This document shows positions 1 through 41,457 of a stretch of DNA of 41,457 nucleotides, one piece after another; position 1 is the stretch's first letter, and each line of letters opens with the position of its first letter. The notes below the pieces were generated by a model. It had not been told where the DNA came from. It saw only the letters and a list, made by a program, of their open reading frames with translations, and made no database searches. The DNA lies in the NCBI GenBank assembly GCA_023665425.1, contig JAMPDX010000011.1:1-41457 (forward strand), in the 5' to 3' direction. The position numbers and the translations under genes were made by a program. This DNA is from Muribaculaceae bacterium. GTDB lineage: Bacteria > Bacteroidota > Bacteroidia > Bacteroidales > Muribaculaceae.

Positions 1-53
1 AGAGCGTCTGCCTTACAAGCAGAGGGTCGGGGGTTCGAATCCCTCAGCGCCCA
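1..53 (+). tRNA. tRNA-Val (anticodon TAC), 3' part only
   Basis: The window opens inside a tRNA. The anticodon arm CTGCC-TTACAAG-CAG gives anticodon TAC (valine). It is followed by the variable loop, a T-arm with the TTCGAAT loop (5-bp stem GGGGG/CCCTC, one G-U), and the 3' acceptor strand AGCGCCC with discriminator A at 53. CCA is not encoded. The 5' acceptor strand and D-arm lie outside the window. Confidence 0.93.
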
Positions 54-82
54 CTTCCCCGAAAACTGAATAACAGATTAAT

Positions 83-128
83 GAAAATGAAACGGTCGAC
101 TCGAGAGAGCCGACCGCTTTTCATTTTC
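83..128 (+). terminator. Hairpin terminator after tRNA-Val
   Basis: The arm 83-98 (GAAAATGAAACGGTCG) pairs with 111-128 (CGACCGCTTTTCATTTTC) around a 12-nt loop. The GC-rich inner stem flanked by A-tract and T-tract is typical of a rho-independent terminator, here at the end of the tRNA transcript. Confidence 0.8.
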
Positions 129-173
129 TACCCGGAGGGGGAGGATAATATGGGGTAAGCGGACGGGAGCGCC

Positions 174-354
174 TGGTGAGCACAGTCGCATCAACCGCGG
201 TCCAGTAAATCGGCGGGCTACGCACGCCTACTGTGGTCTACCTACCCCCGTACACCCACGGCTTCGCCGCGGGTGTACGGGGGTACTGGTAAATCGGTGT
301 CCGCGGACACTACCCTGCTGCGTATATAGCCTCGTAATGCGTCTGTGCTCACCA
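174..354 (+). repeat. Composite palindromic repeat, copy 1 (modules C-B-A)
   Basis: Three modules lie in a row. C is 203-228 (CAGTAAATCGGCGGGCTACG and on). B is 245-283, an 18-bp stem with one mismatch and a 3-nt loop, CCCCCGTACACCC pairing with GGGTGTACGGGGG. A is 291-310, containing the perfect palindrome GTGTCCGCGGACAC at 297-310. An outer inverted repeat, TGGTGAGCACAGTCGCA (174-190) against TGCGTCTGTGCTCACCA (338-354), matches at 16 of 17 positions and may mark the ends. The same C-B-A order recurs at 30830-30940 and, inverted, at 7058-7168. No protein is encoded here. Confidence 0.8.
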
Positions 355-467
355 ACTGACCCTATACGCGACTACATACGTTCGTACTGTGGGTGGCGGA
401 GTTGCAAAGAAATTGGGGGAACAAAAGGTGTTTTAGAACATAATTAACATTATTTAACAGAAATTTG

Positions 468-498
468 TTGTTTTTGCAAGTTTGGGTATGTAAATTTG
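468..498 (+). promoter_or_regulatory. Bacteroidetes-type promoter for the 1473-aa gene
   Basis: TAAATTTG (491-498) fits the TAnnTTTG -7 element. A TTG at 468-470 lies 20 nt upstream and can serve as the -33 element. Transcription would start near 504, leaving an untranslated leader of about 300 nt before 808. I see no known riboswitch in that leader. Confidence 0.5.
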
Positions 499-807
499 CG
501 GATGATTTTGTGGGGTGTCCATGCTCTGCATTGTCACTTTGAAGTTTGATTTTTGACTTTGTAAGTGTTTCTCGTCGGGAGGGCCATATCTATTGAAAGA
601 CTCAAATTATCCAATAAAACTCAACGGGGAGCATGCGCTATCTATCTGTGTAAGTGAGTGAAGGCTGTGTTACATGTTAGCTATATCGGCCAATTATCCG
701 GAACCGGAGGCAAACTAAAACCATACCTCAAAGGGTCTTGGAGTGCAACTTCAGGGCGAAGCTATTGACTATAAAACACAATATAAACTAACTAAAAAAT
801 TCTAACA

Positions 808-3800
808 ATGTTAAAAACTCAATTACGAGTGTCTATCCGGCTCTTCTGCCTGATAGCCACATTCCTCGCCCTAACCCTGCCGGCGCGGGCATGGACTGCG
901 TATTACTTGACCGGTGACACCCCCGGATGGTGTTCTTATCAAGAACAATACAAATTCACAGACAATAACGGGACATATAGTCTCACAGTGCCCGGAAAAT
1001 TAGAGGGCAAATGGCATATCGATGGCTATTATTCAGCTACGGACCATTGTCATTACGGACCAAACGAATCTGAATATGGTTTTCATGATAATTGGACAAA
1101 GGATTCAAATACAGCCGTTGAGAACAAAGATGAAAGTTGGACAAATGGATGGAAGATAACCTACGGTGATAACTATAATGTATTTAGTACCACAATAACA
1201 TTCACCATAGTTAATTCTAAGCCGAAAGATATCACATTCAGCTATAAGAAATGGGATATTGACCCATATTATTATCTCGATTTAAGAGACTGTACATGGT
1301 TCCATAGTAAAAATACCACTCCCTACGTTTGGGATGGAGCGAATAATATAAAGTGTGAACTTGTAGAAGGCGAACAATATGTCTATAAGTTTAAAATTAC
1401 AAATAGCAATGCAGCCGATATTTATATAAAGAGTGCTGAAAGCAATTACAAGGAAATCAAAGCTCAAGGGATATCAGCTCCCAACAACTGTTTCAAGGTA
1501 AATAGTGATTTTAACAGCTATGATGCAACTGTCTACACTGAGAAGGTCGTACCTGTATTCAAACTTGAGTATGGTAAAGATGCGAATTATCTTGACATGG
1601 ATTGCTCTGAAGAGTCTATAGATAATGTGTACACATATACTGTGACTGTGCCAAAATATAGCACAGATAACGGGTCTAACTGGTTCATGGCATATGGTGT
1701 ATCAGGTCTCGGAAATAATAATAACAAGAGATTTGGTGCAAGGGCAGATAATCTCAGGTCTGACGCAAAAGATGGTATAAATGAAGTATTCTCTGCTACA
1801 ACAGTCAATGCTTATCGTATTAATAACAAAAGCAACGAAAATGATTTGACACTCACCTTTGAGTGGAATATGGAGAGCAAGACTCTCACCTTGGTAAAGG
1901 CAGAATTACATTCAAAATATGATATTGCACGGGGATACCCGCGTGTGTATTTGTTGGGTAATGCACTGAATGATGAGGAGCCTTCTCCGGAATGGCGTAT
2001 GACCAAGGTCGGCGATAATAAGTATTCACTCAAGAACTTTGCTCTGCGTCCTCTCAAATATCGCAAAGAAAAAGGAAATGAGCTTATTGATGGCGGTAAA
2101 TATACTGTCCGTTTCTATTATAATGCCGAGACCTTTGATGACAAGGAATTCACTGAGGATATCCTTGGCAGTGCTTGGAAGGATATGGGTGCCGGTTATC
2201 CCGGTTGGGGTGCTGATGCCACTTTCACTTTCTCTCTTTCAGAGACTACCAATCGTGTAGACAATACTTCGCTCAGCTTTGTTCCGACTAATGGCAAGAC
2301 TGAATGGAATCAGACTGTGCTTCCCTATGTAGGTATCCTGGGTGAGAACTTCATGCAGGAGACAGAGTATAAGACCAAATTGGGTAATACATCAAAAAAA
2401 TGGCAGGAGGCTTATATCCAGTATGATGCCGATGGCAACCCCGTAGTCAGCAATGGTAAGGCATATTATAACACAGTATGGCCTCCGAAGAATGACATCT
2501 TGATGGTGTCCAAGACCGCCAATGATGAAATTACCACCTCTACTGCATCCACAACTTTCGTGCCCGAGCTGAGTGAAGGTGCTAACGTGAACGACCAAAC
2601 TCCTCTTATCAAGACCGGTAGTGAGTGGCAAAAGCTTCTTACAGACCGTGACAACGAGATGTACAGTGGTTTGAGTCTCAATGGTGATAATAAGTATATA
2701 CGCTATCACTGCGACAACCCGTGGATTGCCGGCCAATTCAAGATTTGGACCGGTTGGGGTGGCCAGCAGGGTACTTGGGGTTCGACTACGGCTGCAATGT
2801 GGAATAACCACTTGTACTTCTCTTCTGATCTCGCAGACAATGACAATAAGGGTAACGTACAAATTCAAAAAGTCGAAGCTAAGAACCAGTATAATGCTTC
2901 CAATGGTCTGAATAAAGCCAACTTTAACCTTGATGAGCCAACCTTCTTCAAGACTGTAGACCTGTTTATACCCGTCAATGACAATGGTATGCCTTTTGGC
3001 GGCAGCGGTGCTGAGAACTCAGATGCTCGTCTGTATTTCGGTACCGGCAAGCTCAATGCTTCTATCCGAGCCAAGAAGGAGACTAACAATGATACCCAAG
3101 TGACTAATGGCTTATATAACCCGACAGTGAGCGGTATTGGCACTTGGCAAATAAAGAGTGTAAATGTAGTGCGTGCTGACTATAAGAGTATCTCTGAGGG
3201 TGAAGCCAACTGGAAGCCTGTCACTGCTGACTATGAGCTCACATCAGAGGCTGATGCCACAGTCTTTACTTGGACTGCTACAGATGGAAAATATATTGAA
3301 ACCGACCAAGCCTTTGAGGAGCTCTTCACAAATGTTGCCTATGAAAATGGCTGGATTAAAGATGAGAATCTCGGTGTGGGCACTTACTTCTATTATCTGA
3401 AGATAGAAGCAGTGAACGGTGATAAGACTGAGATTGAGATAGTGCCTTCAAACCATATTGCCGTGCGCGACCACTCATACGTTACCGAAGTGGTGCTCTA
3501 TCAGCTCGTTAAGGAGGTCGGCACTGACAACTATGTGACCTATAAGAAGAATGCAAGAAATGCATATAATGTCAAGATTGAGAATGGTGTGATAGTAGAC
3601 GTAGAGGAGCGTGCCTCTGTGCCGACATCTAATTTCTATAGTGATGCAAGCAAGTCTCTGTGGACATCATACATTGCCGCCGCAGCCTATATGCCCAAAA
3701 ACTTCGCTACTGACGACGCAATTATCAAGACTCCCACCGAGTTTACAATCAACTATAATGGTGAGACAGTGGCCGATGTATTGCCACAGGCAAAGGCTGA

Positions 3801-5229
3801 CGCTGCCGCCTCTGAATATGGCAACCGCTATTTGGCGCTTCTTGACTTTAACAACCTTGCAGATTTCGACAAGAATTGGACAGCCACATTCGCTGCAAAA
3901 CTTACAGAGACTGATAACTCAACCTCTGTGCCGGAAGTCACAGCTAAATCGAGCACATTGCCCCTTACCATGCCGGCTTACGGTATTGATAAGGTGCTGT
4001 TTGAGGTGACAAGCAATGAGGGCACCAAGGCAGTAGAGTTTGTTGATGACAATGTGATAGCCGGTGAGGATACCCACACTCATACTCTGCAAGATGCTTA
4101 TGTAAATAACCTTGATGTTAAGGTGCTCTTCAGCAAGCCCAACATCGATGCAGCTGTGAGCGATGCTTATTATAAAGCTATAGCCGGCAAGACACTCACA
4201 GTAGAAGGTGTAGGCAGCTATGAGCTTACCTTCAACAAATCTGAGGGTGACGCATACATCACTCTGACTAATCAGGACCCCAACAAGTGGATTACCGTCG
4301 AGGGCAATGAGTGGAAGGGCAAGGATGTGAAGTTCAGCCTCAGTGGCGACAACTTTAACTCTTCTCATTCAGCTCTGCAGGTATACGGCACACCCAAGGC
4401 AGAGGTAACAGCCGCGATGTATGCCAAGCAGGCATCTTTGGATACTTACCCCATGCAGGGTGCCCGTATCAAGGCCTCTATTGGTGAGAACAGCTTTGAG
4501 GAGCGTGTCTTCATGAAGAAGTCTCAGCTGGAGCTCTCTAACAGTAGCATACGTTCAGCTCTCGGTAATAGTGAATCCGACTGTGTAGCTCTGACCAATA
4601 ATGACAATAATGGCACACACGAGTATCTGTTGCTCAAGGACAAGGACGGCAAGGCTATAATAGTAAACTATATAGCGAACGACTATGATGCCACTCATGC
4701 CTCAACCCTCAGTGAGCCTGCCGAAAAGCAACACTATCATAAGTATGGTGAGCTGGAGAAGGATAACAACCTGCTCCTCGTGGCAGTCAGCCAGCCCGGC
4801 ACATGGTATAGTGGTATGGACTCCGATGCATGGATCTCAAAAGAAGATATCGTAGCATCTGCACCGAAGATGGTGATTGCAAACTTCTTTGAGGGTGGCT
4901 CATCAATTGCAAGCAATGGTGTGTCCACTACAACTTCAGAGCTCGCACCTCTGGCAGATACAAATGCTGAAAAGGTATATGTGCTGTATGCAGGTGAGGC
5001 AGGTGCTTCAGCCGAGAATACAGATGTAACAACTTCAGTAGATGAGGTGATCGCCACAGAGGCTTTCGTGACCGCCGGCAACGGATGGTTTGAGATACTT
5101 ACTGACGGTGTTACAGTTTATGACCTTAATGGTATAGCTATAGCAACCACAACCGGCCGCTATGAAGCCGCACAGGGTGTGTACATGGCAGTTAAGGACA
5201 GAAGCGCAGTCAAGCTGTACGTGAAGTAA
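808..5229 (+). CDS. Large secreted surface protein with T9SS-like C-terminal domain
   Basis: A 1473-aa protein with a signal peptide (hydrophobic stretch, then ALTLPARA, cleavage near residue 28). The N-terminal part holds several beta-rich units with motifs such as YLTGDTPGW, VYLLGN and NGTYSLTV, reminiscent of the small beta-sandwich modules in SusE/F-like outer-membrane proteins. The rest is long, beta-rich and rich in Asn, Thr and Asp. The last ~40 residues (TVYDLNGIAIATTT, then QGVYMAVKD and VKLYVK) resemble a type A T9SS sorting domain, so I infer export across the outer membrane and surface attachment. No catalytic motif is recognisable; an adhesin or glycan-binding role is a guess. 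ATG at 808 follows TCTAACA, the usual weak context here. It stands alone, with its own promoter and terminator. Confidence 0.85.
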   Translation: MLKTQLRVSIRLFCLIATFLALTLPARAWTAYYLTGDTPGWCSYQEQYKFTDNNGTYSLTVPGKLEGKWHIDGYYSATDHCHYGPNESEYGFHDNWTKDSNTAVENKDESWTNGWKITYGDNYNVFSTTITFTIVNSKPKDITFSYKKWDIDPYYYLDLRDCTWFHSKNTTPYVWDGANNIKCELVEGEQYVYKFKITNSNAADIYIKSAESNYKEIKAQGISAPNNCFKVNSDFNSYDATVYTEKVVPVFKLEYGKDANYLDMDCSEESIDNVYTYTVTVPKYSTDNGSNWFMAYGVSGLGNNNNKRFGARADNLRSDAKDGINEVFSATTVNAYRINNKSNENDLTLTFEWNMESKTLTLVKAELHSKYDIARGYPRVYLLGNALNDEEPSPEWRMTKVGDNKYSLKNFALRPLKYRKEKGNELIDGGKYTVRFYYNAETFDDKEFTEDILGSAWKDMGAGYPGWGADATFTFSLSETTNRVDNTSLSFVPTNGKTEWNQTVLPYVGILGENFMQETEYKTKLGNTSKKWQEAYIQYDADGNPVVSNGKAYYNTVWPPKNDILMVSKTANDEITTSTASTTFVPELSEGANVNDQTPLIKTGSEWQKLLTDRDNEMYSGLSLNGDNKYIRYHCDNPWIAGQFKIWTGWGGQQGTWGSTTAAMWNNHLYFSSDLADNDNKGNVQIQKVEAKNQYNASNGLNKANFNLDEPTFFKTVDLFIPVNDNGMPFGGSGAENSDARLYFGTGKLNASIRAKKETNNDTQVTNGLYNPTVSGIGTWQIKSVNVVRADYKSISEGEANWKPVTADYELTSEADATVFTWTATDGKYIETDQAFEELFTNVAYENGWIKDENLGVGTYFYYLKIEAVNGDKTEIEIVPSNHIAVRDHSYVTEVVLYQLVKEVGTDNYVTYKKNARNAYNVKIENGVIVDVEERASVPTSNFYSDASKSLWTSYIAAAAYMPKNFATDDAIIKTPTEFTINYNGETVADVLPQAKADAAASEYGNRYLALLDFNNLADFDKNWTATFAAKLTETDNSTSVPEVTAKSSTLPLTMPAYGIDKVLFEVTSNEGTKAVEFVDDNVIAGEDTHTHTLQDAYVNNLDVKVLFSKPNIDAAVSDAYYKAIAGKTLTVEGVGSYELTFNKSEGDAYITLTNQDPNKWITVEGNEWKGKDVKFSLSGDNFNSSHSALQVYGTPKAEVTAAMYAKQASLDTYPMQGARIKASIGENSFEERVFMKKSQLELSNSSIRSALGNSESDCVALTNNDNNGTHEYLLLKDKDGKAIIVNYIANDYDATHASTLSEPAEKQHYHKYGELEKDNNLLLVAVSQPGTWYSGMDSDAWISKEDIVASAPKMVIANFFEGGSSIASNGVSTTTSELAPLADTNAEKVYVLYAGEAGASAENTDVTTSVDEVIATEAFVTAGNGWFEILTDGVTVYDLNGIAIATTTGRYEAAQGVYMAVKDRSAVKLYVK

Positions 5230-5256
5230 ACGAAACCTAAAAAATATATAAGAAGG

Positions 5257-5294
5257 GCAGCGGCGGGTTATTCGACCCGCCGCTGCTAATTTAT
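5257..5294 (+). terminator. Strong terminator after the 1473-aa gene
   Basis: A perfect 12-bp stem, GCAGCGGCGGGT (5257-5268) with ACCCGCCGCTGC (5275-5286), has a 6-nt loop and is followed by the T/A-rich run TAATTTAT. Confidence 0.88.
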
Positions 5295-5390
5295 ATATTT
5301 ATAAGATGTTTGTGGTGTATGGGGTGTCGGGTGGATTATGACGACAATATCGGACATGTCATGTGTTGCCACGCCCCCGGGTAAATCACA

Positions 5391-5414
5391 GTAAATCGGT
5401 GTCCTTACGGACAC
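5391..5414 (+). repeat. Solitary module A of the palindromic repeat family
   Basis: GTAAATCGGTGTCC followed by TTACGGACAC. The core GTGTCC-TTAC-GGACAC is a 6-bp stem with a 4-nt loop. It is the only notable structure in the ~300-nt gap between the terminator at 5257-5294 and the convergent gene that ends at 5594. Confidence 0.7.
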
Positions 5415-5593
5415 CCCATGTCAATCTTTATATTTTTGAAACCAAAGGTGATTTTCTTAGCTTTTCAACAACTACCCTCCATGTGCGCATCATTATCCAT
5501 GTGTGTATACTGCCGACATGTGTGTATCACCCACTATTTGCGTACACCGCCATGGGGCTGATGGTTGCGGTTTTAGTCGCAATCGGCTTGGGT

Positions 5594-6826
5594 CTACGGA
5601 TTGGTGTGGAGAGTGGCAGTGCCTATGAGGCGAGTGTAGCGAGAACCGGGAGGGCGGTGATATACCTTGATGGTAAACTCGTTGTTGGTCTCGTATTTAT
5701 CCCCCTCTATGGGTGAGGAGTCGATTACGGTAGAGCCCTTTGGGAGCACAGCATACCGGTAGTTATATGAGCCTTGCTTAAGCAGCAGCGAGGTGGTGTA
5801 TTTGCCGGAGTCGTAGTCGTAATGCAGGGTGCGCTGCTCCAGAGGGAGGGAGCGGACAAATTCGCCGTCGAGGACTATGAGCTTGTCTTGCTGCAGGGGG
5901 TAGTCGAGGGTGAAGATGGTATTGACATAGTCGGCTCCCAAGTCCGGGTCTGAGGAGTTATAGTCATCGACCTTAAAGCGGCCAAACTGTGTGCGGTCGT
6001 AGGTATAGGGGCGTGATACACGCTCGGAGTCCTCTGTGAGTGTGGCTGTATAGCCATCGCCGTCATAACTGTTGGAGGCTATGTGCATACCCTCAAAATC
6101 GGTGCGCACCGTCTCGAAGCGTCGGAACTCGTTGCCGGCAGGGAATATGAGGTCGCGGTTATGCTCATAAATGAGGGTGTTACCATTGACTCTGAGTGGG
6201 CGGAGCCCGGCAGGGGTGACATCAATGCCGTTTTGCTCTATCTTTACAGTGAGTTCGTTATACGGGTCGTTCACCTGATAATGCCCCAAATCGATGTTGA
6301 AGTTGAGCTGCTGCCACTTGTCGTTGTATCCGCGGTCAGTGAGTGATGTGACATTGCCACTGAATGCTACCCTCTGCTCGCTGACTGCGAAGCGAGCGTA
6401 TAATATCGGCTCCTCCGGGTCATCCTCATAGTAAACCGAGAGCAGGTAATTGCCGGAAATGAGGGGCTTCATGTCGCCGTTAGGGATGCAGATGCGATAG
6501 TTCACATAATTGCGAAATACTCCGGCCGAGAAGCCATAGTCGTAGATTTCGGCTTCATTGAAGGAGTCGAGAAATTCACTCTCCACGATGTCTGACGGTT
6601 GCCAGTCGGCATCGCAGTGAGTAAGGGAGTAGCGGAGATATTTACGCCCCGGGTCCATGTCGTCGAAGGAAAAACAAATTTGCTGAGGGGAGTCGAGGGC
6701 GATAATGGGTGGGGCCATAAAGTCGCCGGCAACTTCCACTTTGAGAGTGTGGAAGTTGGGATCAATGATTTGCTGCGGAGCAGCTGTGGTCGCCGCTATT
6801 ATGAGGGGGAGTAAGAAGTTGGTCAT
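5594..6826 (-). CDS. Type IX secretion system plug protein (DUF5103 family)
   Basis: A 410-aa protein starting with a short hydrophobic signal sequence (LLPLIIAATTAAPQ). The body fits the DUF5103 family: an N-terminal beta domain with 'ICFSFDDMDPGRKYLRYSLTH', a 'SEFLDSFNEAEIYDYGFSAG' stretch typical of the family, a middle segment with 'VTSLTDRGYNDKWQQLNF', and a C-terminal region containing 'KQGSYNYRYAVLP'. Members of this family have been seen bound to the SprA translocon pore as the periplasmic 'plug' of T9SS. No other T9SS structural gene adjoins it. porX at 26331-27866 and the cargo-like proteins at 808-5229 and 37813-38283 are in the same window. The start at 6826 lies just below a good promoter. 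Confidence 0.82.
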   Translation of the reverse strand: MTNFLLPLIIAATTAAPQQIIDPNFHTLKVEVAGDFMAPPIIALDSPQQICFSFDDMDPGRKYLRYSLTHCDADWQPSDIVESEFLDSFNEAEIYDYGFSAGVFRNYVNYRICIPNGDMKPLISGNYLLSVYYEDDPEEPILYARFAVSEQRVAFSGNVTSLTDRGYNDKWQQLNFNIDLGHYQVNDPYNELTVKIEQNGIDVTPAGLRPLRVNGNTLIYEHNRDLIFPAGNEFRRFETVRTDFEGMHIASNSYDGDGYTATLTEDSERVSRPYTYDRTQFGRFKVDDYNSSDPDLGADYVNTIFTLDYPLQQDKLIVLDGEFVRSLPLEQRTLHYDYDSGKYTTSLLLKQGSYNYRYAVLPKGSTVIDSSPIEGDKYETNNEFTIKVYHRPPGSRYTRLIGTATLHTNP

Positions 6827-6849
6827 CTATATGAAATTTAGGTGGATTA

Positions 6850-6879
6850 CAAAGTTAACGTTTTTTTTGCAAAAACAAA
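6850..6879 (-). promoter_or_regulatory. Promoter of the plug gene
   Basis: On the minus strand TAACTTTG (6857 to 6850) matches the -7 element, and TTTG (6879 to 6876) lies 18 nt upstream. Transcription should start about 18 nt before the ATG at 6826. Confidence 0.6.
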
Positions 6880-7057
6880 AATATTGGGGGGAAAGTTAAA
6901 TTTTAAGAAAAATCACAAAAAAATCGTAAAATCACAAAAAAAATTAATTTTTCTCAGCTACTCATTTATTTTTTAACCATCACTAAATTTAGGACGTAAA
7001 TCAATTTGAAATTCAAGTTTTGCAGGTAGTATACTATTGAATAGGTTATGGTTAGGA

Positions 7058-7168
7058 GTGTCCGTAAGGACACCGACTTATAGTAACCCCGTACACACGC
7101 GGCGACAGCCGTGGGTGTGCGGGGGTGGATACGCTAACAAAAGGCGTGCATAGCCCGCCGATTTACTG
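7058..7168 (-). repeat. Composite palindromic repeat, copy 2 (inverted C-B-A)
   Basis: Read on the plus strand: module A' (7058-7073, GTGTCCGTAAGGACAC, perfect stem), then CGACTTATAGTAA, module B' (7087-7124, CCCCGTACACACGCGG to GTGTGCGGGGG), and module C' (7143-7168, GGCGTGCATAGCCCGCCG and on). This is the exact module order of copies 1 and 3 in reverse complement. The match to copy 3 continues beyond C' through CTTGTTAATGTT. The rest of the 6827-7347 gap holds an AT-rich stretch (6860-7010) and the element at 7211-7320. Confidence 0.8.
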
Positions 7169-7210
7169 CTTGTTAATGTTATACACGATAACCTGCGAAA
7201 CTTGAATTAA

Positions 7211-7320
7211 GAGTCCACTCTAAAAAGTCAAAGATTGTGATGTAGAACTTCGCAACTTACTGATAATCAATATGTGATTTTGTTCTAAAACTGACAAGAT
7301 TGACTTTTTATAGTGGACTC
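7211..7320. mobile_element. 110-bp MITE-like element with 20-bp terminal inverted repeats
   Basis: GAGTCCACTCTAAAAAGTCA (7211-7230) is matched in inverted orientation by TGACTTTTTATAGTGGACTC (7301-7320), 19 of 20 positions. The 70-bp interior has no plausible gene. Termini of this kind are typical of insertion sequences, so this is either a non-autonomous miniature element or an IS remnant. I see no clear target-site duplication. It ends 27 bp past the terminase stop codon at 7348. Confidence 0.65.
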
Positions 7321-7347
7321 AATAAATGTGCAATGGCGAGGTGGGGC

Positions 7348-8268
7348 TCAGAAGAAGTCCCGGGGATCGAGGGGGATGGAGGCGCTGGCTTGGAAGGCCT
7401 CATCCGGGGTGGTAGGGTACTCAGCCATCATCTGCTCATGGGTGGCATATTCTTTCCGCTTCTGATGATACCAATTCACAGCCTCTATCGTAACCCCCGG
7501 GATGCTCAACAGGTTCAACTCATAGTCATCAAGCTGCTCCGTCAACGGCGACACAACCGGCTTGCGATATATCTCTATCTCATACCACGGCACAAATATA
7601 GGTGTCTTGTCTGACCGCCCGGATGTGGCTCGTTGCCACTCGTCATGAAAGAAATTGTCCTCCCCGTCGGCAGTTGACTCCATTACAATAAGTGTCTCCG
7701 GCTCCAGCGCAATTGATGCCGCTATGGAGCGCACTGTAGCCGCTGCCACTTCCGGGTCTCCATCACCCCAGAAAGCTACCTCACTCAGGTGCGCCATCTG
7801 ATAGTTGCCACTTCGTGCCGAATTTGCCGACAATGCCGATGCCACTGTGACACGGCAATCGCGTGCCGGGATATAATTGATATTGCGTGACCCCTCAAAG
7901 GGCTTGAAAGTGAAGTCTTTGGGATTTTCTCCCTTGAGATGCGCCGGGTATGCTCTAAGCAGCTGCGAATACATGCCGCGGATATTGGCCGACGCATCCT
8001 TAACGTGTCCGCAAATCAGGGAGTTCCAGCCCGTGTGCCTCACGAGTTGCATCCATGCCATATACATCTGCACCAGCGTACTGCCACCCCATTGGCGAGC
8101 CTTGAGTAGGATGATACGTATAGGCTGTCCGGCGCGACGCTGCCGCTCCATAGCCTCTGCCAAGCGCCTCTGCGGTGCGTTGAGTACAAAAGGCACCGGC
8201 GCTCCCGTGAGCTTATCGGTGATGGTGACACATTCGCGACACCACTGGCTAAAATTATCAATGTACAT
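7348..8268 (-). CDS. Phage terminase large subunit-like ATPase, nuclease domain absent
   Basis: A 306-aa protein with the features of a TerL packaging ATPase. An N-terminal 'NAPQRRLAEAM' adenine-side motif is followed by a deviant Walker A (K56-ARQWGGST-64, with lysine at the front as in many TerL proteins). Walker B is MAHLSEVAFW (159-167, Glu163), the coupling motif is ESTADG (197-202), and TTPDEAF (286-292) normally closes the ATPase domain. The protein ends 14 residues later, so the C-terminal RNase H-fold nuclease of ordinary TerL is missing, and nothing further downstream could encode it. Its start overlaps the end of the 659-aa gene by 11 bp. It is last in the cassette. Either it is a packaging motor without a cutter, or the 3' half was lost, perhaps with the inserted element at 7211-7320. 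Confidence 0.83.
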   Translation of the reverse strand: MYIDNFSQWCRECVTITDKLTGAPVPFVLNAPQRRLAEAMERQRRAGQPIRIILLKARQWGGSTLVQMYMAWMQLVRHTGWNSLICGHVKDASANIRGMYSQLLRAYPAHLKGENPKDFTFKPFEGSRNINYIPARDCRVTVASALSANSARSGNYQMAHLSEVAFWGDGDPEVAAATVRSIAASIALEPETLIVMESTADGEDNFFHDEWQRATSGRSDKTPIFVPWYEIEIYRKPVVSPLTEQLDDYELNLLSIPGVTIEAVNWYHQKRKEYATHEQMMAEYPTTPDEAFQASASIPLDPRDFF

Positions 8269-10237
8269 CTCGTTTCTTTTTAGGAGTAAGACTTATATCG
8301 GTGAGAGTCAGCACCTTGCCGCGCAATGTCACACTCAGCTCTGAGAGCCCCGGATAGAGAGTATTGCCGATGTGCGGCAGATAGAGCAAGGCGCGAAGGC
8401 CTGCAGTGCGAGGTGAGTCATAATGCCCCGACATCAAGCGCCTTCCCTCCGGGGTGCGGATATAAAAATCTATAGTGCCGTCGGTGCACATGGCAAATTC
8501 TATGTGCTGTTGCCAGGCCTCACTCATTATAGGTAGTGTAAACTGATAGTCCACATCACGGGTTATCATGCTCTCCTCGTCAAGGGAGTGAATGTAGTAA
8601 TATCCGTCGTTTGAGGATCGGTATGTCAAGGCCGGGGTCACTGCCCCCGCTATAGGCATGAAGGTATCATCGCGTACATATATAGACTTGTATCTCTGTT
8701 GCCACACAATCGAGTCGTCATCGCGAGCGAGCCACAGCTCTGCGTAAGCGCTGCTCCACAACAGTTGCTTCACCCCCTCAAGGTGCTGTATCTGCGTTGT
8801 GACCTTCGCATCCTTTATCAGCAGCAATGAGCGCGTGCTCCCCACGGCATACACACCACGTGGGGTGGAGAGCCATGTCTCTGTCAGGGTCAACGGCTCG
8901 GAGCTTATCAGCCTGGCATTGGTATGAGTGCCGTCAGACTTATGCGTTACGGCCACGATGCCACGGTCAGTGCTCACATATATGTATTGGCGGGTGAAAG
9001 CTCCACCCCCGGTGTGCTGAGCCCTCAAAGAGCGTATGCTGGTGCCAACACCGCGAGTCACGCATTTAAGTATCAATGGGTTACCTCTCTGTGATGTATA
9101 AAGGTCATCCCCACTTCCCGTGTGGAGAAATTCGCCGTGCCCCAAAATACAGGCCGCATCTGCCGAGGCCCCGGGCATTGGGGTGAGACTCTCCCTAACC
9201 TTGTCGTCAAACTTGGTGTCAGAGTCAAAGTTCACCACATGTGTGCCGGTATGGATGGGGCATACATTCACACAGCCAAAGGGCATATTCTCAATGTCCG
9301 CGGTAACATCGGCCTCCTGACGCATGGCCGGAACAAAGCTTATCACCGCCGCACTTGTCTGCATCACTGAGAAGGAGGTGGACGGCACAATGTCATGCTT
9401 CACAGGGTCCACCTCGCGTGTCACCCACACCTCAAAGCCGTCGATGAAGTCGGCCCACCGGTCAGGTATACCCTCCAGGATGTGCAGCTCGATGTTAAAG
9501 CCGGTGCTGGTGAGGGTTGACTCTTCCACGCCGGTATACATCTTCTTAGCCGCATCGTATGTCAAGTTGGCGGTAAATCGCGTGCGTCCCGGCTTATTGG
9601 GGAATGTGAGGCGCACCGGCTCTGAGACATGCAGCCGTGTGCCATCCCACAGACGCATGGCTATGCACACCTCCACATCTTCGCACCATAGGCCGGCGGC
9701 GTGTATTCGCTCTTGCAGGGTGACGAAGGCCTCTTGCCAAGCGTTCCACAAGCGGGAGGATGTGTCTGCTGACACCGGATTAACCGGTGTGGCGATAGAA
9801 GTGCCGAATTTCACGGCGCTGACAGGCACACTTAAGCTGGTGCCGTTATGGATGGTAAGTGAGAAGGCCGGCAGTGGGGGCAACGTGCCGAGCCAGCGGT
9901 ATTTATTCGCATCGGGGTGGCGGCTAAGGTAGAGCAATGTGTTGTTTTTTAGGCGGAAGATGATGAAGTCACCCACCGCAGCCCCCTCCTCTATGCTGCT
10001 CGCGATGCGCCCTATTTCGATATTATTGACGTAGATGGTGCCGTCATCTTCCTGGGTGAAGATATATTGTTTGGCATTCATTGTGTCGCAATATACAGGT
10101 TTTCGACCTATGGTGGAGAGCTGTGTAGGGGTGGCTACTCGACCCAATCTCTTATATGTCTCAGCGCGCAGATTGCGGCACACTTCTATATTTGAATCTT
10201 CTTTTATCGGTGTCATTTGTCTGTCATTATTAGACAT
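8258..10237 (-). CDS. Putative phage tail nozzle/stabilisation-like protein
   Basis: A 659-aa protein without signal peptide. The N-terminus (KRLGRVATPTQLSTIGRKPV, then IFTQEDDGTIYVNNIEIGRI) resembles the opening of podovirus tail hub/nozzle proteins of the P22 gp10 and T7 gp12 type. The C-terminal ~330 residues look like repeated beta-propeller blades (IYVSTDRGIVAVTH, RGVYAVGSTRSLLLI, ELWLARDDDSIVWQQ, DGYYYIHSLD). The gene overlaps the portal gene by 25 bp and the terminase gene by 11 bp, which supports translation as one unit. The assignment rests on position next to portal and connector genes plus general resemblance; I have no exact family. It could instead be a receptor-binding or unknown structural protein. 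Confidence 0.55.
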   Translation of the reverse strand: MSNNDRQMTPIKEDSNIEVCRNLRAETYKRLGRVATPTQLSTIGRKPVYCDTMNAKQYIFTQEDDGTIYVNNIEIGRIASSIEEGAAVGDFIIFRLKNNTLLYLSRHPDANKYRWLGTLPPLPAFSLTIHNGTSLSVPVSAVKFGTSIATPVNPVSADTSSRLWNAWQEAFVTLQERIHAAGLWCEDVEVCIAMRLWDGTRLHVSEPVRLTFPNKPGRTRFTANLTYDAAKKMYTGVEESTLTSTGFNIELHILEGIPDRWADFIDGFEVWVTREVDPVKHDIVPSTSFSVMQTSAAVISFVPAMRQEADVTADIENMPFGCVNVCPIHTGTHVVNFDSDTKFDDKVRESLTPMPGASADAACILGHGEFLHTGSGDDLYTSQRGNPLILKCVTRGVGTSIRSLRAQHTGGGAFTRQYIYVSTDRGIVAVTHKSDGTHTNARLISSEPLTLTETWLSTPRGVYAVGSTRSLLLIKDAKVTTQIQHLEGVKQLLWSSAYAELWLARDDDSIVWQQRYKSIYVRDDTFMPIAGAVTPALTYRSSNDGYYYIHSLDEESMITRDVDYQFTLPIMSEAWQQHIEFAMCTDGTIDFYIRTPEGRRLMSGHYDSPRTAGLRALLYLPHIGNTLYPGLSELSVTLRGKVLTLTDISLTPKKKRDVH

Positions 10238-11610
10238 ACTCTAAGATTTTCTCTTCGCAATATATGGCCGCGGAAGGTGGCCAGGATGTCAAGCATGCTT
10301 ATAAGGGCGTTCTCCAGCTCTGTGCGGAGCATATTTTCACCCTGTGCTGATGAGGATTTGCCGGACAAGGCTCCGGCAGCTCCGGAGATTTGCTCAAACA
10401 GTGAGAGCTGCATCTGCAGCATACGGGTGGCCTCGGCCCCGGATGTGCCCGAGGCGTTTACCTGCTGCGGCACCATACCTTTGGCGGTACGCTTGAAAGG
10501 GAGAATGCCGTTGGGATTGGCCCAGATGCGACGCACATCTTTCCATGTAAAACCCTCGGGTAGTTGATCAGCCGGATAGAGGAGCACTCCTTTGGCGGAG
10601 CTCGAGATGATATGGTCGAGCAGTGATATCAAGCGATTGATATATTTCTGATTATCAATTACATCCTCCACCAGAGAGTGCACCTCGCCGTCTATCAGCG
10701 GATAGAAACAGAGGGCGAAGGGTGGCCGCTTTCCTTCGGGTAGGGTCTCCACGGCAATCTTGTCTCCGGCGGGGGTGAGCCATATGCATTGCCACTGCTC
10801 ATGGGCCCGGTGGCGAATGGCGAGGGGCTCGGAGCCCACCTCTATGCGTGCCTTGTTGAGGCCGTGTAGGCGGGGCAGCGCGTCGATGGTGTCGGTGTAG
10901 CTGTGGCCCGTGGAGGGGTCGGTGATTTCAAGATTCTCGTATGCCACGAGGCGCCAGAGCTCTATGATGCGGTATGTGCCGGGCTTTGTGGGGGTGGAAA
11001 AGTCAATGGTGTCGGAGGTCACGGGCCATGTAGAGCCGGTCTGCAGGCCGCGGCGCAGGGCCTGCTTGAGGCCGGCAGCTTGTGAAGGGTCGCCGGTGCC
11101 GAACCGGCGGAAGACTTCAGCTATGCTCATGTCGTGTAGCATCCCCATCAAGCGGCAGTCTGAGCCATCCATACGGCTGAAAGGGTGGTGAAAGAAGTTG
11201 TCCGGGGAGACGTTGACATATTCTCCATCGGTGAAGCGCTGTATCACTCTCCCGCTGATCAGAAATTCTTCAAGGGCTCGGGCGTCGGTGTCTGTCACTG
11301 CCAGGTCGTTGTCGCCAAAGGATACTTCGGTGGGCTTGTCATCGTCAGAAGATATTTCCCATTCGTGTCCCTTTTCGCACATCCAGCGGTAACGCCCTAC
11401 AATAGACTTTACCATCTGGCGTATTATATTGTTGGTAATTGGCAGGCGTCCTTCCTCGACCATGCGCTGCTCCTCTGTGAGGAGGCGCCCGTCGGTGGAC
11501 CGGCATGAGTCGTTCCATTGACGACCGTAGGTGAAGGCTTTGAAGCGCGCCCGCTTACGGCGCTCTGATGCAAGGTTGAGCCATGCGTTCTGTGCTTGTT
11601 GTATCAGCAT
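10213..11610 (-). CDS. Phage portal-like protein
   Basis: A 465-aa soluble protein. The segment LPITNNIIRQMVKSIVGRYR (about residue 56 onward) is the characteristic portal 'N-x-I-x-x-x-V-x-x-I-x-G-x-x-R' region. NVSPDNFFHHPF and a 'G-M-L-H-D-M-S-I-A-E-V' stretch follow, as in P22-like portals. The central part has the 'VEDVIDNQKYINRLISLLDH' helix and the 'QISGAAGALSGKS' loop that lie around the portal wing and crown. At 465 aa it is shorter than P22 gp1 (725 aa), with a compact stretch between about residues 78 and 130. It starts 13 bp after the 174-aa gene and overlaps the 659-aa gene by 25 bp. It would form the ring through which DNA enters a capsid. Confidence 0.8.
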   Translation of the reverse strand: MLIQQAQNAWLNLASERRKRARFKAFTYGRQWNDSCRSTDGRLLTEEQRMVEEGRLPITNNIIRQMVKSIVGRYRWMCEKGHEWEISSDDDKPTEVSFGDNDLAVTDTDARALEEFLISGRVIQRFTDGEYVNVSPDNFFHHPFSRMDGSDCRLMGMLHDMSIAEVFRRFGTGDPSQAAGLKQALRRGLQTGSTWPVTSDTIDFSTPTKPGTYRIIELWRLVAYENLEITDPSTGHSYTDTIDALPRLHGLNKARIEVGSEPLAIRHRAHEQWQCIWLTPAGDKIAVETLPEGKRPPFALCFYPLIDGEVHSLVEDVIDNQKYINRLISLLDHIISSSAKGVLLYPADQLPEGFTWKDVRRIWANPNGILPFKRTAKGMVPQQVNASGTSGAEATRMLQMQLSLFEQISGAAGALSGKSSSAQGENMLRTELENALISMLDILATFRGHILRRENLRVCLIMTDK

Positions 11611-11623
11611 CTATAATATGAAT

Positions 11624-12148
11624 TTAGATTTCCGGATAATCGGCATCGTCAAACTGATATGTGCCATCCTCAGGGGCGGCGGTCATTATGAGATACTCAA
11701 GATTGGTGAGCGGGTTGGCGCTCGTGTGGGTGGCTATTCCATAGATATAGAGGATGTCACCGTCAAGCACTCCCACAGGGTCATCAGGGGTGCTCTGCAA
11801 CCAATAGTTTCTCTGGCGCAAGTGTGCCGGTGATCCGATAGAGTGAAAAGTGGTTATCGGAGCAGCCCATTCGGGAGCCTTGACAGACACGAGTCGCGCT
11901 CCCTCTTGCGGCAGGGTTATCATCATGCCGTTAGGTATGAGTCGCGCTCGCTCTATGCGCGTTCTGAGGTCACGTGTGGGAAGCCGCTCGGCCGGCGCAG
12001 TGAGCAGCAGATTGGCATACCATGACCGCAGACGCTGACGCAGCAACGCGTTGAAGTTGTTGTCGCTCTCATCGTTATAGGTAGCTGATATGCCATGTAT
12101 CTGCCGATAATGCGCTATTAGTGAACTTTCTGTATAACTTGTAAGCAT
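11624..12148 (-). CDS. Putative head-tail connector/adaptor protein
   Basis: A 174-aa protein starting MLTSYTESSLIAHY, with a helical N-terminal half (NNFNALLRQRLRSWYANLLL) and a beta-rich C-terminal half ending in acidic residues. Its size and its position between capsid and portal genes fit a head-completion adaptor such as P22 gp4 or a gp6-like protein, but I recognise no sequence motif that proves this. It starts 5 bp after the capsid gene stops. Confidence 0.5.
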   Translation of the reverse strand: MLTSYTESSLIAHYRQIHGISATYNDESDNNFNALLRQRLRSWYANLLLTAPAERLPTRDLRTRIERARLIPNGMMITLPQEGARLVSVKAPEWAAPITTFHSIGSPAHLRQRNYWLQSTPDDPVGVLDGDILYIYGIATHTSANPLTNLEYLIMTAAPEDGTYQFDDADYPEI

Positions 12149-12153
12149 TCTAC

Positions 12154-13377
12154 TTAGAGTTGACCGATAATGCGTGCGTGTGCTTCTGGATAGCGGAGGG
12201 TCAGACAGCTCGCTTCTGTCATGACTACAGCCTCGGTGTTGCGCTGACCGGACCCTCGCAGGTCAATTGTCTCGGCGTTAAAGGGTATGAAGACGTGCTT
12301 CTGGATATACTCCGGATCAATGATCATGCCGTTGGAGGGCATCCCCATGAGGTCGAAAATCTCAGAATATACCACATACAGTCGTCCGAATTTGCTCTGC
12401 AGCTCTGAGAAATCGATGCCCCAAGCGGTCACCTGGTCATGCGCGGTGATAACGTGAGTGTGTTCTATCTTGTTGATGGCGGCAATAAGGTCCTTACCGG
12501 CCATCAGCACCTTACGACGTGAGCCACAGTTGCCGGAGAAGGAGTCACGCAACATATCCACAAGTTTCTTGGAGTCGAAGTTGGTCAGGTCCACAAGGAT
12601 ATCCTTGGTCGCCTGGTTCCAGATACCACCTGTTGTGGTGACTGTCTCCGCTTTCTGGTAGTCATAAATCTTGCTCTTGATGCCGAACAAGAATTGCTTC
12701 TCCATGCCCATGCGCATATCATACACGGCGGCCTCTTGCTGGTCGTTGAAGTCCCAACCTATCTCCTTGTGAGAAAGCTTCATAACCACACTCTGCTCTA
12801 TTTGCATCTTGAAGATTTGGCAGTAGTTGGTGCTCTTGCTGGGCAGGGCGGCAAACTGGGGAGTCTGCACGTCAAGCTGGGTGGCGGCGCGACCCATGCG
12901 CACTATTGTAGCACCGGTCTTCAGTGACGTGGTGTCACCCTCCACCAGGGCCATCAGGTGGTTATCACTGGTTTTCTCAACGATGTAGCACATTGTCTCT
13001 CCGGGCTTCGAAAGTACTGTAAATGTGTCAGATACCTCAAAGCGGGAGGGGTGTTCTACACCTATTTTAAACACACTGCCGGTGGCTCCATCTACCCCGC
13101 GTTCGGCTTGGGCCAATGTTATCTTGTCGCGGTCCTCGCGGGTGTCCACGGAGTAATAATCCACCTCCATTGAGTCTACCGGGCGAGTGTTGCCCATACG
13201 GCTAATCTGGTCCAGCGGGGTGGCCATTGGGCGCACCTTGACGATTGCCGCATCGATGTCATTTGTCAGCAGAGAGGGCACCGCCTCGGATGCATTCTCT
13301 GTGGTGAGTGGAGTCCCGGTGATGTGTGTACCTCCATTCTGCCCTTCCACTACATTCTTGTTTGCTGTCTGTGCCAT
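12154..13377 (-). CDS. Phage major capsid-like protein (DUF5309/SU10-type HK97 fold)
   Basis: A 407-aa protein. A disordered, Gly/Thr-rich N-terminus is followed by 'AIVKVRPMATPLDQISRMG', typical of the E-loop region of HK97-fold coats of the SU10 type. An inserted beta domain lies around residues 95-160 (FKIGVEHPSRFEVSDTFTVL). The core has the spine helix 'QEAAVYDMRMGMEKQFLFGI', and a C-terminal axial domain with 'FGRLYVVYSEIFD' and 'NTEAVVMTEASCLTLRYPEA', as in DUF5309 coats. No signal peptide and no maturation protease gene are present nearby. It is first in the cassette, the position expected for the most abundant product. Encapsulin is less likely, since portal and terminase homologues follow. 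Confidence 0.75.
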   Translation of the reverse strand: MAQTANKNVVEGQNGGTHITGTPLTTENASEAVPSLLTNDIDAAIVKVRPMATPLDQISRMGNTRPVDSMEVDYYSVDTREDRDKITLAQAERGVDGATGSVFKIGVEHPSRFEVSDTFTVLSKPGETMCYIVEKTSDNHLMALVEGDTTSLKTGATIVRMGRAATQLDVQTPQFAALPSKSTNYCQIFKMQIEQSVVMKLSHKEIGWDFNDQQEAAVYDMRMGMEKQFLFGIKSKIYDYQKAETVTTTGGIWNQATKDILVDLTNFDSKKLVDMLRDSFSGNCGSRRKVLMAGKDLIAAINKIEHTHVITAHDQVTAWGIDFSELQSKFGRLYVVYSEIFDLMGMPSNGMIIDPEYIQKHVFIPFNAETIDLRGSGQRNTEAVVMTEASCLTLRYPEAHARIIGQL

Positions 13378-13669
13378 AATCTTTAATTTAATTAAAAAAC
13401 TTAAATTTTACTTATTGCCTACTCATGACGCTCCTCCCTATCTGCCGCACTGTGCCTCTTCAGCTGCCTGCCCTGCCACTGTGCCAAAGCAGTCCTGCCT
13501 GCCTGAGCTCTCAGCCCTGCTTCTGCCTTGCCTGGTTGTCCTGTCTCTCCGAAATACCCGTCATCTCCCCATGGTCCATTCCTACCATTCTTCCCACCCA
13601 TCCTTCCGACAGATAACCCATTCTTCTCAATCAAACGGCAGTTAGGTTGCCGCGCCACTTTCGACACTG

Positions 13670-13677
13670 CAAAGTTA
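13670..13677 (-). promoter_or_regulatory. Candidate -7 element for the capsid-portal-terminase operon
   Basis: TAACTTTG on the minus strand (13677 to 13670) fits TAnnTTTG. No clear TTTG lies 19-20 nt upstream, where the strand is G-rich. Transcription from here would give a leader of about 285 nt before the capsid ATG at 13377. The leader is strikingly purine-rich over 13419-13640 and has no recognisable gene. Confidence 0.45.
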
Positions 13678-13855
13678 ATACCTCCACCCCCCCATTTTCT
13701 CCCCCTTCTTCCACACTCTCACATATCCTATTGATTTTCAATACTTAAACCTTATTAAATTAAATATTATTAACTTAAATTCACAAATATTAATATACAC
13801 TCACCGCACTTCACTATCTTCCAAAATTTATTTTTCTGCGTTTTTAAACCCTTTT

Positions 13856-13887
13856 TTTGGTGAAATGTTAAAAAAGTTGTACCTTTG
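13856..13887 (+). promoter_or_regulatory. Promoter of mltG
   Basis: TTTG (13856-13859), a 20-nt spacer and TACCTTTG (13880-13887) form a complete Bacteroidetes promoter. The start point should be near 13893, about 37 nt before the ATG. Together with the minus-strand promoter near 13670, it accounts for the 13378-13929 gap. Confidence 0.7.
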
Positions 13888-13929
13888 CGTTCTATATTAT
13901 TGTGACCCTCACACCTTGATTTAAAACAC

Positions 13930-15093
13930 ATGAATGCATCCCGTTATTGCGCTGATACCGAGAACAAGAGTTTGAAGAAACTCTTGGCTGAAGACCGTGC
14001 CGGTAATGAGAAAAGGCCCAGAAAAAATCATCGTTTTAAGCCCTGGATTGTCTGGACTTTAGTTATTATTCTCATTGTTATACTGATCGCTTCCCTATTC
14101 CTGGTGCTTCCTCTCATTAACAAGAAGGCCGGACACACTGCTCTTATTCGCATACCTGCAAAGGCCACCGAGCAAATGGTACGCGACTCCATATCAAAAT
14201 ACCTCGGCGAGGATTATGCCGACAATTGCATGAAAGCCATGGTCATAATCGACGGCAGCGAGCACGAATACCGCCATGGGGCATATAGAATTGAAGAGGG
14301 TATGACCCCCTTCAGCGCCGCTCGACAGATTACTCGCGGTGGGCAGGCCGGCATTGATGTCAAACTCAACGGACAGCGTACCAAAGAGGATGTTGCAAAA
14401 CTACTCGCATCAAAACTCGAAGCCTCAGAAGAGGATTTCCTCAAAGCTTTCGAGGATACTCAAATACTCGATAAATATCGCACTGACCCGGACCATGTGC
14501 TCTGCCTTTTCTTCGAGGACACTTACGAGTTCTATTGGACTGCTACTCCCGAAGATGTCATCAAAAAGATGTACGAAAACTACAATGACTTCTGGACACC
14601 CGAGCGTGTGCAGCGGGCCGAGGGCCTGAAGCTACTGCCCCGCGGTGTATACACCATCGCCTCCATCGTAGATGCCGAGACTAATCAATCGAGTGAAAAG
14701 GGTACCATCGGTATGCTGTATATCAATAGACTAAATCAGAATATGCCCCTCCAGGCCGACCCCACACTGGTCTATGCTATGGGCGATTTCTCAATCACTC
14801 GCGTCACTTCCGAAATGAAGAGTGTCGATAGCCCCTTCAACACATACAAATACAAGGGGTTGCCCCCAGGCCCAATACGCCTAACCTCAGCGAAAACAAT
14901 GGATGCTATATTGACTGCTCGCCCCCACGACTATCTCTTCATGTGCGCCAGCGACAAGATGGACGGCACTCACAATTTCACAGTAACCCTCGAAGAGCAC
15001 AACCAGAATGCCAAACGCTATCAGCAGAAGCAAGACGAGCTTGGCAACACCGTAGATGCCCAAAACGAAAAGCTCAAAAAAGCGCCCAAATGA
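13930..15093 (+). CDS. mltG: Endolytic murein transglycosylase MltG
   Basis: A 387-aa inner-membrane protein of the YceG/MltG family, which cleaves nascent glycan strands of peptidoglycan and is thought to set strand ends. A basic cytoplasmic N-terminus is followed by one membrane segment (about 39-62, WIVWTLVIILIVILIASLFL) and a periplasmic catalytic domain. The signature IASIVDAETNQSSEKGTIG contains Glu250, at the position of the E. coli catalytic glutamate. It is followed by the family blocks INRLNQNMPLQADPT, SPFNTYKYKGLPPGPI and a terminal HNFTVTLEEHN region. Length is normal. It has its own promoter (13856-13887). Confidence 0.95.
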   Translation: MNASRYCADTENKSLKKLLAEDRAGNEKRPRKNHRFKPWIVWTLVIILIVILIASLFLVLPLINKKAGHTALIRIPAKATEQMVRDSISKYLGEDYADNCMKAMVIIDGSEHEYRHGAYRIEEGMTPFSAARQITRGGQAGIDVKLNGQRTKEDVAKLLASKLEASEEDFLKAFEDTQILDKYRTDPDHVLCLFFEDTYEFYWTATPEDVIKKMYENYNDFWTPERVQRAEGLKLLPRGVYTIASIVDAETNQSSEKGTIGMLYINRLNQNMPLQADPTLVYAMGDFSITRVTSEMKSVDSPFNTYKYKGLPPGPIRLTSAKTMDAILTARPHDYLFMCASDKMDGTHNFTVTLEEHNQNAKRYQQKQDELGNTVDAQNEKLKKAPK

Positions 15094-15160
15094 CATCCCC
15101 ACTTCTTGGCAATTAACCCCAAATTGTGTCCATCCCCTCCTCAAACCTGCCCTTTTAATG

Positions 15161-15186
15161 GTGTCCGTAAAGACACCGATTTACTG
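15161..15186 (-). repeat. Solitary module A of the palindromic repeat family
   Basis: GTGTCCGTAAAGACAC followed by CGATTTACTG is module A in reverse orientation: a 6-bp stem with one mismatch plus the conserved CGATTTACTG tail. It lies between mltG and the 71-aa gene. Confidence 0.7.
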
Positions 15187-15270
15187 CTCTCTGATCATTG
15201 CATAACTCGATCCATAAACAAAATTAGTGGGAAAAGTGTTGAAATTTAAATCATTAATACCTCCCCCACT

Positions 15271-15486
15271 ATGAAACTATTGAAGAATTACTCCGATGAG
15301 GCTGAAGCCTATATCGAAAAAGGAATGCTTGCCGACTCCGGCATTAAAACTATTTTGGTGTATAACTCCCTCTCTGATGTCTTTCCGGCTCCCGGTGCCG
15401 GTACTTTAGACATAAATTTATATGTTGACGACGCCGACCTGCCTCAGGCTCTCACACTGCTGAATACAGTTTCTCAGCAAGCATAG
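15271..15486 (+). CDS. DUF2007-like small protein
   Basis: A 71-aa protein, MKLLKNYSDEAEAYIEKGML then DSGIKTILVYN and INLYVDDADLPQALTLLN. This is the two-beta/alpha layout of DUF2007 ('putative signal transducing protein'), a small ferredoxin-like, PII-resembling fold found in many Bacteroidetes. No ligand or partner is evident. It lies 34 bp before the DUF4421 gene and may be cotranscribed with it. Confidence 0.75.
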   Translation: MKLLKNYSDEAEAYIEKGMLADSGIKTILVYNSLSDVFPAPGAGTLDINLYVDDADLPQALTLLNTVSQQA

Positions 15487-15520
15487 CCCTCAGTGGTGGT
15501 CTTGGCGATATTTGCTATAA

Positions 15521-16822
15521 ATGTTGATGAGTATAAGGCAAATATTGACAATATTGATTTTTACGGCTCTTGGGCTGCAGATCTCAGCTCAAGGGCCGCG
15601 AGTATGTACAACAATAACCCCTTACAACATCGACAATGAGGCACCGCAGACTCCTGAAAGCGAGGAAATTGACGAGGTGAGCATGCCGCGAATTTCACCC
15701 CAAGACTCTTACCTAAACCCGGTGAGGATACCTCAAGACACCCTCGACGTTGTCTCCTTACCTGACTCCACTGCATATTTGCGCGAGTATGTCAACCGCA
15801 AAGAGAGCCCCAACTGGTGGACAAACCGTATTCGCTCTCACACATTCAATATTGGCGATTCAACGGTGATATACCCCAAATTCCTCCAATTTTGTGTCAA
15901 TGTATATAACTGGGGAGACCACTTCTTCAATACATACGACCCTGAGTATGTGGTAGGTACAGGCAAGAAATGGAAGGCGATGGTCAAGCTCTCAAACTGG
16001 ACCGACTCATATGCAATGACACTGCACAAGACCCACATTCGTATGCTCTCGAATGTGTACTCCAATGTCGGCCCCTACATCTCTTTTATGGCGGTGAGCG
16101 TCGGTTACGAGGCAAATCTTAACCGTCTCATTTCACACATCCCGGCGCGACAAAAGCGTTGGGAGTTCAATTTCAGCACTTCGCTGTTTTGGGTCAACGC
16201 TTACTACACCTCAAACAGAGATGGCACCATCATACGAAATTTCGGCAGTTACAGGGATGCGAAAGGGCATAGTTGGATACATCAAAAATTCCCCGACCTT
16301 CAGCTCCGCAACTATGGGGTTGACCTATACTATTTCTTCAACCATAAGCGATATAGCCAGGGGGCAGCTTATAGCTTCTCAAAGTATCAGCTCAAGAGCC
16401 AAGGGTCACTCCTGCTGGGATTCAGCTTCTCACACCAATATATTGATATGGACTTTGCGGGGCTTCCCGGAGCCATGCTCACCACATTGCCCGAGGGCTC
16501 ACTGATGCACTATACATTCTCATACAACGACTATTGCCTCATGCTCGGTTATGGCTATAACATCGTGCCCGGGAAACATTGGCTCTTGAATATCACGGCG
16601 TTACCCAACGTAGGTGTCAAGCACTGTATGCCCGAGACTACCGGCGGACGCCGCGAAATGTTCTCACTAAACATGAGGGGTGATATGTCAGCGGTATATA
16701 ATCTGGACAGCTTCTTCCTGGGTATCTTCGGACATGTAGATTTACATTGGTTCAACACCAGCCGCCTCTCCTTCATCAACGCCGTCGTGTCCTTCGGCGC
16801 CCAAGCCGGCTTCCGCTTCTGA
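15521..16822 (+). CDS. DUF4421 outer-membrane beta-barrel protein
   Basis: A 433-aa protein with a signal peptide (ILTILIFTALGLQISAQG). Residues 25-110 are a polar linker. The remainder consists of alternating aromatic beta strands and ends in phenylalanine (FGAQAGFRF), the usual signal for outer-membrane assembly. The blocks WWTNRIRSHTFNIGDSTVIYP and the repeated tyrosine-rich strands match DUF4421. The function of the family is not established. The second methionine (15527) is an equally good start. Confidence 0.8.
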   Translation: MLMSIRQILTILIFTALGLQISAQGPRVCTTITPYNIDNEAPQTPESEEIDEVSMPRISPQDSYLNPVRIPQDTLDVVSLPDSTAYLREYVNRKESPNWWTNRIRSHTFNIGDSTVIYPKFLQFCVNVYNWGDHFFNTYDPEYVVGTGKKWKAMVKLSNWTDSYAMTLHKTHIRMLSNVYSNVGPYISFMAVSVGYEANLNRLISHIPARQKRWEFNFSTSLFWVNAYYTSNRDGTIIRNFGSYRDAKGHSWIHQKFPDLQLRNYGVDLYYFFNHKRYSQGAAYSFSKYQLKSQGSLLLGFSFSHQYIDMDFAGLPGAMLTTLPEGSLMHYTFSYNDYCLMLGYGYNIVPGKHWLLNITALPNVGVKHCMPETTGGRREMFSLNMRGDMSAVYNLDSFFLGIFGHVDLHWFNTSRLSFINAVVSFGAQAGFRF

Positions 16823-16861
16823 CATCGCTCCAAAGCATATCAACCCATTGCAAATAGAAAA

Positions 16862-17185
16862 TTAGCGGGAGAGCTGGATGAGTGAATCCTGTTTCTGCTC
16901 CAGGCGTCTGCGGGCTGTCTGTATCTCTTTTTGGCGCGATTTGAGCACGTCGCGGGCGCATCTGCTCTCATCATAAAAATTGAGAGTCTTGCGCAATTCT
17001 ATCTCTTTGTTTACCAGGACTTCTTGTTGCTTGAGCACATTAAGGTAGATGTCGATGGCTTTGTCTGTCTGGTCGTGTGTCCATTCCCCTTTTGTCTGGT
17101 CTAATGCTTCACGATTTTTTTCTGCATCGGGCTTGGAGCAGGCGCAGGCTAACATGATGAGCGTGGCTATTATAAGGTATCTCAT
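16862..17185 (-). CDS. Small coiled-coil lipoprotein
   Basis: A 107-aa protein with a lipoprotein signal (YLIIATLIMLACAC; the modified cysteine is residue 14 or 16). The mature part is highly charged and helical (VLKQQEVLVNKEIELRKTL, SRQKEIQTARRRLEQKQDS), suggesting a coiled coil in the periplasm. Family not recognised. Its start overlaps the glycosyltransferase stop by 4 bp, so it is probably translated from the same message. It ends convergently with the DUF4421 gene, 39 bp apart. Confidence 0.7.
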   Translation of the reverse strand: MRYLIIATLIMLACACSKPDAEKNREALDQTKGEWTHDQTDKAIDIYLNVLKQQEVLVNKEIELRKTLNFYDESRCARDVLKSRQKEIQTARRRLEQKQDSLIQLSR

Positions 17186-18444
17186 TTCAGCAGTGTATTG
17201 AATAAATTAATAAATTGGGTGGCGATATTTTCGGCGGCAAAGTGCTGTTTTACTGCGCCATACATACGTAGGGAGAGGGCCTGATGGTCGGTGTTGCGCA
17301 CCATGTCGGCAGCTTGCAGTATGGCTTCGGCAAAGTGTCCACGAGTGGCGAGCACTCCGAGTGTGGGGTCGGTGATGATGTCGCGCTGCCCTCCGCTGTC
17401 GAAGGCTACCGGCAGGGCACCATATAGCTGAGCCTCCACCAACGTGCCCGGTAGGGTCTCGTAGCTCGAGGGGGATACAAGGATGTGAGCACGTCGGTAG
17501 AAGGGCTCAATCTCGCTCACCCGCACTGCCGGATGCCATTCCACCTTCATCGTGGGGATACTCCGCAGGGCATCGAGGCGTGTTTCATCCTTCAAATTGC
17601 CCAACAAGCTGAGTGTCACATCTTTAATAAACTCGGGGTGAGTGCGTTGTAACTCCTTCAAGCTCTCTGTCAGGGTGTCAAGCCCCTTAATGGGGTCATC
17701 GAGGCGAGCGGCGGTCATGAGCATATATAGCCGACCATCATCAGGACGCTCAATATACTTGTACTCAGGTATTTGTATTGGGTTGTGAATAACCTCCACG
17801 CGCTCCTCGGCAAGCAGTGACGACTCCATACATCGGCCTCTGAGCCAATTGCTAACGGCCACAAAGGTGATTGGGGTGGCATAGAGTCTTGTATACAAGT
17901 GTTTCTTGCGCTTGTATGTGGCGTGAGAGAGGTCGTGTCTGCCGCGGGTTAGGCCATGAAGCAGAGGACAATTCCCACATTCGGACATAAACCTCTGGCA
18001 GAGACCCGGATGGTGGCAAATACCGGTGGCGCACCACAAGTCATGCATCACCCACACCACCGGTTTTTGCGCCGCGATACGCCCTATTTCCGCGAGTGAG
18101 AGCATCCCCTGATTAACCCACCCAAGCAGCACAATATCTGCCTGTTGCACCAGCGGGTGCCGGCTCAAGGACAGTCCGGCGGTGCCGGTATCCACCTTGA
18201 ATAGGTCTGCTCGGTTGAAGCCGTTACGCACGAATATATCCAGCCGCTCTGCCAGAAATGTCCTCTTTATCTTGCCGGGGGAAGCGGCGAGATATACATC
18301 CGGATCATCGGTAAGTCTCTCTGCCACAAGCATATCAGCATGTACACCCTGCTGTTGCAGGGCATGCATCAGGCGGCGCGAGACGACGGCGGCTCCTCCA
18401 CGGTCATCACTTTTATTGATGATGACAACCCTTAATGCGTTCAT
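17182..18444 (-). CDS. Family 4-type glycosyltransferase
   Basis: A 420-aa cytoplasmic protein of the GT-B fold. The N-terminal domain has the Gly-rich DDRGGAAVVSRRLMHAL loop, then VVWVMHDLWCATGICHHPG and CGNCP, a pattern common in GT4 enzymes of polysaccharide biosynthesis. The C-terminal nucleotide-sugar domain has LMTAARLDDPIKGLDTL and SPSSYETLPGTLVEAQLYG, with the usual E-x7-E spacing. The substrate cannot be told. It overlaps folA by 32 bp and the lipoprotein gene by 4 bp, an odd place for a polysaccharide enzyme, with no other polysaccharide genes adjacent. Confidence 0.85.
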   Translation of the reverse strand: MNALRVVIINKSDDRGGAAVVSRRLMHALQQQGVHADMLVAERLTDDPDVYLAASPGKIKRTFLAERLDIFVRNGFNRADLFKVDTGTAGLSLSRHPLVQQADIVLLGWVNQGMLSLAEIGRIAAQKPVVWVMHDLWCATGICHHPGLCQRFMSECGNCPLLHGLTRGRHDLSHATYKRKKHLYTRLYATPITFVAVSNWLRGRCMESSLLAEERVEVIHNPIQIPEYKYIERPDDGRLYMLMTAARLDDPIKGLDTLTESLKELQRTHPEFIKDVTLSLLGNLKDETRLDALRSIPTMKVEWHPAVRVSEIEPFYRRAHILVSPSSYETLPGTLVEAQLYGALPVAFDSGGQRDIITDPTLGVLATRGHFAEAILQAADMVRNTDHQALSLRMYGAVKQHFAAENIATQFINLFNTLLK

Positions 18445-18919
18445 AAGTGGCGAAACGGTATGTAAGGCCCGAAGATGCGTCGGTCGTTTCCTCCGTGCTC
18501 TCAGTCAGACGGAACTGCTCGCTGTCTATCTCGGGGAAATAGGTGTCAGCATCCGGAAATTCACCCTCTATGAGGGTCAGATACAGGTGGTCTGCATGGG
18601 GCAATGTAGCAGCATATATATGCCCTCCACCTATGATAAACGGGTCAGAGTCAGCCTTCTGAGCCACAGCTATAGCCTCCTCGATACTTGTGCAAAGGGT
18701 GGCACCGGGCGTCGGATAGTCGGGGTTATGACTTATGACAATGTTCAGACGCCCCGGTAGTGCCCCTTTGGGGAGTGACTCCCACGTCTTACGCCCCATG
18801 ATGACAGGGTGCCCCATGGTCAGCGCCTTAAAATGCTTCAGATCTTCCCGCAGATGCCATATCAGGTCTCCTCCGCGTCCTATGGCCCGGTCTGAGCCCA
18901 TTGCTACTATAATGTTCAT
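18413..18919 (-). CDS. folA: Dihydrofolate reductase
   Basis: Reduces dihydrofolate to tetrahydrofolate with NADPH, restoring the cofactor oxidised by thymidylate synthase next door. I start it at the ATG at 18919 (MNIIVAMGSDRAIGRGGDL), which matches the family N-terminus and gives 168 aa; the frame is open further up to 18973, but that would overlap thyA. Motifs: WHLREDLKHFK (substrate-binding acidic residue), GRKTWESLPKG, LPGRLNIVIS and FIIGGGHIYAATL (NADPH-binding). The usual L-P-W reads L-I-W, so the proline is replaced. It follows thyA by 20 bp and overlaps the glycosyltransferase start by 32 bp. Confidence 0.95.
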   Translation of the reverse strand: MNIIVAMGSDRAIGRGGDLIWHLREDLKHFKALTMGHPVIMGRKTWESLPKGALPGRLNIVISHNPDYPTPGATLCTSIEEAIAVAQKADSDPFIIGGGHIYAATLPHADHLYLTLIEGEFPDADTYFPEIDSEQFRLTESTEETTDASSGLTYRFATYERIKGCHHQ

Positions 18920-18939
18920 TATAAATGCGTTAATGTAAA

Positions 18940-19734
18940 TTATACCGACACCTGCCCCTTGATGGCGGGCCATGGGTCATACCCCTCGAGGTGGAAGTCT
19001 TCGTATTTGAAGTCGAAGATGCTCTTGACTTCCGGATTAAGTATCATGCGAGGCAGCGGCCGCGGCTCGCGCGACAGTTGCTCATGCACCTGCTCCAGAT
19101 GATTGAGATAAATGTGCACGTCTCCAAAGGTATGGATGAATTCACCCGGCTCCAGACCGCACACCTGCGCCACCATCATTGTGAGCAGTGCGTAAGATGC
19201 GATGTTGAACGGGACTCCAAGGAAGGAGTCTGCACTGCGCTGATAGAGCTGCAGGGAGAGCTTGCCCTCGTTGACATAAAACTGGAAGAAAGCATGGCAT
19301 GGGGGCAGGTTCATATTGTCGAGGTCGGCCACGTTCCATGCGCTGACTATTATGCGGCGCGAGTCCGGGTTATGCTTGATGTCGTCTATGGCGCGGCTTA
19401 TCTGGTCTACGAAGCCCCCCTGATAATCGGGCCATGACCTCCATTGGTAGCCGTAGATATGCCCTAATGAGCCATCCGGGTCTGCCCACTCGTTCCATAT
19501 ACGCACTCCATTGTCTTGCAGATACTTGACGTTTGTATCCCCGGCGAGAAACCATAGCAACTCATGTATCACACTCTTCAGGTGCACCTTCTTGGTGGTG
19601 AGCAGCGGGAACCCTCGGCTCAGGTCGAAGCGCATCTGATAGCCAAAAGTTGAAATGGTGCCGGTGCCGGTGCGGTCACCCTTCTTGTGGCCAACGGCGA
19701 GGATATGTCTTAGCAGGTCTTGATATTCTTTCAT
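18940..19734 (-). CDS. thyA: Thymidylate synthase
   Basis: A 264-aa enzyme, the same length as the E. coli protein, converting dUMP to dTMP with methylene-tetrahydrofolate. Visible landmarks are RTGTGT (21-26), the catalytic [12 protein letters not shown] with Cys146, [20 protein letters not shown] for phosphate and folate binding, and the [12 protein letters not shown] dUMP-binding segment. It lies 24 bp after the membrane ferredoxin and 20 bp before folA, forming the classic thyA-folA pair. Confidence 0.98.
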
Positions 19735-19758
19735 TGTGATGATTATTTGAGAGAGGAC

Positions 19759-20643
19759 CTATGAGGGGGTAGTGCCTTTCAGCTCCTTCTGGAAGAGCCC
19801 GGTGATCACACCGTTATGATCGAGAGTGAAGCGTATGGCATCGTCATCGCATACATTTATGCAATTGAAGCAGCGGATGCAACGAGCGTTGTCGATGGTA
19901 CGCGTCTTGATGTCAATACATGATGCCTTACACACATCCTGACACTTGAGGCAAGCTGTGCATTTATCCGGATACAACTCAATATGCATTACCGAGTGGG
20001 AGCCCACCATGCGGAGCAGCGTGCCCACCGGGCACACCTCATTGCAAAAGTCGCGTCCCGTCATCATAGCGTATGCAAAGACAAAGAGTACACTTAAGAT
20101 GGCGCATACCAGTCCGAGCAAAGAGCCTACCCCCAGCGACACCAGGGTGTAATGCATGCCGGAGCCGGACAGCTCCGTTATGGCATTGACAAAAGTAGGC
20201 CACGGCTCCAGCAGCAACGGGATACACCCGATACCCACTATCATCGCCACAATATATATGCCGAGAGGCAGGAAGCGTATTGAACTCGGCTTCTTATAGG
20301 CAAAATGCTTGAAGCGCCGGCCGGGCAAAAAGTGTCGGAAACGGATGGCCACATCCTGAAGTGTGCCTACCGGGCATGTCGTAGAGCAATACACACGTCC
20401 CAAAATGAAAGTTACGACGAGCCAAAAGAGAGCCGCACCGATAGTTGCTCCCAGACCGGCTGCTGCCAGCGACGGCGTAATCTGCAGCATACGTGTCACC
20501 CCGATATATTCGGGAGCCACCACGGCATCCGGCTCCCCACCCGACACTTTGGAGGCAGCCAAAATACCGAGCACAACCCACACAACGCCCTCCACGAGCA
20601 TTGCCAGAGCTATAGCCACACGTATATGCTTCAAACTCTTCAT
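19759..20643 (-). CDS. Membrane-bound NapH/NosR-like 4Fe-4S ferredoxin
   Basis: A 294-aa inner-membrane protein with about four hydrophobic segments (roughly 8-30, 58-80, 126-146, 168-194). Two C-x3-CP motifs after membrane segments (Cys86-TT-Cys90-Pro and Cys200-EV-Cys204-Pro) are typical of the NapH/NosR/CcoG group. Two C-terminal ferredoxin clusters follow: Cys228/231/234/238 and Cys255/258/261/265. It likely carries electrons across or along the membrane; donor and acceptor are unknown. It is the first gene of the run with thyA and folA, with an apparently leaderless start (promoter 20648-20678). Met15 is an alternative start but would remove most of the first membrane segment. Confidence 0.85.
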   Translation of the reverse strand: MKSLKHIRVAIALAMLVEGVVWVVLGILAASKVSGGEPDAVVAPEYIGVTRMLQITPSLAAAGLGATIGAALFWLVVTFILGRVYCSTTCPVGTLQDVAIRFRHFLPGRRFKHFAYKKPSSIRFLPLGIYIVAMIVGIGCIPLLLEPWPTFVNAITELSGSGMHYTLVSLGVGSLLGLVCAILSVLFVFAYAMMTGRDFCNEVCPVGTLLRMVGSHSVMHIELYPDKCTACLKCQDVCKASCIDIKTRTIDNARCIRCFNCINVCDDDAIRFTLDHNGVITGLFQKELKGTTPS

Positions 20644-20647
20644 CCCC

Positions 20648-20678
20648 CAAAGTTACAACTTTTTTCCTGCCCCACAAA
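20648..20678 (-). promoter_or_regulatory. Promoter giving an apparently leaderless message
   Basis: On the minus strand TTTG (20678 to 20675), a 19-nt spacer and TAACTTTG (20655 to 20648) form an ideal Bacteroidetes promoter. Only GGGG separates it from the ATG at 20643, so transcription should begin at or within the start codon. Confidence 0.7.
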
Positions 20679-20730
20679 ATTTTCTACCCTTTTTAACCTA
20701 CTAACCTACGCCTTTTGTAAGCCTACCCAA

Positions 20731-20768
20731 CCCCGCACACTCACGGCTTAAACCGCGTGTGTACGGGG
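20731..20768 (-). repeat. Solitary module B of the palindromic repeat family
   Basis: CCCCGCACACTCACGGC pairs with GCGTGTGTACGGGG around TTAAACC. It lies directly downstream of the lipoprotein gene that ends at 20802 and could serve as its terminator. Confidence 0.7.
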
Positions 20769-20801
20769 TGAAATTAGTATACGGGTAAACAAGCTCTACA
20801 A

Positions 20802-21827
20802 TTATTTTCCAACCTTTGCAGCTATGTTGGTCATACGCTGCAGCTGAGCCTCCGACATAGTGCCGGACACATTGTCGAGTTGCACGGCTATCTCCATGTA
20901 TTCTTCCATGGCCTCCTGCATGTCTGCGAGCACTGACGCATCGCCTCTCTGTGACTTCTTGAGCAATGCTATGTATATGGATATAGCTTTTTCGTAAGCA
21001 TCAAGCAGAGAGTCGATATCGCCGCTATCGGCGCTAACAGCAGGCTCTGCAACTTCAACGGTCGCTACTGCAGCTTGGCTCATAGCCAGAGGCTCGCCAC
21101 CAATCTCGCCTTCGAGACGGATATCGTATGAGTCACCCTTGTAGTTGGTCATGGTGCCCATAGCGGTAACAGGGCTTGTGGAGTCGTAAATATTGAAGTT
21201 CCAGGTTCCGGTGATCTTGCCCTCATATTCCTCGGTGAATGAAATCTTGCCATCTTCACATTCGCCGAAGAAGTTAATGAAGTCACCGTTGCCACTGCTG
21301 GTGTAGCGGTATTTACCGGCCACTGCTTTGCCATCTATTGTAATCACCATCTCCACAGGGTATTTACCTACATTACCGGTGAGGGTATAGGTTTTTGCGG
21401 CATTCTCGGCAAATTCTATTAAGCCGGATACTTTGAATGAAGTGATTTTCTTGAGGTCATCTTCAGAAGCAGAGGCTTCAACTTCCACGGCTCCGGTTTC
21501 GCCGCCGCCAAGTTTCATGATTGATGAGGCATCAGCATCTTCTTCGCATACAACATTGCCTTCCTCGTCGAGGAACTCTACAGTGACTTTGGATTTTGTC
21601 ACCTCAGCACCGTCTTCAAATGCCTTGTCGTTGCGTTTGAATTCAATGGAGACACTTGACTCCTCTTTTGTAAGAGAGGGATAGGTTTTGTCGACGAGCT
21701 TAAAGTAATCGCCCATATTGCCGGAAATGGTAGTTGTTTCCGGTTTAATACCTTCTTTCTCAGACTTGCCACCGCACGCAGTGAGAAGCAGTGCCAGTGT
21801 GGCGAGCATAAAATACTTTAATTTCAT
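20802..21827 (-). CDS. Secreted lipoprotein of unknown function
   Basis: A 341-aa protein with a clear lipobox, LLLTAC-GG (modified Cys18), followed by acidic/Gly residues. The mature part has two beta-rich domains: about 30-155 (ISGNMGDYFKLVD to FKVSGLIEFAE) and about 160-245 (YTLTGNVGKYPVEMVITI, ITGTWNFNIYD), the latter resembling small barrel domains that bind hydrophobic or glycan ligands. A helical tail follows (IDSLLDAYEKAISIYIALLKKS). Family not recognised with certainty; similar lipoproteins occur in Prevotella-like genomes. It is monocistronic with a good promoter. Confidence 0.75.
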   Translation of the reverse strand: MKLKYFMLATLALLLTACGGKSEKEGIKPETTTISGNMGDYFKLVDKTYPSLTKEESSVSIEFKRNDKAFEDGAEVTKSKVTVEFLDEEGNVVCEEDADASSIMKLGGGETGAVEVEASASEDDLKKITSFKVSGLIEFAENAAKTYTLTGNVGKYPVEMVITIDGKAVAGKYRYTSSGNGDFINFFGECEDGKISFTEEYEGKITGTWNFNIYDSTSPVTAMGTMTNYKGDSYDIRLEGEIGGEPLAMSQAAVATVEVAEPAVSADSGDIDSLLDAYEKAISIYIALLKKSQRGDASVLADMQEAMEEYMEIAVQLDNVSGTMSEAQLQRMTNIAAKVGK

Positions 21828-21865
21828 AACAGTTGAAGTTTTTTGGTGTTGTTAGTTTTACGACG

Positions 21866-21897
21866 CAAAAGTACATCAAAATTACAAAACAGGCAAA
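21866..21897 (-). promoter_or_regulatory. Promoter of the 341-aa lipoprotein gene
   Basis: On the minus strand TTTG (21897 to 21894), 20 nt, then TACTTTTG (21873 to 21866). The start point should be about 32 nt before the ATG at 21827. Confidence 0.65.
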
Positions 21898-21931
21898 AAA
21901 AGATTACTAAGCCGTAATTCGGCAGGCTACA

Positions 21932-22104
21932 GTAGTCACGGCGGGTTTGTAGCCCGACTTCGGTGATGGAGGGGTGGTAAAGGGAAGGTTAATTTTCAAA
22001 ATTGCGAAAAAGTTAGTAATTTTGCACTCTGACTTAGTCCTCTTGGGAGGAGTATTCAGGGGTCAGTAGTCGTGCCGGGTGTTGGAGTTGTAGCAGCTCC
22101 GTGA
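21932..22104. repeat. Two type-D palindromic repeats upstream of the Na/Pi cotransporter
   Basis: 21932-21966 (GTAGTCACGGCGGGTTTGTA then GCCCGACTTCGGTGA) folds into a hairpin around CGGGTTTGTAGCCCG. 22066-22104 (GTAGTCGTGCCGGGTGTTGG and on, with a GAGTTGTAGCAGCTC hairpin) is a diverged relative. With the promoter at 22017-22024 they account for the 398-bp gap 21828-22225. Confidence 0.5.
22017..22024 (+). promoter_or_regulatory. Candidate -7 element for the Na/Pi cotransporter
   Basis: TAATTTTG fits TAnnTTTG; the -33 element is not convincing. It would leave a leader of about 195 nt that includes the second type-D repeat. Confidence 0.4.
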
Positions 22105-22225
22105 TTTGTTCACGAGCACACTAAACCGGCGAGCACTTATATGTGTTAAGATTATGTGACTCTCTGTCAAAGTATTTATCATGGGCCGTCAGGCTTTGGC
22201 TTGAACCCATTAAGCCCTCTTCTAT

Positions 22226-24013
22226 ATGCAATATTCAGTACTGCAATTTATCAGTCTTTTAGGAGCTGTATGCCTCTTCCTGTATGGAATGAAGGTGATG
22301 AGTGAAGGTCTGCAGAAGGTCGCCGGAGACCGCCTGCGCAATATCTTGGGTTTTATGACCAAGAACCGTGTCACAGGCGTGTTGACCGGTATCATCATCA
22401 CGGCGCTCATACAGAGCTCTTCGGCCTCTACTGTGATGGTCGTAAGTTTCGTGAATGCCGGACTCATGTCTCTGGCTCAATCCATGGCCGTGATTTTCGG
22501 TGCCAATGTGGGTACCACGGTCACCACATGGATTATCTCCGCATTCTCTTTTGAGGTGCATATATCAGACTATACGATAGTCTTGCTGGCCTTGGCTGTG
22601 CCTATGCTTTTCATGAAGAAGAGCGCATACAAAAGTATGGGTGAGTTCTTGATAGGTTTCTGCTTCCTGTTCATGGGTCTGGACATGATAAGCGAATATG
22701 TGCCCAATCTCGAAGAGAACCCTCAGATGCTTGCCTTCTTAAGAGATTACACCTCAATGGGTTACGCATCAGTATTGATATTCTTCGCCATTGGAGTCAT
22801 CCTCACCATGGTGGTGCAGAGTTCAGCTGCCACATTTGCCGTGACCTTGATCATGTGTTCGCAAGGGTGGATTTCGTATCCTCTTGGTTGCGCCCTCATC
22901 CTGGGTGGAAATATCGGTACTACCATAACTCCGGTGCTCGCCTCCCTCTCCGGTAACCTTGCAGCACGACGCACAGCCATGGGCCATGTGCTCTTCAACG
23001 TCTTGGGCTCTATAATAGCTCTGGCCTGCTTCTATCCATTTATAAATCTGGTGGCTGACATTACCGAGTGGTGTGGCGATCTCAACCCCATGGATATCAC
23101 CAGAGCGCAGGAGGCAGGCATGGCCGACAGCACCCTGTTCACCCCGGCCGGTGGATATACCGCCAAGACACAAGCCTCCATGGCTTTTGCTCTGGCCATG
23201 TTCCCCACCGTCTTTAATGCCATCAACTTGATGATAATGATATGGTTTACCAACCTGTATGTCAAGATAGTATGCTGGATAATGCCGGCCAAACATCGCG
23301 ACCAGCAGGAGGACTTCTCCCTCAAGTTTATCGGCCGCGGTATGCTCGGCACCTCAGAGCTCAATATAGCCCAGGCGCAGAAGGAGATAGCCGTGTATGG
23401 CGAGCGTGTGCAGCGCATGCTTGGCATGGCTGAGGAGATGATACATACCGATGAGAAAGACAGCAAGTATCAAGAGATACTCAACCGCCTGGAGAAGTAT
23501 GAGGATATCTCAGACCGTATGGAGATAGAGATTGGCAAGTTCTTGAACAAGGTGGCAGAGGGGCGCCTCTCGCCTGAAGGTAAGATGCGCATCGCCGGCA
23601 TGTTGCGTATTATTTCCGAGATTGAGTCAATAGCCGACTCCTGTTTCAACGTGGCCAAGACATTGGCTCGCAAGAATTCAATACAGGTGGAGTTTACAGA
23701 AGATATGCTCAAGGAGATAGACACGATGTTCCACCTCGTGGATGGCGCTATGGCCAACATGGTGACTCTGCTCAACGAGATGGAGACTCCCGAGGACTCC
23801 AAGATCATCACCGCCTACAACAAAGAGCGCGAAATCAACAACTATCGCAACAAATTGCGTGACGCCAATATATCCAACATTAATAATCATCTGTATGACT
23901 ATCAGCAGGGTATATTCTATATGGACCTTGTGGGCGAGGCCGAGAAGCTTGGCGACTACATGCTCAATGTAGTGGAGGGTGTCAAACACCAGTTCAAAGC
24001 TCAAGTGAACTAA
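22226..24013 (+). CDS. Na+/phosphate cotransporter with C-terminal PhoU-like domain
   Basis: A 595-aa inner-membrane protein of the NptA/YjbB (PF02690) family. The membrane part (1 to ~345) contains the inverted repeats with the signature QSSSASTVMVVSFVNAGL (63-80) and QSSAATFAVTLIM (198-210), plus GANVGTTVT and GGNIGTTIT, which form the sodium and phosphate site. Residues ~385-590 are helical with PhoU-like spacing (RVQRMLGMAEEMI, EIESIADSCFNVAKTLARKN, KLRDANISNIN). This architecture is common in Bacteroidetes, where the PhoU part may regulate transport. The gene stands alone between its promoter and the inverted-repeat element at 24051. Confidence 0.92.
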   Translation: MQYSVLQFISLLGAVCLFLYGMKVMSEGLQKVAGDRLRNILGFMTKNRVTGVLTGIIITALIQSSSASTVMVVSFVNAGLMSLAQSMAVIFGANVGTTVTTWIISAFSFEVHISDYTIVLLALAVPMLFMKKSAYKSMGEFLIGFCFLFMGLDMISEYVPNLEENPQMLAFLRDYTSMGYASVLIFFAIGVILTMVVQSSAATFAVTLIMCSQGWISYPLGCALILGGNIGTTITPVLASLSGNLAARRTAMGHVLFNVLGSIIALACFYPFINLVADITEWCGDLNPMDITRAQEAGMADSTLFTPAGGYTAKTQASMAFALAMFPTVFNAINLMIMIWFTNLYVKIVCWIMPAKHRDQQEDFSLKFIGRGMLGTSELNIAQAQKEIAVYGERVQRMLGMAEEMIHTDEKDSKYQEILNRLEKYEDISDRMEIEIGKFLNKVAEGRLSPEGKMRIAGMLRIISEIESIADSCFNVAKTLARKNSIQVEFTEDMLKEIDTMFHLVDGAMANMVTLLNEMETPEDSKIITAYNKEREINNYRNKLRDANISNINNHLYDYQQGIFYMDLVGEAEKLGDYMLNVVEGVKHQFKAQVN

Positions 24014-24050
24014 CCACTCCCCCTGATATTATTAGACACGCTCTTATACC

Positions 24051-24216
24051 TATAGGTCGCGCACAATGTATTTGTGCATTTTCTGCAAATGCCTTTTGCC
24101 GACCTTCAGATTCGTTCTTCAGTCGAGTGGGAGCCACCACACTCACTCATCACGAATCCGAGTCTCAACAAAATTCAAAACTATAAAATGCACAAATACT
24201 TTGTGCTCGACCTATA
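24051..24216. repeat. 166-bp element with 32-bp terminal inverted repeats, just before manC
   Basis: The left arm 24051-24082 (TATAGGTCGCGCACAATGTA and on) and right arm 24185-24216 are reverse complements at 30 of 32 positions. Between them a smaller nested palindrome is visible (GATTCG ... GAGTG/CACTC ... CGAATC). The outermost bases are TA/TATA, as expected for an element inserted at TA, such as a MITE. As RNA it would form a long hairpin ending 9 nt before the manC ATG, so it may also affect translation. No coding potential seen. Confidence 0.65.
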
Positions 24217-24225
24217 AACTAACTA

Positions 24226-25317
24226 ATGAAAAACGATAAATCGCGTTACTGTGTCATCATGTGCGGCGGTGTGGGCTCACGTTTCTGGCCCTTCTCACGC
24301 ACCATGATGCCCAAACAATTTCTTGACTTTTTCGGCACCGGAAGCACCCTGCTGCAGATGACAGTAGACCGCGTGCGTCCCTTGGTGCCGGTAGAAAATA
24401 TCATTCTGGTGAGCAATGAGACCTATAAGCCGTTGCTCAAGAGCCAATTGCCGGACATACCCGAAGAGAACATCCTGCTCGAGCCGGCACGCCGCAACAC
24501 CGCCCCGTGTGTCTGCTGGGCTGCTCATCATATATATGCTCGTGACCCGCAAGCGTCGATTGTGACATTGCCCTCAGACCACCTGATACTCAAAGAGAGG
24601 GCCTTTCAGGAAGCTATGGACAAAGGGCTGGAGTTCGTTGAGAGCCACGATGCCCTGCTCACATTGGGCATCAAACCGACAGCACCCGAGACCGGCTACG
24701 GCTACATACAACAGGGGCTCTCATGCACCGACTGCGAGTATGTAGCCAAAGTGAGGTGCTTCACCGAGAAGCCGGACTTGGAGATGGCCAAGGTGCTCCT
24801 GGCCAGCGGAGACTTCTTGTGGAACTCCGGCATATTCCTCTGGCGTGCCGAGACTGTGCTCAAGGCATTCGAGACTCTGGCACCGGATATCGCGGAGGTG
24901 TTTGATGCCGGCAATGCGGCCTATGGCACCCCTCGCGAGAGGGACTTCATAGACGGGGCGTTACCCGCAGCTCCCTCTATATCAGTAGATTATGCTATTA
25001 TGGAGAAGGCTCCCAACGTCTTCGTAATGCCGGTGGAATTGGGCTGGAGCGACTTGGGCACATGGGGAGCCCTGTATGACATTTCACCCAAAAATCAAGA
25101 TGGCAACGTCACTCAGAATTGCAAACTCATCACCAAAGATTGCTCCGGCTCCGTATTCGCCATCAAGGGTGACAAGATAGTAGTGGCCAGCGGTCTGAAG
25201 GATTACATTGTGGCCGAAAATGGCAATGCCCTGCTCATTGCTCCCCGCAGTCAGGAGCAGGAGATACGCACCATGGTCAACGAAGTGAAGTCCAACTTCG
25301 GCCCTTCATATACCTGA
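24226..25317 (+). CDS. manC: Mannose-1-phosphate guanylyltransferase
   Basis: A 363-aa cytoplasmic enzyme making GDP-mannose from mannose-1-phosphate and GTP, for fucose/mannose-containing glycans. The nucleotidyltransferase signature is CGGVGSRFWPFSRTMMPKQF (13-32). Further motifs are EPARRNTAPCV, TLPSDHLI, GYGYIQ, FTEKPD, WNSGIFLWRAE and a SVDYAIMEKA block. It lacks the C-terminal isomerase domain of bifunctional ManC/AlgA, as is usual in Bacteroidetes. The start codon lies just past an inverted-repeat element (24051-24216), and the channel gene follows 47 bp downstream. Confidence 0.93.
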   Translation: MKNDKSRYCVIMCGGVGSRFWPFSRTMMPKQFLDFFGTGSTLLQMTVDRVRPLVPVENIILVSNETYKPLLKSQLPDIPEENILLEPARRNTAPCVCWAAHHIYARDPQASIVTLPSDHLILKERAFQEAMDKGLEFVESHDALLTLGIKPTAPETGYGYIQQGLSCTDCEYVAKVRCFTEKPDLEMAKVLLASGDFLWNSGIFLWRAETVLKAFETLAPDIAEVFDAGNAAYGTPRERDFIDGALPAAPSISVDYAIMEKAPNVFVMPVELGWSDLGTWGALYDISPKNQDGNVTQNCKLITKDCSGSVFAIKGDKIVVASGLKDYIVAENGNALLIAPRSQEQEIRTMVNEVKSNFGPSYT

Positions 25318-25364
25318 TACATAATTGCTTATCAAACTAATATTAACATTCATCCATTAGCCAA

Positions 25365-26216
25365 ATGACCTTTCAAGAACGTTGCGCCAAAATAGCCTAC
25401 AATAGTCTGTTTGAAGCGTTTATCACACTTGTCATCATTGTCAACTCTGTGCTCATAGGTGTGCAGACCACCGTGCACAACCCGACAATAGATGGCATTC
25501 AGCAACTTATTCTATACATCTTCACCTTTGAGATACTTGTGCGATATTTTGCCGCCGGTAGTGCGCAAGCTTTCTTCAAAGGAGGGTGGAACAATTTCGA
25601 CCTTATCCTGGTGATAATCGGCTGGATACCGGCCTCCATCGCCGGCAACGGGTCAACCATGATGGCTCTGCGAGTGCTCCGTGTCTTCCGAGTGCTGCGA
25701 CTGTTGCGCACAGCCAAGGAGATAAAACTCATAGTTGGTGTGCTCATCAAGTCAATGAAATCCATGCTCTATAATGCCATCCTGTTCATCATCTTTGTCT
25801 ACCTGTTTGCCATTGCCGGAGTGTCCATGTTCCGCCTGCCGGACCCTGCCACTCTTGAGCCGGCACAGCGAGAGAAGTATGAGCAACTTATGGAGAAGGC
25901 TCCCCACTCACCGGGCAATTCGCCGGACCCATACGGGAGCATCGGTGAGGCGTTCTTCACCCTGTTCAGAGCCCTTACCGGCGAGGATTGGACCGACTTG
26001 CGCTATAACCTCATAAGTGCTTCTGAGGCCGGCATAGTCCATGTGCACCCCACGGTCATAACCATCTATCATGTGAGCTGGTTCTGTATCGCTGCTCTGC
26101 TGCTTCTCAACTTGGTGACCGGTGCTGTCATAAACAACTACCAGGTGACTATCGAGGAGGAGCACGAACACAAACTGAAGGCTTCAACCGAAGCCGTGCC
26201 TACGGAGCCCAAATAA
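25365..26216 (+). CDS. Bacterial voltage-gated cation channel (NaChBac-like)
   Basis: A 283-aa single-domain six-helix channel that would assemble as a tetramer. S1 is near 17-38, S2 45-62, S3 77-92. S4 is ALRVLRVFRVLRLLRTAKEI, with arginines every third residue (103, 106, 109, 112, 115) as voltage sensor. S5 is about 136-156. The pore loop is FFTLFRALTGEDWTDL and S6 232-258, followed by an acidic/basic C-terminal tail. The filter TGEDW differs from the TLESW of the sodium channel NaChBac and resembles the filter of domain II in animal calcium channels, so ion selectivity may differ. A ~35-residue Pro-rich turret (157-192) precedes the pore helix. Confidence 0.9.
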   Translation: MTFQERCAKIAYNSLFEAFITLVIIVNSVLIGVQTTVHNPTIDGIQQLILYIFTFEILVRYFAAGSAQAFFKGGWNNFDLILVIIGWIPASIAGNGSTMMALRVLRVFRVLRLLRTAKEIKLIVGVLIKSMKSMLYNAILFIIFVYLFAIAGVSMFRLPDPATLEPAQREKYEQLMEKAPHSPGNSPDPYGSIGEAFFTLFRALTGEDWTDLRYNLISASEAGIVHVHPTVITIYHVSWFCIAALLLLNLVTGAVINNYQVTIEEEHEHKLKASTEAVPTEPK

Positions 26217-26239
26217 GCGGTAGCTTAGACAACTTTTAG

Positions 26240-26312
26240 AGTTGCATTCGGTTGCAAACCCGACGCAACTACAAACCCCGGATACCCACGGCACAGCCGC
26301 AGGTATCCAGGG
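26240..26312. repeat. Type-D and module B repeats between convergent genes
   Basis: 26240-26272 (AGTTGCATTCGGTTGCAAAC then CCGACGCAACTAC) is a D-type palindrome. 26276-26312 is a module B variant, CCCCGGATACCCACGGC and GCCGCAGGTATCCAGGG. Both sides of the stem differ from other copies in a matching way (GATACC/GGTATC replaces TACACC/GGTGTA). It sits between the convergent channel and porX genes and may terminate both. Confidence 0.65.
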
Positions 26313-26330
26313 TTATGTATGTGTGCATTT

Positions 26331-27866
26331 TTAGCGGGGGGTGAGGGTCACCAGGGGCACAAGCATCTCTTGGAGGGATATGCCACCATGCTGGAAGGTG
26401 CCGGTGTAGTATTGCACGTAGTAGTTGTAGTTGTTGGGGTAGGAGAAGAAATCCTCGTTGCAGGCATATATGAAGGTGCTCGAGAGATTGGGGGCCGGCA
26501 GGCCGAACTTTTTGGGGTTGAGCATCTCGTAGACCTGCTTCTTGTTGTAGTTGAGCGACTTACCAACCTTGTAGCGCAGGTTGGTGTTTGTGTTGCGGTC
26601 TCCTATCACCTTTATCGGGTTGTCCACGCGAATGGTGCCATGGTCGGTGGTAAGGATGATTTTAGCGCCGCTCTCGGCAATACGTCTGAAGAGCTCCAGA
26701 GCCCCGCTATGGCGTAGCCACGACTCCGTGAGCGAGCAATAAGCGGCATTGCTGTTGGCCAGCTCGCGTATCATCTTGCTCTCCGTACGCGCGTGAGAGA
26801 GCATATCTATAAAGTTGAGCACTATGACATTTAAGGCAGTGTCCTTTAGTGAGTTAAACTTGGCAAGGAATTTGTCGATACCTGTGGAGTCATTGAGCTT
26901 GTTGTATGAGAATGTGTCGCGACGGCGATAGCGCTCTATTTGTGTGCGGATGAGCTGCTCCTCATAGATGTTCTTGCCTTCGTCTTCATCCTCGTCGACC
27001 CAAAGGGCCGGATACATTGTGGCTATCTGCAGAGGCATGAGGCCGGCAAAAATGGCATTACGGGCATATTGAGTGGAGGTGGGCAGAATGGTGGTATAGA
27101 GGTCCTCCTGAATGTTAAACAACTCAGAGACAAGGGGTTGAAGTACTCGCCACTGGTCCAGACGGAAATTATCGATGAGGATGAAGAACAGTTTGTCCCC
27201 CTTGTCGAGAGCGGGGAAAACGCGGCGTTTGAAAAGCTCATGGCTCATCAGTGGGTGCTCCGGGGTGTTGACCCATTTCTCATAGTTTTGCTTTACAAAC
27301 TTGGTGAAATTATAATTGGCATCACGTGTCTGCATAGCCAACATCTCATCCATGTGGGTCTCCGTAGTGGCCAGGTTCATCTCCCAATATACGAGCGAAC
27401 GGTATAGCTCATAGAAGTCTTCGATGCTCTCAGCGCGGCTTATCTTAGAGCTAAGTTGCTGAAACTCCTGCTGATAGGATGTAGAGGCCTGGGCCGCCAC
27501 CAGCTCCGAAGAGTGCAGATTTTTCTTGATAGACAGCAGTATCTGGGAGGGGTTTACCGGCTTGATGAGATAGTCTGAAATCTTGTTGCCTATGGCCTGA
27601 TTCATGAGGTTTTCCTCCTCGCTCTTGGTGATCATAATTACCGGCAACTGTGGGAATTGCTGGTTTATGAGCGTGAGGGTCTCGAGGCCGGAAATGCCGG
27701 GCATATTCTCGTCAAGCAGCACGAGGTCAAAGGGTTGTGCGGCAAGGGCATCAATGGCATCGCGGCCATTAGAGGCTGTCTCCACCTCATAACCTTTGGC
27801 CTTGAGGAACATTATATGTGGTTTCAGCAGATCTATTTCATCGTCTGCCCATAGTATTCTTTCCAT
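26331..27866 (-). CDS. porX: T9SS response regulator PorX (receiver + PglZ-like domain)
   Basis: A 511-aa protein. Residues 1-120 form a CheY-like receiver with acidic D8/D9, phospho-acceptor Asp52 (LVLLDENMPG), Thr80 and Lys102 (YLIKPVNP). After a helical linker, residues ~205-511 form an alkaline phosphatase-like PglZ effector: FFILIDNFRLDQW (Asp232), TTILPTSTQYARNAIFAGL with the catalytic Thr/Ser region 264-266, NFIDMLSH, and ILTTDHGTI metal ligands. This is the layout of PorX, which controls expression and function of the type IX secretion system and hydrolyses nucleotide signals. The partner kinase PorY is not in the window. Monocistronic. Confidence 0.93.
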   Translation of the reverse strand: MERILWADDEIDLLKPHIMFLKAKGYEVETASNGRDAIDALAAQPFDLVLLDENMPGISGLETLTLINQQFPQLPVIMITKSEEENLMNQAIGNKISDYLIKPVNPSQILLSIKKNLHSSELVAAQASTSYQQEFQQLSSKISRAESIEDFYELYRSLVYWEMNLATTETHMDEMLAMQTRDANYNFTKFVKQNYEKWVNTPEHPLMSHELFKRRVFPALDKGDKLFFILIDNFRLDQWRVLQPLVSELFNIQEDLYTTILPTSTQYARNAIFAGLMPLQIATMYPALWVDEDEDEGKNIYEEQLIRTQIERYRRRDTFSYNKLNDSTGIDKFLAKFNSLKDTALNVIVLNFIDMLSHARTESKMIRELANSNAAYCSLTESWLRHSGALELFRRIAESGAKIILTTDHGTIRVDNPIKVIGDRNTNTNLRYKVGKSLNYNKKQVYEMLNPKKFGLPAPNLSSTFIYACNEDFFSYPNNYNYYVQYYTGTFQHGGISLQEMLVPLVTLTPR

Positions 27867-27952
27867 AAAAGTACTTTTGAAATAAACGACTTTGGGAGAG
27901 TGTTGGTTCGGCGAAAAACTATTTCATTTAAGTTTCGATTCCGTATAACCCA

Positions 27953-28020
27953 CCCCCTTACACCCACGGCTGAGGCCGCGTGTGTACCAGGTTACTATAA
28001 GTCGGTGCCCTGGCGGACAC
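27953..28020 (+). repeat. Partial composite repeat (modules B-A)
   Basis: Module B (27953-27989, CCCCCTTACACCCACGGC with GCCGCGTGTGTACC) is followed by GTTACTATAAGTCGGTGCCC and the module A half-palindrome to 28020. Module C is absent. It lies between porX and the convergent-side end of the hydrolase gene. Confidence 0.7.
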
Positions 28021-28064
28021 ACCCAACCATCACATACAATTGGATACTACTTGTGAAACTTGAC

Positions 28065-30407
28065 TTATTTCAGTAGGAGGGCATGGAGCAGGAAGTCCAC
28101 CGGCATATCCTTTTTAAGCCCCGAGAGGGTGATTACCGCGGCGGCCGGATAATTGATTTCGGCGTCGAGATTGGGAGTCCGGGTGCCGTCCCATGTGCGG
28201 GGGGTGAACCATGGATATGCTGCCGGCATGAGCCATGTAGCGCTCGGCTTAAGGGAATCAATAGAGACCTCCACCTCATACATGCCATCCGGGCGCTGAG
28301 TGAGCATATCTGCCTTAACTTCAGTGGCATAGGTGATACCTGTTTCATTCATAAGGCCTATCTCAATGCTCTCGACTCCGAGGGGCTTGTCTGTCAGCAC
28401 GAGGTGCAACTGATTCTTGTCGATAAAGAGTGGTACCGTCTGAGTCAAGTCAGCTTTTATAATGGCCTTGACATCATCTTCAGAGGGGGTGAACTGCACG
28501 CGATAAGCAGCCGGAGTGGTTGCCGCGGGCTCTACATTTTTGAGCCATACGCCTTGTCCGTCAGGCACAGTACCAGCCTCAATAAACACCGGCGCTTGGC
28601 CCGGATAGATAAGTGCTTGTCCACCCTCAACTTGCAACAGTTCCGGAGTGAGGGTCTCCTTCACCGTGAGCGGATGCTCCGTGGCCGGGGGTGCCACATA
28701 TTCGCCCAGGGCGATGTTTATGCCGCCATGTGCCGACGTGCCGGAGCTGAAGGGAGTGGTGGGGGTCCACTTGAGGGTGTCGGGAAGCTCGGCAGAGAGC
28801 AGATATACTCCGGGATAGACATTGAGAATGCCCCCCTCGGCTCGGCCGATGCGCATGTTACCGTCATTGATACCAACATAGTGATATTCAGAGCCCAACT
28901 GTGGCAGGCGTATTTCCATAGGATGCTCCGTGTATGAAATCTGCGCCACCTCGCGGTCTAACGACGTGTGCATGAAGGGGTCTCGGATAAGCTGCACGTC
29001 GGGCATTACTTCCAGGCGCCAGTGGTGGTCGTCGAGTTTGTCGAGGAAGTATGCGCCGCTACCTTCATAATCCACCACGTAGCTGCTCCCCACGCCGGCG
29101 ATATGCTCGAGCGTGTTTGCCGTTGGCTTGTTGAGCTCCTCATTGCCGCTGTAATAATAGAGTGTGGGTGACACCAGAGTGGATGTATAGTCGTTGCTGC
29201 CATCGTATACTGCAAAGTCTCCGAAATAATTGTTTGCGGGGTAGGGACCGTAATCGGCACCGCGGGGCACCTGCTGCATGGCCTGTGCGGCTATCAACAT
29301 ACTTATCGCTTTAGCCGGGGTGTAGGCCAGGTTGAGGAAGTGGGTCTGGTATTCGGTGTTGAAGCGTGCCATGTCTGTAGGGTCGTAGGCAAACTGGGTA
29401 ATCCACTGAAAGCCCTTGCCACGCAGAGTGCGCACTATGGCCGGGTAAAGGTTGGAGACGAGCACATCTCCAGGGTCGAATTCATAGATAAATTTTGCCT
29501 TGTCGGCGTATCCCGGCATCGTCTGCTCCCAAGGTATGGGATATGAGCTCACATTGGGCAGGAAGTTGCCGTGTCGCTGGCGTCCGGCAACCAGCCCGGT
29601 AGGATACCATTGGAATGTAGTGCCCTGAATGTCAGCCTTATAGTATGCGTCAGTGACGGCCGGATTATGGCTTACATTATAGAGTATTGGCTTGTCGAAA
29701 CCGGCGTCACGCAGGGCCTTGACCATGCGATTGATATAGGCAGTGACCTGTTCAGAGGTGCCACTGTGACACGGCTCATTGTTGACCTCCATGGCTATAA
29801 TGGCGCGGTCTTGAGCGTAGCTGCGGCCGGTGTAGGGATTGATGTGCGAGGCCAACTGACCGAGGTAATTCTCCTGAATCTGCTGTGCCACCGGGTCCTC
29901 ATGTATTTCGCACTTAGCAAAGTCGTAGGAGTAAGCGCCGGTGTCGATGTCTTTGTCGGGATAACCGTTACCGAAGTTGGTCTGCGCTGTGAGCACTATG
30001 TCGATACCACGGTTCTCGAGTTCAGCTATCAGGAAGTCGAGCAGCTCAAGATGTTCATTTTCTTGGAGATTACCCTGAGCGTCAGAAAGTTCTACATCCC
30101 ACAGATGCAAGCGGAAGGCGTTGAACCCGAGTCTCGCCATATGGTATACGTCGCGGCGAATTGCCTCCTTGCGGTCCACACCCAGTTGGCCGAGAGCGCG
30201 GTATGCGTGAGCAAAGGGCACGGTGTAGTTTGTGCCATAATAAGCCACTTCTGCGTCTGTGTCGGAGCGGCGTAGCACACCGTTTTCGTCTACATAAATG
30301 GAGAATTTCTGCCTATCGTCTTTTGTATGTACGGGAGCCGCTGTGGCCATACAGGCACTGCCTGCTTGCAACGCCACAAGGGCACAAATAGCTATAATTT
30401 TGTTCAT
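28065..30407 (-). CDS. Secreted glycoside hydrolase family 5-like protein
   Basis: A 780-aa protein with a signal peptide (IIAICALVALQAGSACMATAAP). The TIM-barrel domain (about 35-400) has the family start GLNY-like YYGTNYTVP, RLGFNAFRLHLWD, the acid/base motif AMEVNNEP (Glu211), and a probable nucleophile in KFIYEFDPGD (Glu309), as in GH5-like clan A enzymes. The remaining ~380 residues are beta-rich accessory domains, one with GGINIALGEYVAPP. It lacks an obvious T9SS tail, so the protein is probably periplasmic or released. The substrate is unknown. It is not in a polysaccharide utilisation locus: no SusC/SusD neighbours are present. Confidence 0.78.
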   Translation of the reverse strand: MNKIIAICALVALQAGSACMATAAPVHTKDDRQKFSIYVDENGVLRRSDTDAEVAYYGTNYTVPFAHAYRALGQLGVDRKEAIRRDVYHMARLGFNAFRLHLWDVELSDAQGNLQENEHLELLDFLIAELENRGIDIVLTAQTNFGNGYPDKDIDTGAYSYDFAKCEIHEDPVAQQIQENYLGQLASHINPYTGRSYAQDRAIIAMEVNNEPCHSGTSEQVTAYINRMVKALRDAGFDKPILYNVSHNPAVTDAYYKADIQGTTFQWYPTGLVAGRQRHGNFLPNVSSYPIPWEQTMPGYADKAKFIYEFDPGDVLVSNLYPAIVRTLRGKGFQWITQFAYDPTDMARFNTEYQTHFLNLAYTPAKAISMLIAAQAMQQVPRGADYGPYPANNYFGDFAVYDGSNDYTSTLVSPTLYYYSGNEELNKPTANTLEHIAGVGSSYVVDYEGSGAYFLDKLDDHHWRLEVMPDVQLIRDPFMHTSLDREVAQISYTEHPMEIRLPQLGSEYHYVGINDGNMRIGRAEGGILNVYPGVYLLSAELPDTLKWTPTTPFSSGTSAHGGINIALGEYVAPPATEHPLTVKETLTPELLQVEGGQALIYPGQAPVFIEAGTVPDGQGVWLKNVEPAATTPAAYRVQFTPSEDDVKAIIKADLTQTVPLFIDKNQLHLVLTDKPLGVESIEIGLMNETGITYATEVKADMLTQRPDGMYEVEVSIDSLKPSATWLMPAAYPWFTPRTWDGTRTPNLDAEINYPAAAVITLSGLKKDMPVDFLLHALLLK

Positions 30408-30650
30408 ATTTACATTGATTAATTGGCAATTTTAGTAGCCTGTTTCGTAAAAAAAGAAAAAAGATTAATTGTCTCACGACAACTAATCCTCTAACCTTAA
30501 ATCTAATACCATGAAAAACACGTCGCGAAGTTATAATAATTTTATAACATAGCAAAATTTAATTTGGGTAATATTTTTGTATTTAACAAAGTTTAACAAT
30601 TAGGGTTTACAAGTTAACGTGTAAGTAGATGAGAAAAATTAATAAACATA

Positions 30651-30757
30651 AAATTTTGCTTTATCTTCGAGTGATTTTTGTCGGCTGAAGAAGGAGCTTA
30701 GCGAGCTAAGCGACTGATGAAGACGGCGAAAAGCGCTGAAGAGAAAGTGAAATTTTT
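30651..30757. other. Structured intergenic element with imperfect inverted ends
   Basis: The ends AAATTTTGCTTTATCTTCGA (30651 onward) and CGCTGAAGAGAAAGTGAAAT (30734 onward) are imperfect inverted repeats (about 15 of 18). Inside are GCTTAG-CGAG-CTAAGC, a tight hairpin, and two more GAAGA-rich repeats. The 829-bp gap 30408-31236 also contains an AT-rich stretch (30530-30660) and the repeats at 30830-31047. No coding frame here looks real. Confidence 0.4.
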
Positions 30758-30829
30758 GTTCAAATCAATCTTATCTACTGTTATACATATGATGATTAAT
30801 TTTTCTCAGCTACTTAAAACATTAACAAG

Positions 30830-31047
30830 CAGTAAGTCGGTGGGCTACGCACGCCGATTGTCTGCATACCGATCCCCGCACACCCACGGCTGAAGCCGCG
30901 TGTGTACGGGGTTACTATAAGTCGGTGTCCCGGCAGACACCCTCATGCGCGCATAGCAGTGTTCACTAAAGACGCGGCGGGTTTGTAACCCGACGTAAGT
31001 TCCGCAAGGGGATACTGAGGCGTCAGGTTGCAACTCCGATGCGACTA
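30830..31047 (+). repeat. Composite palindromic repeat, copy 3 (C-B-A) plus two type-D repeats
   Basis: C is 30830-30855 (CAGTAAGTCGGTGGGCTACG and on). B is 30874-30911 (CCCCGCACACCCACGGC with GCCGCGTGTGTACGGGG). A is 30925-30940 (GTGTCCCGGCAGACAC, imperfect). Two D-type palindromes follow: 30971-31005 (GCGGCGGGTTTGTAACCCGA) and 31019-31047 (GGCGTCAGGTTGCAACTCCG). All lie in the long gap between the divergent hydrolase and OmpA/TPR lipoprotein genes. Confidence 0.8.
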
Positions 31048-31236
31048 CAAATACTGACGTTATTGGCTACAAATCTTGCACATGTGCGGAAACTTTTTTG
31101 AGTGGCTTTTGCTGATAATCCAACTTTTTTTCGTACCTTAGCCGATAATTTGAGCGCGATGTGGTCGTATTTGGCCACGTATGTGCTAATATACTGAAAT
31201 ACAGATATATACATTGCTATTAAATTTTTCTATGAT

Positions 31237-32922
31237 ATGGACAAAAAATTGATGATTGCCGCCGGAGCGATGGTGCTTCTGGTAGGGGCTTCTTCTTGTA
31301 GCAAAAAGCTTTCGAGCTTCAAGAGCGATTATTTCTTGTATAATCCGGCGCCGCTGGAGGTACAAGGACAAAATGTTCCCGCTGTCGTGAGCGGTAACAT
31401 TCCTCCGAAGTTTATGGTTAAGAATGCCGAGGTCACTGTTACTCCTGTGTTGGTGTATGCCGCCGGTGAGACAACCTCAGCCCCTTACGTTATACAGGGC
31501 GAGAATGTACGTGCCAACGGCACCGTGGTGAACTATGAGCAGGGTGGCGTGGTGAATATCCCCTTCAATGTAGTTTACAACCCTGACATGGCCAAGAGTG
31601 ACCTGTGTCTCGACTTTGCCGTAAACCAGAATGGCAAGAAGTATGTGTTGCCGCGCGTCAAGATCGGTCAGGGTGTGATAGCTACATCAACCCTTGCAAA
31701 TGCCGCAACCGTGACACCTGCTACTGCTGCCGATAATTTCCAGCGCATTATTAATGAGAAGTATAGCGCTGATATTCACTTCCTTATCAATCAGGCAAAC
31801 ATTCGTTCATCCGAGACATCCGGCGCTCAGTATGTAGACCTGGGCAAGAAGTTGCAGGAGGCAGCAGCCGACCCCAAGCGTGAGATTGCTGACATCTCAG
31901 TGAGCTCATACGCGTCGCCCGAGGGTTCATACGACTTCAATAAGACACTGGCCGAAAAGCGCGAGAAGAACACTACTGCCATGGTAGAGTCTCAGCTCAA
32001 GAAGGATAAGATAACTGAGTTTGGCGAGCTGACATCCAACTTCACTCCTGAAGATTGGGATGGCTTCCGCCAGCTTGTGGAGAAGAGCAACATACAAGAC
32101 AAGGACCTGATCCTCTATGTGCTCAACAGTCAGACAGACCCCGAACTCCGCGAGAAGGAGATACGCAACTTGGCCAATGTATTCGATGAGTTGGCTGACC
32201 AAATACTGCCGCAGTTGCGCTATAGCCGCGTCATGGCCTCTATCAATGTGATAGGTAAGAGCAATGAGGAGCTCGTAAACCTCTTCAACACAAATCCCTC
32301 AGGCCTCACTGCCGATGAGATGCTCTATATCGCCACTCTCACCAATGATAACAACAAGAAGATGGAGGTCTACAACCAGGCTTGCCAGACTTTCCCGCAG
32401 GATTATCGCTCGTTCAACAATCTGGGTCTCACTCAGTATGTAGCCGGTGATTATGAGGGAGCCCTCGCCAACTTTGAGCACGCTCTGCGCCTGAACCCTA
32501 CAAGCCACGAGGCTGAGATGAATAAGGGTCTGGTGGAGATGCTCAACGGCAAATATTCAGATGCTTATCAGGCTTTCGGTATGGCTTCTGACGTGCCCGA
32601 GGCCGGTGAGGCTCTCGGTGTCTACTATTTGAGCCAGGGACAGGTGCCTGCCGCTGTCAACGCTTTCGGCCAGTCAAAGACCAACAATGCAGCGCTCGCC
32701 CAAATCCTCGCAAAGGATTATGCTTCAGCACGCAACACTCTCAGCGCCATCACCAACCCCGATGCCACAACTTACTATCTGTTGGCCGTGCTTGGCGCAC
32801 GTACCAATAATGAGAATATGGTGTTGAGCAATCTGCGTCAGGCTATCCGCATGGACTCATCGCTGGCAGCACGCGCAAAAGCTGACCTCGAGTTTGCCAA
32901 GATCAATCTCTCTTATCTCTAA
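31237..32922 (+). CDS. Lipoprotein with OmpA-like and TPR regions
   Basis: A 561-aa protein with a lipobox (LLVGASSC, modified Cys21). Residues 25-170 are a beta domain (VSGNIPPKFMVKNAEVTVTP, VVNIPFNVVYNP). Residues about 185-335 resemble an OmpA-type periplasmic domain (IHFLINQANIRSSE, SVSSYASPEGSYDFNKTLAEKR), though split by an acidic insertion. Residues ~350-470 hold TPR-like repeats (YRSFNNLGLTQYVAGDYEGA, LRLNPTSHEAEMNKG). The layout suggests an outer-membrane lipoprotein that contacts peptidoglycan and partner proteins; the exact role is unknown. A 135-aa secreted protein follows 71 bp downstream, separated by a hairpin at 32934-32959. Confidence 0.8.
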   Translation: MDKKLMIAAGAMVLLVGASSCSKKLSSFKSDYFLYNPAPLEVQGQNVPAVVSGNIPPKFMVKNAEVTVTPVLVYAAGETTSAPYVIQGENVRANGTVVNYEQGGVVNIPFNVVYNPDMAKSDLCLDFAVNQNGKKYVLPRVKIGQGVIATSTLANAATVTPATAADNFQRIINEKYSADIHFLINQANIRSSETSGAQYVDLGKKLQEAAADPKREIADISVSSYASPEGSYDFNKTLAEKREKNTTAMVESQLKKDKITEFGELTSNFTPEDWDGFRQLVEKSNIQDKDLILYVLNSQTDPELREKEIRNLANVFDELADQILPQLRYSRVMASINVIGKSNEELVNLFNTNPSGLTADEMLYIATLTNDNNKKMEVYNQACQTFPQDYRSFNNLGLTQYVAGDYEGALANFEHALRLNPTSHEAEMNKGLVEMLNGKYSDAYQAFGMASDVPEAGEALGVYYLSQGQVPAAVNAFGQSKTNNAALAQILAKDYASARNTLSAITNPDATTYYLLAVLGARTNNENMVLSNLRQAIRMDSSLAARAKADLEFAKINLSYL

Positions 32923-32933
32923 TCATACATTTC

Positions 32934-32959
32934 TCCTCGCCCCGTCTTGTGGGCGAGGA
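32934..32959 (+). other. Intercistronic hairpin
   Basis: TCCTCGCCC (32934-32942) pairs perfectly with GGGCGAGGA (32951-32959) around an 8-nt loop. No T-tract follows, so it looks more like a processing or stability hairpin, or a partial attenuator, than a full terminator. Confidence 0.5.
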
Positions 32960-32993
32960 CGAATAATACAACCCTACAAAAGAAGCAACAAAA

Positions 32994-33401
32994 ATGAAGA
33001 AGATCTTATCAATTATCCTTGTGGCAATGGCAGCCCTTATTGCCGCTCCGCAAGCATCCGCTTACAGCGAAGAGATGGCAGAATTCGCCCAATTGCTTAA
33101 TGAAGGTATGGCGGGCGAAGATGGTGTAGCAGCCACTTACAATGGACGAGACATCGTGATAGACTTCCCTGCATCATATTTCGATGCAGATGATGTTGCC
33201 ATGTTTGCCGACGTGGATGATATGCAGATTTTTGCGCCTCTGATGATTGAGGTGCTCAACGAGTCTATGGGAGCAGACACTCTGATGATGCTCGGCTCAT
33301 TACTCGATGCATACGACACAAACCTGGTGATACGTATGAACCTGAACAGCACCACAAAGACCATCACCCTCACCCCGTCGATGCTCATGGGTCAGGGCTA
33401 A
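32994..33401 (+). CDS. Small secreted protein of unknown family
   Basis: A 135-aa protein with a signal peptide ending ALIAAPQASA (cleavage near residue 23). The mature ~112 residues are acidic and Met-rich, with a helix-strand pattern (EFAQLLNEGMAGEDGVAATY, DIVIDFPASYFD, KTITLTPSMLMG). Family not recognised. It shares a probable transcript with the OmpA/TPR lipoprotein and is followed by a strong terminator, so a shared envelope role is an inference. Confidence 0.7.
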   Translation: MKKILSIILVAMAALIAAPQASAYSEEMAEFAQLLNEGMAGEDGVAATYNGRDIVIDFPASYFDADDVAMFADVDDMQIFAPLMIEVLNESMGADTLMMLGSLLDAYDTNLVIRMNLNSTTKTITLTPSMLMGQG

Positions 33402-33438
33402 CCCCGAAGACATAAGACCCAATTCCCTATAAAATGTG

Positions 33439-33470
33439 AAGGCACCTCCCCGAGCGGGGAAGTGCCTTTT
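33439..33470. terminator. Bidirectional terminator
   Basis: AAGGCAC-CT-CCCC-GAGC-GGGG-AA-GTGCCTTTT: a 7-bp and a 4-bp stem separated by an internal mismatch, with A-tract and T-tract on the two sides. It lies between the 135-aa gene (plus) and gapA (minus) and can serve both. Confidence 0.85.
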
Positions 33471-33491
33471 AAGTTAGCGATGTATTGGTGA

Positions 33492-34571
<1,080 letters not shown>

Positions 34572-34711
34572 CTACACCTCGGCCGGCTCTGACAGCTCTT
34601 TCATTCTTGCTCTTGTGGAGAGCTTATTTTCTTCAAACTTTTTGTGAGATAGTATGTTGTTTGAAGTATAGGGGGTTAGGTAAGTATATCTCCTTAGCCT
34701 CTAATTTTTTG

Positions 34712-34741
34712 CAAAATTAAGAAAAAAAATTGACTTTGCAA
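34712..34741 (-). promoter_or_regulatory. Promoter of gapA
   Basis: On the minus strand TTG (34741 to 34739), a 19-nt spacer and TAATTTTG (34719 to 34712). This and the mscL -7 element diverge from the same AT-rich stretch within the 377-bp gap 34500-34876. Confidence 0.6.
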
Positions 34742-34763
34742 CCTTTCTTGGTATTTTTTTAGT

Positions 34764-34771
34764 TAATTTTG
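34764..34771 (+). promoter_or_regulatory. Candidate -7 element for mscL
   Basis: TAATTTTG fits TAnnTTTG, about 105 nt before the mscL ATG. The -33 element is weak. The leader contains a GC-rich foldable segment (GGGCGCC at 34782 with GCGCC near 34809). Confidence 0.5.
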
Positions 34772-34876
34772 CGCATTTAATGGGCGCCGAATGGCCGGAT
34801 AATCCGAAGCGCCTCATATTATATAACACGCAAATATCTGATTTTGCTCATTAAGAAATATTAAAAACTGTTAAAA

Positions 34877-35311
34877 ATGGGAAAATTTTTATCTGACTTC
34901 AAGGAGTTTGCCATGCGTGGCAATGTCATAGATATGGCAGTCGGTGTAATCATTGGTGGTGCTTTCGGCAAGATAGTATCATCTCTTGTTGACGACATCA
35001 TCATGCCGGCCGTAGGTGTAGCCACCGGTGGTATGGACTTCAAAGACCTGAAATATGTCCTGAAAGCCGGCGACCCGAATGCTGTGGAGGAAGCGGCACG
35101 CCAAGCCGTGACCATAAATTATGGTATGTTCATACAGAATATCATTGACTTCCTCATCATCGCCTTCTGTATCTTTGTGGCTATCCGTATCATGCAGAAG
35201 TTCCGCAAGGCTGAAGAGGAGAAGGCGGCCGAGCCGGAAGCTCCCGCACCCGATGTTGAGCTCCTCACCGAGATACGCGACTTACTCAAAGAGCAAAACA
35301 ACAAGAAATAA
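34877..35311 (+). CDS. mscL: Large-conductance mechanosensitive channel
   Basis: A 144-aa membrane protein that opens under membrane tension to release solutes on hypo-osmotic shock. The N-terminal amphipathic helix ([20 protein letters not shown]) leads into pore helix TM1 ([23 protein letters not shown]). A periplasmic loop follows, then TM2 ([20 protein letters not shown]) and a charged C-terminal helix ([13 protein letters not shown]). Length is normal. It is followed 13 bp later by the DUF3109 gene, probably in the same transcript. Confidence 0.97.
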
Positions 35312-35324
35312 ACAGCTCACGACA

Positions 35325-35912
35325 GTGTTACAGATTGATGACACCTTAGTGTCGCTCGATGTGGTGGAGAAATACTTCTGCTGCGACCTGGATAAATGCT
35401 TGGGCGAGTGCTGCATCGAGGGAGACGCCGGTGCTCCAATAACACCGGAGGAATACGAGAAGTTACAAGAAGTGACACCGCAGGTATGGGACTATCTCAC
35501 ACCTGCGGCTCAGCGTGTGCTTGAGGAGCAAGGGCCGGCATATTATGACTGCGACGGAGATCTTGTCACTTCAATAGTTGACGGGCGCGACTGTGTGTTC
35601 ACCACCTATGCCCCCGGCGGTATGTGTCTGTGTGCCCTGGAGAAGGCCTGGCGAGATGGTAAGGCTCCCATGAGCAAGCCTATGAGCTGCCACCTGTATC
35701 CCATTCGCCTCAAGGAGCTCTCCGGGGGTATTACGGCTTTGAACTATCACAGCTGGAATATCTGCAAGGCAGCCGAGCTGCTGGGCCGCAGCAAGGGGCT
35801 GAGGGTATATCAGTTCCTGCAGGGGCCACTTGAGCGCCGCTTCGGCAAAGATTGGTATCGCGAGTTGAAGCTGGTAGCCGATGAATGGCTCAAACAAAAT
35901 CCAGATAAATAG
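35325..35912 (+). CDS. DUF3109 family cysteine-cluster protein
   Basis: A 195-aa protein if started at GTG 35325, which gives the family-typical opening (M)LQIDDTLVSLDVVEKYFCC. The frame is open further upstream through mscL, but those residues look like an out-of-frame reading. Cysteines are clustered: CCDLDKCLGECC near the start, a central GGMCLCALE, a CHLYP and WNICKAAEL. This pattern suggests a metal or Fe-S site, as in the related YkgJ-type zinc/iron proteins. The function of the family is not established. It lies 13 bp after mscL. Confidence 0.85.
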   Translation: MLQIDDTLVSLDVVEKYFCCDLDKCLGECCIEGDAGAPITPEEYEKLQEVTPQVWDYLTPAAQRVLEEQGPAYYDCDGDLVTSIVDGRDCVFTTYAPGGMCLCALEKAWRDGKAPMSKPMSCHLYPIRLKELSGGITALNYHSWNICKAAELLGRSKGLRVYQFLQGPLERRFGKDWYRELKLVADEWLKQNPDK

Positions 35913-35961
35913 CCGACCGACTCGCAAATACGGCTACGCTGCATTGGGATATTGACACCGG

Positions 35962-36008
35962 GGCGTCGGGTTACAAACCTGTCGCGACTACAAACTCGCC
36001 GTGACTAC
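35962..36008. repeat. Type-D palindromic repeat
   Basis: GGCGTCGGGTTACAAACCTG, then TCGCGACTACAAACTCGCCG and TGACTAC. It shares the CGGGTTnnnAAC core and the CGACTAC tail with the copies at 21932, 26240 and 30971-31047. Confidence 0.55.
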
Positions 36009-36018
36009 AATAGACAAG

Positions 36019-36055
36019 AAAGAGCCGAAGGCCAATAGAGGTCTTCGACTCTTTT
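36019..36055. terminator. Bidirectional terminator hairpin
   Basis: AAAGAGCCGAAGGCC pairs with GGTCTTCGACTCTTTT (two G-U pairs) around AATAGA. T-runs flank both strands, so it can end the mscL-DUF3109 transcript and back up the hairpin at 36067 for the opposite operon. Confidence 0.7.
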
Positions 36056-36066
36056 GTCAGTGATGA

Positions 36067-36099
36067 AGTGTGAGAGCTCCGGGAGGAGTCTCTCACACT
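36067..36099 (-). terminator. Hairpin after the 562-aa gene
   Basis: AGTGTGAGAG (36067-36076) pairs with CTCTCACACT (36090-36099), with CTCC/GGAG extending the stem past a one-base bulge. It lies 12 bp beyond the stop codon at 36112 but lacks a clean U-tract. Confidence 0.55.
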
Positions 36100-36111
36100 T
36101 GTGAGATGCTA

Positions 36112-37800
36112 TTATTTGAGGATTACTGCGGGTACGGGCTTAACGGGCTTGTGGGGGTTGGGCACGTTGTACTCATTAGTGCTCTTAAGGATAGAAGCCT
36201 TGCGGTTAACCTTGGCGGGAGAGCCCTGAGGAGCTGTCTCGTTGTAAAGCACACCGGTGTAAGTACCGCTGATAGTGTGGCCCTTGCCGTCGTTCACATT
36301 GATAGTGAATGTGCGAGTGCCATCAGCATTGCTGGACAGAACCACTGTGCCGCCGTTGATGGGAGCGAGTGTCTCTTGATAACCTTCTGCAGTGGTGCTG
36401 TCGAGGTCGCCATACCATGAGAAGATCATGTTGCCACCATAGTCGATAAAGCCGTAGAGGCCACCATAGTTTACTATCTCATTGTTGATAGTATATGTGC
36501 CGTCGGGCAGCTCATTCTGGTCAGACATCAGCTCGAAAGTGAGGTAGTCACCCTGCTTCATGTTGGGCTCAGTAATCATTACGATGTACTGGTTGAGACC
36601 CTTCTTAATATAGTCACCCATATTGTAGCTGAGGGCGATTGTTTTGGAGTCAAATTCGAGAGTCACATCTTTGGTGAGAGTGCTGCCGAAGTCGGGAGTT
36701 GCAGTTGGGTCATCAAAGCGGCGAACCACGAGGTTGCCATTATATGTACCTTGGATCTGAATACCCTTATCAGTTATGAAGTCAAACTCTATCTTGGTAG
36801 AGTTCTCACTAACTGTCATAGTACCCTCCTTGATAAGACCGCGATATACACGACCCTTGCCGTCTTGATAAGTCATATAAGAGCCGGTGGGATATATCTG
36901 GCCCCAGAAGTCGATCATGCGGCCCTGGCCCAGGCTGTAAGCCTGCTGAGTGTTGTAGTCTATAGTCTCACGCCAGTCTACAGTGTAAGTGCCGTCGGGC
37001 AGGAATGTAGTGGGGTTGGCGGGGTCTTGACCCTTGGGCATATATGTGTCGAGTTGCAGCCAGTAGCCTTCGAGCTGAGAGCCATTCTCATCGAAGTCGC
37101 CGGTGTAGAGCTGCAGAGTGGCATCAGAAGCGAAGGGATAATACCAGTTGGCATAATATCTCTCCTGAGCACCTTCGAAGGTGACATCCTGGTCTGTGGT
37201 GAATTCCAGCTCCTCAGTGATGCCGGCTACGAAGGTGATGGGGCCTTGATACTGTACGGCAACGAACTCGCCGGTGAGCAGAGTAAACTCGCCGCGGATG
37301 TCATAGTTGTGGCCGTCATAGCGAACGTCAACAGCTCCATCGATGAGGGGAGATACAGTCACGCCCTCGTCGCCCTCAGCAAGGCGGATATAGATACCTG
37401 TGCGCTCCATATTGAATTCGCCTGCCTTGGTGCCGGCACCGGCGCGGTAGTATCCGGCGGGGAGCTTGGCATCGTAGGCGTCTTCAGCCGGGGCAGCAGT
37501 GAGCTCCATAGCTATCTGCAGGTCGCCGATTTCTTCGGGATTACCGTTTGAGTCGGGCTTGCCGGAGCCGAAGCAGATGTAGTAGTTGCCAAGGTCGTTG
37601 GAGGTAGAATACTCGGCGCCTACCAGATAGTTAGTCTCCAGATATGAGGGGGCCTCTTCAAACTTGATGCTGGCCAGGTCAGTAGTCTCATACTCCGTCT
37701 TGGAGCCGTCAGTGCCGGTGATGACCACCTTATAATTCTGTGCTGAAGCAGTGAGGGCCAGAGCACCCACAGCCAGAGCGGATAATATTCTTGTCTTCAT
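36112..37800 (-). CDS. Secreted multi-domain beta protein
   Basis: A 562-aa protein with a signal peptide (ILSALAVGALALTASAQ). A short N-terminal module (YKVVITGTDGSKTEYETTDL, then ASIKFEE) is also seen in the two genes upstream. About four beta domains follow, each ending near 'G-T-Y-x-G' (QIQGTYNGNLVV, TISGTYTGVLY) and containing LPDGTYT or LPAGYYRAG. They resemble the repeats of the 1040-aa protein. The C-terminus is a basic/Pro linker (PNPHKPVKPVPAVILK), not a T9SS tail. It is third in a tight operon, starting 12 bp after the 156-aa gene. Function unknown. Confidence 0.75.
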   Translation of the reverse strand: MKTRILSALAVGALALTASAQNYKVVITGTDGSKTEYETTDLASIKFEEAPSYLETNYLVGAEYSTSNDLGNYYICFGSGKPDSNGNPEEIGDLQIAMELTAAPAEDAYDAKLPAGYYRAGAGTKAGEFNMERTGIYIRLAEGDEGVTVSPLIDGAVDVRYDGHNYDIRGEFTLLTGEFVAVQYQGPITFVAGITEELEFTTDQDVTFEGAQERYYANWYYPFASDATLQLYTGDFDENGSQLEGYWLQLDTYMPKGQDPANPTTFLPDGTYTVDWRETIDYNTQQAYSLGQGRMIDFWGQIYPTGSYMTYQDGKGRVYRGLIKEGTMTVSENSTKIEFDFITDKGIQIQGTYNGNLVVRRFDDPTATPDFGSTLTKDVTLEFDSKTIALSYNMGDYIKKGLNQYIVMITEPNMKQGDYLTFELMSDQNELPDGTYTINNEIVNYGGLYGFIDYGGNMIFSWYGDLDSTTAEGYQETLAPINGGTVVLSSNADGTRTFTINVNDGKGHTISGTYTGVLYNETAPQGSPAKVNRKASILKSTNEYNVPNPHKPVKPVPAVILK

Positions 37801-37812
37801 GTGTCTAAGCTA

Positions 37813-38283
37813 TTAACGGATGAATTTGAATGTATTGCCCGGCATAGTAGCTACGAAGACACCGGCGCCCATGCCGGTAAGGTCGATGTAGACATACCCC
37901 TCAGCGTTAGCTGTGGCGGCAGCTACTGTAGCACCGTTGGCATTGTAGATCTTGACATCGGCATTCGGCTCGAGTCCCTCTACAGTCATAAACTCTTTGG
38001 TCACCTTCACACGGATATCGGCAGTGTTCACGCTCTGCAGACCTGTAGTCTTCTTGAAGGTGAAGGAGGCGATGTCGCCCATGTTGTAGCGCATATCCTC
38101 AGCATTGTTGTCTGAAGAGATTACTACCTCGTCACCATCAAAGGTGGCCACCGGATAATACTTGAAGGCGAACTCCACAGTATTGCCGGCATTTGTATTC
38201 ACGAGCAGTGTGTAGTCGTCTTGCGCGGAGGCTGAGAACGAAGCTGCCATCACTGCCAATGCAGCAAAAATATATTTCTTCAT
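37813..38283 (-). CDS. Small secreted protein with T9SS type A-like sorting domain
   Basis: A 156-aa protein with a signal peptide (FAALAVMAASFSASAQ). It has the same short N-terminal module as its neighbours (MRYNMGDIASFTFKKT). The C-terminal ~75 residues are a probable T9SS sorting domain: ADVKIYNANGATVAAATANA and GMGAGVFVATMPGNTFKFIR. It is almost only a module plus a tail, so it may act as an anchor or adaptor for the larger proteins encoded on either side; that is an inference. It starts 31 bp after the 1040-aa gene. Confidence 0.75.
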   Translation of the reverse strand: MKKYIFAALAVMAASFSASAQDDYTLLVNTNAGNTVEFAFKYYPVATFDGDEVVISSDNNAEDMRYNMGDIASFTFKKTTGLQSVNTADIRVKVTKEFMTVEGLEPNADVKIYNANGATVAAATANAEGYVYIDLTGMGAGVFVATMPGNTFKFIR

Positions 38284-38314
38284 AATTGTTTTCTTTTACT
38301 GATTAGTGGTCCGG

Positions 38315-41300
38315 TTATTCGATAGTTCCGGTATATTTAGCATAGAGAGTCTCGTCGTTCTCGAGCACGGCGTCTACTACGATAGTATAAACATCGCCAT
38401 CCTTTGTTACGACAACAGTACCGCCCACCATGCTGATAGCCTCAGAAGAACCTGCGGGATAGAAGTTTGAGCTTGTACCGGCTGTGTAGTATTCTTTTGT
38501 GTCGTCAGCGATATAATATGTTGCGGGGGTAAGGCTTGAGCCGGTGGCGGGAGCCATTGACATAACGATCTTCTCAGTGCTGGCGCCTGACATAGTTACA
38601 TACCAGTCACCAAAGCCCAAATTTTTTGCTGTTGTAGTAGTAGCATCGAAGTTATAGTCGTAGGTCTTGGGGCCTTCGCTTGAGGGGCGCTCGGGGAGGC
38701 TGCCGGTGTAGACGGCCTTAATGGGGATATTCTCGTCGCCTATAACACCCTCAATTGTGACAACGCGGTTGCCATCTACAGTAGCCACTGTCACCATACC
38801 GGACTTGAAGGATGCACTTGACAGAGTTATCGGAGCGTACAGGTCTACCAGGCTTTGTGCTGTGCCGTTGAGGCCGCTATCGCCAAAGCTGTATGTGCCA
38901 TCGGGCAGAGTAGTAGTGCCCTCAGCAAAGAAGTCTATACGAGCCTCAATTTTAAAACCACTGTCGCTGAAGCGATAATAGAAGCCATTGGCGGCGGGGT
39001 TATTAACAGTTACATAAGTAGCCTTTGACAGAGTAAACTCTTGAGTGTTGGGGCCGCAAGAGAGTGTGCCGGTGTAAGTGGCATGGAGCTTCTTACCGTC
39101 GTTGAGCACGATGTCTGCTACCATGGTGTATACCTGGTCGTTGAGTGTGAAGACTACCTCACCACTTGCCAGAGTGTACTTGACATCACCTACAGTAAAG
39201 TATGTATAACTGGCATCGCCTTTATTGATTTCGCCATTAGCTGTACCGGCAATGGTGTATGTGCCGGCCTGCATGTACCAGTTGTCATCGTGGTAGAGGT
39301 CAAAAGCGAGCTTGGTGTTGTTGGCGTCGCTAAATACGAGGGCTACATTGCGAGTACCATAAGATTGAGCTTCGCATGCAGTGGCATTGAAAGTGAAGTC
39401 CTCACCAGGCTCTGTGTAGGGACGCTCGGGGAGTGCACCGGTAAATGTAGCCTTGAAGATGATGTCCTGCTCACTTAGTACGCCGTCGATGGCTACTGTG
39501 CGGTTGTCACCCTCTCCGGAGACAGTCACTGTGCCGGACTTGAAGCTAACATTGTTTGCAGAGATGGGTGCACCATATTGTGCATACAGGTCAATTATAC
39601 CGGTGACTGTACCGTTAGCACCGGTTGTGTCAAAAGTGTATGTACCGTTGGGCAGTGTTGTAGTACCTTCTGCAAAGAAGTCCAGACGTAGCTCGGTAGC
39701 ATAATCTTTATCGTTGAAGCGATAGTAGAAGCCATTGTCTGCAGGCTCTGTCACATTGACTGTGCTTACATTCTGAAGAGTAAAGTTAGCCACGGGGCCG
39801 TAGGCGAGCTTACCATTGTATGTAGCTTTGACTGTCTTGTCATTTACCAGTGTGATGTTGGCTTCGATAGTGTAAATTTCACCGTCGAGAGCTATCACAA
39901 CCTCACCACCCTTGAAGCCTACAGGGGTGCCATCGTTAGCATAGTATGAATAAGAGGCATTGGTGCTGATGGTACCGGCAGCCTCACCGGCTGTTACGGT
40001 GTAAGTACCGGGCTGAACATAATATTTGGCTGTCTGATACAAGTCGAGCATAAGAGCCTCATATTTGTTCTCAGTGTTCACCAAGTTGAGTGAGTAGTTT
40101 GCACCGCTTGAGTAAGAGTTGATTTCAACCTCATTGGCAGCGATAGTGTAGTCAGCTGCGGGGCCTACAGGCTCTGCCGGACCGCAATTGCCCATCTCAC
40201 CGGTATATGTAAACTGCAGTGTCTTGCCGTTCTGCAGTTCGATAAGGCCATCAAATGTATATGTCTTGCCGGCAAGTGTTACTGTGAGTGTACCACCGTT
40301 GAAGCTCATTTTTGTTGAGCCGAGGTTAAATGTTGAACCAACGCCTGTGACATAATAGTCAGTAGTGTTGACGCCGTTGTTTACTTTCACAATCTCATAA
40401 GTGCCGGGGAGGATATAGCTTGTACCGGGCTGATGCATATCCATGATGACCTTATATGAGGGGTTGCTGCTGTCTGTGAATGTAAGATACGGATTTGTCA
40501 TACCCCATATAGCGGAAGCATTAACTGCATCGGCGTTCATCACAAAGTCAGCTGTGGGAGCTACCACGGGGCGCTCCGGCAGAGTACCGATGTATGTGAA
40601 GTCTACCTCCAAGCCAATACTCAACTTGCCTTCAACCTTGACAGTGCGTGATGCACCCTCACCGGAGACAGTGACCTTGCCCTCAGTGAAGCGGATATTA
40701 GACTCGTTGTAGGGGCTTGCCAAGTCCACATAGCTGCTGGTAGTTGAGACAGTGCCGTCAGCGCCGGTGTCTGCAAATGTGTATACACCGTTGGGGAGTT
40801 GGGCTCCTGAGTTGAAGAAATCCAGACGCATGGTGATGGCCCAGTTGGCATCGTTAAATTTGTAATAGAAGCCGTTGTCAGCCGGTGTGGTGATTTCTTG
40901 ATATGAGGCACTTGCGAGGTCGGCAGTGTAGATAGGGCCGAACTTATCAACAGTGCCGGTGTATGTGCCCTTGAACTCTTGGCCATTGGTGGCGAACAGA
41001 TCCATATTGATGGTGTAAGTCTCGCCCTGCAGAGCGATAGTCATGCTACCGGAAGCCAGGTCCAACTTCTCCTCGTTATATACCAGAGTAGAATATCCGG
41101 GGTCGATAGTATTGTCGGCCTTTGAGCCGTTTACGGTGTATTCACCCGGAGTGAGAAAATAGCCGGTGGGCTGGTAGATGTCAAGAGAGAACTCGGTGTC
41201 CTCACCCTGAGCGAAGTGCATTGTGATGTTGCGAAGGCCCCAAGTCTCGAGTGTCAAAGATTCGAAATTGACCTCGGTGACTTGAGCTTCACTACCTTTC

Positions 41301-41437
41301 AAGAAGGTAATGTCTTGCACATAGTCGGCGTGGTACCTGTGGGAAATGTTGTCTTTGTCGACAACGACGATATTCTGAGCATTAGAAGTCAGAACCGCCA
41401 TTCCGCACAGAAGCGCTGTAGATAAAAGGTGCTTCAT
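38315..41437 (-). CDS. 1040-aa secreted protein of eight beta repeats
   Basis: Signal peptide MKHLLSTALLCGMAVLTSNA, then the short module QNIVVVDKDNISHRYHADYV. The rest is eight units of ~120-130 residues, of two kinds. Type I has 'xLPGTYT ... GG-V-V-x-L-x-G-x-x-Y-T ... LxNGKxLxATYTG' and ends in CGP or similar. Type II has 'ADNGFYYRFND', 'LDFFAEGTTTLPNGTYTF', 'VTVSGEGDNRTV' and ends in TGxLPERP. The order is I-II-I-I-II-I-II-I. There is no catalytic motif and no T9SS tail. First gene of a three-gene operon; its ATG is only 20 bp from the window edge, so the promoter is not visible. A binding or structural role is a guess. Confidence 0.78.
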   Translation of the reverse strand: MKHLLSTALLCGMAVLTSNAQNIVVVDKDNISHRYHADYVQDITFLKGSEAQVTEVNFESLTLETWGLRNITMHFAQGEDTEFSLDIYQPTGYFLTPGEYTVNGSKADNTIDPGYSTLVYNEEKLDLASGSMTIALQGETYTINMDLFATNGQEFKGTYTGTVDKFGPIYTADLASASYQEITTPADNGFYYKFNDANWAITMRLDFFNSGAQLPNGVYTFADTGADGTVSTTSSYVDLASPYNESNIRFTEGKVTVSGEGASRTVKVEGKLSIGLEVDFTYIGTLPERPVVAPTADFVMNADAVNASAIWGMTNPYLTFTDSSNPSYKVIMDMHQPGTSYILPGTYEIVKVNNGVNTTDYYVTGVGSTFNLGSTKMSFNGGTLTVTLAGKTYTFDGLIELQNGKTLQFTYTGEMGNCGPAEPVGPAADYTIAANEVEINSYSSGANYSLNLVNTENKYEALMLDLYQTAKYYVQPGTYTVTAGEAAGTISTNASYSYYANDGTPVGFKGGEVVIALDGEIYTIEANITLVNDKTVKATYNGKLAYGPVANFTLQNVSTVNVTEPADNGFYYRFNDKDYATELRLDFFAEGTTTLPNGTYTFDTTGANGTVTGIIDLYAQYGAPISANNVSFKSGTVTVSGEGDNRTVAIDGVLSEQDIIFKATFTGALPERPYTEPGEDFTFNATACEAQSYGTRNVALVFSDANNTKLAFDLYHDDNWYMQAGTYTIAGTANGEINKGDASYTYFTVGDVKYTLASGEVVFTLNDQVYTMVADIVLNDGKKLHATYTGTLSCGPNTQEFTLSKATYVTVNNPAANGFYYRFSDSGFKIEARIDFFAEGTTTLPDGTYSFGDSGLNGTAQSLVDLYAPITLSSASFKSGMVTVATVDGNRVVTIEGVIGDENIPIKAVYTGSLPERPSSEGPKTYDYNFDATTTTAKNLGFGDWYVTMSGASTEKIVMSMAPATGSSLTPATYYIADDTKEYYTAGTSSNFYPAGSSEAISMVGGTVVVTKDGDVYTIVVDAVLENDETLYAKYTGTIE

Positions 41438-41457
41438 GTTAGTGAAATTAAGTTATA

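What the first reader, a model, noticed from the sequence alone, without database searches (positions are those of the whole stretch)
7348..13377. Compact capsid-connector-portal-nozzle-terminase cassette without the rest of a phage
Five adjacent minus-strand genes look like virion head and DNA-packaging parts, all open and tightly packed (gaps of 5 and 13 bp, overlaps of 25 and 11 bp). No integrase, repressor, small terminase, scaffold, protease, tail fibre or lysis gene is visible on either side; mltG and the T9SS plug gene flank it. By eye the base composition resembles the neighbours. Intact reading frames in a stripped set suggest it is kept for a use, for example a gene-transfer-agent-like or other domesticated particle, rather than being a decaying prophage. 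To my knowledge no such agent has been described in Bacteroidales, but I cannot search for one.
Basis: partly seen in the sequence, partly recalled or inferred. Interest (0 to 1): 0.85.

Follow-up and report, generated by a model that had tools for sequence, protein, structure and literature searches.

The report
Domesticated phage head genes in Bacteroidales
Five neighbouring genes in this bacterium are phage parts (shell, likely connector, portal, likely tail nozzle and DNA-packing motor), and relatives of the shell gene sit, nearly always once, in most sampled genomes of its family, so they are likely a tamed virus particle, predicted to pack and move bacterial DNA, although in this genus the motor has lost its DNA-cutting half.

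Summary
In detail: five intact, tightly packed minus-strand genes (7348-13377) encode an SU10-type capsid protein, a likely head-tail adaptor, a P22-type portal, a podovirus-like nozzle and a terminase ATPase, without the rest of a phage. Of 148 genomes of the window's family, 131 carry the capsid gene at E<1e-125; terminase and portal profiles match 136 and 140 (some of these are prophage copies). Capsid-positive genomes of six further Bacteroidales families also match the portal (26 of 27) and terminase (27 of 27). The genes are often split or scattered singly among host genes. Chromosomal capsids form one clade apart from 78 phage-type sequences and follow host genus and family; dN/dS of close capsid pairs is 0.03-0.17. 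A single-contig genome of the Coprobacter-titled family keeps a holin and an endolysin beside the capsid genes. Best reading: an ancient, vertically inherited, gene-transfer-agent-like element; seven library searches (some listings capped) showed no report of one. The window's genus is a reduced branch: the terminase nuclease is degenerate or missing in 7 of 7 carriers (kept in 27 of 27 examined outside), and 7 of 41 genus genomes carry the capsid gene. Particles, packaged DNA and transfer are untested.

The parts
12154..13377 (-). major capsid protein, SU10_MCP (HK97-fold) family, 407 aa, no N-terminal hydrophobic segment
   Evidence: PF17236 E 2.2e-50; profile A1 finds it across the family; N-terminus
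11624..12148 (-). likely head-tail adaptor (connector / ring protein), 174 aa
   Evidence: position between MCP and portal in relatives; model pLDDT 91 matches phicrAss001 7qoj_D E 7e-4 and SU10 7z47_A E 0.03
10213..11610 (-). portal protein, P22-like, 465 aa (short form)
   Evidence: PF16510 E 4.7e-18, phrog_156 E 2.7e-32; portal profile A2 matches 140 of 148 family genomes, prophage copies included
8258..10237 (-). likely podovirus-type tail nozzle, 659 aa, fast evolving
   Evidence: model pLDDT 84; Foldseek to nozzles of E1004, HRP29, PhiM1, T7, P22; profile A3 in 105 of 148, A7 in 38 of 42
7348..8268 (-). terminase large subunit reduced to its ATPase domain, 306 aa; C-terminal nuclease domain absent
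   Evidence: phrog_2 E 1.8e-15; ATPase motifs kept, nuclease missing; no separate nuclease piece found in the own genome at E<=1
17182..19734 (-). host marker genes (glycosyltransferase, DHFR, thymidylate synthase) that also lie beside the cassette in genome G018
   Evidence: Pfam; blastp to L074, 47, 51 and 82% identity, same order

Best explanation
These five genes are the compact, nuclease-less form of a podovirus-type head-and-packaging gene set whose capsid gene is carried, nearly always once, by most sampled genomes of the window's family and by genomes of six further Bacteroidales families, and which likely works as a domesticated, gene-transfer-agent-like particle predicted to package chromosomal DNA. 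Shown by sequence: capsid, portal and terminase identities, the wide presence, purifying selection, host-congruent descent, and dispersal among host genes. Inferred from models: adaptor and nozzle. Inferred mechanism: capsid proteins assemble on the portal (with the scaffold-like protein that many relatives have upstream of the capsid gene), the terminase ATPase pumps DNA in, adaptor and nozzle close the head and form a short stub tail for delivery, and lysis genes (found in one relative) release the particle. Inferred for the window's genus: the motor still pumps but cannot cut, so it would use ends made by another nuclease, or the set is a reduced stage on the way to loss or to another use.
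For: (1) Spread: the MCP profile matches 137 of 148 family genomes, 131 at E<1e-125; 122 of the 137 show one match only. Terminase 136 of 148, portal 140 of 148, nozzle 105 of 148. Order: 36 of 393, of which 33 at E<1e-160 in seven families; class: 4 of 386. In the 27 MCP-positive genomes of the other six families: portal 26, terminase 27, nozzle 26. (2) Descent: in the MCP tree, rooted on the phage-like L076, all 104 chromosomal rows plus five contigs of the viral collection form one clade (SH-aLRT 99 as printed after rerooting) apart from 78 other phage-type rows. Host labels need 34 changes for 34 labels (MCP) and 32 for 33 (TerL); the minimum is 33 and 32. Nearest neighbour has the same label in 92 of 95 and 73 of 77 rows; MCP and TerL distances correlate over 86 genomes (Mantel r 0.57, none of 999 permutations as high). 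(3) Selection: dN/dS 0.034-0.17 in 10 of 11 MCP pairs and 0.020-0.128 in 17 of 21 TerL pairs, the rest saturated; the MCP pairs were chosen by me as close relatives. (4) Dispersal: single-contig genome G449 has capsid cluster, portal, nozzle and terminase at 1.395, 1.149, 1.132 and 1.428 Mb, between host-type genes. (5) Same place in the window and G018. (6) Terminase nuclease motifs present in 27 of 27 chromosomal TerLs examined outside the genus, by pattern. (7) Holin PF05105 E 9.8e-8 and endolysin phrog_894 E 2.5e-23 beside the capsid genes of G417. (8) After nuclease loss, window and L016 TerL still share 78% identity at synonymous saturation (pN 0.16, pS 0.79).
Against: No particle, packaged DNA or transfer is shown. 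In the window's genus only 7 of 41 genomes carry the capsid gene (30 of the 34 negatives rest on the single-sequence search, and some genomes are incomplete), and 0 of 7 carriers keep the terminase nuclease. No scaffold-like or small-terminase-like gene is seen beside the window cassette. G086, G107 and G192 match none of capsid, terminase and portal. A few chromosomal capsid genes are broken or split (for example G170, G173, and one stop each in G094, G113, G183). Related prophage-like copies exist beside it (G306 and G398 second copies), and some terminase and portal matches are such copies (for example G007, G009, G090, G152). Contig L175 of the viral collection, 91% identical in capsid to G482, has a contiguous phage-like cluster with a lysozyme-like gene, so not every copy in that branch is clearly domesticated. 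The trees are quick ones with long-branch warnings.
Confidence: 0.65

Rival explanations
1. Decaying prophage remnant: a temperate phage integrated, most genes were deleted, and five happen still to be open.
For: No integrase, repressor, replication or tail-fibre gene beside it; terminase shortened; sporadic in the genus.
Against: Family-wide capsid gene, dN/dS well below 1 in relatives, host-congruent trees for two separate loci, shared chromosomal place with G018, and five open frames in both window and L016 although synonymous sites are near or at saturation.
Confidence: 0.09
2. Capsid-forming phage satellite (cf-PICI type): its own head and packaging genes, tail borrowed from a helper phage.
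For: Head and packaging genes without a long tail; prophage-like regions with related genes live in the same genomes (L121 in the own genome; G306).
Against: It has its own nozzle; no integrase among the Pfam-scanned window genes; an integrase similar to that of L046 lies in 2 of 55 chromosomal loci (one query, limited sensitivity); genes are scattered over hundreds of kilobases in G449 and follow the host.
Confidence: 0.05
3. Domesticated capsid put to another use in this genus, for example a DNA-holding or phage-interfering shell; the terminase ATPase is kept without its nuclease.
For: Nuclease degenerate in three and missing in four of seven genus carriers while the ATPase stays constrained; no small-terminase-like ORF in the window and no scaffold-like ORF directly upstream of the capsid gene in the window or L016.
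Against: Portal, adaptor and nozzle are kept in the window, which a closed shell would not need; no cargo or effector gene is linked. A scaffold-like ORF is present in other genus carriers (for example G165).
Confidence: 0.17
4. A still mobile or recently mobile phage lineage whose genes are often misassembled or split.
For: Contiguous clusters exist (g47 genome G082, viral-collection contigs L171-L173, L175); phages with 34-38% identical capsids are common in viral contigs.
Against: Single-contig genomes show real separation (G449, G417, G145); flanks are host-type genes; sequences follow the host.
Confidence: 0.04

Closest known systems
Gene transfer agents (RcGTA of Rhodobacter recalled; Ruminococcaceae and Oscillospiraceae in PMC12946183, abstract and passages seen)
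   Same: phage-derived head and packaging genes inherited with the chromosome under purifying selection, no replication or integration genes in the maps read, parts at more than one locus, lysis genes in one relative
   Different: other phylum; built from SU10/P22/T7-type podovirus-like parts; genes can lie singly; the window's genus lacks the terminase nuclease; no particle shown
Bacteroides phages BS-TP4, BF1-TP2, BKO1-TP3 and related viral contigs
   Same: same capsid family; BS-TP4 and BF1-TP2 also have portal and terminase relatives
   Different: 36-38% capsid identity; 64-68 kb phage genomes; BS-TP4 and BF1-TP2 lie outside the chromosomal clade (BKO1-TP3 was not put in the tree)
Podovirus neck and tail of SU10, P22, T7 and crAss001
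   Same: capsid family (SU10), portal family (P22), nozzle fold (T7, P22 gp10), adaptor fold (crAss001, SU10)
   Different: those are complete viruses; fold matches have about 7-14% sequence identity
Capsid-forming PICIs (recalled, not searched)
   Same: head and packaging genes
   Different: satellites have integrase, regulators and attachment sites (recalled); none identified here

Membership tests
Gene transfer agent | phage-derived structural genes inherited vertically under purifying selection | tested here: met
   (for the family; within the window's genus presence is sporadic)
Gene transfer agent | no replication or integration module beside the structural genes | tested here: inconclusive
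   none identified in the window genes scanned; most relatives were read only as ORF maps; an integrase lies near 2 of 55 loci
Gene transfer agent | complete packaging motor with nuclease | tested here: not met
   window and its genus 0 of 7; met by motif in 27 of 27 chromosomal TerLs examined outside the genus
Gene transfer agent | particles that carry random host DNA and deliver it | not testable with these tools
   needs particle purification and sequencing
Gene transfer agent | lysis genes for release | tested here: inconclusive
   holin and endolysin beside the capsid genes in G417; none beside the window cassette
Temperate prophage | integrase, repressor and replication genes in one block with the virion genes | tested here: not met
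   window genes from 808 to 24013 scanned with Pfam: host-type genes flank the cassette
Capsid-forming satellite (cf-PICI) | integrase | tested here: not met
   none among the window genes scanned
Capsid-forming satellite (cf-PICI) | attachment repeats around the element | tested here: inconclusive
   one AT-rich 14-nt pair, 93% identical, brackets the cassette (6892-6905 and 13397-13410); such short pairs are often chance
Encapsulin | HK97-fold shell with cargo gene and no portal or terminase | tested here: not met
   portal, nozzle and terminase are linked to the shell gene
SU10_MCP capsid family | match above the Pfam cut-off over the domain | tested here: met
   172.3 bits against a cut-off of 24.1, residues 25-405, profile 10-290 of 292

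The most novel reading that the evidence does not exclude
Seven families of Bacteroidales, by record titles among them Muribaculaceae, Barnesiella and Coprobacter, carry an inherited gene transfer agent, the first in their phylum, whose capsid, portal, nozzle and packaging-motor genes have been scattered through the chromosome like ordinary core genes; in the window's genus it has evolved a motor that pumps DNA without cutting it.
Probability: 0.5. Interest if true: 0.95.

Novelty: new variant of a known kind. Interest (0 to 1): 0.87.

Why it matters
Bacteroidales are major gut bacteria with high rates of gene exchange. A near-core, vertically inherited capsid and packaging set would add a gene-transfer route that prophage finders would easily miss, because its genes often lie apart and are named, where a name is given, as 'DUF5309' proteins. 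It gives a direct test in cultured strains, and the genus with a nuclease-less terminase is a natural experiment on which parts such a particle needs.

Tried and rejected
A pattern-based integrase scan was dropped: it missed a real integrase in L046 and found 0 in 36 viral controls; a phmmer search with that integrase replaced it. The weak MCP matches (E 1.6e-5 to 4.9e-4 in seven same-genus genomes: G008, G011, G016, G022, G023, G025, G032) are not counted as the element; gene maps of three of them (G008, G016, G032) show a second, prophage-like element type, and portal and terminase relatives were seen in others by tblastn. In one search I left out of the 131: G007, G090, G152 (E 1e-11 to 1e-13), G169 and G180 (E about 1e-113, like the second prophage-type copies of G088, G113, G122), and G170 (split into two pieces). 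dN/dS of window against L016 is not usable for MCP, adaptor and TerL because synonymous sites are saturated. For 61 of the 87 chromosomal terminases in the tree only the ATPase stretch or no nuclease judgement is available; the 27 and the 7 are those with the full gene or full model range; among nine phage-type controls the motif pattern passed eight (L076 missed one motif). Per-family hit rates at order level cannot be given, since one search lists only part of the misses. Literature: searches showed no Bacteroidota gene transfer agent; some searches listed only 25 of 74, 10 of 507 and 15 of 71 papers, and preprints and most subscription papers are not held. Only PMC12946183 was opened (abstract and passages); the rest were seen as listings. 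Not tried: structure prediction of MCP or portal, expression data.
Full report
OBSERVATION. Sequence families identify an SU10-type major capsid protein, a P22-type portal and a terminase large subunit. Models suggest the other two: the 659-aa protein is likely a podovirus nozzle (pLDDT 84; the ten best PDB matches are podovirus tail or nozzle chains, E 4e-11 to 3.5e-7, TM about 0.4, followed by unrelated propellers), and the 174-aa protein, with weaker support, a head-tail adaptor like those of phicrAss001 and SU10 (pLDDT 91; E 7e-4 and 0.03). NCBIfam names none of the five above its cut-off. The window genes around the cassette are host-type: T9SS plug and MltG, glycosyltransferase, DHFR, thymidylate synthase and Na/Pi cotransporter.

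HOW WIDESPREAD. A single-sequence search found strong capsid relatives in 5 of 37 genomes of the genus and relatives in two other families. A profile of 31 capsid sequences changed the picture: 137 of 148 genomes of the family match, 131 at E<1e-125, and 122 of the 137 show a single match. In the same 148 genomes the terminase profile matches 136, the portal profile 140 and the nozzle profile 105. These include prophage copies in some genomes, so the capsid count is the cleanest. In the order, 36 of 393 genomes match; 33 of these, all at E<1e-160, fall in seven families (the window's f1 with 6, f22 5, f28 5, f60 4, f67 5, f86 3, f105 5), and three are phage-like. In the class 4 of 386 match, one of them weakly. 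The 27 capsid-positive genomes of the six other families match the portal in 26, the terminase in 27 and the nozzle in 26. Titles of records identical in DNA (titles) name Barnesiella for members of f22 and f105 and Coprobacter for one of f60; f1 titles are mixed (Muribaculaceae, Prevotellaceae, Porphyromonadaceae), so the name Muribaculaceae is my inference. A protein-level search returned 2384 relatives at E<=1e-20, of which 120 are listed; the few source names read DUF5309 or hypothetical protein.

ARRANGEMENT. Gene maps show several states. In the window and L016 the order is capsid-adaptor-portal-nozzle-terminase in one block. In G082 (L389) a nozzle-terminase pair and a scaffold-like, capsid, adaptor, portal and small-protein run form one block of about 10 kb. 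Elsewhere the capsid run and the terminase lie apart, for example in G116 (capsid C1:182,114, terminase C1:2,731,451, with a nozzle beside the terminase). Of 25 family genomes with both on one contig, 14 have them within 20 kb and 11 further apart, up to 2.5 Mb (my reading); the others have them on different contigs. In single-contig genome G449 the capsid cluster, portal, nozzle and terminase lie at 1.395, 1.149, 1.132 and 1.428 Mb, each between host-type genes. Single-contig genome G417 has a holin (PF05105, E 9.8e-8) and an endolysin (phrog_894, E 2.5e-23) downstream of its capsid cluster and three genes of possibly virion type beside its terminase. A protein of about 130-170 aa that lies upstream of the terminase in phage-type loci is also found in several chromosomal clusters (alignment and search, 85 hits counted); I propose it as the small terminase, untested. 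No window ORF matched it.

DESCENT AND SELECTION. In a tree of 187 capsid proteins, rooted on L076, the 104 chromosomal rows and five contigs from the viral collection form one clade (SH-aLRT 99 as printed) apart from 78 other phage-type rows (75 viral contigs, two named phages and the phage-like copy of G055). Of the five, L171-L173 are pieces of a g47-type cluster, L174 is a 10-kb contig that reads as a mirror image of itself, and L175 is discussed under caveats. Host labels need 34 changes for 34 labels in the capsid tree and 32 for 33 in the terminase tree, one above and exactly at the minimum. Nearest neighbours share the label in 92 of 95 and 73 of 77 rows; capsid and terminase distances correlate over 86 genomes, r 0.57, with none of 999 permutations as high. 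dN/dS is 0.034-0.17 for 10 of 11 capsid pairs and 0.020-0.128 for 17 of 21 terminase pairs, all outside the window's genus; the others are saturated. In genome G018 (capsid 69% identical) the block nozzle-portal-adaptor-capsid is followed by the same glycosyltransferase, DHFR, thymidylate synthase, ferredoxin-type and Na/Pi cotransporter genes as in the window, where MltG and a DUF4421 gene lie between: a shared place.

THE WINDOW'S GENUS IS SPECIAL. The terminases of other genera and families keep the nuclease motifs in 27 of 27 cases examined; in the window's genus 0 of 7 do. Three (G004, G029, G033; 491-498 aa) have a degenerate C-terminal domain, four (G000, G139 = L016, G018, G165; 306-369 aa) are shortened. 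No separate nuclease piece was found in the own genome. The Walker A-type pattern is present in 87 of 87 chromosomal terminases, and both ATPase patterns in 78 of 87. Window and L016 share the truncated form and still have 78% identical terminases although synonymous sites are saturated (pS 0.79, pN 0.16), so the ATPase alone has likely stayed under selection. Yet only 7 of 41 genus genomes seen have the capsid gene. I read this as a reduced branch of the element: a motor that depends on another cutter, a changed use, or a stage before loss.

MECHANISM. Shown: identities of capsid, portal and terminase, co-occurrence, descent, constraint. Inferred from the known roles of these families: capsid assembles around the portal, the terminase pumps DNA, adaptor and nozzle form a short tail. 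Inferred from vertical inheritance without a replication or integration module in the maps: the packaged DNA is chromosomal, that is, a gene-transfer-agent-like role. Not shown: particles, DNA, release, uptake.

KNOWN OR NEW. Seven library searches (listings capped) gave no gene transfer agent of Bacteroidota. PMC12946183 (abstract and passages) reports GTA-like packaging in Ruminococcaceae and Oscillospiraceae, and for Bacteroides lateral transduction by a prophage. Membership in the GTA class is not claimed for the window: the nuclease feature is not met there and particles are untested. It would be a new variant of a known kind.

CAVEATS. Most genomes are draft assemblies; separation was therefore argued from single or long contigs. 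Trees are quick ones with long-branch warnings. Per-family rates at order level are unknown. Related phages exist, and contig L175 shows a capsid 91% identical to that of G482 inside a contiguous phage-like cluster with a lysozyme-like gene, so in the Coprobacter branch the line between prophage and domesticated element is not yet clear.

Noticed in passing
L024-L067 capsid genes, L072, L073, L076: 33 of 59 capsid proteins scored start with a hydrophobic, membrane-anchor-like (some lipobox-like) segment; phages BS-TP4 and BF1-TP2 have a gene annotated as rhomboid protease two genes from the capsid gene. This suggests membrane-tethered capsid assembly released by proteolysis. The window's capsid lacks the segment.
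   Followed up: partly
L077-L079 (G008, G016, G032); probably L080-L083: A second compact element type in the same genus: regulator-like protein of about 215 aa, scaffold-like, capsid about 510-527 aa, small proteins of about 160 aa, and in L078/L079 a terminase of 677-692 aa, with a portal in L079.
   Followed up: partly
L121 1-12375 (own genome, contig C11): A separate prophage-like region in the window's genome with a 967-aa nozzle-like protein (second hit) and, by eye, a helicase-like gene; a possible helper.
   Followed up: partly
L381 2309-2716, L389 4619-5059, L175 5047-5469 and others: A family of about 130-170 aa upstream of the terminase in phage-type loci and present in several chromosomal clusters; candidate small terminase.
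   Followed up: partly
window 7211-7231 / 7300-7320 and 7010-7027 / 7191-7208: Two inverted repeats just downstream of the shortened terminase gene, possibly a small mobile-element scar.
   Followed up: no
L122 7467-9888 (G145): Two genes that look by eye like an IS21-type transposase and helper lie between the capsid and adaptor genes, splitting the cluster.
   Followed up: no
L392, L393, window 33492-34499: A gene 89-94% identical to the window's 335-aa protein at 33492-34499 lies near the lone terminase gene in G018 and G165; in the window it is about 25 kb from the terminase.
   Followed up: partly
L025, L046: An integrase gene starts about 1.3-1.6 kb downstream of the capsid gene start in 2 of 55 loci.
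   Followed up: partly
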